Source of the DNA: Enorma phocaeensis
GTDB lineage: Bacteria > Actinomycetota > Coriobacteriia > Coriobacteriales > Coriobacteriaceae
Assembly (NCBI RefSeq): GCF_016901575.1
Contig: NZ_JACJKQ010000009.1
Span: forward strand, 1-64,000
Reading direction: 5' to 3'
Length of the DNA stretch: 64,000 nt
This document shows, in pieces, positions 1 through 64,000 of the stretch. How positions within the stretch are numbered: the first letter of the stretch is position 1; each line of letters opens with the position of its first letter. A program made the translations under genes and the position numbers. The notes beneath the pieces are model-generated. The model made no database searches. It saw only the letters and a list, made by a program, of their open reading frames with translations, and was not told where the DNA came from.

Positions 1-1890
1 TGCACGCTGCGCGTCCAACTCCGCCTGCGCCTGCTCGAGAAGGGCGAGCGCCGAGCGCGCCTGCGCAAGGCCCACCGTTGCCTGGCCTTTGCCGCTGGCG
101 AGCTGCGCCAGCGGGCTCTCGTCGCCTTCGATGAGGGACGTGAGCTGCGCGCGTTGCTCGACGAGCTGGCTGCGCTGGGCCGCCACCGCCTCAAGCTGGC
201 CGCGCTGCTCCTGAAGGGGGTTCAGCTGGGAGACGATGGCCTCGTTTTGCTGGGTGAGGGCGTCGCGCTGCGAGCGAAGCCCTGCGAGGGTCTGCTCAAG
301 CTGGGCGGCCGTGGACTCTGCGGCTGAGAGCTGGGAGTCGAGCTCCCGCAGGCGCTCGGCATAGTCGGGCGACGTCGGGTCGAGCGCGGCGATTTCCTCG
401 CGCAGCGACGCCGCCTGAGACCGGGCGTCCTCAAGCTCGGCCGCGTCGTTGTCAATGGTTTGGGTGAGCTCGCTGATGGCGGCGTTTACTTGCGACAGCT
501 GCTCTGAGAGCGCATCGCAAGCCGAGGTGAGCTGCTCAAGCGTGGCGTCGAGGTCTGGGACGGAGGCGTCGATCTGCGCGATGCCGGCGTCGATCTGGGC
601 CACGAGCGCGTCGATGGCTTCCTGTGCCGCCGTGAGGTAGGCCTCTTGCGCCGTGGCGGAGGATGCTTCGTCGGTTGCCTCGCCAAGGGCGCTCCATGCT
701 TCGGAGACGGCGCCTCCGCCCAGCTGCTCGTTGAGTTCTGCCGCTTGGGTATCGAGGTTCGCTATCGCCGCCTCAAGGGTCGAGAGGTCGGGGATCTGGC
801 TGCGGTTCTCATCGATGGTCGCCTGGGCGTCGTCAAGCTGGGCGAGCGCCTGGGCGCGCTGCGTGTCGAGTTCGTGCTGTCCGGCAAGCGCGTCGGCAAG
901 GCTCTGGCGCAGCGTGGCGCGCGCGTCGTCGATCTGCCGCTGCCCGTCGAGCGCCTCGGCGAGGCTTTCATCAAGCGTTGCCTGGGCGTCGTCTAGCTCT
1001 GCCTGGGCACGGGACAGCTCCGCCAGGGCGTCCGCCTCTTCCTGGGCGATCGTTTCGAGGGCGTCGTCGCGTACCTGCTCGGCACGGGCGCGCTCGCGTT
1101 GCGGGGTGAGCTCATCGATGCGGTCCTTGACGGCGTCGACGGCGGCGGTGTAGTCGTCGGAGTAGGAAGAGAGCTCGGCGGTGCCGTCGACCATAAGGTA
1201 GATGGCGGTGTAGACGTCCGTGTCCGCCACGGCGCCTTCGGTCACGTAGAAGCTGTAGTCGGCAGAGGTCGAGGCGCGGAAGGCGACGGGGCCGTCGGGC
1301 GCGGTGATGTTGCTGGGGTCGATGACCGAGGCGGTGATGGTGTAGGTTCGGCGCGTGAAGACCTCGCTGCTCGATGAGTCTGAGGTGGTATCGGAGCTGC
1401 TATCGGAGGCGTCGCTCGAGGCGGTCTCATCCGCCCCCTCGAAGGTCAGCGTGTCGCCGATTGACTTTCCCGAGTCCTTGAGATACTGGGCGGTCACCGC
1501 GACCTCGTCGGCCTTATCGGGAAGCTCGCCTTCCAGCACATAGGGCTCGTTGATGCCCGACTCGGTGAGCGCCTTGACGTCTACGCTCGCGCGCTTGCCG
1601 TCGATGCGCGTATAGGCGCTCTCCTGCCAGGTGCCCTCGATTTCGGACACGCCCTCCACGCTCGCAAGCTCGTCGACATCGTCCGAGGTCAAGCCGAGCG
1701 TAGACTGAACGCTGATGTCAAAAAGCTTCTGCGTGTCGAACAGCTCGTCGGCGCTCGAGCGCAGGTCCATGCAGGCGACGACGAGTCCGGTCAGCATGGT
1801 GACGCCGAGCGCGCAGATGATGGCGATGGACACGAAGCGCTTCTTGCTCTGTCCGATGGTGCGCAGGATGTCTTTGGTAAACGCCTTCAT
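1..1890 (-). CDS. FtsX/MacB-like ABC transporter permease with giant coiled coil (3' end off window)
   Basis: The frame is open from ATG at 1890 to the window edge, so about 630 N-terminal residues are visible and the C-terminal membrane bundle is missing. A basic N-terminus is followed by one membrane helix at about residues 19-42, then an extracytoplasmic region to about residue 260. From there to the edge runs an Ala/Gln/Glu/Asp/Leu-rich stretch expected to form a coiled coil of more than 350 residues. FtsX-like permeases are partnered by a LolD/MacB-type ATPase, and one lies 10 bp upstream, so the two form an exporter or mechanotransmission complex. A Ser/Thr/Asp-rich linker sits near residues 155-175. 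The ribosome-binding site is weak, which suggests translational coupling to the ATPase. Substrate unknown. Confidence 0.85.
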   Translation of the reverse strand, partial: MKAFTKDILRTIGQSKKRFVSIAIICALGVTMLTGLVVACMDLRSSADELFDTQKLFDISVQSTLGLTSDDVDELASVEGVSEIEGTWQESAYTRIDGKRASVDVKALTESGINEPYVLEGELPDKADEVAVTAQYLKDSGKSIGDTLTFEGADETASSDASDSSSDTTSDSSSSEVFTRRTYTITASVIDPSNITAPDGPVAFRASTSADYSFYVTEGAVADTDVYTAIYLMVDGTAELSSYSDDYTAAVDAVKDRIDELTPQRERARAEQVRDDALETIAQEEADALAELSRAQAELDDAQATLDESLAEALDGQRQIDDARATLRQSLADALAGQHELDTQRAQALAQLDDAQATIDENRSQIPDLSTLEAAIANLDTQAAELNEQLGGGAVSEAWSALGEATDEASSATAQEAYLTAAQEAIDALVAQIDAGIAQIDASVPDLDATLEQLTSACDALSEQLSQVNAAISELTQTIDNDAAELEDARSQAASLREEIAALDPTSPDYAERLRELDSQLSAAESTAAQLEQTLAGLRSQRDALTQQNEAIVSQLNPLQEQRGQLEAVAAQRSQLVEQRAQLTSLIEGDESPLAQLASGKGQATVGLAQARSALALLEQAQAELDAQRA

Positions 1891-1900
1891 GATCGTCTCG

Positions 1901-2602
1901 CTACCACTCGATCTGGGCAATCGGCGTGGGCGACGCGTTGAGCGTCATGTCTGTGACCTTGCCGCTCTTGAAACGGATCAGGCGGTCAGCCATGGGGGCA
2001 AGCGCGGAGTTATGGGTGATGATGATGACCGTGATGCCGTCGTGGCGGCAGGTGTCCTGCAGCAGCTGCAGGATTTGCTTGCCCGTCTGGTAGTCGAGGG
2101 CGCCGGTGGGCTCGTCGCAGAGCAGCAGCTTGGGGTTTTTAGCCACGGCGCGAGCGATGGAGACGCGTTGCTGCTCTCCGCCCGAAAGCTGGGCGGGGAA
2201 GTTTGCCATGCGGTTCTTGAGGCCGACCTTGGCGAGCGACTCGGCGGCATCGAGCGCGTCCGGGCACACCTGCGCCGCAAGCTCGACGTTTTCAAGGGCG
2301 GTGAGGTTGGGCACCAAGTTGTAGAACTGGAAGACGAAGCCGACGTCGGTGCGGCGGTATTCAACAAGGTCCGCCTCGCTTGCATGGGTGATGTCGCGTC
2401 CGTCCACCATCACCTGGCCGGAGGTCGCGGTATCCATGCCTCCCAGGATGTTGAGGGCAGTGGTCTTGCCGGCGCCGGAAGCGCCCAAGATGACCGCAAG
2501 CTCGCCGCGCTCTACCTGAAACGAGGCCCCATCGAGTGCATGGATGAGGGTCTCGCCCGAACCGTATGCCTTTACGACGTTGCTGAATTCTATATAGGAC
2601 AT
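1901..2602 (-). CDS. ABC transporter ATP-binding protein, LolD/MacB class
   Basis: Cytoplasmic ATPase powering the FtsX-like permease encoded next. Walker A is GASGAGKTT, the signature is LSGGEQQR, Walker B is [12 protein letters not shown] and the H-loop is ITHN, all typical of the MacB/LolD/FtsE subfamily, as is the overall length of about 233 residues. An in-frame GTG at 2617 would add five residues (MIGST). I prefer the ATG at 2602 because family members usually start close to a Met followed by a short beta strand, but neither start has a strong Shine-Dalgarno. The gene is divergent from the TetR gene at 2842, a common layout for a repressor-controlled exporter. Confidence 0.92.
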
Positions 2603-2617
2603 CGTCGATCCGATCAC

Positions 2618-2830
2618 TCGACAGCGTGTTGTCTATTTGAAGTATAGTAGGGGAGGACGGGCGTTTCGAGTTCCACTCGACATCGCGCGGGCGATTGTCG
2701 AGCAATGGGCTATGGGGGCGGCTTGGCCGCCTCGGGATAGCGACGGTTGGGCCCATGCCGCATCGCGGGAGGCGCTGCCCTGCGCCGCGCGGCGGGCCCG
2801 CCACCGTTTCCACATGTCGTCGCCGCGGGC
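2618..2830. promoter_or_regulatory. Divergent intergenic region with a -10-like box
   Basis: This spacer separates the exporter operon (minus) from the TetR gene (plus). TATAGT at 2643-2648 is a plausible plus-strand -10 box and the overlapping AGTATA at 2641-2646 reads TATACT on the minus strand, so one A/T-rich patch could serve both directions. No good -35 box is visible at the right distance on either strand. I saw no clear palindromic TetR operator. Confidence 0.3.
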
Positions 2831-2841
2831 AGGGGGTAGCA

Positions 2842-3447
2842 ATGGCAAGGAAGCAGCCGCAAGTGACCGAGCAGACCAAGGCGAACCTGACCAGTGCGTT
2901 TTGGAGCCTCTACGAGGAAAAGCCGATCGAGAAGATCACGGTGCGCGAGATAGCCGAGCGCGCTGGATACAACCGTGCGACGTTCTACCTGTATTATCGA
3001 GACGTGTACGACCTCTTCGAGCAGCTCGAGGACGAGATCCTGGCGCAGGTGCGCGGCCTTGTCCAAGACAGGCTGCTGCAGGGCGACATGCTGGACTTTT
3101 CTCAGCACATGGGCCTGGTGGTGGGCCTCGCGCAGCGCTTCGACGGCTTTATGCCCCGACTCATGTCGGGAGACCCCACCTTCAGCGACCGCATGAAGGA
3201 GATCATCGCGCCGCTGCTCGACCGCTTCATCCTTCCCGACAACGTGACCGATCCCATGGAGCAGGGCATCTTGCGAGAGTTCTACCTCTCGGGCATCTTG
3301 GGCGCCATCAACACGTGGATGCTGGCGCCCGATCGCATTCCCATCGAACGCCTGATCGAACTCATCGTGGGAACCGCATTGATCGGGCGCTCCCACGCGG
3401 AGGCCGGGGTATCGGAAGGGCTGAGGGGCGCGCGGCACGCCTCTTGA
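2842..3447 (+). CDS. TetR/AcrR-family transcriptional regulator
   Basis: DNA-binding regulator of 201 residues. Residues 10-57 form the TetR helix-turn-helix (KITVREIAERAGYNRATFY followed by YYRD), and the rest is an all-helical effector-binding domain resembling TetR_C_7/DUF-type regulators. The ATG at 2842 is chosen because AGGGGG at 2831-2836 sits at the right distance; upstream in-frame codons lack this. It is transcribed away from the ABC exporter at 1-2602 and probably represses it. The ligand cannot be predicted. Confidence 0.9.
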   Translation: MARKQPQVTEQTKANLTSAFWSLYEEKPIEKITVREIAERAGYNRATFYLYYRDVYDLFEQLEDEILAQVRGLVQDRLLQGDMLDFSQHMGLVVGLAQRFDGFMPRLMSGDPTFSDRMKEIIAPLLDRFILPDNVTDPMEQGILREFYLSGILGAINTWMLAPDRIPIERLIELIVGTALIGRSHAEAGVSEGLRGARHAS

Positions 3448-3516
3448 CGCCGAGGCGCCGTCCCTCAGGGATGCACGCCGTGCGCCGTTTTGGTGCCGGG
3501 CGTTGTCGCGCCGAGC

Positions 3517-6500
3517 CTAAGCGCTGCCGTCAGAACGGCTCTTTTTCGCCCGCGCCCGTGCCAGGCGCTGGGTGCTTCGAGCCACGATGTCCGGCGGGCG
3601 CACGAACACGGAGCGCGGGAGGAGCCGAAGCGAGAGCATCGCAAGCGCGCGGCGCACGCGGGCAAGGCCGCGGTTCGCGGCGGGTTCTTGAGAGGCTGCC
3701 CTGAGCTGTGCGATGGCGGCGTCCGCACCATGGAAGGCGCGGCGCAGCTCTGCCGGCTCGCCCTGCGGGCTCTGCGGCGTTCCATATCGCGCGATGCACG
3801 CCGCGCGCATGACGAGCTCCAGCGCCCGCCTCGCGTCTTGGGCGTCTTCGTGCCGCTTGGCGCTGCCCGTGCGCAAGGCGGCGGGGCGACGGGTGCTCTC
3901 GGCCGCGCCCTGGGCGAGCGCGGACCCGATGGCGCGGGCGAGCTCCTCCTCGGTCGCGGCGGGCGACGGCGCGATGCCGCGGTCATATGCGCTGTCGACG
4001 AGCTCGTCCCATGCCGCCTTGGCGATCTGCGACGGGCCCTCTGTCTTGCTGTCGACGATGCGAAGCCGCCGTGCCCTGCGCCGGTGGCGAATGATCAGCG
4101 GCGTGGCGAGGGCCAAGCCTGCAATGCCCGCGGCGCCGAGCACCGGAAGCGCCCTCCTCAGCACGTCCCATGCCGCGGCGGCGACGCGGCTTGCGGATGC
4201 CAGCAGCTCGAAGGCGGGATCGGCCGCGGAGTCCGAGGAGGTGTCGCCGGGGGTCTGGGGATTCGTCTCGGCGGCCGCCGGGGTTTCCGGCTGGGCGGCC
4301 GGGGTGTCGGGGTCCGTGGCCGCAGGGGGTTCGGCGGACGTGCCCTCGTCATCTCCTGCGGCAGCGGAGGTTCCGGTGCCGGGGGTGACGTCCACGGCAA
4401 CCCAGCCCACGTCCACCAGATAGACTTCCGTCCACGCATGGAGGTCATGGTTGGTTGCCGCATAGGTGCCCCCGCCCAGTTCCTCGACGCTGGGCCCGTA
4501 GCCTATGGCCACGCGCGAGGGCACCCCCAAGGCGCGCGCCAAGAGGGCAAACGTCGAGGCATAGTGCACGCAGTATCCCTCGCGCCGCTCCAGGAAATCG
4601 CCCATCACCTCGAGCGCGTCGTGGCCATCGCCGTCGGGCGCGCTCGTGGAATAGGTGAAATCTCCTCCGGTAAAGAAGCCCACCAGATACCGCAGCGCCG
4701 CCAGCTCGTCCGATGCGTCTTCAAGTTCGCCGGGCACCCCGGCGGAGGCGGCGCCGCCTATCACCTCGACCATGGCCTGGGGAAGGTCTCCGGGGAGGTT
4801 GAGATAGCGTGCGCCGATATCGCTGGGGAGGGAGGGGCTGCCGGAAAAGACAAAGCTTCGCGTGAGCGCATCGGCAAGCGTCGAGAGCTCCTCGATGTCA
4901 GCCGTCGAGGTGACCGGTGACAGATAGGCGCTCGAGGTCTGGTAGGCCTGTCCCGTCCAGGTCGTGGAGGACGTGCCGAAGATCACGCCGTCAGCGCCCC
5001 ATGTCCAGTCGCCCTGTTCGGGGTCGTCGGCAGCGGTCTGGTAGGTGCCGAGCGGCGTCGGGACGAGGCGGGAGACCACGCCGTCGATGGTGATCTCGGC
5101 GGTGACGCTCTCGACGGCCCCGATGCCTGCCCCCGTCGCCGCTACGGCCTCGATGTAGGCGGAGCCATCGCTGCCGTCGCCGGGGAGCGCCGGTGCGCCG
5201 TTGGATGCCCCGGAGTCGCCGGCAAAGAGCTGGTCTATGAGGGGGATGCCTGTCGAGGCGTCGCCTCCAAGCGACGAGTCGATGAGCCAGGTGTCTCCCG
5301 TGAAGTTGCTCAGTACGCTGAGCCGCAGGTAGAGCGGATGGCCCGCATCGGTTGCGTAGTGCAGGGCCTGGGTCTCGGCGCCGCGGGTGAGCTCGCGCCT
5401 CAGGTCGACGACCGGGCTTACGGCGTTGCTCGAAAACATGGTGGATGTGAGGCCCGTATCGATGGGCAGGGACTGCTCCCAGGAAAGTGCCTGCTCGCCG
5501 AGGGCGCAGCCGGCGCCGGCGGCGATGGCTGCGCCTAGCGCGACCGGCAGCAAAGATGCGAGTGCCGCGTAGGCGGCGCGCGCGACGCGCCGGGGGAGGG
5601 CCGGTCTGGAGGACGCGGCGCCGTCGGCGCGGGGCGAGGCCTCGCGGTCGCGCACATCGACGGCGCCCTCCGCCAGCGAGGCGACGGCGGCAGGCGGGAG
5701 CGGAGGCTCGTCGTCGTACAGCCAGGCATCGAGGCCGCCGAGAACGAGGAAGATGGCAACGCCGGCAGCCACGGCGGCCGGCTCGGGAGGGGTCCCCAGC
5801 AACAGCTGGCAGGCCGCCATGACGACAAGGGGGAAGGCGCCGCACAGGGGGCGAAGGACGGCGCATGAGGTCACCGGGAGAAACAGCAGCGCCGCGCACC
5901 CCGCGACCAAGAGGGTCAGCGCGGCGTCGGCGGTGCCTTCGACGACGAGCGGAACCCATTGTCCAAAGTAGAGGTCCGCCACGCCCTGCATCACCGCGGC
6001 GGAGATGGGTCCCGGTGCCTCGCGCGCCCAGGTTCCCAGGCCCAGGTATGCGCGGGGCTCTCCGAGCAGGTCGAGTCCTACGTCTGCTTGGATGACATGG
6101 TCGGCGCCCGCTATGGCGAGGGCGGTCACAGCGACGACGCAGACGAGCTTGAGAATTGCCCGCACCAGAGGTCGCTGGCAACCCGGCAGCCTTTTGCCAA
6201 GCGTGCCCTCGAGCGCCACGATCGAAAACGTGAGGCACGATGCGGTGTACCAATAGGCGGGTTCGGCGAGCGCTCGCGAGAGGGCGAGCGCCAGCAAGAG
6301 GCCGCCGACGCAGCAGACGGCGGCGGCGAGGTCGACTGCAAGCGGCGTGTGCCTCGGGCGCCGTGCGGCGGCCTTGTCCATCCAGTCGAGCTGGGAGCTT
6401 TCGGGCGCAGCCGGCTCGCCAGGCCGCCGCTTCTCCTCGGGGTCCTCTGCGCGCCTCACGAGTCCCAGCCTTCCCGTCCGCGCATCGACGCGGATGAGCG

Positions 6501-7509
6501 CCGTTGCAGGCAGGATCGCGCGCAGCTCGCGCTCGAGCACGCCCCCTGCCTGTTCGGTTACCAAAACGACGGCATCGTGCTTGTCCGTCTGACGTCCCAG
6601 CAGGCGGCGGACCTCGAGGGCGCGCGACTTGGCGGCGTCGCGCAGGACGCCTGCCGGCGGCACGCTGCCGTCGAATGGAGGGGAGTCAGGCTGCAGCGCT
6701 GCCAGGAAGCGATCGACGGCGACGGGTGCCCGGTAGACGTCGGTGCCGTCGGTTACTGGAGCGGGCGTGGCGCCGGGACGCCGAAGAAGCTCGGAATACA
6801 CGCGCGCGCATGCGAGTGCGAGGTCATCGGGGCGGGAGCAGCCAAGGGTGTCAGCGACCACGATCGGGGCGGGAGGCTCGTCGCGTACGGGCTCAAAAGA
6901 CATGAGGGTGCCATGGTGCGCGGTCTGCCTCCAGGAGATGGCACGCATGGGGTCGCCCTTTTCATATTGCCTGACCTGAGACGAGTCGAGCGTTCGCTGA
7001 GCGTCGCGCGCAGAGCTTCCCAGGCGGCGGAGCAGCGTTGAGAGCGCGTCCGCGCCGGTGCCCTGGGGCGTGATGAACGTCTCTGCCCCATGCTCCATCC
7101 GACGGTCGCGTCTCCACATGCCCAGGGCGTCGCGTACGCGCAGCGTTGCGGCGGGCATGCGGTACCATCCGCGATCCTGAGGCATCTCGCGGGCAGGAAG
7201 CGTCTCGATGACGCGCCCGTGCTGGTCGAGCTTTTCCCAGCAGGTGTCAAGCAGGTAGACCCGCGGGGCGAAAAGCGCATAGAGCCGGGCTCTGCGGCCC
7301 GGCCGTGCAAGGGGCATCAACGCCTGCGCGAGCCCCAGCGCCATCGCGGCGATGAGCGCGACGCCCCAGACGATCAGGGCGTCCAGGGCAATCTCTCCGC
7401 CCAGCACGATGAGGCAGCAGGCGACGGCCAGGTTCAGCGTTCCCCGCAAGGTGGGGACGGGGAGCGTGCCCCGACGGCGCCGAGTTCTATGCGGATGCCT
7501 GCCTGCCAC
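3517..7509 (-). CDS. Fused DUF58 + TgpA-type transglutaminase membrane protein
   Basis: A 1330-residue protein that joins two families normally encoded separately. Residues about 20-65 hold two N-terminal helices. Residues 70-370 are DUF58-like, with the family motif YEKGDPMRAISWR at 182-194. From about 390 to 640 come several membrane helices as in TgpA, then an external domain. The transglutaminase core has the catalytic triad Cys980 (GYCVHYAS), His1024 (HAW) and Asp1040 (VDVTPG). A Pro/Thr/Ala-rich linker, one more membrane helix and a DUF4129-like cytoplasmic tail follow. Start is GTG at 7509, 7 bp after the MoxR stop. MoxR-DUF58-TgpA operons are thought to act on envelope or peptidoglycan proteins; here the last two are one polypeptide. 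Confidence 0.88.
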   Translation of the reverse strand: MAGRHPHRTRRRRGTLPVPTLRGTLNLAVACCLIVLGGEIALDALIVWGVALIAAMALGLAQALMPLARPGRRARLYALFAPRVYLLDTCWEKLDQHGRVIETLPAREMPQDRGWYRMPAATLRVRDALGMWRRDRRMEHGAETFITPQGTGADALSTLLRRLGSSARDAQRTLDSSQVRQYEKGDPMRAISWRQTAHHGTLMSFEPVRDEPPAPIVVADTLGCSRPDDLALACARVYSELLRRPGATPAPVTDGTDVYRAPVAVDRFLAALQPDSPPFDGSVPPAGVLRDAAKSRALEVRRLLGRQTDKHDAVVLVTEQAGGVLERELRAILPATALIRVDARTGRLGLVRRAEDPEEKRRPGEPAAPESSQLDWMDKAAARRPRHTPLAVDLAAAVCCVGGLLLALALSRALAEPAYWYTASCLTFSIVALEGTLGKRLPGCQRPLVRAILKLVCVVAVTALAIAGADHVIQADVGLDLLGEPRAYLGLGTWAREAPGPISAAVMQGVADLYFGQWVPLVVEGTADAALTLLVAGCAALLFLPVTSCAVLRPLCGAFPLVVMAACQLLLGTPPEPAAVAAGVAIFLVLGGLDAWLYDDEPPLPPAAVASLAEGAVDVRDREASPRADGAASSRPALPRRVARAAYAALASLLPVALGAAIAAGAGCALGEQALSWEQSLPIDTGLTSTMFSSNAVSPVVDLRRELTRGAETQALHYATDAGHPLYLRLSVLSNFTGDTWLIDSSLGGDASTGIPLIDQLFAGDSGASNGAPALPGDGSDGSAYIEAVAATGAGIGAVESVTAEITIDGVVSRLVPTPLGTYQTAADDPEQGDWTWGADGVIFGTSSTTWTGQAYQTSSAYLSPVTSTADIEELSTLADALTRSFVFSGSPSLPSDIGARYLNLPGDLPQAMVEVIGGAASAGVPGELEDASDELAALRYLVGFFTGGDFTYSTSAPDGDGHDALEVMGDFLERREGYCVHYASTFALLARALGVPSRVAIGYGPSVEELGGGTYAATNHDLHAWTEVYLVDVGWVAVDVTPGTGTSAAAGDDEGTSAEPPAATDPDTPAAQPETPAAAETNPQTPGDTSSDSAADPAFELLASASRVAAAAWDVLRRALPVLGAAGIAGLALATPLIIRHRRRARRLRIVDSKTEGPSQIAKAAWDELVDSAYDRGIAPSPAATEEELARAIGSALAQGAAESTRRPAALRTGSAKRHEDAQDARRALELVMRAACIARYGTPQSPQGEPAELRRAFHGADAAIAQLRAASQEPAANRGLARVRRALAMLSLRLLPRSVFVRPPDIVARSTQRLARARAKKSRSDGSA

Positions 7510-7515
7510 GGTGCA

Positions 7516-8493
7516 TCAGGCGCCGCGCGGGGCAGGAACTCGTGCCAGCAGGGAATCGAGTGCCTGGTCGCGCTCGCTGGCGGTGGCGCCATAGGCGCTG
7601 TCGGCGAGCACCAACCGGTGCGAGAGCACCGGTATCGCCATAGCGCGGACATCTCCGGGAAAGACGCTGTCCTGACCTTGCATGAGCGCACGCACCCGGC
7701 TCATGGCGAGCAGGGCGAGGCCCGCGCGCGGGGAGGCGCCCAGGCGGTATTGGGGGCTGTTTCGCGTGGCGGAAAGGAGGGACACGGCATAGGCGGCGAC
7801 CGTCTGGCTCACATGGATGTGGGCGGCCGTCTGAATGATCGCGCGCATGTCGCCGGCGGTGCAGACCGGCTTGAGCGCGCCCACCGGGTCGCGCCCGCTT
7901 GGACTTATGAGCATGCGCGCCTCCGCCTGCGGCGTCGGATACCCCAGGCTCGTGCGCGTCATGAAGCGGTCGAGCTGTGCCTCGGGCAAAGGATAGGTGC
8001 CCTCCATCTCGACGGGGTTCTGCGTGGCGATGACGATAAAGGGGCGCGGCAGCTCATAGGTGGTGCCGTCGACGGTGACGCGGCGCTCCTCCATGGCTTC
8101 GAGCAGCGCCGCCTGCGCCTTGGGGTTCGCGCGGTTGATCTCGTCGGCGAGCACGATCTCGGCGAACACGGGGCCGCGAAAGAAGGTGAACTCCCGCGCG
8201 CCCTGGTCAAATACCGTGACGCCCGTGATGTCCGAAGGCAGCATGTCCGAGGTGAATTGGATGCGGCTCACCTGGGCCGAGATGGTTCTTGCGAGCGCCC
8301 GGGCAAGGGTGGTCTTGCCAATGCCCGGAACGTCTTCGAGCAGCAGGTGGCCGCCTGCGGCAAGGGTCATGACCGCAAGGCTTACCACCTGGCGGTTCGT
8401 TGCGAGCGCGCCCGAGAGGGCGGTGACGATCGCATGGAGGGTCGTGCGGGAGGTCTCGCGGTAGCGGTCGGAGAGGTAGGGAGATTCAGACAT
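7516..8493 (-). CDS. MoxR-family AAA+ ATPase
   Basis: AAA_3 chaperone-like ATPase of 325 residues. Walker A is DVPGIGKTTLA near residue 55, Walker B is VLADEINRANPKAQ, sensor 1 is IATQNP, and the family hallmark EGTYPLPEAQLDRF follows. The ATG at 8493 is preferred over the GTG at 8508 because AAAGGGG lies just upstream of the ATG. MoxR proteins typically act with DUF58/VWA-domain partners; the partner domain is in the next gene, whose start follows the stop by only a few bases, so the pair is co-transcribed and probably coupled. Confidence 0.94.
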   Translation of the reverse strand: MSESPYLSDRYRETSRTTLHAIVTALSGALATNRQVVSLAVMTLAAGGHLLLEDVPGIGKTTLARALARTISAQVSRIQFTSDMLPSDITGVTVFDQGAREFTFFRGPVFAEIVLADEINRANPKAQAALLEAMEERRVTVDGTTYELPRPFIVIATQNPVEMEGTYPLPEAQLDRFMTRTSLGYPTPQAEARMLISPSGRDPVGALKPVCTAGDMRAIIQTAAHIHVSQTVAAYAVSLLSATRNSPQYRLGASPRAGLALLAMSRVRALMQGQDSVFPGDVRAMAIPVLSHRLVLADSAYGATASERDQALDSLLARVPAPRGA

Positions 8494-8525
8494 CGTGGCC
8501 CCTTTCACACGGGCGTAGTTGCCTA

Positions 8526-8915
8526 TCAGCCGTCCTGGTGGCCTCGCATGTCCCGTTCGGCCTGGACGATGAGGTCCTCATAATGCTCGATCTTGTAGTC
8601 GAGCCGCTTGAGGCCTGCCTGCATCTCCGAGATGCGCTGGCGCACGAGGGAGCGTTGCTCTTCAAGCAGGGCCTTCCGCTCGGCGATGGTGTCGTCGCCT
8701 TGGTCGAGCAGCTGCATGTAGGTGGTGAGCGCCTCGATGGAGACATTTGCCTGGCGCATGCACTTGATGAACGAAATGCGCGAGCAATCGACCTCGCTGT
8801 AGTCGCGAATGCCGCTTGCCGTGCGCGTCACGTGCGGCAGCAGGCCGATGCGTTCGTAATAGCGAAGCGTATCCGCGCTGACGCCGTATTTCTCCACCAC
8901 TTCTGCGATGCGCAT
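8526..8915 (-). CDS. MerR-family transcriptional regulator
   Basis: A 129-residue regulator. The N-terminal winged helix shows the MerR signature (MRIAEVVEKYGVSADTLRYYERIGLL), followed by a long dimerisation helix (about residues 75-125). It lacks the metal-binding cysteines of MerR/CueR; its only Cys residues (44 and 52) are in the DNA-binding half, so it is closer to the AdhR/NmlR/YyaN type that senses electrophiles or aldehydes. It ends 32 bp before the MoxR gene and could be read into it. TATAAT on the minus strand at 8933-8938 lies 17 bp upstream of the start; the -35 region is a GC hairpin, consistent with an activator-dependent promoter. Confidence 0.9.
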   Translation of the reverse strand: MRIAEVVEKYGVSADTLRYYERIGLLPHVTRTASGIRDYSEVDCSRISFIKCMRQANVSIEALTTYMQLLDQGDDTIAERKALLEEQRSLVRQRISEMQAGLKRLDYKIEHYEDLIVQAERDMRGHQDG

Positions 8916-8932
8916 GGGCTACCTCCACCTCG

Positions 8933-8938
8933 ATTATA
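8933..8938 (-). promoter_or_regulatory. -10 box (TATAAT) of the MerR gene
   Basis: ATTATA on the plus strand reads as a consensus TATAAT on the minus strand, just upstream of the ribosome-binding site (GGAGGT) and ATG at 8915. The expected -35 position falls inside the GC-rich hairpin at 8942-8965. Confidence 0.5.
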
Positions 8939-8941
8939 TGC

Positions 8942-8965
8942 GTCGGGCGCCTCGCGGCGCCCGAC
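8942..8965 (-). terminator. GC-rich hairpin, probable pfkA terminator
   Basis: A perfect 10-bp stem (GTCGGGCGCC with GGCGCCCGAC) closes a 4-nt TCGC loop. It lies about 100 bp past the pfkA stop and directly before the MerR promoter. There is no U-tract, so it may be a weak or Rho-assisted terminator. Confidence 0.5.
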
Positions 8966-9062
8966 AGCGGCATGCTCACTATGTACCCTGGACCCTGCTC
9001 CAGCTCAATATCTTTACAGACATTAAACCGAGCGGAGCGCTCGTCCTTTCAAGCGGAGGTGT

Positions 9063-10142
9063 CTACTCGTCACCGAAGCTGATGCCGAGCGCGCGGGCCT
9101 CGCGCACCAGGTCGCTCTCGGGGTCTACATACTTCAGCTTGCCGGCGATGTCCGCCAGCGGCACGCGCGTCATCTTGTCGTCGATCTGGGCGATCATGTA
9201 GCCATATTCGCCCTTCAGGCAGCCGAGCGCCGCCTCGACGCCGCACTGGGTGGCAAAAATACGGTCCTGGGCGTCGGGGGCTCCACCGCGCTGGGTGTGC
9301 CCGGGGATGGCGACGCGGGTCTCGCGTCCGGTCTTGGCCTCGATCTCCTTGGCGATGTCGTACACGATGGAGGGGCTGGTGCGCGCCGCGACCTTCTTCT
9401 TGTACTCCTTCTTGGAGAGCTTTGCGTCCTCCTTGGAGATGGCGCCCTCGGCGACCGCCAGGATGGTGAAGCGGCTGCCGGTCTCCATGCGGCGATCGAT
9501 CGTCTTGATGATGTTCTTCATGTCATAGGGGATCTCGGGGATGAGGATCACGTCGGCGCCGCCGGCAATGCCTGCATACAGCGGGATCCAGCCCACCTTG
9601 TGGCCCATGATCTCGATGACGAAGACGCGGCCGTGCGAGCTCGCCGTGGTGTGGATGTCGTCGATGCACTGGGTCGCCACCTCGACGGCGCTCGTGAAGC
9701 CGAAGGTCATGTCGGTGCCCCAGGTGTCGTTGTCGATGGTCTTGGGCAGGCCGATGACGTGCAGGCCTTCCTGAGAGAGGCGGTTGGCGGTCTTGAGCGA
9801 GCCGTTGCCGCCCAGCACGAACAGGCAGTCGAGCTTCAGCTTCTTATAGGTCTTGATCATGGCGGGGACCTTCTCCACGCCGTCCGCCTCAGGCTGGTCG
9901 AGGTACTTGAAGGGCGTGCGGCTCGTGCCCAGGATGGTTCCGCCGCGCGTCAGGATGCCGCTGAAGTCCTTCGCGGTCATCTGGCGATAGCGTCCATAGA
10001 TGAGGCCCTGGTATCCATCTTCGAATCCGTAGAACTCGACGGGCTCGTGGCACTTGTTATAGATCGTCTTGACGATGCCGCGCATGGTGGCGTTGAGAGC
10101 CTGGCAGTCGCCGCCGCTGGTAAGCAGACCGATTCTTGGCAT
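9063..10142 (-). CDS. pfkA: 6-phosphofructokinase (group III, actinobacterial type)
   Basis: Glycolytic kinase making fructose 1,6-bisphosphate; 359 residues. LLTSGGDCQALNA is the N-terminal phosphate-donor loop, PKTIDNDTWGTD carries the catalytic Asp, and GHTQRGGAPDAQDR binds the sugar phosphate. At the position that separates donor types (Escherichia coli G104/G124) this enzyme reads GGNGS and PKTIDND. A Gly followed later by Lys is the pattern of ATP-using actinobacterial enzymes, whereas PPi-users have Asp at the first site; donor specificity is therefore inferred as ATP, with some doubt because of the Asn in GGN. The ATG at 10142 has AGAGGTCC upstream. Confidence 0.94.
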   Translation of the reverse strand: MPRIGLLTSGGDCQALNATMRGIVKTIYNKCHEPVEFYGFEDGYQGLIYGRYRQMTAKDFSGILTRGGTILGTSRTPFKYLDQPEADGVEKVPAMIKTYKKLKLDCLFVLGGNGSLKTANRLSQEGLHVIGLPKTIDNDTWGTDMTFGFTSAVEVATQCIDDIHTTASSHGRVFVIEIMGHKVGWIPLYAGIAGGADVILIPEIPYDMKNIIKTIDRRMETGSRFTILAVAEGAISKEDAKLSKKEYKKKVAARTSPSIVYDIAKEIEAKTGRETRVAIPGHTQRGGAPDAQDRIFATQCGVEAALGCLKGEYGYMIAQIDDKMTRVPLADIAGKLKYVDPESDLVREARALGISFGDE

Positions 10143-10286
10143 GATGGACCTCTTTTCAAACGCATAACAGGGGAGGTGTCGGGTGCGCGTGGCATCGCGA
10201 ACGTAGACATTGTAGTCCTGTGCGCCCGGGGCTGCGAGCACATTCACCCCCTCTAGCCGGCGTTTTGCCAACTTTTGGGGCGCTAT

Positions 10287-10921
10287 CTAGCGAATGAAGT
10301 TGGTTCGCTGCCCCATCTCGGCCTCGGGCGGGACCACGCCGGCATCTTTGCCCGCCTGCAGGCACTTGAGCATCCATGCCATGTTGCGGCCCAGCTGGCG
10401 CATGGTCCACAGGCCTTCGGCGTCCTGTTCGACCTCGGACGGCATGTTGCCATGGACTTGGTTCCAGTAACGAGAGGCAACGATGGGCATCTCGGAGATG
10501 GTAAAGAACTTCTGGATGTCGTCGAGAGCGGCCGTGGTTCCTCCGCGGCGCGCGCTTACCACGGCTGCTGCGGGCTTCAGGCGAAAGGCGTTCGGCTGGC
10601 CTGCGCGGCCGTTGGAATAAACAGGCGGTCCATGAAGCCGAGAAGCGACCCGGCCGCGTGCGCATAGTGGACAGGTCCGCCAAAGACAAAGCCGTCGGCG
10701 TCTGCGGCGAGCGCGCGGCATTCGTTGACGGAGTCGTTGAAGACGCAGGCGCCGCGGGCGGCGCATCCGCCGCAGGCGACGCATCCTCCCACCGGCTTGG
10801 CGCCGATCCAGAAAATCTGGGTTTCGATGCCCTCCGCGTCCAGCGCCGACGCGACCTCTTCGAGCGCGCGATTGGTGCAACCCTGCTTGTGCGGGCTTCC
10901 GTTGACGAGCAATACCTCCAT
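10287..10921 (-). pseudogene. NADPH-dependent FMN reductase family, frameshifted
   Basis: The first part (ATG at 10921, ribosome-binding site AGGGGAGGAAG) encodes a flavodoxin-like fold: VLLVNGSPHKQGCTNRAL binds FMN phosphate and is followed by a C-x2-C-x2-C-type cluster region (GGCVACGGCAARGAC) and GGPVHYAHAAGSL. After DRLF the frame runs out at TGA 10577, while the expected continuation (YSNGRAGQPNAF, then KPAAAVVSARRGGTTAALDDIQKFF) resumes in another frame down to 10287. Restoring one A in the AAA run at 10619-10621 (plus strand) rejoins the two halves. Either a genuine mutation or a homopolymer sequencing error. Confidence 0.85.
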
Positions 10922-11029
10922 GCTTCCTCCCCTAAACGGCTTTTGGCGGTGCTTCATGTCGAGCACGGTCTCGATACCCATGGTACCCGGGGAAGGGGGA
11001 TTGATGGCGCCGGCCGTTGCGGGTGGATG

Positions 11030-11998
11030 CTAGGCGGCCTGCGCTGTCAATATGATTGCAAGCGCATCGCCCTCAAGCTCGGCGTGAATCGTCATGCCCA
11101 TGGCCTGGGCGAGATTCGCCGCAACCGAGAGGCCCAGTCCGCTTCCGCCGGCCCCGCGTGCCGCGTCTGCCTGATAGAAGCGTTCAAACAGCCGGGCCGC
11201 GTCGATCGAGGCGGGGTCCTGGACCGGGTTGGAGACGCGCAGCTCCACGTATGCCCCTGCCCACGCATCCGACTTGGCGTCGGGCATGGCGGCGGTGTCG
11301 ATTAACGCGCCTTTGCAGCCGGCAGGGCGAATCTCGACGCGCGGGGCGCCTGCGCCGTGGCGGATGGCGTTGACCACAAGGTTCTCCACGATGCGCGAGA
11401 CCGCCTCGGGGTCTCCCATGACGCCGGCGGCCGCGTCGTCGCACAGAAGCTCGGGCTCCCATCCGAGGCGTTCGAAATCGGGGTAGTGCCCCAGCAGCAC
11501 GCGCTCGACCAAAGGGGCGAGCGCCACGGGCTCCGAAGCGAGCGCAAGGTCGGGGTCGGTCGACTTCGTATAGGCGAAGAGCTGGTCCAAAAGCTCCGTC
11601 GTCGCGTCGATGCGTGCCGAGGCGGCCTCAAGGTTGTGGCGGAGCTCCTGCCCGCTCGGGCCGTCCCCGGCGAGCTGCAGATATCCTTTGGCGCCGGTGA
11701 GCGGCGTGCGGATGTCATGGGAGAGGGCTGAGAGGTCGCGCTGGAACTCTTGCTGGTGGCGAAGCGCTTCCACGTGGACTTGGGTAGCGCGGTCGAGCTC
11801 GCCGTTGATCGCGTCGGCGAGCTCGCGAATGCCCGGGGCGGTGGCGCTTGTGGTGACCCGCGCATTGCTGCGGGTGTCGCGGCTGCGGAGGAAGTGCGCC
11901 ATGCGTTTGAGCTCACCGACATACATCGCCATGGCGAGCATGAAGCCCATGGCGATCCCCAGCAGCAAGAGCGCTGCGGGCAACAGGTCTCCAAGCAT
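11030..11998 (-). CDS. Sensor histidine kinase, short membrane anchor
   Basis: A 322-residue kinase with one obvious N-terminal membrane segment (residues 5-27) and no extracytoplasmic sensor domain. The H-box LSALSHDIRTPLTG places the phosphorylated His at 94; the N-box is NLVVNAIRHG, and GSGLGLSVAANLAQ is the G-box. This architecture fits kinases that sense through a partner ABC permease (BceS/intramembrane-sensing or lantibiotic-type). The ATG at 11998 follows AGGAGGAAGG. It is the last gene of the cluster that starts with the response regulator at 15123, but a hairpin at 12066-12100 separates it from the permease gene. Confidence 0.92.
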   Translation of the reverse strand: MLGDLLPAALLLLGIAMGFMLAMAMYVGELKRMAHFLRSRDTRSNARVTTSATAPGIRELADAINGELDRATQVHVEALRHQQEFQRDLSALSHDIRTPLTGAKGYLQLAGDGPSGQELRHNLEAASARIDATTELLDQLFAYTKSTDPDLALASEPVALAPLVERVLLGHYPDFERLGWEPELLCDDAAAGVMGDPEAVSRIVENLVVNAIRHGAGAPRVEIRPAGCKGALIDTAAMPDAKSDAWAGAYVELRVSNPVQDPASIDAARLFERFYQADAARGAGGSGLGLSVAANLAQAMGMTIHAELEGDALAIILTAQAA

Positions 11999-12065
11999 GC
12001 CTTCCTCCTGTCTCACGTTGGTTGCAGACGTTCAAATGGGCCGGTCGGGGCTTTGCGGAGCGCAA

Positions 12066-12100
12066 AGGGCAGCCCGGTCGCTTGACGCGCGGGCTGCCCT
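12066..12100 (-). terminator. Intra-cluster hairpin between permease and kinase genes
   Basis: An 11-bp perfect stem (AGGGCAGCCCG with CGGGCTGCCCT) with a 13-nt loop, located between the ABC permease stop at 12137 and the kinase start at 11998. No U-run follows, so it may attenuate rather than stop transcription, or stabilise the upstream mRNA. Confidence 0.45.
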
Positions 12101-12136
12101 GTGTTGTCGGGCTGCCAGGAAGCCCTGGGCGGGTCG

Positions 12137-13021
12137 CTAGACGTCCCTGTGCCGGGCGATCGCGAGCACGGCTGCTGCGGCAAGCGCAATCCATATGATA
12201 CCGGTGAGCAGCGTCTGCGCGGCGGGGTCGATGGTGAGGGCGCGGCTCGTGGTATCCCAGATGTCGATCGATGAGCCGAGCAGCCTGCTTCCGCCTTCTG
12301 CAAGGTTGCTGATGGCGCTCGAGGGAATCCAGGCGGCGAGCGTCTCCAGCAGGGGCGCTATCGGTTCGAGGAAGCGAAGCAGGCCGCCCGAGGAGTGCGC
12401 GAGGCCGTTGAGGGTCTGGGGCACGACGCTTACGCAGAAGCACCATGCGCCGATGTAGCTCACCGGATTGATGCGGGTGGCATAGACCAGGATGAGCGAC
12501 AGCGCGGAAAGCGCCCATGTGTTGAGCCAATAGCCCAGCGCCCACACGGCGGCGCTCGCCAAAGAGTCTCCCTGGGTGTAGGTTCCGCCCACAAGGGCGA
12601 TGAGCGCCAGCACGAGTGCGCTTGAGAAGGCGATGAGCACAAACGAGACCACGCCGGCCGAGATCACCTTGGCGGCGAAGTAGGATTGACGGCCGCGCCG
12701 CGCCGAGGTCAGGGTGCGGATGAACCCCTGCTTGAAGTCTGCGAGCGCAAGCTCGACGCTCATAAAGGCCGCGCACAGGGGCACGATGCCGCCCGTGAGG
12801 CTGGCGAGTGCCTGGGTGGGCGAGGCAAAGGTGGTGAATTCCTTGAGCAGGTCGGTGCTTGTCGTGAAGGCACTGCTCAGGGCCGATTGCCCCAGCATAA
12901 AGAGCGCGAGGAAAATGAGTACATAGACGACGACAATCGCGATGCCGTATTGCCAGAGGCTGCCGCGCAGCCCAAGGGGGCGCGAGATGCGATAGAGGTC
13001 TGATTTCAGAAGGTTCAGCAT
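12137..13021 (-). CDS. ABC-2 type transporter permease
   Basis: A 294-residue integral membrane protein with six predicted helices, including one near residue 25-50, helices around 130-155, 170-200 and a C-terminal one at 270-290. The large loop near residues 225-250 precedes the last helix. The layout matches ABC-2/BcrB/NisG-type permeases of peptide-resistance exporters. It lies directly after the ATPase and a 25-residue peptide, and upstream of the histidine kinase. The ATG at 13021 overlaps no other frame and has AAAGGCAGG about 10 nt upstream. Confidence 0.88.
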   Translation of the reverse strand: MLNLLKSDLYRISRPLGLRGSLWQYGIAIVVVYVLIFLALFMLGQSALSSAFTTSTDLLKEFTTFASPTQALASLTGGIVPLCAAFMSVELALADFKQGFIRTLTSARRGRQSYFAAKVISAGVVSFVLIAFSSALVLALIALVGGTYTQGDSLASAAVWALGYWLNTWALSALSLILVYATRINPVSYIGAWCFCVSVVPQTLNGLAHSSGGLLRFLEPIAPLLETLAAWIPSSAISNLAEGGSRLLGSSIDIWDTTSRALTIDPAAQTLLTGIIWIALAAAAVLAIARHRDV

Positions 13022-13026
13022 GTCTG

Positions 13027-13104
13027 TTACCTGCCTTTTCTACCCGAGGAAAGAAGATATACAAGGGCACCGATGACGGCTACGTTGATCACGATGTCGA
13101 TCAT
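13027..13104 (-). CDS. 25-residue hydrophobic peptide between ABC ATPase and permease genes
   Basis: A short frame, ATG at 13104 to TAA at 13027, encodes MIDIVINVAVIGALVYLLSS plus a basic tail GRKGR. It is one membrane helix with positive residues at the C-terminus. Its ATG overlaps the TGA of the ATPase gene (ATGA arrangement), and AAAGGAGGGG lies at ideal distance upstream, a stronger site than many in this window, so translation is likely. It may be a small transporter subunit or regulator of the ABC complex. I know of no named family for it. Confidence 0.65.
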   Translation of the reverse strand: MIDIVINVAVIGALVYLLSSGRKGR

Positions 13105-14150
13105 CGGGCCCCTCCTTTCGCCTTGGGGTCCCGGGGCAGTCCCTGCGCCTGCGATGCCGCGTCGCTGCCCGCGCCTCCCATGAGCTCGACGAAGTAGTCC
13201 TCGATGTCGCGCTCGATGACCGAAAGCTCGAGCACCACCTGGTCGGCGTCATGCAGGATGCGCGAGACCTGCTCGACCTCGGGCGCTCCGGGCTGCCCGG
13301 CCGCGGCGCCGCCGAAGCGAGCCCCGGCTTGGGCGCCTCCAACGCCTGCCACGACGATGGACTGGTCGGGCTCGACCCTGAGGCGCGCTCCCGACAGGCG
13401 TTCTTCCAGGATCGCGAGCGTGCGGGACGGGTCGGTGGTTTTCAGGCGAATGGCGTTGCCGCAGGCGGCGTGCAGCTCCTCTTCGGTAAACTCGCGCGCC
13501 ATGTGCCCGCGTGCGATGACGCCGAAGCGGTTGGCGACGCGCATGAGCTGGTCGAGCACATGGCTCGAGATGATCATGGTCACGCCGCGCTCCTGATTGA
13601 GCGTGACGAGCGCCCCGCGCAGCTCGCGCGTGGCCTCGGGATCCATACCGTTGAACGGCTCGTCAAGGAGCAGCAGGTCGGGCGAGCCCACGAGGGCGAG
13701 CGCGACGCCCAGGCGCTGCTTCATGCCCATGGAGAACTTCTTCACCTTGCGTGCGCCCGACTCGGCGAGTCCGACGAGGGAAAGCAGGTCGAGGCAGTGC
13801 TCGCGTGCGCGCACGACGCCGAGCGAGAGGGCCTTGGCCATCAGGTTCTCGTAGGCGGAGAGGTTGGGGATGACGCCGGGCTCCTCGATGAGCACGCCGA
13901 TGCGAGACGGCTCGCTCGAGAACGACGATGCGCGGCGGACGGCGTCGGGTCCCGTCGATCCGAAGAGGCGGATCTCTCCCGACGTGGGCGTGGCGAGGCC
14001 GGCGACCATGTTCATGGTGGTGGATTTGCCGGCTCCGTTCTTACCGACGAATCCGTAGATGTCGCCCTCGGCGACGCGCATGTCCAGCTCGTCGACGGCG
14101 CGCATGCTTCCGTATATCTTCGTGAGCGCGTTGGTTTCCAGAATGTTCAC
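13101..14150 (-). CDS. ABC transporter ATP-binding protein, BcrA/lantibiotic-immunity type
   Basis: A 349-residue ATPase. Walker A is GKNGAGKSTT, the signature FSMGMKQRLG, Walker B LLLLDEPFNGMD and the switch histidine SSH. The signature with MGMKQR is characteristic of the BcrA/NisF/CcmA group exporting peptides or conferring self-immunity. A C-terminal extension (residues 225-349) holds a small alpha/beta domain and a Gly/Ala-rich insert. It is the second gene of the RR-ABC-HK cluster. The ATG at 14150 has a weak GGAGCACC site. Confidence 0.92.
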   Translation of the reverse strand: MNILETNALTKIYGSMRAVDELDMRVAEGDIYGFVGKNGAGKSTTMNMVAGLATPTSGEIRLFGSTGPDAVRRASSFSSEPSRIGVLIEEPGVIPNLSAYENLMAKALSLGVVRAREHCLDLLSLVGLAESGARKVKKFSMGMKQRLGVALALVGSPDLLLLDEPFNGMDPEATRELRGALVTLNQERGVTMIISSHVLDQLMRVANRFGVIARGHMAREFTEEELHAACGNAIRLKTTDPSRTLAILEERLSGARLRVEPDQSIVVAGVGGAQAGARFGGAAAGQPGAPEVEQVSRILHDADQVVLELSVIERDIEDYFVELMGGAGSDAASQAQGLPRDPKAKGGAR

Positions 14151-14236
14151 CGGTGCTCCTCTCGGTTGGTGGCGTGTCCGGCGGCGTCTCCTCCGCCCGT
14201 TGATGATCAGTATGCGGAGCAGAGTTTTGGCAATGC

Positions 14237-14263
14237 TTAGCCAAGGCTAAAGAAACCCTAAAG
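14237..14263. promoter_or_regulatory. Candidate response-regulator binding site upstream of the ABC operon
   Basis: CTAAAG at 14247-14252 and again at 14258-14263 gives an 11-bp direct repeat, the spacing expected for an OmpR-type dimer. It overlaps a perfect palindrome TTAGCC-AA-GGCTAA at 14237-14250. The site lies in the 256-bp spacer between the response-regulator gene and the ATPase gene, so it may be where the regulator activates the ABC genes. Confidence 0.5.
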
Positions 14264-14406
14264 GAGCGCTTGTAGTGGCATTTTGCCGGTTGGGGATGGC
14301 GCCTATCGCAAACGGGACGCTCCGGTTGTTCGCAAAGGTCGCAGCGGCCGCGCGGCGTGCGGACACCGGCTGTCAGCCTCTGGCTGCCGCGCCTCCGCCT
14401 TGCGCC

Positions 14407-15123
14407 TCACCCTTCGACAAGCTTGAAGCCCATGCCCCACACGGTTTTGATATAGCTGTCGGTGCCGGTTGGGCGCAGCTTTGCGCGGATATTTGAGACG
14501 TGGACGTTCAGCGTGTTGTCGTCGGCGGCATAGGGCTCTCCCCATGCCTGCTCAAAGAGCTCCTGCTTGCTGAACACGCGCCGGGGCTGGCGCATGAGGA
14601 TCTCTAGGATGTTGAACTCGATGCGGGTGAGGGGGACGGCCTGCCCGTTTGCAGTGAACGTGCGGGCGTCTGGGTCGAGCGACCATGCGCGAAAGCTCAG
14701 CACGTCCGTGGCGGGGGAGGGTTCTTTCATGTTGGTATCGACCTGTCCGGCGTGACGGAGCTGCACCGCGACCCGCGCCGCAAGCTCATCGAGGTCGAAG
14801 GGCTTGGTGAGATAGTCGTCTGCGCCCAGCGTGAGCAGATCGATCTTGTCGGAGGTCGCCGTGCGCGCCGAGGTGACGATGACGGGCAGCCGCCTGTCGC
14901 GTTCGCGTATGAGCGAGATGAGTTCTTCACCGGACAGCCCCGGCAGCATGAGGTCGCAGATGATCAGGTCAAATGGAAGCGCCTCTCCCGTGCCGAGCAG
15001 CAGCTTCGCCTCGCTGCCTGAAAATGCCTGTGTGCAGCTGTAGCCAGCCCGTGTGAGTCGGGTGGTGACGATCTGGTTGATGTCGGCGTCGTCCTCGACG
15101 ACGAGCACGCGGGCGCAGGACAT
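14407..15123 (-). CDS. OmpR/PhoB-family response regulator
   Basis: A 238-residue regulator. The receiver domain has the acidic pair ED at residues 10-12, phosphoacceptor Asp57 (IICDLMLPG), Thr/Ser in VTSARTA and Lys in TKPF. The C-terminal winged helix ends in the usual SNIRAKLRPTGTDSYIKTVWGMGFKL. The ATG at 15123 follows GGAGGTG. With the histidine kinase at 11998 and the ABC transporter between them it forms a two-component system likely responding to a peptide antibiotic or cell-envelope stress. Confidence 0.95.
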   Translation of the reverse strand: MSCARVLVVEDDADINQIVTTRLTRAGYSCTQAFSGSEAKLLLGTGEALPFDLIICDLMLPGLSGEELISLIRERDRRLPVIVTSARTATSDKIDLLTLGADDYLTKPFDLDELAARVAVQLRHAGQVDTNMKEPSPATDVLSFRAWSLDPDARTFTANGQAVPLTRIEFNILEILMRQPRRVFSKQELFEQAWGEPYAADDNTLNVHVSNIRAKLRPTGTDSYIKTVWGMGFKLVEG

Positions 15124-15253
15124 GGCACCTCCATGGTTCGCGACAGGATGTGGCGGCTCAAGTATAGCGCCACGTTTCTTGCGGGCATCGACCTTTGCGC
15201 AGGCATTCCCGGGGCGTCCGCGGCTGCAGTATGCGCGTCGGGGCGCTCTTGCA

Positions 15254-15709
15254 ATGGGCGCCGCCGTATTATCCACGGCAGCTCTCGTCGGCATACAAGA
15301 GGCGTTCGCCCAGGGCTGCCTCGGCATCGCCGGTTCCGGCAGCGCCATGCCTCCCGCGGTGGTTGCTGCGGCTGAGCGCTATCTCTCGGAACGGTCTTCA
15401 AAGCTTGTGGCGACCGACCTTACGGGAACGTCGTTCACCAAAATCAAAGGCATGGTCAAGCGCGGTCTTCCCGTGATGGTCTGGTCTACCATCGACGCCG
15501 AAACGCCGGTCTACACGTCGCTTCGCACCGAGGTCGAGGGCTATCCGTGGTATCGAAACTTCCACTGCGTGGTGCTGTACGGCGTCGATGGCAACGATGC
15601 CTTGGTGAGCGATCCCCTTGAAGAACTGGTCCGTCGCGACCTCGCATGGTTCACGATTCTCCATCGTGCCTGCGGGCTGATGGCGGCCTCCATCGATGTG
15701 GCGTCGTGA
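15254..15709 (+). pseudogene. C39-like peptidase remnant lacking its catalytic cysteine half
   Basis: The C-terminal two thirds of a C39-like (YvpB-type) cysteine peptidase is recognisable: DLTGTSFTKIKGMVKRGLPV, then MVWSTID, EGYPWYRNFHCVVLYG with the catalytic-type His, and SDPLEELVRRD. The N-terminal region that should carry the Gln/Cys motif (usually GCESVALT) is absent; in its place is a sequence ending AQGCLGIAGSG with no plausible start or ribosome-binding site. Probably a decayed gene. It is squeezed between the response-regulator promoter and the methyltransferase gene on the opposite strand. Confidence 0.65.
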
Positions 15710-15720
15710 CCTTCCGTTCG

Positions 15721-16557
15721 CTAGAAGTGGCCAACCAGGACGTCGGCCTCTACGGTGACGCTCTCGATGCCGCTCCAATCGATGGCGCCGGTGTCGACAT
15801 GGAAGAGCAGCGGCGTCATGGCTATGAGGGCTTCGATCGCGTGGGCGTCCAGCTTGAGCGTGCGGCTTACGGTTTTGCGCGAATCGAGGACGCACGAGGC
15901 GGAGAAGTGATCGATCACACGCTGGTTGGAGTATTCCTGGTGCCGTAGGCTTGCTGCGGCGCGCTCGCGCAGCTCAAGGAGGTGGCGGGCAGTCGGAACC
16001 ACTTTGACGACGCGTCCCCGCGGCGCGAGGATTCGCTTGAATTCATGGTAGTTGGCGGGGGAGAACACGTCTAGCACGCATCCTGCTCGCCCGTCCTGCA
16101 GCGGAATGGAGGCGAGGTCTGCGACAAGCCAGGCGATTCCATCCTCTGGGTCTTGCGCTGCTGCCAGCTGTACCGAATCGCGCGAGATGTCAAAGGCGCA
16201 GATGCCTGCTCCGGTTGCTCGCCGGACCGCGTGCGCGAAAAATCCCTCGCCGCATCCGGCATCAACGACAGGCAGCGACGGCGAGAGGGCCTCGACGGCG
16301 TCGCACAGCGCCTGGGCGATATTGTCGTAAAGGCCGCTCTCAAATACCCGGCGGCGCTGCTCGAACGAGGAGCGGTCATACCCTTGGGGCTGCTTGCCGC
16401 CGCGCAGAAGGTTCACATAGCCTTGACGCGCGACATCGAAGCTGTGCCTGTTGGCGCACGAGAGCGCCGCTCCGGAAAGCTCGAGCGGCTCATGGCACAC
16501 CGGGCAGGCAAGCAGTGTCTCTGCATGTTCGAATCGGCTCAGCTTTCGTGCGTCCAC
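15721..16557 (-). CDS. rlmA: 23S rRNA (guanine-N1) methyltransferase, RlmA family
   Basis: SAM-dependent methyltransferase of 278 residues. The N-terminus has a Zn-binding knuckle (CPVCHEPL ... CANRHSFD). The SAM site is VVDAGCGEGFFA with AFDISRDSVQLAA as motif II. VDVFSPANYHEF-like residues (LDVFSPANYHEF) are typical of RlmA/TlrB, which methylate G745 or G748 in hairpin 35 and can alter macrolide/tylosin binding; which base cannot be told here. GTG at 16557 is chosen because AAAGGACC sits just upstream; an ATG at 16590 lacks one. Confidence 0.9.
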   Translation of the reverse strand: MDARKLSRFEHAETLLACPVCHEPLELSGAALSCANRHSFDVARQGYVNLLRGGKQPQGYDRSSFEQRRRVFESGLYDNIAQALCDAVEALSPSLPVVDAGCGEGFFAHAVRRATGAGICAFDISRDSVQLAAAQDPEDGIAWLVADLASIPLQDGRAGCVLDVFSPANYHEFKRILAPRGRVVKVVPTARHLLELRERAAASLRHQEYSNQRVIDHFSASCVLDSRKTVSRTLKLDAHAIEALIAMTPLLFHVDTGAIDWSGIESVTVEADVLVGHF

Positions 16558-16795
16558 GGGCGGTCCTTTCAGGTGGCTGCGGTCCAACATAAACGTGCGC
16601 GCCGCGACAGGCGGACACCCCCATTGTGGCACACCCCTCGAGGCGAGCGCATCGTCGCCCTTTGCGCGCCATGGTACGCATCGCGATCGAGGCGATTGTA
16701 TTTCTTGCGCGATAAGCTATATCTTGATGGTCGACTGTTCGGCGTGGCATCGGGCGAGCTGGCTCGATGCGCGGCGGGGAAGGGGTTCGTTGGAT

Positions 16796-17212
16796 ATGTA
16801 TGACAACTCGGTCGCGCTCATGCAAGAGATGCGGGCTGCGGGTATCGAGTACCGCAGCGACACGCCGCTTGAGGACGACAACCTGATCGATACCATCCGA
16901 GTCGGCTGGGAAGGTTCTGCCCTTCCGCGCACCGTAGTGCTGTTTCGCATAAATGATCGTGGGGCGCATCTGGAGGCAACGCTCGGCACAATGTGCGCCG
17001 GGCGGCGCCAGGAGGCGCTCGAGCTGGTCAATGCCCTCAACGTGGAGTATCGGTGGGTCACGTTCCATCTTGACGAGGACGGCACGATTGCGTGCACGAG
17101 CGACGTCTACCTGGTGCCAGAGGTGGCCGGACTGTTTGGCATCGCTTCCATGGGCCGCATGTTCGACACGCTCAACGAGGTGTATCCGCGCTTGTGCGAG
17201 GTGCTCGCCTAG
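16796..17212 (+). CDS. YbjN-domain protein
   Basis: A 138-residue protein with the alpha/beta pattern of the YbjN/T3SS-chaperone-like fold: an N-terminal helix (DNSVALMQEMRAAGIEY), beta strands TVVLFRIND and AHLEATLG, the helix EALELVNALNVEYRW and a C-terminal helix MFDTLNEVYPRL. No catalytic motif. Start could be ATG 16796 or TTG 16790; the purine run GGGGAAGGGG at 16777-16786 serves either. TATATC-like sequences about 70 bp upstream may be its promoter. Function unknown. Confidence 0.75.
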   Translation: MYDNSVALMQEMRAAGIEYRSDTPLEDDNLIDTIRVGWEGSALPRTVVLFRINDRGAHLEATLGTMCAGRRQEALELVNALNVEYRWVTFHLDEDGTIACTSDVYLVPEVAGLFGIASMGRMFDTLNEVYPRLCEVLA

Positions 17213-17530
17213 AGCCGCCGGCATGCGGGGTCTTGGCTCGACTGCGGACAGGGTTCCCCGGTTCTGACTGGCGCATCTGGGTTGGTGCTTTATGGCACGG
17301 CAGTGCTCAACGTTATGTGGCAAGGTTGCCCCTATACCGTGCCTGGGAACCGCGAGGGGCCTGATTTGCGGCGGCCTGTTTCGAGCGGTGGCCCTGCCGA
17401 GGCGAGGCACGGCTCTGCCGGGGCGTCGAGTTGCGCTAGATGGGGCAGCAATGGGCCGCATGCCAAAATGTGGCGCAAGCGAGTCGGCGCGCTGCCCAGC
17501 AATGAATGCTTTACGGCTGGCACTGCATAG
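17213..17530. repeat. Degenerate relative of the 52-bp-phased bipartite motif array
   Basis: No gene is seen here. CTGGG anchors occur on the plus strand at 17277 and 17343, each about 17-19 bp after a GGTT box (17260, 17324). Inverted-type boxes GCCCTG, GGGCAG and GCCCAG start at 17391, 17443 and 17494, that is 52 and 51 bp apart, and the last two are both followed by CAATG. Order and spacing mimic the clear arrays at 27.4 and 36.1 kb, but the second half-box (TTGACC) is lost. Confidence 0.4.
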
Positions 17531-17585
17531 TTTTGCCGCGGGATAGCCCCCTTACTTCAAGGTTTTCTTCGTCGACGGGGCAAAA

Positions 17586-17739
17586 CTGTGCAAAAAGTCA
17601 AATTGTCGGTCATTGAGAGCGAGTATTCATGCTCTACTTGATTAAGAAACCCCCTATGTAGGCGTCAATACGCCAACAAGCCGTATGCATAAGGCCACGC
17701 GGGATGCATCATCGACCGACAATTTGACTTTTTGCACAG
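17586..17739. repeat. 154-bp element with perfect 26-bp inverted terminal repeats
   Basis: The left arm 17586-17611 and right arm 17714-17739 are exact reverse complements over 26 bp and both contain AAATTGTCGG. The 102-bp centre is A/T-richer than the surroundings and includes a small GAGAGC/GCTCT-type hairpin and the core AAACCCCC...GTAGG. No coding frame. The rest of the gap up to 18074 holds only the A/T-rich promoter region of the ZIP gene (e.g. TATAAG near 17832). Similar layout to the element at 20618-20760. Confidence 0.75.
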
Positions 17740-18074
17740 AATGGGGAGACATCTAAAGAAAAGCAACGGGTGGAGATAGTTTAACGTGCATATAGAAGCC
17801 AGATATTTACTAAATGATGAATAATGTCACTATAAGGCGATTCGTGGTGGTTCGTTGCAGCCGGTAGCGCGCCTGCGAGCCTTTCAGGGCGAGAATGCCT
17901 CGCCTATGCTCTTGGCGTTTATGCATGTGGTCGCCACCTGTTTTTGGCGGGTATTATGGGTGAGAATGAGCCGGGGTCGCAGAAACGACCTGCTGGCTGC
18001 AGAGAATCGAATGCTTTGCTTTATGTTCGGTCAGATACTTCGCGGCTCGGCGTGCCGAGAGTTGGGAGATGTAC

Positions 18075-18896
18075 ATGTTAGATGCTTCGACGCTCCAGGC
18101 GCTTGCCTGGGCCGGTATGGGATGCGGTTTTACCTGGCTTATGACCACGGCGGGTTCGGCAGTGGTACTCTTCACGGGAAAGGACCCCGAGAAGGGCAAG
18201 CTTACCCATCATATCTTCTTGGGGTTTGCCGCGGGCGTGATGATCGCCGCCTCGGTGTGGTCGCTCCTGAACCCTGCCATTGAGCAGGCCGAGGAGCTCG
18301 GCCAGATTGGATGGATCCCCGCAGCCGGGGGTTTTCTGCTGGGCGTGGCGTTTCTGATCGCCTTGGATTCTCTGCTGCCTCATCTCCATGCCGAAGAGTC
18401 CGAGCCCGAGGGGCTTCCGAGCAGCTGGAAGCGCACCACGCTGCTGGTTTCTGCGGTCACGCTGCACAACATCCCCGAGGGCATGAGCGTGGGGCTGCTG
18501 TTTGCCATGGCCTCGCAGACGGCGGGCGCTGCGGGAGAGGCATACCTGGGCATGGCTTTTGCGCTCGCCATCGGCATCGGGCTGCAGAACTTTCCCGAGG
18601 GTGCCGCGATTTCCCTTCCCCTGCGAAGGGAAGGTATGGGACGTGTAAAGGCTTTTGCAGCAGGAAGCCTTTCGGGCATCGTCGAGCCCATCTTTGGTAT
18701 GCTCGTAGTGCTGGCAAGCGGCTGGATTTCGCCGTTCATGCCGTGGCTGCTGGCGTTTGCCGCGGGCGCCATGATCTACGTAGTGGTGGAGGAGCTCATC
18801 CCTGAGGCGCATCTGGGAGAGCATTCCAACGTAGGGACGCTCGGGGTCATCGCCGGATTTGTGATCATGATGGTGCTCGACGTCGCCTTGGGATAG
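18075..18896 (+). CDS. ZIP-family divalent metal transporter (GufA type)
   Basis: A 273-residue membrane protein with eight predicted helices. Helix IV carries HNIPEG and helix V QNFPEGAA, the ZIP metal-binding motifs, and a later EELIPEAH holds further acidic and His ligands. The order fits the GufA subfamily, which imports Zn or other divalent cations. The loop near residue 115 has HLHAEESEPEG, a possible metal-binding patch. ATG at 18075 is preferred to 18069 because GGGAG ends at 18068, too close for the first. Confidence 0.93.
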   Translation: MLDASTLQALAWAGMGCGFTWLMTTAGSAVVLFTGKDPEKGKLTHHIFLGFAAGVMIAASVWSLLNPAIEQAEELGQIGWIPAAGGFLLGVAFLIALDSLLPHLHAEESEPEGLPSSWKRTTLLVSAVTLHNIPEGMSVGLLFAMASQTAGAAGEAYLGMAFALAIGIGLQNFPEGAAISLPLRREGMGRVKAFAAGSLSGIVEPIFGMLVVLASGWISPFMPWLLAFAAGAMIYVVVEELIPEAHLGEHSNVGTLGVIAGFVIMMVLDVALG

Positions 18897-19020
18897 CGCC
18901 CATCGACGTCGTCCCGCGATCTTCGCGGCGCAGGCTCATGGGTCTTCCGGTGTTTCCGGCTGCTCGAGCATGGGGCACGGGGGATCCGCGGGCATATTGG
19001 GATGAAACGGGAGGATCGCG

Positions 19021-19878
19021 TTGATCAAGCTCTTCGCGTGCGATTTGGACGGAACGCTGCTCAACTGGCTTCACGCCACAGACAAGGTGATTCTGGACGC
19101 GGTGCGTGAAATCACCGATGCCGGGGCGCATATCGCCATCGCGACGGGGCGCACCATGCGCACCGCCTATGACAGCGGCTTCCAGGGCGCCCCCATCGAG
19201 CTCCTGGGTTCCAACGGCTCTATCGTGCGCGACCGCGACGGGCATGTGCTCAAGACGTTTCCCATCGACCATGACGTGCTTGAAGACTTGTTGCGCGCGT
19301 TTCCAACGGTGTGCTTTGAATGCGTCGCACCTGACGGCACCTTCGTCACGGGTTCGCAGGAGCAGCGCGAGGAGGGCTTTCGCAACCGCAGCCTCATGCG
19401 CCGCATCATCATGCGCGGCATGAGGGGTACGAGCTCGGAGCAGGAGTACATGTGGTTCAACCAGACGGCTGACCAGGTGCTCGAGCACGAGATATGCAAG
19501 ATCAACTGTCACGTGCTCGATCCCGTCCTCAACCGCGAGCTCGCGTCCTATCTGGCGGAGAATACCGACAAGCTCGTCGACGCGCCGTTTGCCCCGACGA
19601 TGTTCGAGATTTCCGCGTGCGACGTGAACAAGGGCGCGGGCGTGGCGTGGCTCGCCCAATACCTGGGCATCTCTGAGGATGAGGTGGCTGTCTACGGCGA
19701 CGGCGGCAACGATATCCGCATGCTTGAGCGTTTCGAGCACGCCTATGCGCCCAAAAACGCGAGCGACGCCGCAAAGCGCGCCGCGGGCACCGTCATCGGC
19801 AGCAACGTGTTCCACGCCGTTCCAAAACACATGCTCCGTACCGTGCGCGACCAGCGTTCCCGCACAGTGATCGCCTAA
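19021..19878 (+). CDS. Cof-type HAD-superfamily phosphatase
   Basis: Cytoplasmic hydrolase of 285 residues in the Cof/YbiV group. Motif I is ACDLDGTLL with nucleophile and acid/base Asp at residues 8 and 10, motif II is IATGR, motif III Lys lies in DVNKGAGV, and motif IV is YGDGGNDIRML. Substrates of this group are usually sugar phosphates or FMN. It begins with TTG at 19021, 6-7 bp after GGGAGGA; no ATG gives a complete first beta strand. Stands alone between the ZIP gene and the PNPOx-like gene. Confidence 0.93.
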   Translation: MIKLFACDLDGTLLNWLHATDKVILDAVREITDAGAHIAIATGRTMRTAYDSGFQGAPIELLGSNGSIVRDRDGHVLKTFPIDHDVLEDLLRAFPTVCFECVAPDGTFVTGSQEQREEGFRNRSLMRRIIMRGMRGTSSEQEYMWFNQTADQVLEHEICKINCHVLDPVLNRELASYLAENTDKLVDAPFAPTMFEISACDVNKGAGVAWLAQYLGISEDEVAVYGDGGNDIRMLERFEHAYAPKNASDAAKRAAGTVIGSNVFHAVPKHMLRTVRDQRSRTVIA

Positions 19879-19981
19879 GTCGTTCTCCCGCGCTTGCGAA
19901 AGGCCGTGTCGTCCTCTGCCGAGGGCTCGAGCCGTGCTATCATCGTGTTACAACTTGTTCGAACATGAAGGAGACACGCAC

Positions 19982-20488
19982 ATGATTCGATCCGACCGCG
20001 AAATCACCGACCGTTCCGAGCAGCTTGCCATCATCGATGCCTGCGATGTGTGTCGGGTGGCTCTCAACGGCGACGACGGATATCCCTACATCATCCCGCT
20101 CAACTTCGGGGTCGATGTCGAAGATGGCCAGGTGTATCTCTACTTCCACAGCGCGAGGCGCGGCAAGAAGCTCGACCTCATCAAGCAGGATGCTCGCGCC
20201 ACCTTCGAGGTGGATTGCGACCACGAGCTCATCTTCTACGATGAGCGCATGAGCTGCACCATGGAATATCGCAGCGTCATCGGGCATGGTTCCATCGAGA
20301 TTCTCCCCGAGGAGGAGAAGAAGCGCGGGCTTGACATACTCATGCGCCACTACCATGCCGAAGACTTTCCCTACAGCGAGAAGCCCATTCCGATGACGAC
20401 GGTCTGGCGTCTCAAGGTCGAGGGCATGACGGGCAAGCACCGCGACAACAATCACCCCGGCGAGCGCCGCTGGACCCCGGCGCGCTAG
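19982..20488 (+). CDS. Pyridoxamine 5'-phosphate oxidase-like (NimA-type) flavin protein
   Basis: A 168-residue split-barrel protein. VCRVALNGDDGYPYIIPLNFG and YFHSARRGKKLDLIK are the FMN-contacting strands conserved in NimA-type nitroimidazole reductases and related anaerobe flavoproteins. Whether it confers nitroimidazole tolerance cannot be told. The ATG at 19982 follows AAGGAGA. Just upstream, around 19935-19960, is a probable promoter (TGCTATCAT). Ends in a Pro/Arg-rich tail. Confidence 0.88.
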   Translation: MIRSDREITDRSEQLAIIDACDVCRVALNGDDGYPYIIPLNFGVDVEDGQVYLYFHSARRGKKLDLIKQDARATFEVDCDHELIFYDERMSCTMEYRSVIGHGSIEILPEEEKKRGLDILMRHYHAEDFPYSEKPIPMTTVWRLKVEGMTGKHRDNNHPGERRWTPAR

Positions 20489-20617
20489 CCGACTGCCCCC
20501 GCTGCACAGATTGACAACGAGTCGAGGCGGCCTTGCCATCAAGCGGGGCCGCCTCGCCGTACCCGCCGAAATCGAGCCCTCATGGCAGTCGAGGGCCCTC
20601 AGCCTGCCCGGCAAGAG

Positions 20618-20760
20618 AAATCATTTCGCTTTTCCGACATTTTTTGGCACCATGCCGAGTAGACAGCCACTGTTTCAAAATAAAACCCCAGGTAGAAGCT
20701 TTGCCGATTTTTCGGCTACTTGGCTGGTACGAGCAAAATGTCGGAAAAGCGAAACGATTT
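20618..20760. repeat. 143-bp element with 26-bp inverted terminal repeats
   Basis: Arms at 20618-20643 and 20735-20760 are reverse complements with one mismatch in 26 bp and contain AAAATGTCGG. The 91-bp centre holds a second, imperfect nested inverted repeat (ACCATGCCGAGTAG with its partner near 20715-20730), the hairpin CCGATTTTTCGG, and the core AAACCCCAGGTAG, which resembles AAACCCCCTATGTAGG in the 17586-17739 element. The gap 20489-20936 holds this element and, beyond it, the TetR promoter. Confidence 0.7.
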
Positions 20761-20850
20761 GCACCCGGGCAGCTTCCCGAGCCCTTGCTGTCGAACGGTC
20801 GCGTCCCGGAAAGGCATGTGGTGAAGAGATGCGGCTCGTGTAAAGCTTTC

Positions 20851-20894
20851 TTGATACGTTCTGAGAACAGAATATATTGCACGGTCTGTGCAAT
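20851..20894 (+). promoter_or_regulatory. Promoter and two palindromic operators for the TetR-activase operon
   Basis: TTGATA at 20851-20856 and TATATT at 20873-20878 are separated by 16 bp. Between them is GTTCTGAGAAC (20859-20868 region), a perfect 5-bp-arm palindrome, and just after the -10 lies ATTGCAC-N5-GTGCAAT (20876-20894), a perfect 7-bp-arm palindrome. Both positions would block RNA polymerase, so one or both probably bind the TetR protein encoded at 20937. Confidence 0.6.
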
Positions 20895-20936
20895 AATGCA
20901 CGCTGAGTGTAGAAATCTCGCATCAAGGAGGGATGT

Positions 20937-21662
20937 GTGACGAAACCAGCCGCTTCCGTCAAGGTGGATCGGCGCAGCCTGCGCACGCAGCTCATGCTGC
21001 GTGACGCCCTTGCTGATGCCCTCAACGACGGAGAAGACCTTACGCGCGTCACCGTGGCGGGCCTCACCGATAAGGCCGGACTTACGCGGCGCACGTTCTA
21101 CACCCATTTCAAGGACATTCCGGATTTTGTCGAACAGGTCGAGAGCAACATTCTCGCTGCCATTCGAGAGCGCATCGATGCCGTCGTGGCGACAGACCTC
21201 ACCTCGCTCTACGAGAACATCGACGAGCTCGAGCCTGCTCCCGGGTCGGTGGAGCTGCTTTCGTACCTCAAGCGGAACGGCCGCATCATCGGCGCGCTTC
21301 TGGGCCCCGGGGGAGACCTGGCATTTGCGCAGCGCATCTGCGCCATTGCGTGCGAGGCGGTCGAGGGACGCATGAAGACGGGCATTTTCCCCGGTGCGCT
21401 GGGAACGTTTTTCAACTACTACCTGTCGTATGTGGTCTCGGCCGAGATAGGCATTGTGCAGCGCTGGTTCGCCACCGGCCTCGTAGAGAGCCCCGAGACC
21501 ATGGCGCGCCTCATGACGGTGATCGCCTTCGTGCGCCCGGGCGATCTCTATGGCAAGCCGATTGACATCAACGTGCCCGAGTACGGCATGAAACTCCTGG
21601 GGCTCAACGTTCGCGCGCCCCGCACCGCTCAAACCGATACCAGGGAGGATATCGATGGTTAA
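20937..21662 (+). CDS. TetR/AcrR-family regulator of the activase operon
   Basis: A 241-residue regulator. The helix-turn-helix is at about residues 18-60 (VTVAGLTDKAGLTRRTFYTHFKD), followed by a helical effector domain. Start is GTG at 20937 with AAGGAGGG upstream. The stop codon overlaps the start of the 1576-residue activase gene (ATGGTTAA), so the two are translated together; the protein probably represses its own operon through the palindromes at 20851-20894. The inducer may relate to the substrate of the partner enzyme. Confidence 0.92.
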   Translation: MTKPAASVKVDRRSLRTQLMLRDALADALNDGEDLTRVTVAGLTDKAGLTRRTFYTHFKDIPDFVEQVESNILAAIRERIDAVVATDLTSLYENIDELEPAPGSVELLSYLKRNGRIIGALLGPGGDLAFAQRICAIACEAVEGRMKTGIFPGALGTFFNYYLSYVVSAEIGIVQRWFATGLVESPETMARLMTVIAFVRPGDLYGKPIDINVPEYGMKLLGLNVRAPRTAQTDTREDIDG

Positions 21663-24600
21663 GATTCCTGTGACCGACGCTTTGGACGAGCAGCCCGTCT
21701 GCGGCGCCTGCGGCGAAGACGCCCCTTCGGCGGCATCCGGGGAAGGCGCGCCCGCCCGCTCAGAGGTCCCCGAGGGGGCGATCTGGAACCCCGAGGCAAA
21801 CTACGGCACGCTGCACCTGGGCATCGACGTCGGTTCCACCACGGTGAAGCTCGCCGTGCTCAACGACGACAACGCAATCGTCTACGCCAAGTACCAGCGC
21901 CACCACACCGACGTCCGCGCCTGCGCGCGCGACCTGTTCGCCGGTGCGGTAGGTCTTCTCAAGAACCAGCCCATGACCTGCGCCATTACCGGCTCGGGTG
22001 GCCTTCTGCTCTCCCAGTGGCTGGGGCTCGAGTTCGTTCAGGAGGTCATTGCGAGCAAGCGCGCCGTCGAGACCCTGATCCCCGAGACCGACGTGGCCAT
22101 CGAGCTGGGTGGCGAGGATGCGAAGATCATCTACTTCGACCAGGGCATCGAGCAGCGCATGAACGGCACGTGCGCCGGCGGCACGGGTGCGTTCATCGAC
22201 CAGATGGCGACCTTGCTGCACACCGACGCCTCGGGCCTGAACGAACTCGCGCGCGGCGCGACCACCATCTATCCCATCGCGAGCCGCTGCGGCGTGTTTG
22301 CGAAGTCAGACGTGCAGCCGCTTCTGAACGAGGGCGCGCGCCAGGAGGACGTGGCTGCCTCGATCTTCCAGGCCGTGGTGACCCAGACCATCTCGGGCCT
22401 TGCATGCGGGCGTCCCATCCGCGGCAACGTCGCCTTCTTGGGAGGCCCGCTCCAGTACCTCTCGGAGCTGCGCCGCCGCTTCTATATCACGCTCGAGCTC
22501 GACGAGGCGCATCGCATCGTGCCCGAGAACGCGCACCTGTTTGTGGCCTCCGGCGCCGCCATGGCGCATGAGTCCACAAAGCTCGCAACGTTCCCGCAGC
22601 TCATTGCCGCGATCGATGCGCTCGGCGACACCCAGGGCTCCGAGGTGGCGCGCTTGGACCCGCTGTTTGCCACCCAAGAGGACTATCAGGAGTTCAAGCA
22701 GCGCCACGACCAGGAGGTCGTGCCGCGCGGCGACCTCGAACATTATCGGGGGCGCGTGTTCATCGGCCTCGATGCCGGCTCCACCACCATGAAGGCGGCG
22801 CTCGTGGGCGAGGACGGCCAGCTGCTCTATACCTGGTACGGCAATAACAACGGCGACATCCTCGGCACGGCCAAGACCATCATGGCTGATTTCTACGCGC
22901 ATATCCCCGCCGGTTGCACCATCGGACATGTGACCACCACGGGCTACGGCGAGGCGTTGCTCATCGAGGCGCTCAAGGCCGACTCGGGCGAGATCGAGAC
23001 CGTGGCGCACCTGCGCGGCGCCAAGGCGTTCTTGCCGGGCGTTCAGTTCATCCTCGACATCGGCGGCCAGGACATGAAGTGCCTGCGCGTCGCCGATGGC
23101 GTGATCGAGCACATCATGCTCAACGAGGCATGCTCGTCGGGCTGCGGCTCGTTTATCGAAAGCTTTGCCGTGTCCATGGACATGGGGGTCGAGGAGTTCG
23201 CGCGCGAGGCCATCGGCGCCCGCCAGCCCGTCGACCTCGGCAGCCGCTGCACCGTCTTCATGAACTCGCGCGTGAAGCAGGCGCAGAAGGAGGGCGCCAC
23301 GGTGGGCGACATCGCGGCCGGCCTGTCCTACTCCGTCATCAAGAACGCCCTCTTCAAGGTCATCAAGCTGCGCGACTCCAAGGAGATCGGCACCCAGGTG
23401 ATCGTCCAGGGCGGCACCTTCATGAGCGATGCGACGCTGCGCGCCTTTGAGCTGCTCACCGGCGTGAACGCCGTGCGCCCGGATATCGCGGGCTGCATGG
23501 GCGCATACGGCGCGGCCCTCCTCGCGCGCGACCGCGCCGGCGCCCATGGCGTCTCCACCATATTGTCCGCCGACGAGATCGCCGCGCTCACGGTGACCCA
23601 GCGCCATGCTCGCTGCGGGCGCTGCTCGAACAACTGCCAGCTCACCATCAACGACTTCGGTGGCGGGCGCCGCTTCATCACAGGCAACCGCTGCGAGAAG
23701 GGCGCGGGCAACCATGCGAAGAAGCAGGAGGTTCCCAATCTCTTTGCCGAGAAGAACAAGCTGCTCTTCGACCGCCCGGCGCTCTCGGAGCAGGATGCGC
23801 CGCGCGGCACGGTGGGAATCCCGCGCGCCCTGAACATGTATGAGAACTATCCGTTCTGGCATACCTTCTTCACGAAGCTCGGCTTCGCCGTGGTGCTCTC
23901 GGACGACTCGAGCAAGAAGACCTACGACGCAGGCATCGAGTCCATGCCGTCCGAATCTGTGTGCTATCCGGCCAAGCTCAGCCACGGCCATGTGATGAAC
24001 CTCATCGACAAGGGCGTCGATTTCATCTGGATGCCGTGCATCCGGTGGGAGCGCAAGGAAGATCCCGCGGCGGGCAACTGCTACAACTGCCCGATCGTCA
24101 TGAGCTATCCCACGGCGCTGGGCCTCAACATCGACGAGATCGCCGAGCAGAAGATCGAGTTCATGTATCCCTTCGTGCCCTATCACGACAAGGTCGAGCT
24201 CAAGCGCAGGCTGTACGAGCTGATCGCCGTCGAGCGCATGCGCGACGCTGAGGAGGGGCGCGGTCGCGTGCGCGGCCCCAAGATCACGCGCTCAGAGATC
24301 GACGCCGCCGTGAACGCCGCCTACGAGGAGGACGCTCGCTTCCACGAGCAGATCCAGACCAAGGGCGAGGAGGCCATCCGGTGGCTCGAGGAGCACGGCG
24401 GACATGGCATCGTGCTTGCCGGCCGCCCCTACCATAACGACCCCGAGATCAACCACGCCCTGCCCGAACTCATCACGAGCTTTGGCTTCGCGGTTCTGAC
24501 CGAGGATTCGGTGGCGCATCTCGTGAAGCCCGACCGCCCCATCCGCGTGGTGGACCAGTGGATGTTCCACAGCCGCCTGTACCGTGCCGCCAAGCTGGTG

Positions 24601-26385
24601 ACCCTGCGCAACGATCTTGACCTCATCCAGCTGAACTCCTTCGGTTGCGGCCTGGACGCGCTTACGACCGACCAGGTGCAGGAGATCCTCGAGGGCTCTG
24701 GCAAGATCTACACCGTCCTCAAGATCGACGAGGTCTCAAACCTGGGCGCCGCGCGCATTCGCATCCGTTCGCTCATGGCGGCCCTGAAGGACCAGGAGGC
24801 CGAGCGCGCCGCCGAGGCGGCCCGCGCCGGCAAGGCCTTCGAGCAGGGCGACGCCGCCCCGGTGGCGCCCAGCGAGGACGCTCCCGCCTTTGCCACGCAC
24901 AAGTACGCGCTTTCGGCACAGCGCCGCGCCAACTCGGCGGCCTTCCCCAAGGTGCAGTTCACCGAGGAGATGCGCGAGGCGGGCTATACCATCCTTTGCC
25001 CGCAGATGGCGCCCATCCACTTCGATCTGGTGAAGGAGGTCATGAAGGCGGCGGGCTACAACTTTGTGCTGCTGCCCTCAACCGACCGCGGCGCCGTCGA
25101 GGCGGGCCTGCGCTACGTGAACAACGACATCTGCTACCCGTCGATCCTTGTCACGGGCCAGATCATGGAGGCCATCGAGAGCGGCAAGTATGACCTCGAC
25201 CGCACGGCCGTGATCATCTCGCAGACGGGCGGCGGCTGCCGCGCCACCAACTACATCGCGCTCATCCGAAAGGCGCTGCGCGAGAGCGGAAACCCCCAGG
25301 TGCCGGTGATCAGCCTCGCCGCGGTGAAGCTCGATGAGCAGAACCCCGGCTTCAAGTTCACGGTGCCGCTGCTCAAGGCTGCCGTGTATTGCGTGCTGTT
25401 TGGCGACGTGATGATGCAGATGCTCTATCGCACGCGTCCCTACGAGGCGACCCCGGGCGCCGCCAACGCGCTCTTCGAGCAGTATATGGACCGCGCTCGC
25501 AAGCTGGCGCCCAAGTTCACGCGCCGCAGCTTCACCAGGCTCGCGCGCGAGGCGATTCATGCGTTCGACACCATGCCGCTGGTGGGCGAGGGGACCAAGC
25601 CGCGCGTAGGCGTGGTCGGCGAGATCCTCGTCAAGTTCCATCCGACGGCGAACAACCATGTCGTCGAAGTCATCGAGAACGAGGGCTGCGAGGCCGTGGT
25701 GCCGGGGCTCCTGGACTTCTTCCTGTACTCCATGTCGAACGCCAAGGTGCAGAAGGACGAGCTGGGAAGCTCGGCCACGTCGCGCGCCACGATGGACGCG
25801 GTAATCGGTTTGGTGGACTGGATGCGCAAGCCGGTGGACGACCTCCTCGAGCGCAGCGCGCGCTTCGAGCGCCCCGAGCCGATCTCTGCCATGGCGGAGA
25901 AGGCCACGAAGGTGCTCAGCCTCTGCAACAACATGGGCGAGGGGTGGCTGCTGACGGCAGAGATGCTCGACCTGATCGATCACGGCGCGCCGAACATCAT
26001 CTGCACCCAGCCGTTTGCATGCCTGCCGAACCACGTCGTGGGCAAGGCGGTGATCAAGGAGCTGCGCCGCCAGCACCCCGAGAGCAATATCGTCGCCGTG
26101 GACTACGATCCGGGCGCCTCGGAGGTGAATCAGCTCAACCGCATCAAGCTCATGATCTCGGTGGCGAAGGAGAACCTGCGCGCCGGCAAGGGCTTCAAGA
26201 TGCAGAGCGTGAAGCCGCTTGCCATGGATATGGACGACAGCAAGTTCCGCCCGCATCACGAGGAGGGCACGGACCCGCTTGCGGCCGCGTCGCAGGGCTC
26301 GTGCGCGGCGTGCGGCGCCGTGAGCGACGAGGCCGTAGCCGCGGTTGCCGAGCGCATCGGCCAAGGGGTCGGAGGGGACGAGTAG
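21655..26385 (+). CDS. Giant BadF/BcrA/HgdC-type activase with DUF2229/HgdB-like half
   Basis: A 1576-residue cytoplasmic protein. Two ASKHA ATPase/activase domains follow each other: GIDVGSTTVK near residue 56 and GLDAGSTTMK near 371, each with a Cys-containing cluster-binding loop (NGTCAGGTGAF; EACSSGCGSFIE). After CGRCSNNC near 655 the C-terminal half matches DUF2229 and HgdB-like dehydratase-related domains (conserved Cys in CYPAKL, NCYNCPIV, GGGCRATNY, CTQPFACLPNHV). Related proteins use ATP to drive electrons at low potential into 2-hydroxyacyl-CoA dehydratase or benzoyl-CoA reductase; the target of these giant anaerobe versions is unknown. Monocistronic with its TetR regulator. Confidence 0.92.
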   Translation: MVKIPVTDALDEQPVCGACGEDAPSAASGEGAPARSEVPEGAIWNPEANYGTLHLGIDVGSTTVKLAVLNDDNAIVYAKYQRHHTDVRACARDLFAGAVGLLKNQPMTCAITGSGGLLLSQWLGLEFVQEVIASKRAVETLIPETDVAIELGGEDAKIIYFDQGIEQRMNGTCAGGTGAFIDQMATLLHTDASGLNELARGATTIYPIASRCGVFAKSDVQPLLNEGARQEDVAASIFQAVVTQTISGLACGRPIRGNVAFLGGPLQYLSELRRRFYITLELDEAHRIVPENAHLFVASGAAMAHESTKLATFPQLIAAIDALGDTQGSEVARLDPLFATQEDYQEFKQRHDQEVVPRGDLEHYRGRVFIGLDAGSTTMKAALVGEDGQLLYTWYGNNNGDILGTAKTIMADFYAHIPAGCTIGHVTTTGYGEALLIEALKADSGEIETVAHLRGAKAFLPGVQFILDIGGQDMKCLRVADGVIEHIMLNEACSSGCGSFIESFAVSMDMGVEEFAREAIGARQPVDLGSRCTVFMNSRVKQAQKEGATVGDIAAGLSYSVIKNALFKVIKLRDSKEIGTQVIVQGGTFMSDATLRAFELLTGVNAVRPDIAGCMGAYGAALLARDRAGAHGVSTILSADEIAALTVTQRHARCGRCSNNCQLTINDFGGGRRFITGNRCEKGAGNHAKKQEVPNLFAEKNKLLFDRPALSEQDAPRGTVGIPRALNMYENYPFWHTFFTKLGFAVVLSDDSSKKTYDAGIESMPSESVCYPAKLSHGHVMNLIDKGVDFIWMPCIRWERKEDPAAGNCYNCPIVMSYPTALGLNIDEIAEQKIEFMYPFVPYHDKVELKRRLYELIAVERMRDAEEGRGRVRGPKITRSEIDAAVNAAYEEDARFHEQIQTKGEEAIRWLEEHGGHGIVLAGRPYHNDPEINHALPELITSFGFAVLTEDSVAHLVKPDRPIRVVDQWMFHSRLYRAAKLVTLRNDLDLIQLNSFGCGLDALTTDQVQEILEGSGKIYTVLKIDEVSNLGAARIRIRSLMAALKDQEAERAAEAARAGKAFEQGDAAPVAPSEDAPAFATHKYALSAQRRANSAAFPKVQFTEEMREAGYTILCPQMAPIHFDLVKEVMKAAGYNFVLLPSTDRGAVEAGLRYVNNDICYPSILVTGQIMEAIESGKYDLDRTAVIISQTGGGCRATNYIALIRKALRESGNPQVPVISLAAVKLDEQNPGFKFTVPLLKAAVYCVLFGDVMMQMLYRTRPYEATPGAANALFEQYMDRARKLAPKFTRRSFTRLAREAIHAFDTMPLVGEGTKPRVGVVGEILVKFHPTANNHVVEVIENEGCEAVVPGLLDFFLYSMSNAKVQKDELGSSATSRATMDAVIGLVDWMRKPVDDLLERSARFERPEPISAMAEKATKVLSLCNNMGEGWLLTAEMLDLIDHGAPNIICTQPFACLPNHVVGKAVIKELRRQHPESNIVAVDYDPGASEVNQLNRIKLMISVAKENLRAGKGFKMQSVKPLAMDMDDSKFRPHHEEGTDPLAAASQGSCAACGAVSDEAVAAVAERIGQGVGGDE

Positions 26386-26459
26386 CGAGGCCTGAGGGCG
26401 TCGCTTCGAGACCGCTGCCTGCCGAGAGCGCCGGACGCCTTCCCGCCTATAGCGTGTTT

Positions 26460-26491
26460 CGGGGCCGCCCGCGTCATGCGGGTGGCCCCGA
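26460..26491. terminator. Bidirectional GC hairpin after the activase gene
   Basis: CGGGGCCGCCCGC pairs with GCGGGTGGCCCCG (13 bp, one G.U) around a GTCAT loop, between the convergent activase and kinase-remnant genes. No strong U-tract. Confidence 0.6.
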
Positions 26492-26507
26492 TCGCTTGGG
26501 TGGCAAC

Positions 26508-27025
26508 CTATCGCGCGAGGGGCAGCGTCACGACGATCTCCAGGTCGTCGCCGACCTTTTTGGCGCGGATCTTTCCACCGTGCCGCTCGGTGACCGACCG
26601 TGCGATGGACAGGTCGATGCCGTAGCCGCCCGTGCCCCGCTCGCGGGAAGGGTCGGGGCGATAGAACCGCTCGAAGAGGCGGTCGGTCTCGGATGCATCG
26701 AGTCCCACGCAGGGATTGCGAACGGTGAGCTCCGCGTCGCGTCGTGCCCGCGTGAGCATGAGGGAGACGCCGCCCGCCACGGCCGCCGAGATGACCGCGA
26801 GGTTGCGGATGGACTGCAGCTGTACGAAGCAATCGACGATGACGACGGTCTTCGATCCGTCGTCATCGCTATAGGCGCGATAGCGATACTGGCCCCAGTA
26901 CCCGCTCTCGCGGCTGCGGGCGAGGATGTCTTGGGCGGTCTGTTCGGCGGAGTCGCGGCCGCCGGACGCGATGTGGTCGGCATCGACCGATTCGATCGAG
27001 CCCGCAGACGAGAAAGCGCCTTCAT
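26508..27025 (-). pseudogene. Histidine kinase with internal deletions
   Basis: Reading from ATG 27025 the first residues (MKALSRLRA) are in one frame, but the recognisable sensor segment (DADHIASGG, then AQDILARSRESGYWGQYRYRAY and TKTVVIVD-like strand with membrane helix near ISAAVAGGV) is in another. The sequence then jumps directly from that second membrane helix into the end of a HATPase domain (VRNP, LFERFYRPD, GGYGIDLSIARSVTERHGG). The HAMP region, H-box and N-box are missing. So at least one frameshift and one large in-frame or junctional deletion have removed the enzyme core. It overlaps the response-regulator remnant by ATGA. Confidence 0.75.
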
Positions 27026-27204
27026 ACCTGCGCTTCCTCGCCGTCAGGTTCCGCGTCGTTCTCTTCGGGCCTGTCGAGCAGGATGTATCCGCGCCCGCGG
27101 CTCGCCTCGATCCGGCAGCGCGAATGGATGCTCCTGTCGCCGGATATATGCCCCGTCCGACGCGTTGCGTCTGGGGGAGGGTCGGGTCGGAGCATGCGGA
27201 TAGG
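27022..27204 (-). pseudogene. C-terminal stub of an OmpR-family response regulator
   Basis: The frame ends ...SIHSRCRIEASRGRGYILL followed by a DRPEENDAEPDGEEAQV tail and TGA at 27022-27024. I-E-A-S-R-G-R-G-Y is the final hairpin of the OmpR winged helix. Upstream of about 27204 no receiver domain or start is present; the array at 27382-27636 follows. With the kinase remnant it is a wrecked two-component operon. Confidence 0.55.
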
Positions 27205-27381
27205 GTATGAGAGAAGCCTTAATCGAACCTAAAACCGCTGGTACATATAGAAAAATGAACAGGTTGCGCAGACATCCCCAGCGGGCATCTCGACGCGCGC
27301 CGCTTCGTCATGGGGCGCGTGTGCGGACTGGGCCTTTGGTTTGCGAGCCGTGCCGTGCGGGTGCGTTCTAGACGGCCCTGT

Positions 27382-27636
27382 GGTCGATAACGATGTGCTC
27401 TGGGTAAACGGCGTGCATCGCATGCCCTGCCATGGTCAAGCTTGATGTTCCCTGGGCAGAAAGCAGGCGGCTGAAGCCCCGTCCTGGTCGATATCGGTGT
27501 CATCTGGGCAGTGAAGCGGAGCGCGGTGATGGGCGAGCTGGGCAATTCGATCGCCATGGTGTCCAGCGGGCGCAATTCTTGACCACCGAGACCTCAAAAG
27601 CGAACAGGAGGTGCCCAGCGTTCGAGGAAATTGACC
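27382..27636. repeat. 52-bp-phased bipartite motif array A (3 direct + 2 inverted copies)
   Basis: Plus-strand copies of GGTCRA-N12-CTGGG start at 27382, 27434 and 27486 (52 and 52 bp apart). Inverted copies, GYCCAG-N12-TTGACC, start at 27561 and 27613 (52 bp apart). In every copy the two 6-bp boxes start exactly 18 bp apart while the 12-bp centre varies. The gap across the inversion is 75 bp. No gene is seen between 27205 and 27720; an eroded further copy may lie near 27330-27356. Confidence 0.8.
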
Positions 27637-27720
27637 ATGGGGACCAGTCGGGCGTGCCGCAGGTCCCGCAACGACCCAGGGAAGTTGCGGGCCCGCGCCC
27701 TTCGGTGGGGGCGGCGCTTC

Positions 27721-28578
27721 CTAGCGTTGGTTGGACTGCCACAGGAGCGCGAGGCCGCGGAGCGTCAGGGCGTCGTCGACGATGACGGGGCGGCGCAGCA
27801 GCGTGGCGATGGCGGCCGCGTGCTCGCCGGTAAGGATGACGGGCACGTCCGCCTGGGCGTCGCGGGACGCATGCGCGTCGCCCTGCCTGCCGGCGCGGCC
27901 CTTATCTCCTGCGCCTGCGAGCTCGTCGAGCACGGCGTCGAGGAGGCCGTCGATGCGCGCCGCCTCGCCGAGGACCACGCCTGATTGCATGGCCTCGCGC
28001 GTCGACCGCCCGAGCACGCGACCGGGGGCGCGGAGCTCGATGATGGGTAGGCGGGCTGCCGCCTCGGCAAGCGAACGGGCACCAAGCGCCACGCCGGGCG
28101 CGATGATCCCGCCGTAAAAGGATCCCGTCTGGTCGATCGCCTCAAAGTTGGTGGTGGTGCCCAGGTCGACCACCACCGCCGGGGCGCCGTATGCCGCGCG
28201 CGCCGCCACGACGTCTGCGATGCGGTCCGGTCCGACTTCGGAGGGGTCGTTGAAGCGCAGCTTGATGCCTGAGCGAAGGCCGGGCCCCACGGTGAGGGGC
28301 CGCGTGGGGGCTACGGCGGCGAGCGCGCGCTGCCAGACATCGGTCAGCGTGGGCACGACGCAGGCGAGGATGGCGCCCTCGAGGGGGGCGTCCTGAGGGA
28401 CGGGCAGCTCCGAGAGCACCTGCTTCAGCTGGATGCGTGCCTCGTCGGCCGTAAGGGGCGTGTGCGTGGTGACCTCGCACGACCCCAGAAGCGTCACCTC
28501 GGATGACGGACTTGCTGCGTCAAGCAGGCCAAATCGAGTCGTTGTGTTGCCGATATCCAAGGCAAGTACCGTAGCCAC
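27721..28578 (-). CDS. coaX: Type III pantothenate kinase
   Basis: First step of coenzyme A synthesis (pantothenate to 4'-phosphopantothenate), 285 residues. ASKHA motifs: LALDIGNTTTRFG (phosphate 1), GPDRIADVVAA (pantothenate/Asp region), VVDLGTTTNFEAID (phosphate 2), GGIIAPGVALG. It has an insertion near residues 225-245 rich in Gly/Arg/Asp that most homologues lack. Start GTG at 28578 with GGAGGTCGC upstream; the reading frame runs away from the OPT transporter gene. Confidence 0.95.
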   Translation of the reverse strand: MATVLALDIGNTTTRFGLLDAASPSSEVTLLGSCEVTTHTPLTADEARIQLKQVLSELPVPQDAPLEGAILACVVPTLTDVWQRALAAVAPTRPLTVGPGLRSGIKLRFNDPSEVGPDRIADVVAARAAYGAPAVVVDLGTTTNFEAIDQTGSFYGGIIAPGVALGARSLAEAAARLPIIELRAPGRVLGRSTREAMQSGVVLGEAARIDGLLDAVLDELAGAGDKGRAGRQGDAHASRDAQADVPVILTGEHAAAIATLLRRPVIVDDALTLRGLALLWQSNQR

Positions 28579-28695
28579 GCGACCTCCTCAGTGCGTCAGA
28601 TGCCTCCAATGTTGCATGTTGCCGGCATCACGGGGCACGATGCGCCGGAAAAGCGAGAATGCGCAGGCGTCGTCGCCGAAATCCTCGCCGTAGAT

Positions 28696-28742
28696 TATAC
28701 TGTACGCGCTTTGCCGTAACCCGACTCCCCGCGAAGGGGGAG
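28696..28742 (+). promoter_or_regulatory. Promoter -10 box and 5'UTR hairpin of the OPT transporter
   Basis: TATACT at 28696-28701 is a good -10 box; no clear -35 is seen. A 6-bp hairpin (CTCCCC / GGGGAG) lies in the leader at 28725-28742, just before the AAGGAG ribosome-binding site at 28753. Confidence 0.45.
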
Positions 28743-28766
28743 CGGATATACGAAGGAGAATAGAAC

Positions 28767-30467
28767 ATGCATCAGGCTAGCGACCGCGCGGCGCTGCGCG
28801 GGCAGCTTTCGGTTGCCGGTATCCTTATCGGCTGCGTCGGCTGCGTCATCATCACGGCTTCTTCGGTCTACACCGCCCTCAAGATGGGGTCTCTGCCGTG
28901 GCCCACCATCTTTACGTCCATCACCGCCCTCGTTCTGTTGCGGGCGGCGGGCCGCACCAGCCTCAACGAGGCAAACATCACCCAAGTCATCATGTCGGCA
29001 GGCTCCATGGTTGCGGGAGGCGTCGCCTTCACCATCCCGGGCGTATGGATGCTCGGGCTCGCCGATTCGGTGAGCTTCGGCGAGATGCTTGCGGTGGCGC
29101 TCGCCGGCACGTTGCTCGGCCTGGTGTGCACGGCGCTCATCCAGCGGCATTTCGTGGAGGAATCCGACCTTGAATACCCCATCGGAACCGCGGCTGCCGA
29201 GACGCTTCTGGCGAGTCGGGCGGGCGGCTCCATGGGCAAGAAGCTCTTCGGGTCCATGGTGCTGGCGGGACTGTGGTGCATCGCCCGCGACGTCTTGGCG
29301 CTCATGCCCTCGCTGGTGGCGCAGGTCCCCGTTCCAGGGGTTGCGTTCGGCATCCAAAACTCCCCGATGCGCTGGGCGGTAGGCTTTCTCGCCGGCCGTC
29401 GCTCGATCATCTACTGGGCCATCGGCGCCGTCTTGGGATGGTTCGGTATCGTCGCCGGTGGAAATGCGCTCGGCGTGTGGGATATCTCGACCGCCCAGGG
29501 TGTCGTCAGCAGCCTCGGAATGGGCCTTATGATGGGCTCGGGCGCGGGCGTTGTCGTGCGCGACATCGTGATGCCCATGGTTCGCCGTGCGAGCGCCTCT
29601 CGCGATCTTGCCGCCTCTCCTTCTGAAGGCGTGCGTGAAGGGCGGACGGCCCGGGACGGCTTCCTCTCCCGGTTCATCTCCCGTTACGACGCCGGCGTTC
29701 TCGCCCTCATGGCCGCCTCCGCCGCGCTCATCGTCTGCTTCGTCCTCGGGCTGGGGCCCGTGGTGGCGATCGCCGTGACGCTGCTCGCCTTTGTTACGGC
29801 GATCATGAGCGCACAGTCCGTCGGCCAGTCCGGCATCGATCCCATGGAGATCTTCGGCCTCATCGTGCTGCTGTTCGTCGCCGCCTTTTCCGAGGCGACC
29901 CAGGTGCAGCTCTTCTTCGTGGCGGGCGTCATCGCGGTGGCATGCGGGCTTGCCGGAGACGTCATGAGCGACTTCAAGACCGGCCAGATCATCGGGACCA
30001 GTCCGCGCTCTATGTGGTTTGGCCAGGCGATCGGCGCGCTTCTGGGCACGTTCGTCGCGGTCGCGGTCATGGTCGCGCTCGTTTCGGCATACGGGCCGGG
30101 CGCCTTCGGTGGGCAGGATGCGATGTTCGTCGCGGCCCAGGCCCAGGTGGTGGCGACCATGGTCTCGGGCATTCCGAGCGTCCCCGCATTCGTCGTCGGC
30201 CTTGTTGCCGGCGCGGTCCTCTACTGCCTGGGCATCCCGTCCATGATGCTTGGCCTTGGCGTCTACCTGCCATTTTATATGTCTATCTCGACCGTGCTCG
30301 GAGCGGTTGTGCGCTGGGCGTACGATCGCGTCTGCGCCTCGCGCGGCATGGACCGGGAGGCTGCGGAGGAGACTGGCGTAGTGGTCGCCTCTGGCGTGCT
30401 GGGAGGCGAATCCATCGTCGGCGTGGTCATCGCCTTTGCTACGGTTGCGGCGGGTCTTATGGGCTAG
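28767..30467 (+). CDS. OPT-family oligopeptide transporter
   Basis: A 566-residue membrane protein with about 14-15 predicted helices. The N-terminal part (ITASSVYTALKMGSLPWPTIF, then LNEANITQVIMSAGSM) and the middle FVEESDLEYPIGTAAAETLLA match the bacterial OPT family (YE-x-PxG-type substrate motif region). Two long hydrophilic loops occur near residues 265-300 (Ser/Glu/Arg-rich) and 505-530. Proton-coupled import of peptides or peptide-metal chelates is known for the family; substrate here unknown. ATG at 28767 has AAGGAG upstream. Confidence 0.93.
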   Translation: MHQASDRAALRGQLSVAGILIGCVGCVIITASSVYTALKMGSLPWPTIFTSITALVLLRAAGRTSLNEANITQVIMSAGSMVAGGVAFTIPGVWMLGLADSVSFGEMLAVALAGTLLGLVCTALIQRHFVEESDLEYPIGTAAAETLLASRAGGSMGKKLFGSMVLAGLWCIARDVLALMPSLVAQVPVPGVAFGIQNSPMRWAVGFLAGRRSIIYWAIGAVLGWFGIVAGGNALGVWDISTAQGVVSSLGMGLMMGSGAGVVVRDIVMPMVRRASASRDLAASPSEGVREGRTARDGFLSRFISRYDAGVLALMAASAALIVCFVLGLGPVVAIAVTLLAFVTAIMSAQSVGQSGIDPMEIFGLIVLLFVAAFSEATQVQLFFVAGVIAVACGLAGDVMSDFKTGQIIGTSPRSMWFGQAIGALLGTFVAVAVMVALVSAYGPGAFGGQDAMFVAAQAQVVATMVSGIPSVPAFVVGLVAGAVLYCLGIPSMMLGLGVYLPFYMSISTVLGAVVRWAYDRVCASRGMDREAAEETGVVVASGVLGGESIVGVVIAFATVAAGLMG

Positions 30468-30650
30468 CGTGCGCACGTGTGCGATTTCGCCCATGTTGTG
30501 CGCAGGCGCTGGTTTTGGCAGGGCGCGGCGAGAGGTTTGGGTACCATGGCTCAGGGGTCCGAATATAGTATGATGTGCGGATGGTCCCATATAACTCTTG
30601 CGTGCCTCTCACGCTCGTCGCGACGAGGCGCTTAATCGAAAGGAGCCCAG

Positions 30651-30935
30651 GTGGCAGTCAACGAAGAGCTTCTGAAGCGGGTCCTCGACGAGATTCGTCC
30701 CAATCTGCAGGCCGATGGCGGCGACATGTCCTACGTGGGCGTCGACGACGAGGGCGTGGTTTCGCTCGAGCTGCTCGGCCACTGCGCCGGCTGCCCCATG
30801 AGCCAGCTGACGCTCTCCATGGGCATCGAGCGCGTTCTTAAGGAGCATGTGCCCGGCGTTACCCGCGTCGTTGCCGTGAACGAGCTCGGGCAGAACCCCA
30901 TGGAGGACCTCTACGACGAGTACACCCCGTTCTAA
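30651..30935 (+). CDS. NifU C-terminal domain Fe-S scaffold protein
   Basis: A 94-residue NfuA/NifU-C protein that holds or transfers a 4Fe-4S cluster at a dimer interface. LQADGGDMSYVGV opens the domain and GHCAGCPMSQLTL carries the CxxC pair. Start is GTG at 30651 with AAAGGAGCCC upstream. TATAGT near 30564-30569 could be the promoter. A short acidic tail ends in EYTPF. The neighbours (OPT, lgt) give no functional clue; the many Fe-S proteins in the window would need it. Confidence 0.93.
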   Translation: MAVNEELLKRVLDEIRPNLQADGGDMSYVGVDDEGVVSLELLGHCAGCPMSQLTLSMGIERVLKEHVPGVTRVVAVNELGQNPMEDLYDEYTPF

Positions 30936-31093
30936 GCATCGGATGGGGCGCTCGTGGAGCTGGCCTCTAGCTCCGAGGACCTCGGGCGACACCACAATCT
31001 GCTGCATAAGATGCTGCGCATGACCGGATGGCGGCGATACGAAGGCGTGTCGTCGCCATCGGTTGCATCCACAGGCAGCCAAAGGAGGGCATA

Positions 31094-31924
31094 GTGCTCA
31101 ACGACCTGTATCACAGCTTGGACCCGGTGGCGTTTTCCGCCGGACCGATCACGATCTATTGGTACGGCATCGCCTATATCGTGGGCGCCGCCCTTACCGG
31201 CGTGGTCATGTATCGAACGCAGAAGCGCTGGGGTTTCCACATCTCCATGGACGACCTCTGGACGGTCGTTACGTGCGTCGTCTTCGGCCTGCTTATCGGG
31301 GCACGCCTGTTTTACCTCGTGTTTTATGGTAGGGGGCTTGAATACTACCTCTCAAATCCGCTCGAGATCATCGCTGTCAACCACGGCGGCATGAGTTTCC
31401 ACGGAGGGCTCGTGGGGGGTATCGCGGGAGGCGCCATCGCGTGCCGCATGCTCGGGCTTTCGTTTTGGACCCTTGCCGACCTTGCGGTGATCGGCGCGCC
31501 GCTCGCGCTGTGCCTGGGACGCTGCGCCAACTTTGTCAACGGCGAGCTGTGGGGCAAGCCGACCGATTTGCCTTGGGGCGTCGTCTTCGAGACGGGCGGC
31601 GATGTCGCGCGCCATCCGTCCCAGCTCTACGAGGCCTTTCTCGAAGGCATCGTGCTCTTTGCAATTCTTCAGGTGCTCAGCCGCCGCAAGAACCTACCTC
31701 CTCAGGGCTTTTTCCTGGGCGTGTTCGTGACGGGTTACGGAATCGTCCGCTTTTTGGTGGAGTTTGTCCGGGTGCCGGATGCACAGCTGGGATATATCTG
31801 GGGCGGCGTCATCACCATGGGGCAGATTCTCTCGCTGCCGCTCATCGTTGTGGGAATCGCCCTGCTTGCATGGTCGCTGCACGCGCGACGTCCCCAGCGC
31901 GACTACCTTGATGCCGCCGCGTGA
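31094..31924 (+). CDS. lgt: Prolipoprotein diacylglyceryl transferase
   Basis: Membrane enzyme that moves diacylglycerol from phosphatidylglycerol onto the lipobox Cys of prolipoproteins; 276 residues. Signature residues: YWYGIAYIVG, GGMSFHGGLVGG (the H-G-G-L motif with essential His), GRCANFVNGELWGKPTDLPWGVVF (catalytic Arg and the Asn/Glu) and RHPSQLYEA. Seven helices are predicted. GTG at 31094 follows AAAGGAGGG. Its lipoprotein clients in this window include MetQ. Confidence 0.96.
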   Translation: MLNDLYHSLDPVAFSAGPITIYWYGIAYIVGAALTGVVMYRTQKRWGFHISMDDLWTVVTCVVFGLLIGARLFYLVFYGRGLEYYLSNPLEIIAVNHGGMSFHGGLVGGIAGGAIACRMLGLSFWTLADLAVIGAPLALCLGRCANFVNGELWGKPTDLPWGVVFETGGDVARHPSQLYEAFLEGIVLFAILQVLSRRKNLPPQGFFLGVFVTGYGIVRFLVEFVRVPDAQLGYIWGGVITMGQILSLPLIVVGIALLAWSLHARRPQRDYLDAAA

Positions 31925-32175
31925 CGCCAAGAGCCTTAACATATCGGGGGAGAAACCGTGGCAATGGGAAAACGTGCGCCACGGTTGTCGGGCGTTGGCC
32001 TTAAGGTAGTAGCCGCGTCTGACGAGTCGTGAGACGTAGGACATCGCCGGCGCCGGACGTGCCCGATATCGGATGGGGCATGGGCGACGGCGGGCCAAGA
32101 AGGGCGTTCGGACGGGGCCGGGCGCAAAGACGAGCGGAATATGCTGCGCCGCAGGGAATAAGGCGGATCGAGACG

Positions 32176-34482
32176 ATGGCGGAAAAACGACGTTACCCCC
32201 TTGCCCAGACGGTGGCATCTTTTGCTCTAGCGATCCTTTGCACCGCGGCGCTCTCCATGGATGCGACCGCGGTGACGCATGCGGACATCATGGATATCGA
32301 CCCCACGGCATCGGGCGCCCTGTATATCTGCTATGAGGTGCTGCTCTCGTTTGCGGGCCATGACGGCGCGATTCCCCTGCTTGCCCTTGCCATCTTGCTT
32401 ACCTTTCCGGTGCGCTACGTGTTTTTCGGCAAGCGGGATTCCTGGCGTCCGTCGGTGGTCCTGCCTTCGGTGTTCTTTGCGCTATGCATGGTGTTCGGGC
32501 GCAGCTATGACCTTACCGACAGCGCCCAGCTCGCCATAGGAGGCATCAGCCGCGTCATCGAGTCGCTTATCTCGGGTGCCGGGTTTGCCCTGCTCGCGCA
32601 TACCGCGATCTATCTCGTCTTCGAGGGGTTTGATTGGCTTGGCGAGCACCGCGTGCCGTTTAGCGAGTCTAGATACGGGCGTGTCTGGCAGGTGCTCGAC
32701 ACGCTGCTCAACCGTCATCCCTTCGTGTTTCCGCTCCTGTTGATCTTGGTTTGCTGGGCGCCCACGTTCATCGGGTCGGCCCCGGGCGTATTTATGGGGG
32801 ACACCGGCGCGCAGATTCGCCAATGGTTCAATCTTCCCAACGGGACCAGCGACTACCTGAATCTCGTAAATCCCGACGTGTTGCTCAACGGGCATCATCC
32901 TGTAGCGCACACCGCCCTGCTCGGCGGCTGCGTGCAGCTGGGCATGGCGCTGTTTGGCGACGAAAACCTGGGCGTGCTCATGTACACCACGCTCCAGTTT
33001 GCGCTCAGCGCGATGGCGATTGCCTATGCGGTCAGCTCGCTGAGGCGGCTTGGGGTGAACCTGCTGGTTCGGGCGATGGCGCTTGGGTTTTTCGCCTTCA
33101 TGCCGCTCTTCTCAAACTATGCGGTGCTGATCACGAAGGACGTGTTGTTTGCCGACGCCTTTTTGGTGCTCGTCATCCAGACGGTGAAGCTGTTGGTTCC
33201 GGGGGGAATGGCATGGCGCACCTTGCTGGGAACGGCCGCTCCCAAGGTGAGGGGGCCCTTCGCTCCCAAGGTGTACGAGCCCCTGCCCGCTCCTGTCGCC
33301 GAGGCGGCTCTCGATGCTTCGGCAAGCGAGGAGGGCCATGCGGCGCTTGAGGGCGGTCTTTCCTTCAGGGGGTTCGCGGCGCTTATGTATTCGGGCGTCG
33401 TCGTGCCGTTTACTGCGCGCGATTGGTTCTTGCTCGCCGCCGTCGCGTTGGGCTGCACCTTTCTGCGTAACGGTGGCATCGTGTTTCCGCTTGCCTCATG
33501 CGCGCTCGTGGCGGCGTTCTGCCTTTTCGATGCCCGCAGGCTCGCCGGCTTCTCAGCGTTGCCGGGAAGGCCTGTCGCATCGTCTGCAGATATCCGGGCT
33601 CACGGCACCCATCTTCGTCGCGCAGCCGCGGGCGCGCTGGCCGTGCTTCTCGTGACCGCGGGGGCCCAGCTTGTGTTTTCCAAGGTGGTCATGCCTGCAT
33701 GCGACATCACCCCGGGCAGCCGCCGCGAAGCACTCTCCATTCCCTTTCAGCAGACGGCCCGGTTTGTTCAGAAGCACGACGGAGCCAACGCCGGCATCGA
33801 GGGGGGCTCCTCTGACGGCTTGGTGACCGAGGAGGAGCGCGCCGCCATCGACGCGGTGCTGGACTACAGCACGCTCGCGAGCCGGTATGATCCCGACAAG
33901 TCGGATAACGTGAAAAACGAGTTCAACGAGGACGCCACCGCCGAAGACCTCGCGGCGTACTTCCGCGTGTGGTTCGAGATGTTCTTCAAAGACCCCGCCT
34001 GCTACGTCTCTGCGTTCGCCAACAACTATTTCGGCTACTTCTATCCCAGCACCAAGGATGCCTGGATGTATACCACCTCTTCAAGTGCAGAGGTGGAGTC
34101 GCGTGAGATCAATCGGCGCTACTTCACGTTTCACCGTATGGAGAGTCCGGTCGTCGCGGCATGCGACAGCGCCGTAAACCTGTATCGCACCGCTGTCCAG
34201 CGCATACCCCTGCTGTCGCTTACCTTGAGCTCGTCGTCGTATGTGTGGGTGCTGTTGCTGATCAGCGTCTACCTGCTGCGCGGACGTCAATGGCGCACGC
34301 TTGCCGCGCTCGTCCCCCTGTGGGGCGTGCTTGCCGTCTGCCTCATCGGTCCCTGCAACGGGTCGACCTACATGCGCTACCTGTATCCCATCATTCTTGC
34401 GCTGCCCTGTATGGTCGCGGTGGCCCTTACCGGGGCTCGACCGCTGTGGCGCCCCGCGCGCAGCGACGTCCGCGGCCGCTAG
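32176..34482 (+). CDS. Large polytopic membrane protein, DUF6020-like
   Basis: A 768-residue protein with about 13 predicted helices. The region TFIGSAPGVFMGDTGAQIRQW, then GHHPVAHTALLGG, recalls the loop 1 acidic/His region of GT-C glycosyltransferases and the DUF6020 family seen in Coriobacteriia. An external domain lies at about residues 510-640 (SRREALSIPFQQTARFV; KSDNVKNEFNE). Helices return at the C-terminus. A Pro/Lys-rich cytoplasmic loop (GPFAPKVYEPLPAP) sits near 355-375. Possibly moves or modifies a lipid-linked sugar, but that is inference. ATG at 32176 has only a weak ribosome-binding site. Confidence 0.72.
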   Translation: MAEKRRYPLAQTVASFALAILCTAALSMDATAVTHADIMDIDPTASGALYICYEVLLSFAGHDGAIPLLALAILLTFPVRYVFFGKRDSWRPSVVLPSVFFALCMVFGRSYDLTDSAQLAIGGISRVIESLISGAGFALLAHTAIYLVFEGFDWLGEHRVPFSESRYGRVWQVLDTLLNRHPFVFPLLLILVCWAPTFIGSAPGVFMGDTGAQIRQWFNLPNGTSDYLNLVNPDVLLNGHHPVAHTALLGGCVQLGMALFGDENLGVLMYTTLQFALSAMAIAYAVSSLRRLGVNLLVRAMALGFFAFMPLFSNYAVLITKDVLFADAFLVLVIQTVKLLVPGGMAWRTLLGTAAPKVRGPFAPKVYEPLPAPVAEAALDASASEEGHAALEGGLSFRGFAALMYSGVVVPFTARDWFLLAAVALGCTFLRNGGIVFPLASCALVAAFCLFDARRLAGFSALPGRPVASSADIRAHGTHLRRAAAGALAVLLVTAGAQLVFSKVVMPACDITPGSRREALSIPFQQTARFVQKHDGANAGIEGGSSDGLVTEEERAAIDAVLDYSTLASRYDPDKSDNVKNEFNEDATAEDLAAYFRVWFEMFFKDPACYVSAFANNYFGYFYPSTKDAWMYTTSSSAEVESREINRRYFTFHRMESPVVAACDSAVNLYRTAVQRIPLLSLTLSSSSYVWVLLLISVYLLRGRQWRTLAALVPLWGVLAVCLIGPCNGSTYMRYLYPIILALPCMVAVALTGARPLWRPARSDVRGR

Positions 34483-34583
34483 GAACGCCGCCTGCGTTCG
34501 TGGACGACAAAGCCTGGTTGTTGGCGATGCCCTCGCTCCCTAGGAACACAACCATCCGGGTGCTCTTCATAAGAACGAGCAAT

Positions 34584-34659
34584 GGGTCGGGCGCATCCGA
34601 TTTGACCGTATCGTCGACGGGGTTATGAATGGCCTGCCCAGCATGCGTGTGAACCGACC
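34584..34659. repeat. Bipartite motif, one clear and one decayed inverted copy (array C)
   Basis: GCCCAG-N12-CCGACC at 34636-34659 is an inverted copy of the motif found in arrays A and B. Exactly 52 bp earlier (34584-34607) a second unit keeps TTGACC but has lost the GCCCAG box. A TTGACG at 34703 is near the next phase. The rest of the 34483-34995 gap holds no gene that I can see. Confidence 0.5.
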
Positions 34660-34995
34660 ATCCTCCGCTGTGCTTGCGGTTTTGATTTCCGATGCATGCA
34701 ATTTGACGATGGAGATGGAGATGCCGAAGAGGCTGCGGCGCGCTTCACCTGAATGATGCCTTGGCGGCGCAGGCGTTGCGGTCCACAAAGATTATCTATC
34801 GAGATACAGGACTGGTCTTGTAGCATATGCCGATTTGTTTGCAAGTTGAATTCTATTGTTGAGCAGGCACATTGCTTGCCAAGGATGACCTGCTTGAAGC
34901 GTTCGAGTTAGATTTGGGAGAGAAGCCTGTAAGGCCGGGTTCAGGGCTTCTGCTCTGGCCGCTGCTCGGCAGACATGCCATGTTAAGTTTGAGAC

Positions 34996-35982
34996 ATGAT
35001 GGATACCTGTTTGTTTGGCATATCTGCTTTCGAGGCGCTTTGTGCGAGCGATACGCTGCCGTTTGACCTTTATGGGCTTCCGCGGACGGCGAAGCGCTCG
35101 GCTACCGGTGTGCCACGGCTTGGAGAGATCGATGCCCAGCTGAAGGCTCTGGGCGTTGTCGGCCGTCCCCTGCACGTATTGCTCGATAACGATGCATGCT
35201 CCCGCCGCTCGTCCGACGTCGTCTGCCACGTTCTGACGAAGCAGCTGCCTCCGCGTTCGCTCATTCGCTGCGATTCGAATTTGCTGGTGCCAACGCCGGA
35301 GCTGTGCTTTTTACAGCTCGCCGATTCTCGCTGCGCGAATGTCGGTTCGAGCTGCCTTTCGCGTGAAATCGAGCTGGTTCTAAAAGGTTTTGAGCTTGCA
35401 GGGGAATATAGGATGGACGCGATGGATCCAGATGGGTTCCGCACCATCGAGCGCCCTGCGACCACCGCTGAACGAATGCGGCAGACGCTTGCTCTTTGCA
35501 CGCGCTTGCGGGGCATCGCGCTTGCCCGGAAGGTTTTATCGTCGGTGCAGGATAACGCGCGATCGCCCGGGGAAGCGGCGATGGCGCTGTTGCTAACCGG
35601 CCCGCGCCGTCTGGGAGGCATGGGTTTCCCGCGGGGTGTGCTCAACTGGCCGATTCAGACCTCTTCTGGCCTTAGGAAAGTCGACCTTGGATGGCCATGG
35701 TTGCGAGCCGGCCTGGAATACAAGGGGAGGAAGTACCATCCAGAGGGGCGTGCAAGCGTTGACGACCGAAGAGAGAACAGTATTACCGGCAGCGGGATTA
35801 CGCTGTTGAACGTTTGGTATGAAGATTTGGCAAGCCCATGGCTTTTTGACCAACTGGTCCATGACATCTCGCGGGTTTTGGGATTGCGCGTGCGAATACG
35901 CGACGAACAATTCTCGTACCGCCAACGAGTCCTACGCTCGCTCGCTCTTCCGCCGCTTAGACGATACGACGATATGCTGTGA
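34996..35982 (+). CDS. PD-(D/E)XK nuclease-like protein (DUF559/AbiEi-like), unassigned
   Basis: A 328-residue soluble protein. In its C-terminal third KVDLGWP is followed about 9 residues later by GLEYKGRKYH, giving the D...ExK pattern of Vsr/DUF559-type endonuclease folds; then come a turn with conserved Arg (DDRRENSI) and strand ITLLNVWYEDL, as in Vsr-like proteins. The N-terminal part (LPRTAKRSATGVP; HVLL) resembles AbiEi-type antitoxin or regulator proteins. No partner toxin is adjacent. The gene stands alone between two repeat arrays (34.6 and 36.1-36.5 kb). Two ATGs (34996, 34999) are possible; the ribosome-binding site is weak. Confidence 0.6.
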   Translation: MMDTCLFGISAFEALCASDTLPFDLYGLPRTAKRSATGVPRLGEIDAQLKALGVVGRPLHVLLDNDACSRRSSDVVCHVLTKQLPPRSLIRCDSNLLVPTPELCFLQLADSRCANVGSSCLSREIELVLKGFELAGEYRMDAMDPDGFRTIERPATTAERMRQTLALCTRLRGIALARKVLSSVQDNARSPGEAAMALLLTGPRRLGGMGFPRGVLNWPIQTSSGLRKVDLGWPWLRAGLEYKGRKYHPEGRASVDDRRENSITGSGITLLNVWYEDLASPWLFDQLVHDISRVLGLRVRIRDEQFSYRQRVLRSLALPPLRRYDDML

Positions 35983-36117
35983 AGGTACGATTTGGCGTCC
36001 TTCTGGAATGGCCTCGGCGTGGTGCTGACGAGATTGTGCCAGGCAAGCTGTGAGGGGTCGGGAGATGCGACGGCGTTCCTGCTGAATGGCGTCAGATGAG
36101 CGATGTCTGCGCCGCAT

Positions 36118-36475
36118 GGTCAAATTGCCTGTTCCCTGGGCAGAAGACGTGCATGCAGATGGTGCGCGCGGTCAAATTGGATGGGCTCTGGGCACGGGCT
36201 GCGCGACCAGCGATACTGAGTGGTCAATATAGTGGACCGCTGGGCAGGCGGCGCATCGATAGAGGGGTTATCACGAGGTTGGCAAGCGATGTTCTGCCCA
36301 GCGAAGCGATGAGATTGCCCCGAGCGTCAACGGGTTCGCATCTTCTTTGCCCAGATGTCGTCCTAGGTGACCATAAGGTCCGGGCTGTTGATGTCTCCCT
36401 GCCCAGCATTCGACTTAATTGACCATCGAGCTGGGGCGCTGTACCGCATGTGCCCAGCAATCATATCGATTGACC
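36118..36475. repeat. 52-bp-phased bipartite motif array B (3 direct + 4 inverted copies)
   Basis: Direct copies GGTCAA-N12-CTGGGC start at 36118, 36170 and 36222 (52, 52 bp). Inverted copies GCCCAG-N12-TTGACC (or a close variant) start at 36296, 36349, 36401 and 36452 (53, 52, 51 bp); the first of these has a 13-bp centre. The step across the inversion is 74 bp, almost the same as in array A (75 bp). The first two units also share CGTGCAT downstream with array A. No gene lies between 35983 and 36615. Confidence 0.85.
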
Positions 36476-36569
36476 AAAAAACGCACGGGCCGCAGCGGAA
36501 CGCCGCCTGCGGGCGGAAGGCCTTTCGAGGACGGGGCACATCGCACCGCGCGATGTGCCAAATGCAAAA

Positions 36570-36602
36570 GGCGGGCGCACGGCTCTTTGCCACGCGCCCG
36601 CC
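36570..36602 (-). terminator. Terminator hairpin after the trkA pair
   Basis: GGCGGGCGC pairs with GCGCCCGCC, extended by GGC/GCC around a TCTTT loop. It lies 14 bp past the trkA stop. A second hairpin, GCACATCGC with GCGATGTGC, is at about 36537-36558. Confidence 0.6.
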
Positions 36603-36615
36603 CATGTGTCGCCGC

Positions 36616-37275
36616 TTAGGCGAACAGTCTCCGGATGGCGTCGCGGCCATCCCCGTTGGTGAAGAGAATGGCTTCATCGTCCGCCTGGAGGACCGTGTCT
36701 CCGTTGGGAACGGTTATGTCGCCCTTGTGGTCCACGGCGATCACGATCGTCTGGTCGGGAAAGATGATGTCGCGCAGCGCCGATCCGTCTACCTGAGAGC
36801 CTGCGCCAACATTTGCCTGGACGATGCTATGGTCTCCACGCCCTAGGCGCATGAGGGTGTAGACATCGCGCAGGTTCATGCCCTCGAGCACGAAGCGGGC
36901 CATGATGTCGGCTTGGTTTACGCCGACGTCCACGCCGTTCGCAGGCGTGAACATCCATGCGTTGCGAGGGTCGTTGACGCGGGCGACCACCCTGGGCACG
37001 GCGAACTCCATCTTTGCGAGCATGGAGATGACCAGGTTGACCTCGTCCTCGCCCGTCACGGCGACGACCACGTCGGCCATGCGGACGCCTGCGCGCTCAA
37101 GTACCTGCGGGTCCGACGCGTTGCCGCACACTACGGTGCAGTCGGGGCGGACGCGGCGGACGCGCTCTGCATCGCCCTGCCTCGCCTCGATGATGGTGAC
37201 GGCCTCTCCGTCTTCCTGAAGACGGCCGGCCAGGTGCGTTCCCATCTTGCCGCCGCCCACTACGATGATCTGCAT
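36616..37275 (-). CDS. trkA: TrkA/KtrA-type RCK protein (potassium transport regulator)
   Basis: A 219-residue cytoplasmic regulator. IIVVGGGKMGTHLA is the nucleotide-binding Rossmann loop, with an acidic residue at the end of strand 2 (IIEAR) suited to NAD(H) or ATP. A C-terminal RCK_C domain follows from about residue 135 (VGAGSQVDGSALRDI...TVLQADDEAILF). It is the second of two related genes with a 9-bp gap, so the pair is one operon. No TrkH/KtrB channel subunit is visible; it may be elsewhere. Confidence 0.93.
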   Translation of the reverse strand: MQIIVVGGGKMGTHLAGRLQEDGEAVTIIEARQGDAERVRRVRPDCTVVCGNASDPQVLERAGVRMADVVVAVTGEDEVNLVISMLAKMEFAVPRVVARVNDPRNAWMFTPANGVDVGVNQADIMARFVLEGMNLRDVYTLMRLGRGDHSIVQANVGAGSQVDGSALRDIIFPDQTIVIAVDHKGDITVPNGDTVLQADDEAILFTNGDGRDAIRRLFA

Positions 37276-37284
37276 ATGGATCGC

Positions 37285-37938
37285 CTACTCTCCCATTCCG
37301 AGCATCTGCTTGAATTTGCGGCTCGCCGATGTGGCGACGACTGCATAGATGATGTCCCCCTCAGCGAGCACGGTGCCCTGCGTGGGGATGAACGTCTCGT
37401 TGTTGCGCGAAACGCTCACGACCTGCACCTCGCCCACGGCGGTCAGCTCGCGCACCGTGGCCCCGTCGAGCAGCTTGGGCACGTCGGCGCGCACCAGGCG
37501 CACCTCGCCCGACCCGATGTCGTAGATGCCGTCAAGCTGCTGGTAGGTGAGCAGCTCGCAGGTGCGGGCAACGCCCCAGGCGTTGGGCGAGATGGTCTGG
37601 ATGTTCAGCCTCCGATAGGTTTCCGCCTTGGACAGGTCATGCAGGCGGGCGATGACGCGTGGCACGCGGAACGTGCTGCGGGCAACGTGCGCGACAACGA
37701 TGTTCGCCTCGTCGGAACGCATGCAGGCAACTACGGCGCTTGCACGGTCGATGCCTGCCTCTTCGAGCACGGCGCGGTCGAAGCCTACGCCGCAAATGCG
37801 CTTGCCGGTGCATGAGGGGTCCAGGGCATCGAGTGCCTTTTGGTCGCGGTCGACTGCCGTGACATCGAATCCCTGACGGCTGAGGCGGGCCACCAGGCCT
37901 GCGCCCATGAAGCCGACTCCCACCACGATCACGTTCAT
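37285..37938 (-). CDS. trkA: TrkA/KtrA-type RCK protein (second copy)
   Basis: A 217-residue RCK protein similar in plan to its neighbour: VIVVGVGFMGAGLVARL is the Rossmann loop, AVDRDQKAL has the acidic strand-2 end, and RCK_C begins near residue 130 (GEVRLVRADVPKLLDGATVREL). The two proteins differ enough to be an ancient pair and may form a heteromeric gating ring. It is first in the two-gene operon. The P-type ATPase at 38090 ends in the same orientation 152 bp upstream, so ion pumping and ion-channel control are physically linked. Confidence 0.92.
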   Translation of the reverse strand: MNVIVVGVGFMGAGLVARLSRQGFDVTAVDRDQKALDALDPSCTGKRICGVGFDRAVLEEAGIDRASAVVACMRSDEANIVVAHVARSTFRVPRVIARLHDLSKAETYRRLNIQTISPNAWGVARTCELLTYQQLDGIYDIGSGEVRLVRADVPKLLDGATVRELTAVGEVQVVSVSRNNETFIPTQGTVLAEGDIIYAVVATSASRKFKQMLGMGE

Positions 37939-38089
37939 TGACTATCACCTCTCGAATGAGCTATTGGGTCGTTCTGGATTGCTATCGATTGCATCTTGCT
38001 ACATACCTTATCTGGACAATGCCGTCCGGCTCTCGAAAGAGCGGGCCGTCTGGCCCCGATGCTGCCGGGGCCGTGGCGGGCGAGGCCGC

Positions 38090-41023
38090 CTAGCGGGCAG
38101 CCTTTGCCGGGGCGGATGCGTCGTGCGCATGCATGCGGCGCACGACGAGCTTGCGCACCTCCTCGATGGCAAATACCACGAAGGGGATGCATGCGAGGAA
38201 GACGTAGTCCTGCCAGCCGAGCGGCGCGGTGTGGAACACGCCCTGGAGCGGCGGGAATATGGTGAGAAACACAATGAGCGCGATTTCGAACACGATGCCG
38301 AAGAGGATCTTGCGGTTCGAGAACAGGCCGATCGAGAAGACCGACGCGCGCTCGGTGCGGCAGTTCATGACCTGGCCGATCTGGGCGAACACGATGCCCG
38401 CGAGGGTCATGGTCGTCGCCTGCACATAGACGGGGTCGAGGTCGTTGCCCAGGCCTGCCAGCGGCAGCGCGGGCCAGCCGTTGAGCAGGTTCACCAGGAA
38501 GTAGCCCGCCATGGCGGCGGCAGAGCCCATCATGCCGTACCACAGGAACGCCTTGCCCAGGACGCGCTTGTTAAGCAGGCGCTCGTTGGGATCGCGCGGG
38601 GGCTGGTCCATGACGGTCCCCTCGGGAGGCTCGGTTCCCAGCCCGAGCGCCGGAAGCAGGTCGGTGCCCAGGTCGATGGTCAGGATCTGCATGGTGGTAA
38701 GCGGCAGAGGCACGGCTCCTCCCGAGAGCAGGTACACCGCGGAGGGGACGGCCTCAGGCGCGTTGGAGTTCAAGATATACAGCAGGAACTTGCGGATATT
38801 GCTGTACACGGCGCGGCCCTCTTCGATGGCGGCGACGATCGAGGCGAAGTTGTCGTCGGTCAAGATCATGTCGGCCGCTTCCTTGGCGACGTCGGTGCCC
38901 GTGATTCCCATGGCGACGCCGATGTCCGCCTTCTTGAGCGCGGGCGCGTCGTTCACGCCGTCGCCGGTAACGGCGACGATCTCTCCCATTTCCTGCAGCG
39001 CCGTCACCACGCGCAGCTTCTGCTCGGGCGCCATGCGCGCAAAGACCACCTGCCCGCGCAGCTTCTCCTTGAGCTCGTCGTCGGACATCTGGGCGAGCTC
39101 GAAGCCCGAGACGACCGAGAGGTCGTCGCCTTCGACAATGCCGATGCGGCGGGCGATGCTCGCTGCGGTCAGGCCGTAGTCGCCCGTGATCATGACGATC
39201 CGGATTCCGGCGCGGCGGCACTTGGCGACGGCGTCGGCGACTTCGGGGCGCGGCGGGTCGAGCATGACCTCGAGACCGACGAATACCAGGTGGCACTCGA
39301 TGTTTTCGGGCGTGTAGTCGCTCATGGCGACGGGTACGCCTTCGGAGCGCGCTGTGTCGTCGATCGCTCGGTAGGCGACGGCGAGCACGCGCAGGCCGTC
39401 GGCCGCATAGCGGTCGTTGGCGTCCATGATGCGGGCTCTCAGCTCATCGGTGAGCTCCACCACCTCGCCGTTTACGCGGATGCGCTCCGAGAGCTTGACC
39501 ACTTCGTTGGGAGCGCCCTTTACAAAGGCGACGGTGCGCGCCCCATCGAGCGGGTCTTCAAGTGCGTGCACCGTGGTCATGCGCTTGCGGCGGCTTTCAA
39601 AAGGCAGCTCCTTCACGCGCGGCATGCGGCCATCGAGCTCCGCCGGATCGATGCCGCCCTTCTGGGCGGACACGATGAGGCAGGCTTCGGTGGGGTCGCC
39701 CATGACCTCGTAGCGGCCGCCCTCTTCCTCGGGGGCGTGCAGGCGCGCGTTGCCGCACAGCAGCCCGCCTTCGAGCAGCAGCTCGAGGTCGACGTCGTCC
39801 ACGGCACGATAGCGCTTGCCCTCAGACTCGATGAACCCTTCGGGCGCATAGCCCACGCCCGTGACCTCGTAGGTGCGCGCTGCGGTCCACAGGTGCTTGA
39901 CGGTCATCTCGTTTTGGGTAAGCGTGCCGGTCTTGTCGGTGCAGATGACGCTCGTAGATCCGAGCGCCTCGACAGAGTTGAGCTTTTTAACGAGGGCGTT
40001 TCGTTTGCTCATACGCTGGACCGCCATGGCCAGCGAAAGCGTCACGGTGGGCAGCAGGCCTTCGGGGATGAACGCCACCACCATGCCGAGCGAGAAGATG
40101 AACGCCTCGGCGAAGGGGTTGTGCACCACGAAGATGTTCAGCGCAAAGAATGCGAGCCCCATGGCCGTGGCGAAGATGGTCACCTGCTTGGTCAGGCGGT
40201 CGAGCTCTCGCTGGAGCGGGCTTTCGGCGTCCTCCATGTTTTGGGTGAGGCTCGCGATCTTGCCGAACTCGGTGTCCATGCCGATGCGCAGCACGATGGC
40301 GCGCCCGTTGCCCTCCGACACGCTTGTGCCAGCGAACACCAGGTTGGGAATCTCGGCAGGGGAGAGGCCCTCCTCCAGAACGGCGTCGGCGGTCTTGCGC
40401 GAAGGCGTGGACTCCCCGTTGAGGGTGGATTGGTTCACCTGGAGGTCGGAGCTCGAGATGACGCGGGCGTCTGCGGAGATCTTGTCGCCCTCGGCGAGCA
40501 GCATGATGTCGCCGGGAACCAGGTCCTCCGCCAGGATCTTCTGTTCTTGCCCGTCGCGGATGACGTTGGCATAGGCGGGAAGCATCTTCTTGAGTGCCTC
40601 GGTCGCCTGGCTGGCGCGGAACTCCTGCCAAAAGCTGAAGACGCCGTTGATGACGTTTACCAGCCAGACGGCGCAGCCGAGCTCAGGCATGCCCGCGACG
40701 AACGCGATGATGCCTGCGACCCAGAGGAGCACGGCCATGAGGTGCGTGAAGTTTGAGAGGAACGCCACGATGGGCGACTTCTTCTTCCCGCTTTGGATGA
40801 GGTTCTTGCCCAGCTTCTGTTGGCGCGCCGCCGCCTCTTTAGAGGTGAGGCCGCCCCTGCCAACATTCAGCTGGCCAAAGACGAGGTCGGTTGTCATGCG
40901 TCGGATTTCATCAAGCGGACCCGCAGCCCCCTTGGCTGCAGATGTCCGCGCCGCCAAGCTCGCGTTGGCTTTGGCGGAAGCGTCCGTCGCCCCCTGCGAC
41001 GGCACGCCCGTGCGGCTTTCCAT
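38090..41023 (-). CDS. Cation P-type ATPase resembling Na,K-ATPase (P2C-like)
   Basis: A 977-residue pump. The phosphorylation site is CTDKTGTLT (Asp363), the TM4 motif is PEGLLPT (Pro320), the hinge is GDGVNDAPALKKADIGVAMG, and the actuator loop has LNGESTPS. TM5 reads NAPEAVP and TM6 TIDLGTDLLPALGLG. PEGLL, the IDLGTD motif and the following QPPRDPN region are closer to eukaryotic Na,K/H,K-ATPase alpha subunits than to SERCA (PEGLPA; WVNLVTD), so Na or K export/exchange is more likely than Ca; this is inference. A Lys/Ala-rich N-terminal tail precedes the first domain. ATG at 41023 has GGAAGGAGAG upstream. Confidence 0.9.
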   Translation of the reverse strand: MESRTGVPSQGATDASAKANASLAARTSAAKGAAGPLDEIRRMTTDLVFGQLNVGRGGLTSKEAAARQQKLGKNLIQSGKKKSPIVAFLSNFTHLMAVLLWVAGIIAFVAGMPELGCAVWLVNVINGVFSFWQEFRASQATEALKKMLPAYANVIRDGQEQKILAEDLVPGDIMLLAEGDKISADARVISSSDLQVNQSTLNGESTPSRKTADAVLEEGLSPAEIPNLVFAGTSVSEGNGRAIVLRIGMDTEFGKIASLTQNMEDAESPLQRELDRLTKQVTIFATAMGLAFFALNIFVVHNPFAEAFIFSLGMVVAFIPEGLLPTVTLSLAMAVQRMSKRNALVKKLNSVEALGSTSVICTDKTGTLTQNEMTVKHLWTAARTYEVTGVGYAPEGFIESEGKRYRAVDDVDLELLLEGGLLCGNARLHAPEEEGGRYEVMGDPTEACLIVSAQKGGIDPAELDGRMPRVKELPFESRRKRMTTVHALEDPLDGARTVAFVKGAPNEVVKLSERIRVNGEVVELTDELRARIMDANDRYAADGLRVLAVAYRAIDDTARSEGVPVAMSDYTPENIECHLVFVGLEVMLDPPRPEVADAVAKCRRAGIRIVMITGDYGLTAASIARRIGIVEGDDLSVVSGFELAQMSDDELKEKLRGQVVFARMAPEQKLRVVTALQEMGEIVAVTGDGVNDAPALKKADIGVAMGITGTDVAKEAADMILTDDNFASIVAAIEEGRAVYSNIRKFLLYILNSNAPEAVPSAVYLLSGGAVPLPLTTMQILTIDLGTDLLPALGLGTEPPEGTVMDQPPRDPNERLLNKRVLGKAFLWYGMMGSAAAMAGYFLVNLLNGWPALPLAGLGNDLDPVYVQATTMTLAGIVFAQIGQVMNCRTERASVFSIGLFSNRKILFGIVFEIALIVFLTIFPPLQGVFHTAPLGWQDYVFLACIPFVVFAIEEVRKLVVRRMHAHDASAPAKAAR

Positions 41024-41356
41024 GAAAGCTCTCCTTCCCACGGTCAGACGGCCTGTTTCATCCGCCTGGCGAGAAAAAGTGGAACATGGCCATGAGGGGC
41101 TCGCGCGCCGCTCCCTCGTGGTTGGCATGGCATCATAGCCATCTGCCGCAGGGGGTGCAACACCTTTTTTCAACTTTTTCTGACGAACGGCAAGAATCTG
41201 TCAACGGCGCCCGTACAGCGTGCGCTTTGCATGACGTGGCCGAAAAGGTCTGTACCGCGCTGGGCAGGCGGTATATGATACTGGACCGTGTGTTTATCAA
41301 GTGATTGGCCGCCTGGGATTGAGCGACGGCCATGGCATGATACGAAGGAGAGTCGC
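41024..41356. promoter_or_regulatory. Divergent promoter region between the P-type ATPase and yebC
   Basis: This 333-bp spacer serves two divergent genes. TATGAT at 41274-41279 is a possible -10 box for yebC. A T-rich patch (41163-41180) may help the other direction. CTGGGCAGGCGG at 41259-41270 matches the end of one array-B unit, but no GGTCAA box lies 18 bp upstream, so I do not call it a copy. Nothing else is seen. Confidence 0.3.
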
Positions 41357-42163
41357 ATGTCCGGACATTCAAAATGGGCTACAACAAAGCATCGTAAGGG
41401 CGCGCAGGACGCCAAGCGCTCGGCGCTCTTCTCCAAGCTGAGCCGCAACATCACCGTGGCGGCTCGCCTCGGCAACGACCCCAACCCGGACAACAACGCG
41501 TCGCTTGCCGCCGCTGTGGCCAAGGCCAAGGCGCAGTCCATGCCCAAGGACAAGATCAAGTCCGCCATCGACAAGGCGTTCGGCGCCGGCGCCGATGCCG
41601 CCGTGTACGAGAACATCGCCTACGAGGGCTACGGCCCCGCTGGCGTTGCCGTCTATGTCGAGTGCCTCACCGACAACCGCAACCGCACCGCCGCCGACGT
41701 TCGCTCCGCTTTCAGCCACTCCGGCGGCAGCCTGGGCACCACCGGCTCGGTTGCCTTCCAGTTTGAGCGCAAGGGCCAGATCGTCATCTCGAAGGAGATT
41801 CTCGACACCGAGTCCAAGAAGGAGGCCATGAAGCCCAACGGCGCCGCTGGCGACGAGGACGAGTTCATGATGGCCGTTGCCGAGGCCGGCGGCGAGGACT
41901 ACGAGGATGCCGGCGAGGAGTGGATCGTCTGGACCGCTCCGGGCGACCTCATGGCCGTTTCCCGCGGCATCGAGGAGCAGGGCGTCGAGGTCAAGGGCTC
42001 TGAGCTCACCATGGTCCCCACCACCCCCACGGCGGTTTCCGGCGCCGATGCCAAGAAGGTCCAGCGCCTCATCGACCGTCTCGAGGAGCTCGACGACGTC
42101 CAGGATGTCTACAACACCATGGACATGACCGACGAGGTCATCGCCGCTCTCGAGGAGGAGTAG
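41357..42163 (+). CDS. yebC: YebC/PmpR-family protein
   Basis: A 268-residue three-domain protein. It begins with the family hallmark MSGHSKWATTKHRKGAQDAKR, has PKDKIKSAIDKAFG and YEGYGPAGVAVYVECLTDNRNRT-type strands, and an acidic C-terminal domain. Family members act as transcription regulators and/or help ribosomes through proline stretches. An acidic insert (GEDYEDAGEE) follows the second domain, with a KPNGAAGDEDEF segment that is longer than in most homologues. ATG at 41357 has AAGGAGAG upstream. Confidence 0.96.
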   Translation: MSGHSKWATTKHRKGAQDAKRSALFSKLSRNITVAARLGNDPNPDNNASLAAAVAKAKAQSMPKDKIKSAIDKAFGAGADAAVYENIAYEGYGPAGVAVYVECLTDNRNRTAADVRSAFSHSGGSLGTTGSVAFQFERKGQIVISKEILDTESKKEAMKPNGAAGDEDEFMMAVAEAGGEDYEDAGEEWIVWTAPGDLMAVSRGIEEQGVEVKGSELTMVPTTPTAVSGADAKKVQRLIDRLEELDDVQDVYNTMDMTDEVIAALEEE

Positions 42164-42262
42164 CAGCACGTCTGCGCCAGCAGACGCCGGCGAAGCCTTT
42201 GTCTGCATCCTTCTGACGCGGCAGGGCGCTCGCCGTCGCCTCCACATATGACAAATGCCTTA

Positions 42263-42296
42263 AGCCGGGCCCGCGAGCACGCTTGCGGGCCCGGCT
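42263..42296 (+). terminator. yebC terminator hairpin
   Basis: AGCCGGGCCCGC pairs perfectly with GCGGGCCCGGCT (12 bp) around a 10-nt loop, followed by CCCTTTATAAT. It ends where the next promoter begins. Confidence 0.75.
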
Positions 42297-42301
42297 CCCT
42301 T

Positions 42302-42307
42302 TATAAT
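42302..42307 (+). promoter_or_regulatory. Consensus -10 box (TATAAT) of the amaP-asp23 operon
   Basis: A perfect TATAAT directly after the yebC terminator. The expected -35 position falls in the terminator loop and is poor, so an activator or alternative sigma factor may be needed. Confidence 0.55.
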
Positions 42308-42405
42308 CGTTCACTGCCGGCCGCGCGTCCCGTCGACGTCGCGCCGCATGAGGTGTGCATGAGGCGCCTCGCAGGATTCACACGACGTTGGCGGAGGAGG
42401 ACCGC

Positions 42406-42954
42406 GTGCGCATCGTCAAAAAGATCTTGGCGACCATCTACCTCGTCGCCGCCGTCATGGTGATCGGCGGATTCGCGGGCATCACCTTTGGTCCCTTTAC
42501 AGGGCGTTTCGAGCGAGTTCTCGAGATTCCTGCGGCACGCATCGCGCTCATCGTGGCGCTTGCGGTGCTGGGGATCGGCGTTCTCGTCACGGTGCTTCGC
42601 ACCTTTGTCGCGCGTCGTGAGCCCGATTGCATGAGGGCAGGCGGCAACCCCGACATCGAGGTGACGCTCGCAGCGCTCGCTTCCATCGCCCGTACCGCAG
42701 CGGAGACCGAGGACATCATGGTCGAGTCGGTGCGCGGCAAGGTGCAGGGGCGCGACCGATCCGAGGTACGTTTTGTCATCGAGGCCATCGCATTCACCGA
42801 CACGGGCCTAGAGCCGCTGGCCCAGCGAATTCAGGACAAGGTGCGCAGGGCGTGCGAGGAAATGCTCGGCACCACGGGCGTCACGGTGCGGGTGCGGTTC
42901 TGCCCCAGCAAGACCACGGTCGTCTCCAGGGAGGTTTCTCGTGAGCAAGGATAA
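42406..42954 (+). CDS. amaP: AmaP-like alkaline-shock membrane anchor protein
   Basis: A 182-residue protein with two N-terminal membrane helices (about residues 5-30 and 45-70) joined by a short loop, then a soluble domain. AmaP anchors Asp23 at the membrane in Firmicutes. Its place as the first gene of an amaP-DUF2273-asp23 set supports the call; the soluble part (NPDIEVTLAALASIARTAA; KVQGRDRSEVRFVIE) resembles a small Asp23-like domain. GTG at 42406 follows GGAGGAGG; an ATG at 42355 would lack a site. The next gene starts inside its 3' end. Confidence 0.8.
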   Translation: MRIVKKILATIYLVAAVMVIGGFAGITFGPFTGRFERVLEIPAARIALIVALAVLGIGVLVTVLRTFVARREPDCMRAGGNPDIEVTLAALASIARTAAETEDIMVESVRGKVQGRDRSEVRFVIEAIAFTDTGLEPLAQRIQDKVRRACEEMLGTTGVTVRVRFCPSKTTVVSREVSREQG

Positions 42955-43372
42955 GAAGGTTCCCCAGCCGTCCATCGAGCAGCCGCTCGATGAGTTCTCT
43001 TCAGCCGAGGGGGCGCGAGCGGACGCTGCCGAGGCGAGCGGCGCGAGCCGTGCGAAGGATTCGGCATCGAAGGCATGGGCCGCGGCGGGCGATGCTGCGC
43101 GAGCGGCTGCAAGCTCGGAGGACCTGCAGAATGCCGTGGGCTTTATAAAGGGCCTTGGCGCCACCGCCTGGAAGTACGCGGGGAGCCATCCGTATACGGT
43201 CTTTTATGGCTTCGTGGGCCTGGTGCTCGCGGTGCTCATCTTGACCATCGGACTGTGGGACACGATTGTGATCGCGGTGTTTGTATGCGTCGGCGCCATG
43301 ATTGGACAGATTCGCGACGGGGATAATGGAATCGTCAACTTCTTTAGCCGCCTTATCGGTGGCAGGCATTAG
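42941..43372 (+). CDS. DUF2273-containing small membrane protein
   Basis: A 143-residue protein. The first 75 residues are Ala/Ser/Glu/Lys-rich and probably unstructured or helical; two membrane helices follow near 80-100 and 105-125 (TVFYGFVGLVLAVLILTIG; WDTIVIAVFVCVGAMIG), then the IRDG...NFFSRL tail typical of DUF2273. The GTG start at 42941 overlaps the end of amaP by 14 bp, with GGAGG upstream. DUF2273 proteins accompany Asp23 in many Gram-positives and likely help fix it to the membrane. Confidence 0.82.
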   Translation: MSKDKKVPQPSIEQPLDEFSSAEGARADAAEASGASRAKDSASKAWAAAGDAARAAASSEDLQNAVGFIKGLGATAWKYAGSHPYTVFYGFVGLVLAVLILTIGLWDTIVIAVFVCVGAMIGQIRDGDNGIVNFFSRLIGGRH

Positions 43373-43438
43373 ACACGACGACGCACCGGCGCCCGACGTC
43401 GGAGCGAGCGGCGCGAATGCGCCTGAGAGGAGAGCGGG

Positions 43439-44014
43439 ATGACGAGCAACGAAACCGATGCCAAGGTCGACGAGCAGCTTCTTGAGGCCGAGCCGGCGAC
43501 GGCGGACGACGCCCCCGAGGTCGATGCCGCCCAGCAGGAGGACGACCTTTCCGAGGCGGATTCTGCTTCAGATGGCGACGGGGACGACGGTGACGATGAG
43601 GACTACGACGACACCGAGGACTCGCTGACCTATTCGAATGGCGTGATCGAGAAGATCGTGGCGATCGCCACGCGCGAGGTGCCGCATGTCTTGGGCATGA
43701 AGGGCAACCTCATGCATTTCGTTCAGGAGCAGTTCGGCGCCGAAAACCTCACGAAGGGCGTCTCGGTCGAGGTTACCGACGACAATCGCGTCATCGTGAA
43801 CATCTCCGTCATCATCGAGTACGGCTGCTATGCCCCGGCCATCTTCGAAGATGTGAAGGAGCGTGTGACGCGCCGCCTCGTCGAGATGACCGGCCTCGAG
43901 GTTGCCGGCATCAACCTTCGCATCGAAGACGTGGTGACGCCTGAGGAGTACGAGGCGAGCCGCAAGAAGTTCATCGACAACCTGAAGCGCGAAGAAGAGG
44001 CTGCGACCGCCTAG
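43439..44014 (+). CDS. asp23: Asp23/Gls24-family envelope stress protein
   Basis: A 191-residue protein. Residues 1-62 are very acidic (runs such as DGDDGDDEDYDDTED) and probably disordered, an unusual extension. The Asp23 domain starts at about 63 (YSNGVIEKIVAIATREVPHV) and includes VSVEVTDDNRVIVNISVIIEYG and VAGINLRIEDV. It forms membrane-associated assemblies linked to cell-wall homeostasis in Firmicutes. Last gene of the operon; GAGAGGAGAG lies upstream of the ATG at 43439. Confidence 0.9.
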   Translation: MTSNETDAKVDEQLLEAEPATADDAPEVDAAQQEDDLSEADSASDGDGDDGDDEDYDDTEDSLTYSNGVIEKIVAIATREVPHVLGMKGNLMHFVQEQFGAENLTKGVSVEVTDDNRVIVNISVIIEYGCYAPAIFEDVKERVTRRLVEMTGLEVAGINLRIEDVVTPEEYEASRKKFIDNLKREEEAATA

Positions 44015-44050
44015 AGCTCAGGCGGCTCGAGAACAGAGAGCGAACGTATC

Positions 44051-44090
44051 GACGGGGTCCTTGTATCGGCTGCGGCACGAGGGCCCCGTC
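44051..44090 (+). terminator. Terminator hairpin after asp23
   Basis: GACGGGGTCC pairs with GGGCCCCGTC (10 bp including one G.U) around a 20-nt loop, 36 bp past the asp23 stop. Confidence 0.6.
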
Positions 44091-44136
44091 GCGTTGCGCC
44101 ACCGCCGCGCCACGCGTTACCGAGTGGAAACAACGC

Positions 44137-44165
44137 TTGCGCCGCATCGCGGGCGCTGCTAACCT
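44137..44165 (+). promoter_or_regulatory. Promoter of the methionine leader and metNIQ operon
   Basis: TTGCGC at 44137-44142 and TAACCT at 44160-44165 are 17 bp apart. Transcription should begin about 7 bp after the -10, at 44172-44173, which is the A of the leader ATG. The leader mRNA would be leaderless, matching the lack of a ribosome-binding site. Confidence 0.55.
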
Positions 44166-44172
44166 AGTCAGC

Positions 44173-44289
44173 ATGATTACTACCGCTGCACATATCACGA
44201 TGATGATGGTCATGGAGATGCCCTCGCCCGGGCACTTTGCCATGCCGCGAAACCATCGCGTGCATGGGGAGACCGGGCGCCTTCGTTAG
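44173..44289 (+). CDS. Methionine-rich leader peptide upstream of metNIQ
   Basis: A 38-residue frame, ATG 44173 to TAG 44289. Residues 10-16 read MMMVMEM, and seven of 38 residues are Met. It has no Shine-Dalgarno, but the predicted transcription start coincides with its ATG. It precedes a methionine ABC transporter by 63 bp and overlaps alternative hairpins (44268-44316). This is the classic plan of a leader-peptide attenuator: ribosome stalling at the Met run when charged tRNA-Met is scarce would favour readthrough. No homologue is known to me by name. Confidence 0.6.
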   Translation: MITTAAHITMMMVMEMPSPGHFAMPRNHRVHGETGRLR

Positions 44290-44316
44290 GTCGTCTCCGG
44301 CGGGAGGCGGCCCGCC
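44268..44316 (+). promoter_or_regulatory. Putative antiterminator/terminator pair of the metNIQ attenuator
   Basis: GGAGAC (44268-44273, inside the leader frame) can pair with GTCTCC (44293-44298). Immediately after, GGCGGG (44299-44304) pairs with CCCGCC (44311-44316) to give a compact hairpin followed by TTCTT. The two stems abut at 44298/44299 and, with the surrounding GG/CC extensions, compete. A longer GGTC/GACC closure around 44289-44328 is also possible. Confidence 0.4.
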
Positions 44317-44352
44317 TTCTTACGGACCATCTCATCGAGCGGAGTTTCACTC

Positions 44353-45102
44353 GTGATTGAAATCAAACACCTCACCAAGACCTATGGCGATGCCGAGGAC
44401 GCTCCACGCGCTCTCGACGACGTCTCTCTCGAGATCGCCGACGGGGACATCATGGGCATCATCGGCATGAGCGGCGCGGGCAAGTCCACGCTCGTGCGCT
44501 GCATCAACCTGCTCGAGCGTCCGACATCCGGCGAGATCATCGTCGACGGCCAAGACGTCACCGGCCTTTCGGGGACCTCGCTGCGCAGCTATCGGCGTCG
44601 CGTCGCCATGATCTTCCAGAGCTTTGGCCTGCTGTCGCAGAAGACGGTTCTTTCCAATGTGTGCTTCCCGTTTCTTGCCGCGAACGGCAAGGTCACGCCG
44701 GAGAACCGCGAGCGGGCGCTGGAGCTCTTGGACATGGTGGGGCTGCGTGAGAAGGCATCGTCCTATCCATCACAGCTTTCCGGAGGCCAGCAGCAGCGCG
44801 TGGCGATTGCCCGCGCCCTGGCGTGCGACCCTGAGTACATCCTGTGCGACGAGGCCACCTCGGCGCTGGACCCGGCGAGCACCAATACCATTTTGAAGCT
44901 CTTGCGCGACATCAACCGCAAGACGGGCGTCACCGTGATCGTCATCACCCACTCCATGGGCGTGGTCGAGAAGATCTGCCACAACGTGGCGGTTCTGGAG
45001 CATGGCCGCGTGGTCGAGCAGGGGAGCGTGGCGGATGTGTTCGCCAACCCCCGTTCGAATGCTGCCCAGGTTTTGCTGGAGAGGGTTGATTGGGATGCCT
45101 AA
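44353..45102 (+). CDS. metN: Methionine ABC transporter ATP-binding protein
   Basis: A 249-residue ATPase. Walker A is GMSGAGKSTL, Q-loop MIFQSF, signature LSGGQQQR, Walker B ILCDEATSALDP, H-loop THSM. FQSFGLLSQKTVLSNVCFP and ATSALDPAST are typical of MetN. It lacks the usual C-terminal NIL regulatory domain of about 90 residues that binds methionine, so allosteric trans-inhibition is probably absent; control would then rest on the leader. Start GTG 44353. The stop overlaps metI. Confidence 0.92.
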   Translation: MIEIKHLTKTYGDAEDAPRALDDVSLEIADGDIMGIIGMSGAGKSTLVRCINLLERPTSGEIIVDGQDVTGLSGTSLRSYRRRVAMIFQSFGLLSQKTVLSNVCFPFLAANGKVTPENRERALELLDMVGLREKASSYPSQLSGGQQQRVAIARALACDPEYILCDEATSALDPASTNTILKLLRDINRKTGVTVIVITHSMGVVEKICHNVAVLEHGRVVEQGSVADVFANPRSNAAQVLLERVDWDA

Positions 45103-45850
45103 CGAACTCGTTGCCTTCGTGAACGAATATGGCGAGCTGCTGCTTGAGGGCACGGTCGCGACGGTCATCATGCTTCTCGTGCCGACGATCATCTCGTATG
45201 TGATCGGCGTTGCCCTCGGCGTGGTGCTCTACCTCACCGCTCCGGGGTCGCTCAGGCCCCATCCCAAGCTCAACGCCGTTCTCGGCTGGGTGGTCAACAT
45301 CTGCCGCTCGTTCCCGTTCATCATCCTCATGATCTCGATCATTCCGGTTACCCGCATCATCATGGGAACGTCGACAGGCATCATGGGCACCATTCCTCCG
45401 CTCGTGCTGTCCACGTCGCCGTTCATCGCGCGCATGGTCGAGCAGTCGCTCGCAGAGGTTCCGCGAGCCAGCGTCGAGGCCGTCGAGGCATGCGGCGCCA
45501 GCACCCCGCGCATCGTGTTCTCGGCGCTTCTGCCCGAGGCGCTGCCTTCGATCGTGCGCGGCGTCGCGGTTACGCTCATCGCCGTGCTTGGCTACACTGC
45601 CATCGCGGGCGCGGTCGGCGCCGGCGGTCTTGGCGACATCGCCATTCGATATGGATACTATCGCTACCAGACCGAGGTCATGATCGCCGCCATCGTCATT
45701 CTTGTGGTCATCGTCCAGGTGATTCAGAGCGTGTGCGATGTCGTTGCCCGCAAGGTCGATCATCGCTCGCAGGCGGCTGTCTCCGCATCCGAGAAGCGCT
45801 CCCGTCGCGACCGCTCCCGCGCCATGCGCGCCAACGTCGGCCGGCACTAG
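45095..45850 (+). CDS. metI: Methionine ABC transporter permease
   Basis: A 251-residue membrane subunit with five or six helices. The coupling-helix EAA loop reads EVPRASVEAVEACGASTPRIV, and GYTAIAGAVGAGGLGDIAIRYGYYRY is a strong MetI signature. The C-terminus has a basic tail (SEKRSRRDRSRAMRA). ATG 45095 overlaps the metN stop by 8 bp. Imports D/L-methionine with MetN and MetQ. Confidence 0.95.
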   Translation: MPNELVAFVNEYGELLLEGTVATVIMLLVPTIISYVIGVALGVVLYLTAPGSLRPHPKLNAVLGWVVNICRSFPFIILMISIIPVTRIIMGTSTGIMGTIPPLVLSTSPFIARMVEQSLAEVPRASVEAVEACGASTPRIVFSALLPEALPSIVRGVAVTLIAVLGYTAIAGAVGAGGLGDIAIRYGYYRYQTEVMIAAIVILVVIVQVIQSVCDVVARKVDHRSQAAVSASEKRSRRDRSRAMRANVGRH

Positions 45851-45877
45851 CGATTGCCACCATCTTCTGTCGTCTTC

Positions 45878-45906
45878 TTGAACATCCGATTATTGAACAT
45901 CCGATT
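45878..45906. repeat. 14-bp direct repeat between metI and metQ
   Basis: TTGAACATCCGATT occurs at 45878-45891 and 45893-45906, a 15-bp period, in the 105-bp spacer before metQ. It may bind a regulator or affect metQ mRNA stability. Slight chance duplication is possible. Confidence 0.55.
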
Positions 45907-45955
45907 CGTTCGAAGTACATCGTGTCCGGATATTCCGGATTGGAAAGGAACTACC

Positions 45956-46822
45956 ATGAACCTCACCACCGCTTCCGTCTCCCGTCGCTCCTTCCTCGCC
46001 GGTGCCGGCGCCCTTGTGGCGGCTGGATCTCTGGCAGCATGCAGCAACGGCTCCGAGGGCTCGGGCTCCGCTGCCGCCGTGGACTCCCCGGTCACCCTCA
46101 CGGTCGCCGCCTCTCCGAGCCCCCATGCCGTGATCCTCAACGACTTTGCCGCTTCCCGTCTTGCTGACGAGGGCATCGAGCTTGAGGTGAAGGAGTACAC
46201 CGACTACATCCTTCCCAACCAGGACACCACGTCGGGCGACGTCGACGCCAATTACTTCCAGCACATCAACTACCTCAACAACTACAACGAGGAGAACGGC
46301 ACCGACCTGGTGAACGTGGGCAAGATCCACTTCGAGCCCATGGGCGTCTTCCCCGGCAAGTCCTCCGACATCGACAACATTGCTGACGGCGCCACCATCG
46401 CCGTCCCGAACGACCCCACGAACGAGGGCCGCGCGCTGCTGCTGCTCCAGGACCTCGGCCTCATCACCCTTGACGCGGACGCCGGCATCACCGCGACGCC
46501 GAACAACATTGCCGAGAACCCGCACAACATCCAGTTCTCCGAGCAGGAGGCCGCCGCCCTTCCGCGCACCGTCGCCGACGTCGACTTCGCCGTCATCAAC
46601 GGCAACTACGCCATCGATGCCGGGCTCGACCTGGCCGATGCCGTTGCCCAGGAGGACGCAAGCTCCGACGTCATCCAGGAGGAGTACGCCAACGTCATCG
46701 TGACCACGTCTGACAAGGAGGACGACGAGCGCATCGCCACGCTCGTGAACATTCTGCAGTCCGATGAATTCAAGTCGTTCCTGCAGGAGACCTTTGGCGA
46801 CGCTGTTCAGGCTGCGTTCTAG
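45956..46822 (+). CDS. metQ: Methionine-binding lipoprotein
   Basis: A 288-residue surface lipoprotein of the NlpA/MetQ family. The signal peptide has SRRSFL followed by a hydrophobic stretch and the lipobox SLAAC, so it could use the Tat pathway (twin Arg plus FL) before lipidation by Lgt. The mature domain shows VDANYFQHINYLNNYNEENG, PNDPTNEGRALLLLQ and VDFAVINGNYA, all typical of MetQ. Ribosome-binding site GGAAAGGAA before ATG 45956. A nested inverted repeat follows. Confidence 0.94.
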   Translation: MNLTTASVSRRSFLAGAGALVAAGSLAACSNGSEGSGSAAAVDSPVTLTVAASPSPHAVILNDFAASRLADEGIELEVKEYTDYILPNQDTTSGDVDANYFQHINYLNNYNEENGTDLVNVGKIHFEPMGVFPGKSSDIDNIADGATIAVPNDPTNEGRALLLLQDLGLITLDADAGITATPNNIAENPHNIQFSEQEAAALPRTVADVDFAVINGNYAIDAGLDLADAVAQEDASSDVIQEEYANVIVTTSDKEDDERIATLVNILQSDEFKSFLQETFGDAVQAAF

Positions 46823-46878
46823 TCACGCTCCAGCGCCGGGCGAGGTCCAGCGGACCTCGCCCGGCGGTCCTCAGCAGA

Positions 46879-47005
46879 CTTCTTGTGCAGAATGGACGCC
46901 TCGAGGAATCTTCTTATGCAGAATGGCCGCTAAGCCCTTGAATTTTGGGTCTTAGCGGCCATTCTGCATAAGAAGTCTTTCTGAGCGTCCATTCTGCACA
47001 AGAAG
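46879..47005. repeat. Nested inverted repeat with four copies of a 21-bp unit
   Basis: Outer arms 46879-46899 and 46985-47005 are perfect 21-bp reverse complements. Inner arms 46910-46934 and 46951-46975 are perfect over 25 bp and extend to a CCC/GGG hairpin. The outer and inner arm sequences are near-identical (both contain TGCAGAATGG), so two direct copies 31 bp apart face two inverted copies. The RNA would form a very stable rod. No coding capacity. It sits between metQ and the terminator-like hairpin at 47014. Confidence 0.8.
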
Positions 47006-47013
47006 CTGCGCTT

Positions 47014-47040
47014 ATCCCAAGGCGGGTTAAGCCTTGGGAT
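47014..47040. terminator. Hairpin between convergent metQ and amidohydrolase genes
   Basis: ATCCCAAGGC pairs perfectly with GCCTTGGGAT around a 7-nt loop. No U-tract. Likely a bidirectional terminator. Confidence 0.55.
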
Positions 47041-47073
47041 CTCGGCGCCGAGCCCGAGGAAGGCGCCGCCCGG

Positions 47074-48339
47074 CTATTCGGCGAGGTAGTCCACGGCGTA
47101 TTGGGCGGTGAGCATGGTCCCTTTTACGAGGACGGACTCGTCGACTTTGTAGTAGCACGAATGCTGCGCCCAGGTGGCCCCGATGGCGGGGTTGCGTGTG
47201 CCTACGAATGCGAGGACGCCGGGCACATGCTGCAGGTACATCGCGAAATCCTCGCCGGAGAGCGTGCCGCGGTAGCGTCCGACGGCGGCGGGTCCCAGCA
47301 CCTTTTCGATTGCGTGGGTGCAGCGCGCCGAAGCCGTCTCGTCGTTTTTCACCGCGGGGTGCGCGACGGTGTATTCGGTGAGCTTTGCCTCGGCACCGAG
47401 GGCCATGGCGGTGTGGGTGCAGATGCGTTCGATAAGGCGGGGCATGGCGTCATGCGCGCTGTCGTGATAGGTGCGTACCGTGCCGGCGAGATATGCCGAC
47501 CCAGCGATGACGTTGCGCGCCGTTCCGCCGTGCAGTTCTCCGATGGTCACCACGGCAGGCTCGTATGGCGACAGGTCGCGGCTGACGATGGTCTGGAGGT
47601 TGTTGACGATCTCTGCCGCGGCGATGATTGCGTCCGCGCCGCGTTGCGGCATGGCGCCATGACAGGAGGTTCCGGTGACATCGATGCGGAACCAGTCGGT
47701 GTTTGCCATGCGGGGGCCGGGCTCGCATGAAATGGTTCCAGCGTCCACTTCGCTCCAGATGTGGAGGGCGAAGGCGCCGTCGACGCCGTCGAGCACGCCC
47801 GCGTCGATCATCATCTGGGAGCCCTTGCCGTTTTCTTCCGAGGGTTGAAACACCACGCGGATCTCGCCGCGCAGCTCGTCGGTCATCTGCGAGAGTACGC
47901 GGCAGGCGCCGAGCATCATGGCGATATGGCAATCGTGGCCGCAGGCGTGCATGATGCCTTCGTTCACGCTGGCAAAAGGCTCGCCGGTCTTTTCGGCGAC
48001 ATGCAGGGCGTCAATGTCGGCGCGGAGCATGAGCCGCCGGCGTGCGGTCCCGTCTGGTCCGTAGGCGTCTGGCGCCGTACCCCGGATGGTGGCGACAAGT
48101 CCTGTGGCGAGCGGCCGCTCGTAGGCAATGCCCATGGCGTCAAGCTCGCGCGCGATGGCGTCGGTCGTCTCTATCTCCTCGAGGCTGGGCTCAGGGTGCT
48201 GGTGGAAATGGCGTCGCCGGTCGATGATATAGGGCTCTAATGCCAGGGAGAGGTCGCGAATGGTCTCAGATACCTTCGCATCGGCTCCTGCTGCGCTGCG
48301 CTTGCAGCTCACCCGTCCCGTCTCTTCCGTTCGCTCCAT
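47074..48339 (-). CDS. M20-family amidohydrolase (hippurate/IAA-amino-acid hydrolase type)
   Basis: A 421-residue metal-dependent amidase/peptidase. RRRHFHQHPEPSLEE opens the domain; MLRADIDALHVAE and HACGHDCHIAMMLGA provide metal ligands; VFQPSEENGKGSQMM holds the catalytic Glu and a ligand, and GEDFAMYLQHVPGVLAFVG the last His-equivalent region. The family cleaves N-acyl or peptide bonds of amino acids such as hippurate or N-acetyl-L-cysteine conjugates. The start is uncertain: ATG 48339 gives about 25 extra residues before the conserved domain and has no good ribosome-binding site; GTG codons at 48312 and 48270 are alternatives. Confidence 0.9.
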   Translation of the reverse strand: MERTEETGRVSCKRSAAGADAKVSETIRDLSLALEPYIIDRRRHFHQHPEPSLEEIETTDAIARELDAMGIAYERPLATGLVATIRGTAPDAYGPDGTARRRLMLRADIDALHVAEKTGEPFASVNEGIMHACGHDCHIAMMLGACRVLSQMTDELRGEIRVVFQPSEENGKGSQMMIDAGVLDGVDGAFALHIWSEVDAGTISCEPGPRMANTDWFRIDVTGTSCHGAMPQRGADAIIAAAEIVNNLQTIVSRDLSPYEPAVVTIGELHGGTARNVIAGSAYLAGTVRTYHDSAHDAMPRLIERICTHTAMALGAEAKLTEYTVAHPAVKNDETASARCTHAIEKVLGPAAVGRYRGTLSGEDFAMYLQHVPGVLAFVGTRNPAIGATWAQHSCYYKVDESVLVKGTMLTAQYAVDYLAE

Positions 48340-48455
48340 GTCGCCAGCCAATCTTTTGGTGCCGTATACTTGTCGCAGCGCGCGCCGCGCCACTCCCATC
48401 ATAGGCCCTGTGTCCGGCTGATGCACGGGGCTGTAACATAAGGAGAGAAAACGCT

Positions 48456-49349
48456 ATGGACCTCGACGACATCTTGGACGGTCTTAGGGCGGATCGCTCG
48501 CTCGGTGCATCTGAGTTTTCCGGCATGACGGCGCAGGCCGTTACGGCAATGTATCGAAAGCGCGTCCTATGCGCGCGGGCGCTGGGACTTCTCGACATCG
48601 CGCTATTTGCGGCTCTGGCATTTTGGAGCATCGGCGCCCACCAGCTGCTGCTCTATTTCGTGTCGATTGCTGGCATTTTTGCGCCGGCGTTGGTGGCCCG
48701 GCCGTTCATCAACAAGCTGTTCGAGCGCACGCTCGATATCATCAACCGCGACTGCGACACCGCGAAATTTCGCGGCTTCCTGGAGCAGATGGCGTCGCGG
48801 GCCATCCTGGGTCGCACCAAGCGTCAGGCTGCTTGCTATCTAGCAGTGTGCGACATCTTTGACGCGCGGTGGACGGATGCGCTGGAGCGTCTCGGGGGAG
48901 TATCGTTCGGCAAGCGCAGCCCGATGCGCTTTCAGCTCATCAACACTCGCCTGCTGTCTTATCAAGCGCTGGGGATGACGGATAAGGCCGTGGCGGCGCT
49001 TGAGGATATGAGGCGCATGCACGGCGACATGCGCAAAGGCACCGCCATCGAGCAATTGATGCGGCGAAGCATCGGGGTCGCAGAACTCCGGCTGCGTGAT
49101 GTCGAGAGCTGGAGCGAGGAGGATGCGGCGTTTTTGCTCGCGTGCGGGCGTGAGGCGAGAAACCATCGCGAGCGCGTCGAGTTCGCACTTGCCATCGCAC
49201 GCTATCTCGTCGCGCGCGGAGACGCCGAGGGTGCGCGCACGCTGCTCGATCTGGACCTTTTGGGACCCATTGCGCCCAACGCAGAGCATGTGCGCGCAGA
49301 GCTTGCGAGCCGTGTGGCGCAGGCATGCCCGCAGTCGCCCTCGGCGTGA
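48456..49349 (+). CDS. Hypothetical protein with two membrane helices and helical repeat domain
   Basis: A 297-residue protein of no family I recognise. Residues 40-85 hold two membrane helices (RALGLLDIALFAALAFWSIG; LLLYFVSIAGIFAPALV). The rest is helical with a TPR-like rhythm (YLAVCDIFDARWTDALERLGG; LLSYQALGMTDKAVAALEDMR; ARYLVARGDAEGARTLLDL). It may be an envelope-linked scaffold. ATG at 48456 has AAGGAGAG upstream. Stands alone, divergent from the amidohydrolase. Confidence 0.7.
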   Translation: MDLDDILDGLRADRSLGASEFSGMTAQAVTAMYRKRVLCARALGLLDIALFAALAFWSIGAHQLLLYFVSIAGIFAPALVARPFINKLFERTLDIINRDCDTAKFRGFLEQMASRAILGRTKRQAACYLAVCDIFDARWTDALERLGGVSFGKRSPMRFQLINTRLLSYQALGMTDKAVAALEDMRRMHGDMRKGTAIEQLMRRSIGVAELRLRDVESWSEEDAAFLLACGREARNHRERVEFALAIARYLVARGDAEGARTLLDLDLLGPIAPNAEHVRAELASRVAQACPQSPSA

Positions 49350-49543
49350 CGGGCTTTGACCTGCGCATGTGCGTCGCAGGTTCCCTGCGCCCTTGCGTAC
49401 CACAAAATCTAAGTGCCTAAAAATAAGATTTTTTGCTTCATCGTTGTATAAGTCCAAAATCATGGGTACTATTCACAGCGTACGTAAAGGCATGGATGGC
49501 CCGGGCGCGCTGTTCCGGGGCACCAGCAAAGGAGGAATCAAGA

Positions 49544-49831
49544 ATGAGTCTCAAGCCGCTTGGAGATCGCGTTCTCATCAAGCCCGAGGCAGCCGAGCAG
49601 AAGACCGCTTCCGGCCTCTACATTGCTAGCAACGCTCAGGAGAAGCCGCAGCGCGGCGAGGTCGTCGCCGTGGGCGCCGGCAAGCTCAACGACAAGGGCG
49701 AGCGCATGCCTATCGATGTGAAGCCGGGCGACACCGTCATCTATGGCAAGTTTGGCGGCAACGAGGTCAAGGTCGACGGCGAGGACTACCTCCTCATGCG
49801 TGCCGACGACATCTACGCGATTGTCGAGTAG
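49544..49831 (+). CDS. groES: Co-chaperonin GroES
   Basis: A 95-residue heptamer lid for GroEL. LKPLGDRVLIKPEAAEQKTASGLYI with the mobile loop TASGLYIASN, then GKLNDKGERMPIDVKPGDTV and YGKFGGNEVKVDGEDYLLMR are all canonical. Ribosome-binding site AAAGGAGGAA before ATG 49544. No CIRCE or HAIR heat-shock operator is visible in 49350-49543; TATAAG at 49447-49452 may be the -10 box, so control may differ from the common HrcA scheme. Confidence 0.98.
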   Translation: MSLKPLGDRVLIKPEAAEQKTASGLYIASNAQEKPQRGEVVAVGAGKLNDKGERMPIDVKPGDTVIYGKFGGNEVKVDGEDYLLMRADDIYAIVE

Positions 49832-49844
49832 CGTCGCGTTCTAG

Positions 49845-51524
<1,680 letters not shown>

Positions 51525-51550
51525 GCCGTAACGGCTTAACGCTTCCTTCT

Positions 51551-51629
51551 GAGCCCCGCGGTGCTTCTCCGCGCGTGGTCCTCGGCCTTCGGCCTGAGGA
51601 GAACGCGCGGCGGAGGCGCCGCGGGGCTC
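51551..51629 (+). terminator. Very long terminator hairpin after groEL
   Basis: GAGCCCCGC and GCGGGGCTC close a nested stem that includes CTCCGCGCG/CGCGCGGCGGAG and CCTCGGCC-TTCG-GGCCTGAGG, then TTGCGTTATT follows. The remainder of the 51525-52043 gap shows no gene or repeat that I can support. Confidence 0.8.
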
Positions 51630-52043
51630 TTGCGTTATTCGCTCGCGTGTTCATCCGCGCGCCGGCAGCACCGACATCGACGGATGGCTCTCGGCGGAAG
51701 CCCGCGGGTCTGCCGTGCTTTCTGCACGTACGTGCATGCGCGGGATTTGTCATCCATCGAGCGGATCAGATGCCTGCCAAAGGGCACGCCTCGCTTCTAG
51801 GGCGGATCGGGGCTTCACGTGTGCTGCGGACCATATTCAAGTAAGCTGTCTCTGGTTTTGGTCCAATCGGCCGCTTGGCACGAGTCCAGGCGCCATGCCG
51901 TGTCCTTGTTACGTGTTCACGGTGGCGCTGCGGGTGCTTGGAGCGGGACGTTGCCGTACAATAGTCGAATTGCCTGGACAGTATCGTCGCGTCGGCATCG
52001 TGGTCGCACGGTGCCGCGCGTAGCACGGGGAGGACGACGCCCA

Positions 52044-53309
52044 ATGGCGCAGCAGCACGACCTGTTCGATGACATCATCGATATCAGCAAGGGATTCGAG
52101 AGCCTTAAGGACCCGCTGGGCGGTCTTACCGACGCGTTTTTGGGCAACACCGATCCAAAGGCGCCGGAATGGAACCCCGCCGATTACAAGGAGCGCCCCC
52201 GTGCCAACTCGCTGCCATGCCTGGCGTGCAAGTCCGAGAAGAGCTCGTGCAAGAAGTGCGTGGATATCTGCCCGGTAGACGCCATCGAGATCGAGGACGG
52301 CGGCATCGAGATTCGCGATACCTGCAGAAAGTGCGGATTGTGCGTTGCGGCGTGTCCCACCGAGGCCTTCGTCTCGCCGCGTCTGCAGCCCAAAAAGTTC
52401 TACGACGCGGTCGCGCGGGCGGCGGCGTCGCATGAGACCGCCTATGTCACCTGTACGCGCGCCCTGCGCCGCATTCCGAAGGAGAACGAGGTCGTCATCG
52501 CCTGCGTAGGCGACGTTACCGCCGAGACGTGGTTCTCCATCCTGGTCGACTATCCCAACGTGAGCGTATACCTGCCGCTCGGGATCTGCGACAAATGCAA
52601 GAACTCCCAGGGCGAAGAGATGCTCGGCGATGCCATTGCCACGGCAGAGGAATGGGCGGGCGCGGGCATGGGGCTCGAAGTCGAGCAAAAGGCCCTCACG
52701 TGTAAAAAGCGTCGCGAGTTCGAGCGCAAAGAATTCATGGACAACATCATGCGGACCACAGGCCTTACGGTGTCGAAGCTCAACCCGGCAACCGCCGCCA
52801 TCGCAAGCGTGGCGCAGCGCCTGAAGGACCATTCAAGCCAGATCTCGCAGCTTGAGCGGACGCTTGCGCGCGCGACGGGCACCACGACCCAAAAGCGCCG
52901 TCGCATCCTGACGCAGGGGCGTCAGCTCATGCTGTCAACGCTTCAGTCGAATCCCGAGCTCGCGGAAAACATTCGGGTGACCACGCCGGAGTGCGATTTT
53001 GCAAAGTGCACCATGTGTGGCGAATGCGTGCGCGTCTGCCCCACCCATGCCTGCGACCTGATCGGAGCCGGCCGCTTTGCGTTGGAGCCCGCCTTCTGCA
53101 TCGGTTGCGGCCTGTGCGTCGAGGTGTGCGAGGAGCACGCTCTCGCCATGGTCGAACACGACGGAAGCGAGCTCGTGGTGCCTGATCCCGAAGCTGAGAA
53201 AAAGGCTGCCGACGCCGCAAAGGCTCACGCGGAGGCCGAAAAGGCGAAGGCCGAGGCGAAGAAGAAGATCAGCGCCGCGCTCGATAAGGTAGAGAAGCTC
53301 GCGGATTAG
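52044..53309 (+). CDS. Polyferredoxin-like 4Fe-4S protein
   Basis: A 421-residue soluble protein. Cys motifs: CLACKSEKSSCKKCVDICP (residues about 59-77), CRKCGLCVAACP (about 101-112), a CTR and CDKCKN pair in the middle, then CTMCGECVRVCP and CIGCGLCVEVCEEH near 335-385. So four ferredoxin-like clusters are likely, two at each end of a helical central domain with a conserved sequence EVVIACVGDVTAETW. A Lys/Ala/Glu coiled tail ends the protein. It resembles electron-carrier subunits of anaerobe redox complexes, but no catalytic partner is adjacent. ATG 52044 has GGGGAGGAC upstream. Confidence 0.8.
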   Translation: MAQQHDLFDDIIDISKGFESLKDPLGGLTDAFLGNTDPKAPEWNPADYKERPRANSLPCLACKSEKSSCKKCVDICPVDAIEIEDGGIEIRDTCRKCGLCVAACPTEAFVSPRLQPKKFYDAVARAAASHETAYVTCTRALRRIPKENEVVIACVGDVTAETWFSILVDYPNVSVYLPLGICDKCKNSQGEEMLGDAIATAEEWAGAGMGLEVEQKALTCKKRREFERKEFMDNIMRTTGLTVSKLNPATAAIASVAQRLKDHSSQISQLERTLARATGTTTQKRRRILTQGRQLMLSTLQSNPELAENIRVTTPECDFAKCTMCGECVRVCPTHACDLIGAGRFALEPAFCIGCGLCVEVCEEHALAMVEHDGSELVVPDPEAEKKAADAAKAHAEAEKAKAEAKKKISAALDKVEKLAD

Positions 53310-53412
53310 CCTTGCGACGGACCGGGGGACGGCGCCCGCGTACCGCGAGAACGCCGTTTGGCCTACAATACATAGGCTAGACAGTTTCACGCTGACCAGA
53401 GAGGTGAACCTC

Positions 53413-54489
53413 GTGGCGCTTTCCATCGGTATCGTCGGCCTGCCCAATGTGGGCAAGTCGACGCTCTTTACCGCACTTACCAAAAAGGGCGGCCTTGCTG
53501 CCAACTATCCATTTGCGACCATCGACCCCAACGTGGGCGTGGTGGATGTGCCCGACGACCGCCTGCAGAAGCTTGCCGACATGGTACACCCCGGGCGCAT
53601 TGTGCCCGCTACGGTCGAGTTTGTTGACATCGCCGGCCTGGTCAAGGGCGCCAACGAGGGCGAGGGCCTGGGCAACCAGTTCCTTGCGAACATTCGTGAG
53701 ACCGATGCCATCTGTGAGGTGGTTCGCTACTTCTCAGACCCCAATGTCATGCGCGAGGTGGGGCGCACGGGCGAGTTCGTCGATCCCGTGGCAGACGCCG
53801 ACACCATCATGACCGAGCTGATTCTGGCGGACTTGGGGTCGCTCGAGAAGCAGCTTCCCAAGCTGGAGAAGGACGCCAAGCGCGACCATGAGCTTGCGCC
53901 GAAGCTCGCCGTGGCAAAACGTCTGGTCGAGTGGCTGAACGACGGCAATCGCGCCGCGAGCATGGAGATGACCGACGAGGAGCGCGCGGCTGCGAAGAGC
54001 CTGTTCCTGCTCACCATGAAGCCCATCCTGTATGTGGCCAACGTCGATGAGGACATGCTTGGAAAAGAGCTCGATCCCATCGATGGCGTCACGCCCATCC
54101 CTATCTGTGCCAAAGTGGAGGCGGAGCTCTCCGAGCTCGATCCCGACGAGGCCGCCGAGTATCTCGAGACTTTGGGGCTTGAGCGTCCGGGCCTGGAAGT
54201 TCTTGCCCAGGCTGCCTACAGGCTGCTCGGCCTGCAGTCGTTCTTTACGGCGGGCGAGATGGAGGTCAAGGCCTGGACGGTTCGTCAGGGTGCCACCGCC
54301 CCCCAGGCGGCGGGCGTCATCCACTCCGACTTCGAGCGCGGCTTCATCAAGGCCGAGGTCATCGCCTACGACGATTACATCGAGCTTGGAGGCGAGCAGG
54401 GGGCTCGCGCGGCGGGAAAGCTGCGCATGGAGGGCAAGGACTACGTGATGGCCGATGGCGACGTGGTCCACTTCCGCTTTAACGTGTAG
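53413..54489 (+). CDS. ychF: Ribosome-binding ATPase YchF (Obg family)
   Basis: A 358-residue P-loop NTPase. G1 is [12 protein letters not shown]3 is [20 protein letters not shown], and NVDE replaces the NKxD guanine motif, which shifts preference to ATP. The TGS domain ends with [16 protein letters not shown]. Start GTG 53413, with GAGAGGTG upstream; an upstream GTG at 53404 is less well placed. Involved in ribosome or stress-response functions. Confidence 0.97.
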
Positions 54490-54514
54490 ACGACCGGCAG
54501 ACGGAGACCAAACG

Positions 54515-54895
54515 ATGTTTCGATATGGCAAGACAAACGGGTACCTGGCGATCGCCCTTATCGTTCTGGGCATTCTGCCGATAGTGCTGGCGCTTTTCAT
54601 CGTGCCCCAACTGCCTGACACCATCGCCACGCAATTTGACTCTGCGGGCAATGCCACGCGCTGGATGAGTCGCACCGACCTGATCTATGTGCCGGTGCTT
54701 TGCCTGTTGTTGAGCGGGGCCACCTGCTTGACGGCATTTCGGCAGGCGCGGCTGTCGCTTGATTCTGAGGTGGTCGCGGGACTCACGTTTCGGCGGTATA
54801 TCCGCAACGGGCTTGTGACATCGGTTATCATCAACGTGCTCAATGGATACATGATGTTTTCCGCCGCCACGGGGACGGCGTTCTTGCCGTTCTAG
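54515..54895 (+). CDS. DUF1648-like small membrane protein
   Basis: A 126-residue protein with three predicted helices. PQLPDTIATQFDSAGNATRW is the DUF1648 hallmark, found in SdpI-like immunity proteins and in membrane proteins of unknown role. ATG 54515 lies 25 bp after the ychF stop, so it may be co-transcribed. Its function is unknown; SdpI-type proteins protect against a toxin, but the similarity is limited to the N-terminal domain. Confidence 0.75.
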   Translation: MFRYGKTNGYLAIALIVLGILPIVLALFIVPQLPDTIATQFDSAGNATRWMSRTDLIYVPVLCLLLSGATCLTAFRQARLSLDSEVVAGLTFRRYIRNGLVTSVIINVLNGYMMFSAATGTAFLPF

Positions 54896-54912
54896 GGCGC
54901 GCATCGACAACG

Positions 54913-55572
54913 CTATAGCATCTGAAGGCGCTCCGTCAGCTGGCGGAGCGCTTGCGTAAGGCCGCCCTGGTCGCGTGGGGGAAACGTCTGCCGAGCCACC
55001 GCTTCGCACGTCGGTCCCGATCCGCGCAGCGCCCAGGTCGTGTCCGCCTCGAGGGCGAGGGGAGCGTCGAGCGGCGTGGCGGCGACCACCAAGATGCTGT
55101 CGAGGCGCCCTCCGAGCCGGCTACATGTCTGGGCGAGCATCGCGGCGCCCGAGTCCGCAAGAGGGGGCGCAGCCGGGTCGAGGGAAATGATGGGTGCCAG
55201 CTCGAGCGCCGCGCGAAGACGAGGGTCCGACACGGCCCCAACGAGCCTTTCTGCCTCATAGGCGGTGGCAAGGACGAGCGGGGTATTGTAGTTCACCAGC
55301 TCGGCGAGCAGCGCTTCTTCTTGTAAGGATAAGGTCGGGCCGCCAGAGGCGGGGTCGTCGATATCTAGAACTGCGAGATCCGGGATGAAGGCCTGGGCGT
55401 CTGGACGCGCCGAGTGCTGCGGGCGCGCCACGTGCTGGGACTCGTGGCGTGCCGGGGCCTGGACGCCCCGGGCGGGGCATCCGAAGACGAGCCGACGGGA
55501 CGATGGGCTCGGCGGCGTGCCGCACCATGCCGCGCTTGCCATGTCTATCGTTTCAGGGGCACGGGGGTCCAT
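54913..55572 (-). CDS. HAD-fold protein with degenerate catalytic motifs
   Basis: A 219-residue protein. LAVLDIDDPASGGPTLS followed by EEALLAELVNYNTPLVLATA aligns with motifs I-II of Cof-type HAD phosphatases (DxDGT-L ... ATGR), but motif I reads DIDDP and motif II ATAYE. Further on ILVVAATPLDAPLAL sits where GDxxND should be, and FPPRDQGGLTQAL looks like the family end. So the fold is likely kept but catalysis is doubtful. ATG 55572 has AGGAGGTT upstream. Divergent from the XRE gene. Confidence 0.6.
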   Translation of the reverse strand: MDPRAPETIDMASAAWCGTPPSPSSRRLVFGCPARGVQAPARHESQHVARPQHSARPDAQAFIPDLAVLDIDDPASGGPTLSLQEEALLAELVNYNTPLVLATAYEAERLVGAVSDPRLRAALELAPIISLDPAAPPLADSGAAMLAQTCSRLGGRLDSILVVAATPLDAPLALEADTTWALRGSGPTCEAVARQTFPPRDQGGLTQALRQLTERLQML

Positions 55573-55605
55573 GTTCGTGGAACCTCCTATGCAGTTTGCA
55601 TCAAC

Positions 55606-55621
55606 GTAAACTATATTTTAC
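55606..55621. promoter_or_regulatory. Palindromic operator candidate between HAD-like and XRE genes
   Basis: GTAAA-CTATAT-TTTAC is an A/T-rich palindrome in the 83-bp divergent spacer and overlaps a TATATT -10-like box. A natural target for the XRE-type repressor encoded just downstream. Confidence 0.4.
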
Positions 55622-55655
55622 ATCCATAAGGGCGCGCGCCCGCACACTCAAGCCT

Positions 55656-55874
55656 ATGTGCGAGCGTCTTCAACAGATTGTCGGCCGCAACGTGCGAACC
55701 GAGCGCGAGCGGCAGGGCCTCACGAAGGTCGAGTTGTCCCTGATGGCTGGAGTGAGCCGTCAGTACCTCGACCATGTCGAGGCGGGAAAGGCCAATCTCT
55801 CGCTCCGTATGGTGGACAAGCTGGCGAATGCGCTCGACACGCCTGCCTTCGAGCTGCTGCGGGAGTTGTCCTAG
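55656..55874 (+). CDS. XRE-family helix-turn-helix protein
   Basis: A 72-residue repressor-like protein, all HTH: RTERERQGLTKVELSLMAGV and SRQYLDHVEAGKANLS define a Cro/C1-type domain with no extra effector domain. No clear ribosome-binding site; the ATG at 55656 is 35 bp after the palindromic operator. It probably regulates itself and the HAD-like gene. Confidence 0.85.
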   Translation: MCERLQQIVGRNVRTERERQGLTKVELSLMAGVSRQYLDHVEAGKANLSLRMVDKLANALDTPAFELLRELS

Positions 55875-55969
55875 CCCTGGCATCGTTGGATGACGCATGC
55901 TGTGCCATGCCTGGTGCGCACGGCGGATGCGCGGAGATGTCGCTGGCGCCGCGACAGGGCATGGCGCGC

Positions 55970-57010
55970 CTATGCGGTACGGTCGTGGTTCACGGGCCGC
56001 AAGAACAGCTTGCGGATCTCTTCGGGGTCGCTTGTCTGTCCGAGCGCCCACATGGTCTTCGCCACGATGGCCTCGGTAGTCATGTCGTCGCCGCGAAGGA
56101 TGCCCGGATGTTCTGCATAGCTGCGCCCGACCTCGTAAACGCCGAGGTCGAGGCCCTCTTCAGGCACCTGGGTGGTCATGACCACGGTGCGTCCCGACTC
56201 GACCCAGCTAAAGATCGCGTCCTTATACGATGGCCCTGACGCGCCGTAGTCAGGAATGCCGCCCAGGCCAAAGGTCTCCAGCACCACGGCGTCATATCCT
56301 TCGCGCAGAAGATCAAGAATATGCGGGTCAAGGCCCGGAGTGAGCTTGAGCACCGCCACGCGGTCGTTGATGGCGCGATACGAGCGCAGCTTTGTCGGCG
56401 TGGAAGAGGTCGGCCTAAGGAATGCCGCACCCTGGCGAAGGAAGCCCTCGTCGCCGCTGCGCACGATGCGATCGTTGCGAATGTAGGCGAGCGGCGGGAA
56501 GTTGACGCTGCTGAAGGCGTTGGCGCTCATAGTGCGCTGCTTGCGCGCACGCGTGCCGGCGATCACGATGCCGCCGAAGACGATGCGAACGTCATGTGAG
56601 TGGTCGTCAACGGCGTAGAGCAGGCTCTGGTAGAGGTTCAGCTTGGCGTCGGTGAACGAGCTCACCATGGGGCGTTGCGAGCCGGTCAGGACGATCGGCT
56701 TGGGGCTTTGCTGGATCAGGTAGGAGAGCGCGGCGGCGGTGTATGCCATGGTGTCGGTGCCGTGCAGGATCACAAAGCCGTCGTGGTCCGCGTAGTTGTC
56801 GACGATGACGTCGCGGATGCGCAGCCAGTCGGCAGGACGCATGTTGGTGCTGTCGATGTTCATGGGCTGCACGACGTCCAGATTGCAGAGCCCCTGGATC
56901 TCGGGCACGCAGGCGGCGAGTTCCTCGCCGGTGAGTGCGGGGGAGAGTCCGTTGCCGGCTTCGGCGGAGGCGATGGTGCCGCCGGTGGCTATGAGGAGGA
57001 TGTTCTTCAT
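55970..57010 (-). CDS. ansA: L-asparaginase, type I
   Basis: A 346-residue cytoplasmic-type enzyme that hydrolyses asparagine. IATGGTIAS has the nucleophile Thr, and HGTDTMAYTAAALSYL holds the second Thr-Asp pair; PIVLTGSQRPM and FGGIVIAGTRARK are conserved. No signal peptide. ATG at 57010 lacks a strong ribosome-binding site. A 270-bp spacer (57011-57281) separates it from guaA, with TATCAT near 57231 as a possible guaA -10 box. Confidence 0.96.
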   Translation of the reverse strand: MKNILLIATGGTIASAEAGNGLSPALTGEELAACVPEIQGLCNLDVVQPMNIDSTNMRPADWLRIRDVIVDNYADHDGFVILHGTDTMAYTAAALSYLIQQSPKPIVLTGSQRPMVSSFTDAKLNLYQSLLYAVDDHSHDVRIVFGGIVIAGTRARKQRTMSANAFSSVNFPPLAYIRNDRIVRSGDEGFLRQGAAFLRPTSSTPTKLRSYRAINDRVAVLKLTPGLDPHILDLLREGYDAVVLETFGLGGIPDYGASGPSYKDAIFSWVESGRTVVMTTQVPEEGLDLGVYEVGRSYAEHPGILRGDDMTTEAIVAKTMWALGQTSDPEEIRKLFLRPVNHDRTA

Positions 57011-57281
57011 GGGAGTCCGATCGTTTGAGGCCTGCTTTCCTTATTGTGGCACAGCTTGCGGCGCCAGGTCTCCCGAGAGGGCGAGGCAGGACCCGCGGAG
57101 CGCCCTTGAGGCCTTTGCGTGCTTGTATGCCGTGAAGCGAATCCGATCGCGGGGACCGCTGCTTCGCTGGAACTCTCGTGCAGGGGTCATTCGATGGCTG
57201 AAAATCATTCCCGCCGCAGGTATCGGCGTGTATCATAGGTGCGTTAACACTCGCGCGTATGGCGCAAAGGAGAGGAGACTC

Positions 57282-58883
57282 ATGTCGCAGAATGCTTCTA
57301 GCAGCAAAGTCCTGGTATTTGACTTCGGCGCCCAGTACGGGCAGCTCATTGCCCGTCGCGTGCGCGACCTGCACGTGTATTCCGAAATCGTGCCGTGCGA
57401 CATCTCTGCCGAGGAGGTTCGCGCCATGGAGCCTTCGGCGCTTATCCTGTCCGGCGGACCTGCAAGCGTATACGCCGAGGATGCCCCCTCGATCGACCCT
57501 GAGATCTTCAACCTGGGGCTGCCGGTGCTCGGCTTTTGCTACGGGCACCAGATCATGGCGGTCACGCTCGGCGGCGAGGTGGCTCACTCCGAGGTGGGCG
57601 AGTATGGGCCGGCGACGCTCGCCTGCGACAACAGCTCGTCGCTGTTCCGAGACACCCCGCTCGAGCAGACCGTGTGGATGAGCCATCGTGACGCGGTCGA
57701 CCGCGTACCCGCGGGCTTCCATGTGACCGCTCGTACCGAGGTGTGCCCGGTTGCCGCCATGGAGTGCCCCGAGCGGAAGCTGTACTCCACGCAGTTCCAT
57801 CCGGAGGTCCGCCATACCGAGTATGGCCAGCAGATTTTGAAGAACTTCCTGTTTGGCGTCTGCGGCCTCGAGGCGTCTTGGACCATGGACAATCTGGTCG
57901 AGACCATGTGCGACGACATCCGTGCCACCGTCGGCGAGGACCGCGTCATCCTGGCGCTTTCAGGCGGCGTGGACTCCAGCGTGGTCGCCGCGCTCGGCGC
58001 GCGCGCTATCGGCCGCCAGATGACCTGCGTGTTCGTGAACCACGGCCTTCTGCGCAAGGGCGAGCCCGAGCAGGTGGAAGAGGTCTTCACCAAGCAGTTC
58101 GACGTCGACTTCATCCACGTCCACGCCGAGGACCGCTATGCCGAGCTCCTGTCCGGCGTGGTCGACCCCGAGCAGAAGCGCCGCATCATCGGCACGCAGT
58201 TCTGGAAGGAGTTCTTCGCTGTGGCGAAGCAGCTCGAAGAGGACGGGCGTCCGGTGAAGTATCTGGCGCAGGGCACCATCTATCCTGACATCATCGAGAG
58301 CGGCGCGCGCAAGACGGGCGGCAAGGCGTCCACGATCAAGAGCCACCACAACCTGATTCCGTTCCCTGAGGGCGTGCATTTCGACCTGATCGAGCCGCTC
58401 GATCACTTCTTCAAGGATGAGGTGCGCGAGCTCGGTTTGGCGCTGGGGCTGCCCGAGCACATCGTGTACCGTCAGCCGTTCCCGGGCCCGGGCCTGGCGA
58501 TTCGCATCATCGGTGCCGTGGATCCCGAGAAGCTCGAGATCTTGAAGAATGCCGATGCGATTGTTCGCGAGGAGCTCGATGCGTACAACCAGCGCCTCTT
58601 CGAGGAGACGGGCGAGCGCAACAGCGAGCATAGCTGCTGGCAGTACTTCTGCGTGCTGCCCGACATCAAGAGCGTTGGCGTCATGGGTGACGAGCGCACC
58701 TACCAGCGACCGGTGATCGTGCGCGCCGTCGAGTCGAGCGACGCCATGACTGCTGACTGGGCGAAGTTGCCGTACGAGGTCTTGGCAAAGATTTCGAGCC
58801 GCATCGTCGCTGAAGTTCCGGGTGTGAACCGCGTCGCCTACGACATTACATCGAAGCCGCCCGCGACGATCGAGTGGGAGTGA
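57282..58883 (+). CDS. guaA: GMP synthase (glutamine-hydrolysing)
   Basis: A 533-residue enzyme turning XMP into GMP. GATase triad: Cys in LGFCYGHQIM, His and Glu in TQFHPEV. The ATP-pyrophosphatase loop is LALSGGVDSSVVAALG, and the dimerisation end has GERTYQRPV-type residues (GDERTYQRPVIVRAVES). It ends ATIEWE, as in most GuaA. ATG 57282 has AAGGAGAGG upstream. Its 3' end is a known integration site for several elements and marks the start of the phage-like island here. Confidence 0.98.
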   Translation: MSQNASSSKVLVFDFGAQYGQLIARRVRDLHVYSEIVPCDISAEEVRAMEPSALILSGGPASVYAEDAPSIDPEIFNLGLPVLGFCYGHQIMAVTLGGEVAHSEVGEYGPATLACDNSSSLFRDTPLEQTVWMSHRDAVDRVPAGFHVTARTEVCPVAAMECPERKLYSTQFHPEVRHTEYGQQILKNFLFGVCGLEASWTMDNLVETMCDDIRATVGEDRVILALSGGVDSSVVAALGARAIGRQMTCVFVNHGLLRKGEPEQVEEVFTKQFDVDFIHVHAEDRYAELLSGVVDPEQKRRIIGTQFWKEFFAVAKQLEEDGRPVKYLAQGTIYPDIIESGARKTGGKASTIKSHHNLIPFPEGVHFDLIEPLDHFFKDEVRELGLALGLPEHIVYRQPFPGPGLAIRIIGAVDPEKLEILKNADAIVREELDAYNQRLFEETGERNSEHSCWQYFCVLPDIKSVGVMGDERTYQRPVIVRAVESSDAMTADWAKLPYEVLAKISSRIVAEVPGVNRVAYDITSKPPATIEWE

Positions 58884-58941
58884 TTCGCCCCGCAAAACGG
58901 TTCGCAACGGTCTGAGTCAGAAACCAACATTTCCGCAGATA

Positions 58942-58978
58942 AGAAAGGGTTTTTCTCCGAAGGAGGAAAACCCTTTCT
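58942..58978 (+). terminator. Strong terminator after guaA
   Basis: AGAAAGGGTTTTTCTCC pairs with GGAGGAAAACCCTTTCT (17 bp with one wobble) around a GAA loop. It lies 58 bp after the guaA stop and may belong to the chromosome or to the island end. Confidence 0.8.
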
Positions 58979-59092
58979 CTCACTTCAAAACGCTCCGTTC
59001 GGGATGATTCTTCCACGAATTCTTCCATGGAAGAGGGCTCTGGGAAGGCAGGGACAAGGCTAAAACCAATCAATACGGAAACGGAGGAGCCC

Positions 59093-59395
59093 ATGCTGAG
59101 CGAGAAGGAACTTAAGGAAATGATGGAACTTGAGGACTACGCGCACTTCCGCGCGGAGCTCGTTGAGATCTCACCGCAGAGCTTCGACATCTACGAGCTC
59201 AAGGAGATCCTCGGCGACATGATCAGAAGCAAAGTTGCCATGGAGGACAACATGAGGGAAAGCTTCGCGGAGCTCAGCGAGGTCGAGCAGACGCAGCTCC
59301 TCGATATGCTCGGGGAGAGTGGTTACAAGGACCGCGACTGGTGGCACCGGATGCTCATGGACGGCCCCAGGCACCGGACGTTCCCGACCATCTAG
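59093..59395 (+). CDS. Small hypothetical protein at island edge
   Basis: A 100-residue, acidic, helical protein (ELKEMMELEDYAHFRAEL; IYELKEILGDMIRSK). No family recognised. ATG 59093 follows ACGGAGGAGC. It ends in DRDWWHRMLMDGPRHRT. Convergent with the 427-residue gene and separated from it by a terminator hairpin. Position next to the attachment end suggests a cargo gene. Confidence 0.65.
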   Translation: MLSEKELKEMMELEDYAHFRAELVEISPQSFDIYELKEILGDMIRSKVAMEDNMRESFAELSEVEQTQLLDMLGESGYKDRDWWHRMLMDGPRHRTFPTI

Positions 59396-59403
59396 ACGTC
59401 GAC

Positions 59404-59433
59404 GCCCCCGCATCCGCACAAGGATGCGGGGGC
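59404..59433. terminator. Bidirectional terminator between convergent island genes
   Basis: GCCCCCGCATCC pairs perfectly with GGATGCGGGGGC around GCACAA, followed by GCTCTTGTG. Confidence 0.75.
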
Positions 59434-59465
59434 GCTCTTGTGAGCAGCTTTGTGAAGCGAATGTC

Positions 59466-60749
59466 TTAGGTCTGCGGATCATCGTCATCCATCGTGGAGG
59501 CATCCTTGGGAATCAGAAGACGTATCTTTTCGCCGTCTAGGACGATAGCCGTCGCCTCATTAAAGATCTCGCTTTGATGCTTCAGCTCGGCACGTCTCTT
59601 CTCGGAGAGCTCAGCCAACGGCCCATCGGTCGATGCGGCCGCGCTCAATCTGCGTTTCTGTGCCGACAGCGCCCTCTTTGCCTCCGCCCGCATGGTCGGC
59701 GGGAGAAAGCGTCCCGCGTTCCGTCCTGCGCTGTGTATGGCTCCGGCAACCGGGTTCTTCGCCTCATAACCGTCATCCTCCAGTTTGGGAGCGACGAACG
59801 GCTTTCCCTTCAAGGCGCCTATCTTCCTTCGGAGGGCCTCCTGAACGTCAGAGCGCGCCTTGTCGTACTCCTCGAAGTATGCGATCGCCCGGCGTTCGGA
59901 GTCCCTGAGCTTGTCTGGGCCGAACGAGCCGCTATATTGAAGCTCCGCCTGGTTCTCCATCAGAAGAACGGTGTAGACGGCGGCGGCAGAGCTGTCGCAG
60001 CTTTCAAGGACGCTCAGGAAATTCCTCGCGCCGGCACTATCGAGCTTCCCGGCCCTCCTCACCTGCAAGCCCAGGTCGTTGAGGGACTGGATCTGGAAGC
60101 TCCACGCTGCCAGCGCGTCGCGCTTGATGCCCTCGAGGGCGTTTTGCACTGCCTGGTTCTTCTCGGGCATCTCGCTGTACTCGGCGTAGTGCTCTATGTA
60201 GTCCTTAAGCATGAGGAAAGACGCCTCGATCTTCGCGTCGCGCTCCCGCTTCATCTCCCTCTGGATTTTCGAGACACCCTCTTCGATGCCGTTCAGGCGA
60301 TCGCTTATCTCGGTCATATAGGCCTGACCGACGGCAACGGCTGCCGCCTGAAGGGCGATGTTGGCAACCGCCGCGGGCGACACCTTGACTTGCCTTATGG
60401 CTGCCTGAGGATTGAACTTTCCGTTCTTCCCAAAGCCTCCGCACTGCTTGAACTGCTCCCATCCCGGAGTCTTCCTGTTAAGCAGGTCGTTCCATCCGAT
60501 GCCCTCGGGGAACTTCACGATGGCGTGGTCGTACTGTGCCGCTGCCTCGGCGACGTTTCCCGCAAGGGGGATGAGCGCGTCGAAGAAGTCGCGTCCGCCC
60601 ACGGACTCGGGATCTATCTCAACGACGCGGTAGAGCGACAGATCGACGTCATTGACATCGTTGGAATACACAATTTCGGCGCTCTCGGAGGGGACGATAT
60701 CGACGTTTTCATCGTCCTTCTTTCCAAAGTTAAAGGGGCCTATTCTCAT
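59466..60749 (-). CDS. Hypothetical cargo protein of the island (427 aa)
   Basis: No family recognised. Residues 110-170 contain an Ala-rich, moderately hydrophobic helix (AAVANIALQAAAVAVGQAYM) followed by a coiled coil (RLNGIEEGVSKIQREMKRERD). The rest is helical and charged, with a C-terminal Lys/Arg-rich stretch (MRAEAKRALSAQKRRL) and an acidic end (STMDDDDPQT). Its own GAGGTGAT ribosome-binding site and a terminator on its far side make it an independent unit, placed where lysogenic-conversion or anti-phage genes often sit. Function unknown. Confidence 0.7.
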   Translation of the reverse strand: MRIGPFNFGKKDDENVDIVPSESAEIVYSNDVNDVDLSLYRVVEIDPESVGGRDFFDALIPLAGNVAEAAAQYDHAIVKFPEGIGWNDLLNRKTPGWEQFKQCGGFGKNGKFNPQAAIRQVKVSPAAVANIALQAAAVAVGQAYMTEISDRLNGIEEGVSKIQREMKRERDAKIEASFLMLKDYIEHYAEYSEMPEKNQAVQNALEGIKRDALAAWSFQIQSLNDLGLQVRRAGKLDSAGARNFLSVLESCDSSAAAVYTVLLMENQAELQYSGSFGPDKLRDSERRAIAYFEEYDKARSDVQEALRRKIGALKGKPFVAPKLEDDGYEAKNPVAGAIHSAGRNAGRFLPPTMRAEAKRALSAQKRRLSAAASTDGPLAELSEKRRAELKHQSEIFNEATAIVLDGEKIRLLIPKDASTMDDDDPQT

Positions 60750-60808
60750 GACGTATCACCTCGCAAGCTGAATGATACCATCCATGGAATAGACCCCTGT
60801 GGACGGCG

Positions 60809-60922
60809 CTACTCCTCAAGCCTGCCAATCAACCAGAGCAAAGGCAAGATAGGTAATAAACCAAGGCACAGCAGCACAGCGAGTGCCGTGGCAACGCCCC
60901 AGGCGACGTCCTCCCGCGTCAC
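60809..60922 (-). CDS. 37-residue membrane peptide overlapping endolysin stop
   Basis: GTG at 60922 to TAG at 60809. The product begins MTREDVAWGVATALAVLLCL and continues as one membrane helix, ending WLIGRLEE. Its GTG overlaps the endolysin TGA (GTGA), a coupling layout that supports translation. Possibly a small holin/antiholin or spanin-like helper. Confidence 0.55.
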   Translation of the reverse strand: MTREDVAWGVATALAVLLCLGLLPILPLLWLIGRLEE

Positions 60923-61866
60923 GACAGCATCTCGTTCACGCGCGCCTGCACGGCGCCGTAGAGCGAGCCCAGGCGGCGCTTCCTTTCGGCCCCGTTGCCG
61001 TAGTCGCCGCGGATAACGGCGTGGGCGAGCGCGTCGATGTCCGCACCGCCGGACGACCCACCGGAGCCGCCGGCTCCCAGCATCTCATTCACGCGCGCTT
61101 GGACCTCGGCGTAGTGCGACCCCAGCGCGGCCTTCCGCGCCGTGCCGTTGCCGAACTCGCCTGCGATCACCCTGCGCGCTAGGTCGTCCACGTCGTCGGA
61201 CGCAGGCGCCTGTGCGGCGGGCCCACCTGAGCCGCCCGCCAGGATGCGGTTCACCTCCGCCTGCACCTCGGAGTAGCGGCTCCCCAGGGCCGCGCGCCGC
61301 GCGTCCCCGTTGCCGAACTCGCCCGCGATGACGCGCCGCGCGAGCTCCGCGACCGTCCCGCTGGGAGCGGGCTCCACGCTGCCCGAGGGCGCCGCAGCCC
61401 CGCCCGTGATCGCCGCCTTGAGCGCCGCCCACTTCGACGCCGAGACGTACGGCGCGGGGCACAGCTTGCCCGTCACGTCGTAGTGGCGGATGACCCCGGA
61501 TGCGCCGATGCCGTACTTGGCCATGAGCTTCTTGACCAGCCAGCTCAGCTTGGCGATCTCCGTCGCGCTGAAGTCCTCGCCGGCGCTCACGACCTCGATG
61601 CCGACCGCGCGGCAGTTCATGAGCCAGTTTCCTGCGTGCCAGGCGGTGTCGCCCTCGGCCACGCTCTGGTAGATCTCCGGCGTGATGTCGTCGACGAAGT
61701 AGTGGGCGGAGGACCCCTGACCCTCGTTCCTCGAGAAGTACGTCGCGTTGTTGCGCGCGGAGGCGAGCGTCGCCGTGAAGTGCACCACGATGCGGTCGAC
61801 GGCGTGCGAGCGTCCGCGCGTCATGTGGTCGCTCCCGCACTGCTTGAAGAGGATGCTATACGCCAT
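60919..61866 (-). CDS. Phage endolysin: N-acetylmuramoyl-L-alanine amidase with three CW_7 repeats
   Basis: A 315-residue lysin. The N-terminal Amidase_2/PGRP domain has VVHFTAT (His29), HAGNW, and VIRHYDVTGKLCPAPY with the other Zn ligands. Three CW_7 cell-wall-binding repeats follow: each has the pattern A...VI-GE/D-F/YGNG--R---LG--Y--VQ--VN--L, with Gly/Ser-rich linkers. ATG 61866 has GGAGGTGCCC upstream. It overlaps a 46-residue acidic frame and precedes a membrane peptide. Confidence 0.94.
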   Translation of the reverse strand: MAYSILFKQCGSDHMTRGRSHAVDRIVVHFTATLASARNNATYFSRNEGQGSSAHYFVDDITPEIYQSVAEGDTAWHAGNWLMNCRAVGIEVVSAGEDFSATEIAKLSWLVKKLMAKYGIGASGVIRHYDVTGKLCPAPYVSASKWAALKAAITGGAAAPSGSVEPAPSGTVAELARRVIAGEFGNGDARRAALGSRYSEVQAEVNRILAGGSGGPAAQAPASDDVDDLARRVIAGEFGNGTARKAALGSHYAEVQARVNEMLGAGGSGGSSGGADIDALAHAVIRGDYGNGAERKRRLGSLYGAVQARVNEMLS

Positions 61867-61996
61867 CGGGCACCTCCTCGAAGCCGCCGTCCTCGCCCTC
61901 GTCGGGCTCCCAGCCGTCCGGCGCGGCCGCCTCGGCGCCCGGGGCGCGCAGTGTCTCCCAGCGCTCCTCCTCGCTCGCGAACTCGCGCTCACTCAT
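61856..61996 (-). CDS. Small acidic 46-residue protein in the lysis cassette
   Basis: ATG 61996 to TAG 61856. The product (MSEREFASEEERWETLRAPG...) is rich in Glu/Asp. It overlaps the holin end by 8 bp and the endolysin start by 11 bp, so all three are coupled. Phage lysis cassettes often include small acidic proteins between holin and lysin, but I cannot assign a role. Confidence 0.5.
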   Translation of the reverse strand: MSEREFASEEERWETLRAPGAEAAAPDGWEPDEGEDGGFEEVPDGV

Positions 61997-62216
61997 CGCC
62001 CTCACCGCCCGAAGGCAGCGCCGCGCCGAGCTCCGCCATGACGGGCGTGAGCACGGCCATCACGAGCGCCACCACGATCGGGCGCCACTCCGGCGCCAGC
62101 ACCGCGCAGCCCACGAGCATGTCCACGTTGGCAACCACCACGCCGAGCACGCCCTGTACGATCGTTCTCGCCAGACGCCACGGCCACTCGTTCGAAGTCA
62201 GGAATGTCTCCATCAT
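61989..62216 (-). CDS. Putative holin
   Basis: A 75-residue protein with two predicted membrane helices (RTIVQGVLGVVVANVDMLVG; RPIVVALVMAVLTPVMAELG) joined by a short charged turn, and an acidic C-terminus (PSGGEGDE). Size, topology and its place between an XhlA-like gene and an endolysin support a holin. ATG 62216 (or 62213) overlaps the previous stop; AAGGGGC precedes it. Confidence 0.75.
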   Translation of the reverse strand: MMETFLTSNEWPWRLARTIVQGVLGVVVANVDMLVGCAVLAPEWRPIVVALVMAVLTPVMAELGAALPSGGEGDE

Positions 62217-62428
62217 TGCCCCTTCCGCAGATTCTCGATCTCCGCCTTCACGACGGCGACGTCCTGTTCCAGGGCGTAGGTGCGCTCGACCATGCGGTTG
62301 TGCTTCTCGACCTGCCGCGTCAGGTTGTCGATCTTGACCTCCATGACCGCGCGGCTGCGCGAGTTGGACACGAGCACCCCAGCGAGGGTGAGCACCCCCG
62401 TCACGAGCGCCGCGACGACCGACTCCAT
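62213..62428 (-). CDS. XhlA-like holin-accessory protein
   Basis: A 71-residue protein with one N-terminal membrane helix (VVAALVTGVLTLAGVLVSN) and a C-terminal coiled coil (VKIDNLTRQVEKHNRMVERT...VVKAEIENLRKG). Similar size and layout to phage XhlA/hemolysin-like proteins that work with a holin. GAGGAGGCGC ribosome-binding site. First gene of the lysis cassette. Confidence 0.65.
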   Translation of the reverse strand: MESVVAALVTGVLTLAGVLVSNSRSRAVMEVKIDNLTRQVEKHNRMVERTYALEQDVAVVKAEIENLRKGQ

Positions 62429-62622
62429 GCGCGCCTCCTCCCCGGACGGGAGCGCCCCGCCCTCTGGGAGAAGTGTCCGCCGTAGTCACAAACGCGCATG
62501 TCTAGCTGCAGGTATGTTGCGAAGCGTCGAATATTGTTACTTCACACAGAAGTTCACAAGCAAGTTCGCAAGTTACCGATTTCATTAGGATTCTCGTCAT
62601 GGGCTGCAGAGTAAATAACGAG

Positions 62623-62686
62623 TTGACGCCCTGTCCAAGGATGCTACAATTACCAACAAACGGTAACTATTACCGTCAATGGGTAA
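62623..62686 (+). promoter_or_regulatory. Repressor promoter with two tandem palindromic operators
   Basis: TTGACG at 62623-62628 and TACAAT at 62645-62650 are 16 bp apart. Operator 1 is TTACC-N7-GGTAA at 62650-62666 and operator 2 is TTACC-N7-GGTAA at 62670-62686, centres 20 bp apart (two helical turns). Both cover the start of transcription, so the repressor encoded at 62702 should shut itself off. The 62429-62701 gap also holds the divergent promoter of the lysis genes; a weaker TTACC site is near 62573. Confidence 0.8.
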
Positions 62687-62701
62687 CGAAAAGGAGAGGG
62701 C

Positions 62702-63010
62702 ATGGCAGATTTGTTCGCGAGCAGGCTTTCGCTCCTGCTAAGACAGAGGGGATTGTCGCAGAGGGACCTGGCGGGGATGGTCGGTCTGACCCCCGCTGCC
62801 ATTAGTCGGTATGTGAGCGGAGAGCGCAGGCCCAAAGCGATCATCGTGGCGAAGATTGCAAAATCGCTCGGTGTTCGGCCGGAGGACTTGACGGGGACAT
62901 GCGCGGAGCGGGAGGTCGACGGGGCTGTTCAGCTCATCGCCCGCAACGCGAACCGCCTCTCGGACGAGCAGCGAGACCAGCTCATCAGGGCCATCATCTC
63001 CAAGCGATAA
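62702..63010 (+). CDS. Phage C1/Cro-type transcriptional repressor
   Basis: A 102-residue protein. The HTH is RQRGLSQRDLAGMVGLTPAAISRYVSGER, then a short C-terminal helical tail (SDEQRDQLIRAIISKR) for dimer formation. ATG 62702 with AAAAGGAGAGGG upstream. It is paired with an ImmA/IrrE gene 3 bp downstream, the usual repressor-protease pair in Gram-positive phages and ICEs, and has two matching operators in its own promoter. Confidence 0.92.
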   Translation: MADLFASRLSLLLRQRGLSQRDLAGMVGLTPAAISRYVSGERRPKAIIVAKIAKSLGVRPEDLTGTCAEREVDGAVQLIARNANRLSDEQRDQLIRAIISKR

Positions 63011-63013
63011 GGG

Positions 63014-63586
63014 GTGTCTACTGAGTTGTTGACGCGTGCGAGGCAGATCGAGATTGAGATCGAAGTGGTGACGCTGCTGCAGGAGTTGGGGATTAACCGC
63101 TACCCCATGAGCGTCCAGGATCTCGCAGAAGGATTGGGGATCGAGCTGGTGAAGTACTCGTCCCTGTCCGTGGAGGAACGGGCGCTTGCGAAGGCGGCCT
63201 CCGACGATGCGTTCCACGTCCGGACCGCTGACTTCTACGAGACGCGTATAGTTCTCGATGACCGGGGCGCCTACTACTTCCGTTCTCGCTTCTCTGGAGC
63301 GCACGAGATCGGCCATATTTGGCTGGAGCATCGAGAGAGCACGGCTGACCGAGAGGCGGAAGCCGACTACTTTGCCGGCTATCTACTTGTACCCCACCCC
63401 CTTGTCTTGACGGCTTCTGCGGGCGAAAGCGTCTCCGACCTGTTCGGAGTCAGCGGTCAGTGTGCTGACTATGCCCAAGATCAAGCTAGGGTTCGCTTGC
63501 GCGAGGGTACTCCCAGAAGACCTCACGAGAAGTGGCTGCTAGACAACGTGGTCTGGGAAGGGGGTGGTCTCGTTGGAAGGCTGTAG
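63014..63586 (+). CDS. ImmA/IrrE-family metalloprotease
   Basis: A 190-residue protein. HEIGH at residues 97-101 is the Zn-metalloprotease motif (gluzincin type) and is followed by EHRES and ADREAEADYFAGYLLVP, typical of ImmA/IrrE. Such proteins cleave the partner repressor to induce excision. Starts with GTG 63014, 3 bp after the repressor stop, or TTG 63026. Ends near a strong hairpin. Confidence 0.93.
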   Translation: MSTELLTRARQIEIEIEVVTLLQELGINRYPMSVQDLAEGLGIELVKYSSLSVEERALAKAASDDAFHVRTADFYETRIVLDDRGAYYFRSRFSGAHEIGHIWLEHRESTADREAEADYFAGYLLVPHPLVLTASAGESVSDLFGVSGQCADYAQDQARVRLREGTPRRPHEKWLLDNVVWEGGGLVGRL

Positions 63587-63592
63587 ATAAAA

Positions 63593-63624
63593 GTAGCCGT
63601 CGAAACGCCAATTTCGACGGCTAC
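63593..63624 (+). terminator. Terminator after the ImmA gene
   Basis: GTAGCCGTCGAAA pairs perfectly with TTTCGACGGCTAC (13 bp) around CGCCAA. No U-run follows; the structured leader of the next gene begins directly after it. Confidence 0.6.
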
Positions 63625-63625
63625 A

Positions 63626-63761
63626 GCTGGGGCTCGTCGGAGCCCACTTACCATTGCTGAGTATAGGGCGGGCGCCAGGCCGAGCCCTTGCTCAATCGGC
63701 GAACCCCAGCGATTCCGCACACCAACGGTTATCTACGCCGCCAAAGGCGGCAGATTGGGGG
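63626..63761 (+). ncRNA. Structured leader RNA ahead of DUF4417 gene, riboswitch-like
   Basis: GCTGGGG (63626-63632) can pair with CCCCAGC (63704-63710). Inside lie a GGGCTC-GTCG-GAGCCC hairpin (63630-63645, which overlaps the first strand) and a longer stem, ATTG..GAG..AGGGC with GCCCT..CTC..AAT (about 63653-63696). CCCCA can instead pair with TTGGGGG at 63755-63761, the likely ribosome-binding site just before ATG 63769. A GCCGCC-AAA-GGCGGC hairpin (63737-63751) sits between. No tRNA fold or known riboswitch could be matched by eye. Confidence 0.45.
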
Positions 63762-63768
63762 ACGCCTC

Positions 63769-64000
63769 ATGAGCGACCTTCTAAAGTACGACGTATGGCG
63801 CACGCGATACTACCAAGGAGCCACGTTCGCCGGCGATTTCGAGATGCCGGTGATCAAGGGCACGGACAGGGTTCCGGAGAGGCTGATTCGATTCTCCGAG
63901 GCGAAGTCCGAGAAGACGGATGACAAGGGGGCATGGGTTGTGCCCTATGAGCACGACGTGAAGCTCGAGTGCATGTGGAGCAACGCATTCAAGTACATGG
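63769..64000 (+). CDS. DUF4417-family protein (partial)
   Basis: The first 77 residues are visible and the frame runs off the window. FAGDFEMPVIKGTDRVPERLIRFSEA and WVVPYEHDVKLECMWSNAFKYM match the DUF4417 pattern (a protein found mostly in phages and mobile elements, function unknown). ATG 63769 follows TTGGGGGA. A long structured leader lies upstream. Confidence 0.8.
   Translation, partial: MSDLLKYDVWRTRYYQGATFAGDFEMPVIKGTDRVPERLIRFSEAKSEKTDDKGAWVVPYEHDVKLECMWSNAFKYM

Follow-up and report, generated by a model that had tools for sequence, protein, structure and literature searches.

Phased, opposed arrays of a bipartite motif in Enorma phocaeensis and related Coriobacteriia, and their association with one clade of PD-(D/E)XK proteins

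Results and discussion

An intergenic stretch of the Enorma phocaeensis genome contains three direct copies of the bipartite motif GGTCAA-N12-CTGGGC, or close variants of it, facing four inverted copies. This array is probably one of about 16 chromosomal binding arrays recognised by a dedicated protein of the PD-(D/E)XK family. The DNA analysed, hereafter called the window, comprises the first 64,000 nt of contig NZ_JACJKQ010000009.1 (genome G000 in the comparisons below), and its features are listed in Table 1.

The array and its companion sites

All seven sites described in the original prediction were found, with successive spacings of 52, 52, 74 (centre), 53, 52 and 51 bp. The single copy for which a box offset of 19 bp had been given is the site at nt 36296, in which the middle is 13 bp instead of 12 bp and the left box is degraded to GGGCAA. 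The boxes extend one base further at each outer side, reading TGGTCAA ... CTGGGCA. Units agreed at the boxes (0.6 to 1.0) and between them were mostly at background (0.25 to 0.45), a pattern that is not that of a tandem duplication. A second array, at nt 27382–27636, has three forward and two inverted sites and lies between convergent gene calls, and the lone degenerate site 5′ of the PD-(D/E)XK gene is likely the remnant of an upstream array found in relatives.

Table 1. Array sites and the proposed binder gene in the 64-kb window
Feature	Position (nt)	Strand	Remarks
Array 1 F1 (GGTCAA-N12-CTGGGC)	36118..36141	+	motif scan
Array 1 F2	36170..36193	+	52 bp from F1
Array 1 F3	36222..36245	+	52 bp from F2
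Array 1 R1, degenerate GGGCAA-N13-CTGGGC	36296..36320	-	74 bp after F3 (centre)
Array 1 R2, variant GGTCAC	36349..36372	-	motif scan
Array 1 R3	36401..36424	-	motif scan
Array 1 R4	36452..36475	-	motif scan
Array 2 F1, variant GGTCGA	27382..27405	+	motif scan
Array 2 F2	27434..27457	+	motif scan
Array 2 F3, variant GGTCGA	27486..27509	+	motif scan
Array 2 R1, centre spacing 75	27561..27584	-	motif scan
Array 2 R2	27613..27636	-	motif scan
Lone degenerate site 5′ of PD-(D/E)XK gene	34636..34659	-	
PD-(D/E)XK (MTES_1575/DUF559-like) protein, 328 aa	34996..35982	+	motif VDLGW...GLEYKG..H...DDRR; proposed array binder

The exact motif matched 42 times in the 2.36-Mb genome, compared with 0 matches for the reversed control, so the array is not a product of chance. 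The copies were not randomly spaced, 52 ± 1 bp being the distance at which they clustered, and relaxed scanning of the DNA around the matches grouped them into about 16 arrays, in which 2–4 forward sites at 52 ± 1 bp face 2–5 inverted sites at the same spacing. Each bipartite site spans roughly 24–26 bp, and the centre of these arrays is 74/75 bp or, less often, 64, 127 or 138 bp. Across arrays, the units resembled one another at the boxes; elsewhere they agreed only at background level, apart from weak preferences within the 12-bp middle and for a base at +34. The weak C at +34 was present in units of G000 and of the relative G019; the units of another relative, G065 (L211–L228), possess an additional conserved CGTAGCA at +32 to +38, possibly a third contact. 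Some arrays in G000 are decayed, with single sites at L011 and L023 and incomplete arrays at L013, L018 and L014, indicating that not every locus requires a complete array.

Distribution and box variants among Coriobacteriia

In a survey of 400 Coriobacteriia genomes, the GGTCAA..CTGGGC box occurred in many copies only in G000 (42), G019 (43) and G345 (26), and no copy was present in G243, which belongs to the same genus as G000. The gap 3′ of tyrS is an array position common to G345 and G000, being decayed in the latter. At the tyrS locus of G065 and G283, members of another genus, arrays of the 52-bp plan were observed with a different box, TGGTCAC...TATGGGY. An initial reading based on the exact box, that of an oddity of three genomes, was dropped because this locus revealed both the box variant and two further array-rich genomes. 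Exact sites numbered 82 in G065 and 47 in G283 (0 for the reversed control), forming about 18 and about 12 arrays, respectively. A pattern describing the architecture only (GGTCA-N14-TGGG twice at 52 bp) detected G000, G019, G065 and G283 among the 400 genomes, plus one isolated match in G225. In G400, a third box, TGGACG...TATGGA, makes up one array adjoining the genome's own nuclease gene and is hardly found elsewhere.

The array carriers are some gut bacteria related to Collinsella, few in number: five genomes with dispersed arrays (11 to 18 each) and one with a single array. Clustering at 52 ± 1 bp, proposed as a property to look for in other Coriobacteriia, was found in G019, G065 and G283. 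The box differs between lineages, with GGTCAA..CTGGGC, GGTCAC..TATGGG and TGGACG..TATGGA as the three variants, as expected for a co-evolving binder. The genomes are drafts, and array limits and gene calls are computational.

A viral origin was rejected, there being 0 box matches in viral contigs, and distant pattern matches (Tetrasphaera, Micromonospora and others), single in each case, were taken as chance. De novo scanning, which covered 200 kb of G243 and 200 kb of G141, did not reveal any intergenic array of comparable phasing built from a different box. One locus of G141 contained clusters of repeats.

Selection on boxes and spacing

Twelve arrays at orthologous loci of G065 and G283 were compared. 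Box bases were identical at 623 of 636 positions (98.0%), compared with 2179 of 2909 (74.9%) for inter-box bases and 4524 of 6164 (73.4%) for the flanks (Fisher p about 1e-52 for the identity contrast). Array length was equal in 10 of the 12 pairs, and indels were about 16-fold rarer inside the arrays, with 2 events in 3.5 kb of array versus 43 in 4.8 kb of flank. Since boxes and lengths are kept while the inter-box DNA drifts like the flanks, both the boxes and their spacing are under selection, which is shown directly for this pair of genomes. G000 and G019 share several array positions, at which only the boxes align within the arrays, whereas the adjacent non-array DNA is 74–95% alike where alignable.

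Helical phasing

The sites of one half had been predicted to face the same side of the helix, and the spacings and centres, which fall on whole turns, support this. The most informative genome was G345, with looser arrays in which same-strand spacings are 63, 73/74, 83/84, 95 and 103 bp; 27 of the 28 deviate by at most 1 bp from n × 10.5 with n = 6 to 9 (R = 0.94), and the remaining one, 103 bp, is near 10 turns. For G000, G019 and G065, in which the spacing is nearly always 52 bp, periodicity is read from the centres alone. The period that best fitted the 54 centres from four genomes was 10.4 bp (R = 0.96), and for the centres of G065, ranging from 53 to 200 bp, it was 10.45 bp (R = 0.97; maximum of 500 random sets, 0.76). 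The half-arrays of G345 are unequal, for example 84 versus 74 and 63 versus 74, so RNA or cruciform pairing in register is not possible there.

The PD-(D/E)XK protein and its linkage to the arrays

Of the 24 subfamily members that were aligned, 23 matched the Pfam family REase_MTES_1575, the best with E 7e-7; the window protein itself did not match. In the alignment, D230, E241 and Y242 are invariant and the catalytic D...(E)x(K/Q) motif is present. Searches with NCBIfam and PADLOC yielded nothing informative about the protein. Its AlphaFold model (pLDDT 88.5) showed a weak local match, over 70 columns, to homing endonuclease I-Bth0305I in the catalytic domain of that enzyme (rmsd 3.1, probability 0.95, E 0.22); the search of the PDB returned nothing below E 0.001 and no strong overall match.

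The wider PD-(D/E)XK family was detected in 60 of the 61 Coriobacteriaceae genomes tested, often in gaps, and the ubiquity of the family had led to the gene being regarded as unlinked to the arrays; restriction to the close subfamily, together with a tree, overturned this view. The close subfamily occurs in 25 of 67 genomes and is absent from the array-free G243. In a tree of 29 subfamily members, the six array-adjacent proteins (G000:C88, G019:C34, G283:C4, G065:C11, G345:C8 and G400:C128) formed one clade with 100% ultrafast bootstrap. Every clade member has an adjacent array, compared with 0 of the 23 other subfamily members (Fisher 2e-6), and paralogues from array-bearing genomes fall outside the clade and lack one. 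The co-occurrence with a PD-(D/E)XK-like gene that the original prediction raised thus holds for a specific clade, a protein of which is present in each of the six array-bearing genomes, while near relatives of G345 possess neither the clade gene nor arrays. Guilt by association across these six genomes strongly suggests that the clade protein is the array binder.

Five of the six clade genomes have an array about 240–480 bp upstream of the nuclease gene. The window genome has its intact array 135 bp downstream of the gene, with just one degenerate site upstream. A homing endonuclease cleaves its recognition site and copies its own gene; in the system described here, the gene adjoins a single array and most arrays carry no nuclease gene. 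In two of the six clade proteins, EYQ replaces the EYK of the nuclease motif, and catalysis may therefore be dispensable. Copies of the wider family number 2 to 9 in nearly all Coriobacteriaceae genomes.

Genomic placement, copying and loss

The arrays overlap no gene called by the simple codon-usage finder employed. Among the 58 arrays of G000, G019, G345 and G065 for which both neighbours were called, the neighbouring genes were co-directional in 40, convergent in 16 and divergent in 2; the test for enrichment in divergent gaps assumed an expectation of 22% and used 61 arrays, recounted as 58. No neighbour gene or distance rule common to the arrays was found.

Likeness between loci indicates that some arrays have been copied or converted. 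The arrays of L075 and L079 are 77% alike over 317 bp, the likeness stopping at the outer boxes on both sides, and L079 possesses one more box past each end of the L075-like stretch. L020 and L021 share 66% over about 296 bp as well as the rare 138-bp centre. In G019 (L081:6491-8831), the nuclease gene lies between two arrays that share 83% over 247 bp, the result of a recent array duplication or conversion. The rplL-galU gap of G019 is occupied by a full array, that of G000 retains a single leftover site, and the other genomes in which the gap was readable have no site there. This 1.1-kb gap in G019 (L083 / L101) also contains short direct repeats, TTTGGCGACCGAGAGGCGAGGGAC, beside the array. 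No consistent flanking repeat that could represent a target-site duplication was found among 37 arrays, although old duplications could have decayed.

An IS3-family-like element (ORF start MYDRDTVELAL) is inserted between two array sites in G345 (L090:6440-7760), and the start of a related IS3-like ORF, a remnant, lies just after two sites in G000 (L018:6540-6730), which suggests that arrays act as insertion havens or targets. Other sequences adjoin arrays in G345. CAGCA-N6-GCCAC words in alternating orientation were observed beside two arrays (L096:6510-6930 and L099:5680-5920), with a period of about 71 bp in L096, and a piece of rpoB-like coding sequence, apparently a duplicated fragment, lies directly beside an array at L099:6495-6833.

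Comparison with known systems

The REPtron, comprising TnpAREP/RAYT and REP/BIME, is the closest analogy in plan (PMC8266576, PMC2817692). In both, a single nuclease-type gene adjoins its own elements while many copies are dispersed in intergenic regions, and the element sequence co-varies with the protein clade. Insertion of ISPpu9 in REPs (PMC8450116) has a counterpart here in the IS3-like element within an array. However, TnpAREP belongs to the HUH enzymes and its substrates are palindromic hairpins in single-stranded form (PMC8266576, PMC2817692), whereas the protein linked to the arrays has the PD-(D/E)XK motif and not that of an HUH (Y1) transposase, its relatives match MTES_1575, and the sites are non-palindromic, bipartite, asymmetric and in strict helical phase. 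Copy number differs as well, about 11–18 arrays versus usually over 100 REPs. Membership in the REPtrons fails on enzyme family and element structure. The protein instead resembles REase_MTES_1575 / DUF559 (Vsr-like) proteins in its D...ExK(Q) motif and in the Pfam matches of its subfamily.

Tn7-like ends possess several asymmetric sites in two opposed sets, and TnsA is also a PD-(D/E)XK enzyme. The arrays share with them asymmetric sites of about 22–26 bp in two opposed sets, but no TnsB/TnsC was found near the arrays, no cargo is carried, the phasing is even and the loci are fixed and conserved. MatP/matS, ParB/parS and Noc sites are dispersed, each recognised by one binding protein, and are short single palindromes; the arrays differ in being asymmetric, opposed and phased multi-site elements with a protein of another family. 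A partition-like site, one of the functions originally proposed, is unlikely in the usual sense, as 11–18 arrays are scattered through the genome. Rep iterons are helically phased direct repeats, close-packed at about 2 turns with one origin per replicon, in contrast to the spacing of 5–9 turns, the two opposed halves and the 11–18 loci of the arrays. The original prediction knew of no described element with this plan; likewise, a literature search, covering few subscription papers, found neither a described system matching the arrays nor a member of the MTES_1575 family with a dedicated dispersed array.

Alternative explanations

Several other readings of the arrays were weighed against recognition by the clade protein at resident chromosomal sites. 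By analogy with what is thought for TnpAREP and REP, the PD-(D/E)XK protein might spread non-autonomous arrays by cutting at them followed by copy-repair, any host benefit being secondary. The sequence shared between L075 and L079, between L020 and L021 and by the G019 pair, the joint lack of clade gene and arrays in close relatives of G345, and the varied occupancy of the rplL-galU gap agree with such dispersal. However, selfish spread alone is insufficient for boxes and spacing held at fixed orthologous loci with neutral inter-box DNA, target-site duplications were not found, most arrays have no common inter-box sequence and gene conversion between resident arrays would also account for the similar pairs; dispersal is accordingly considered unlikely. 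Somewhat more doubtful is that the PD-(D/E)XK gene merely hitch-hikes beside arrays bound by another protein. The presence of the wider family in nearly every genome, often in gaps, and the downstream position of the window genome's sole intact array at the gene would fit, but a single clade goes with the arrays, it is found wherever they are, and changes in the box track the branches of that clade.

That the arrays are operator clusters regulating transcription of neighbouring genes is improbable as a general account. Autoregulation is plausible where an array precedes the nuclease gene, as in five of the six clade genomes, but at other loci the genes ahead of the arrays are unrelated housekeeping genes (tyrS, rplL-galU and others), convergent gaps hold 16 of 58 arrays and divergent gaps only 2, and no regulon theme was found among the neighbours. 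The original prediction also considered an end complex of the Tn7 type, and a derivation from the ends of a DDE transposon, Tn7-like or other, or from its solo MITEs, would account for the paralogous copies among the arrays and for a general plan resembling that of TnsB site sets. This reading was judged very improbable: no transposase or cargo lies between the half-arrays, the only transposase genes found being the later IS3-like insertion inside the L090 array and a remnant at L018, no target-site duplication accompanies them, and the boxes are selected at fixed sites with mostly unshared inter-box DNA. MITEs in particular were rejected because inter-box identity is at background and just three array pairs are alike over most of their length. 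Least credible is function as RNA, that is, as a terminator or structured transcript with pairing of forward and inverted boxes. These boxes are complementary by construction, but the unequal halves in G345 bar in-register pairing while their spacings keep the DNA helical turn, and avoidance of indels spans the whole array.

Proposed function and implications

The role in a chromosomal nucleoprotein site was ranked first because selection acts at fixed loci without a common regulon. One protein unit would occupy each bipartite site of roughly 24–26 bp, and the units on one side would share a helix face, at intervals of 5 turns in this genome and 6 to 9 in one relative. The PD-(D/E)XK clade protein would bind cooperatively along this face of the DNA, and proteins bound to the two opposed half-arrays, being in helical register, would touch, so that the DNA is looped or wrapped into one compact complex. 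Such a complex would form a nucleoprotein site of higher order on the chromosome, close to the ends of genes, and would serve architecture, supercoiling or genome upkeep. Candidate roles may include chromosome architecture, control of the protein's own gene, local supercoiling where genes end, and nuclease-driven dispersal with later use; a putative silencing or architectural role, as originally suggested, is possible.

With slightly less assurance than the assignment of the array itself, it seems reasonably likely that the protein and its arrays represent an undescribed class of chromosomal system, in which a PD-(D/E)XK protein and dispersed, phased, opposed arrays, with the register under selection and the sequence re-tuned together with the protein, provide a genome-wide set of nucleoprotein sites. 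The drifting inter-box DNA against held boxes and spacing offers an unusually clean contrast, so that helical phasing in vivo can be studied as a natural experiment. The paired protein and box variants of related genomes permit direct tests of recognition. If true, bacteria would have a further, new kind of protein-DNA architecture that spans the chromosome, and one member of a large uncharacterised family of PD-(D/E)XK proteins would gain a role open to testing.
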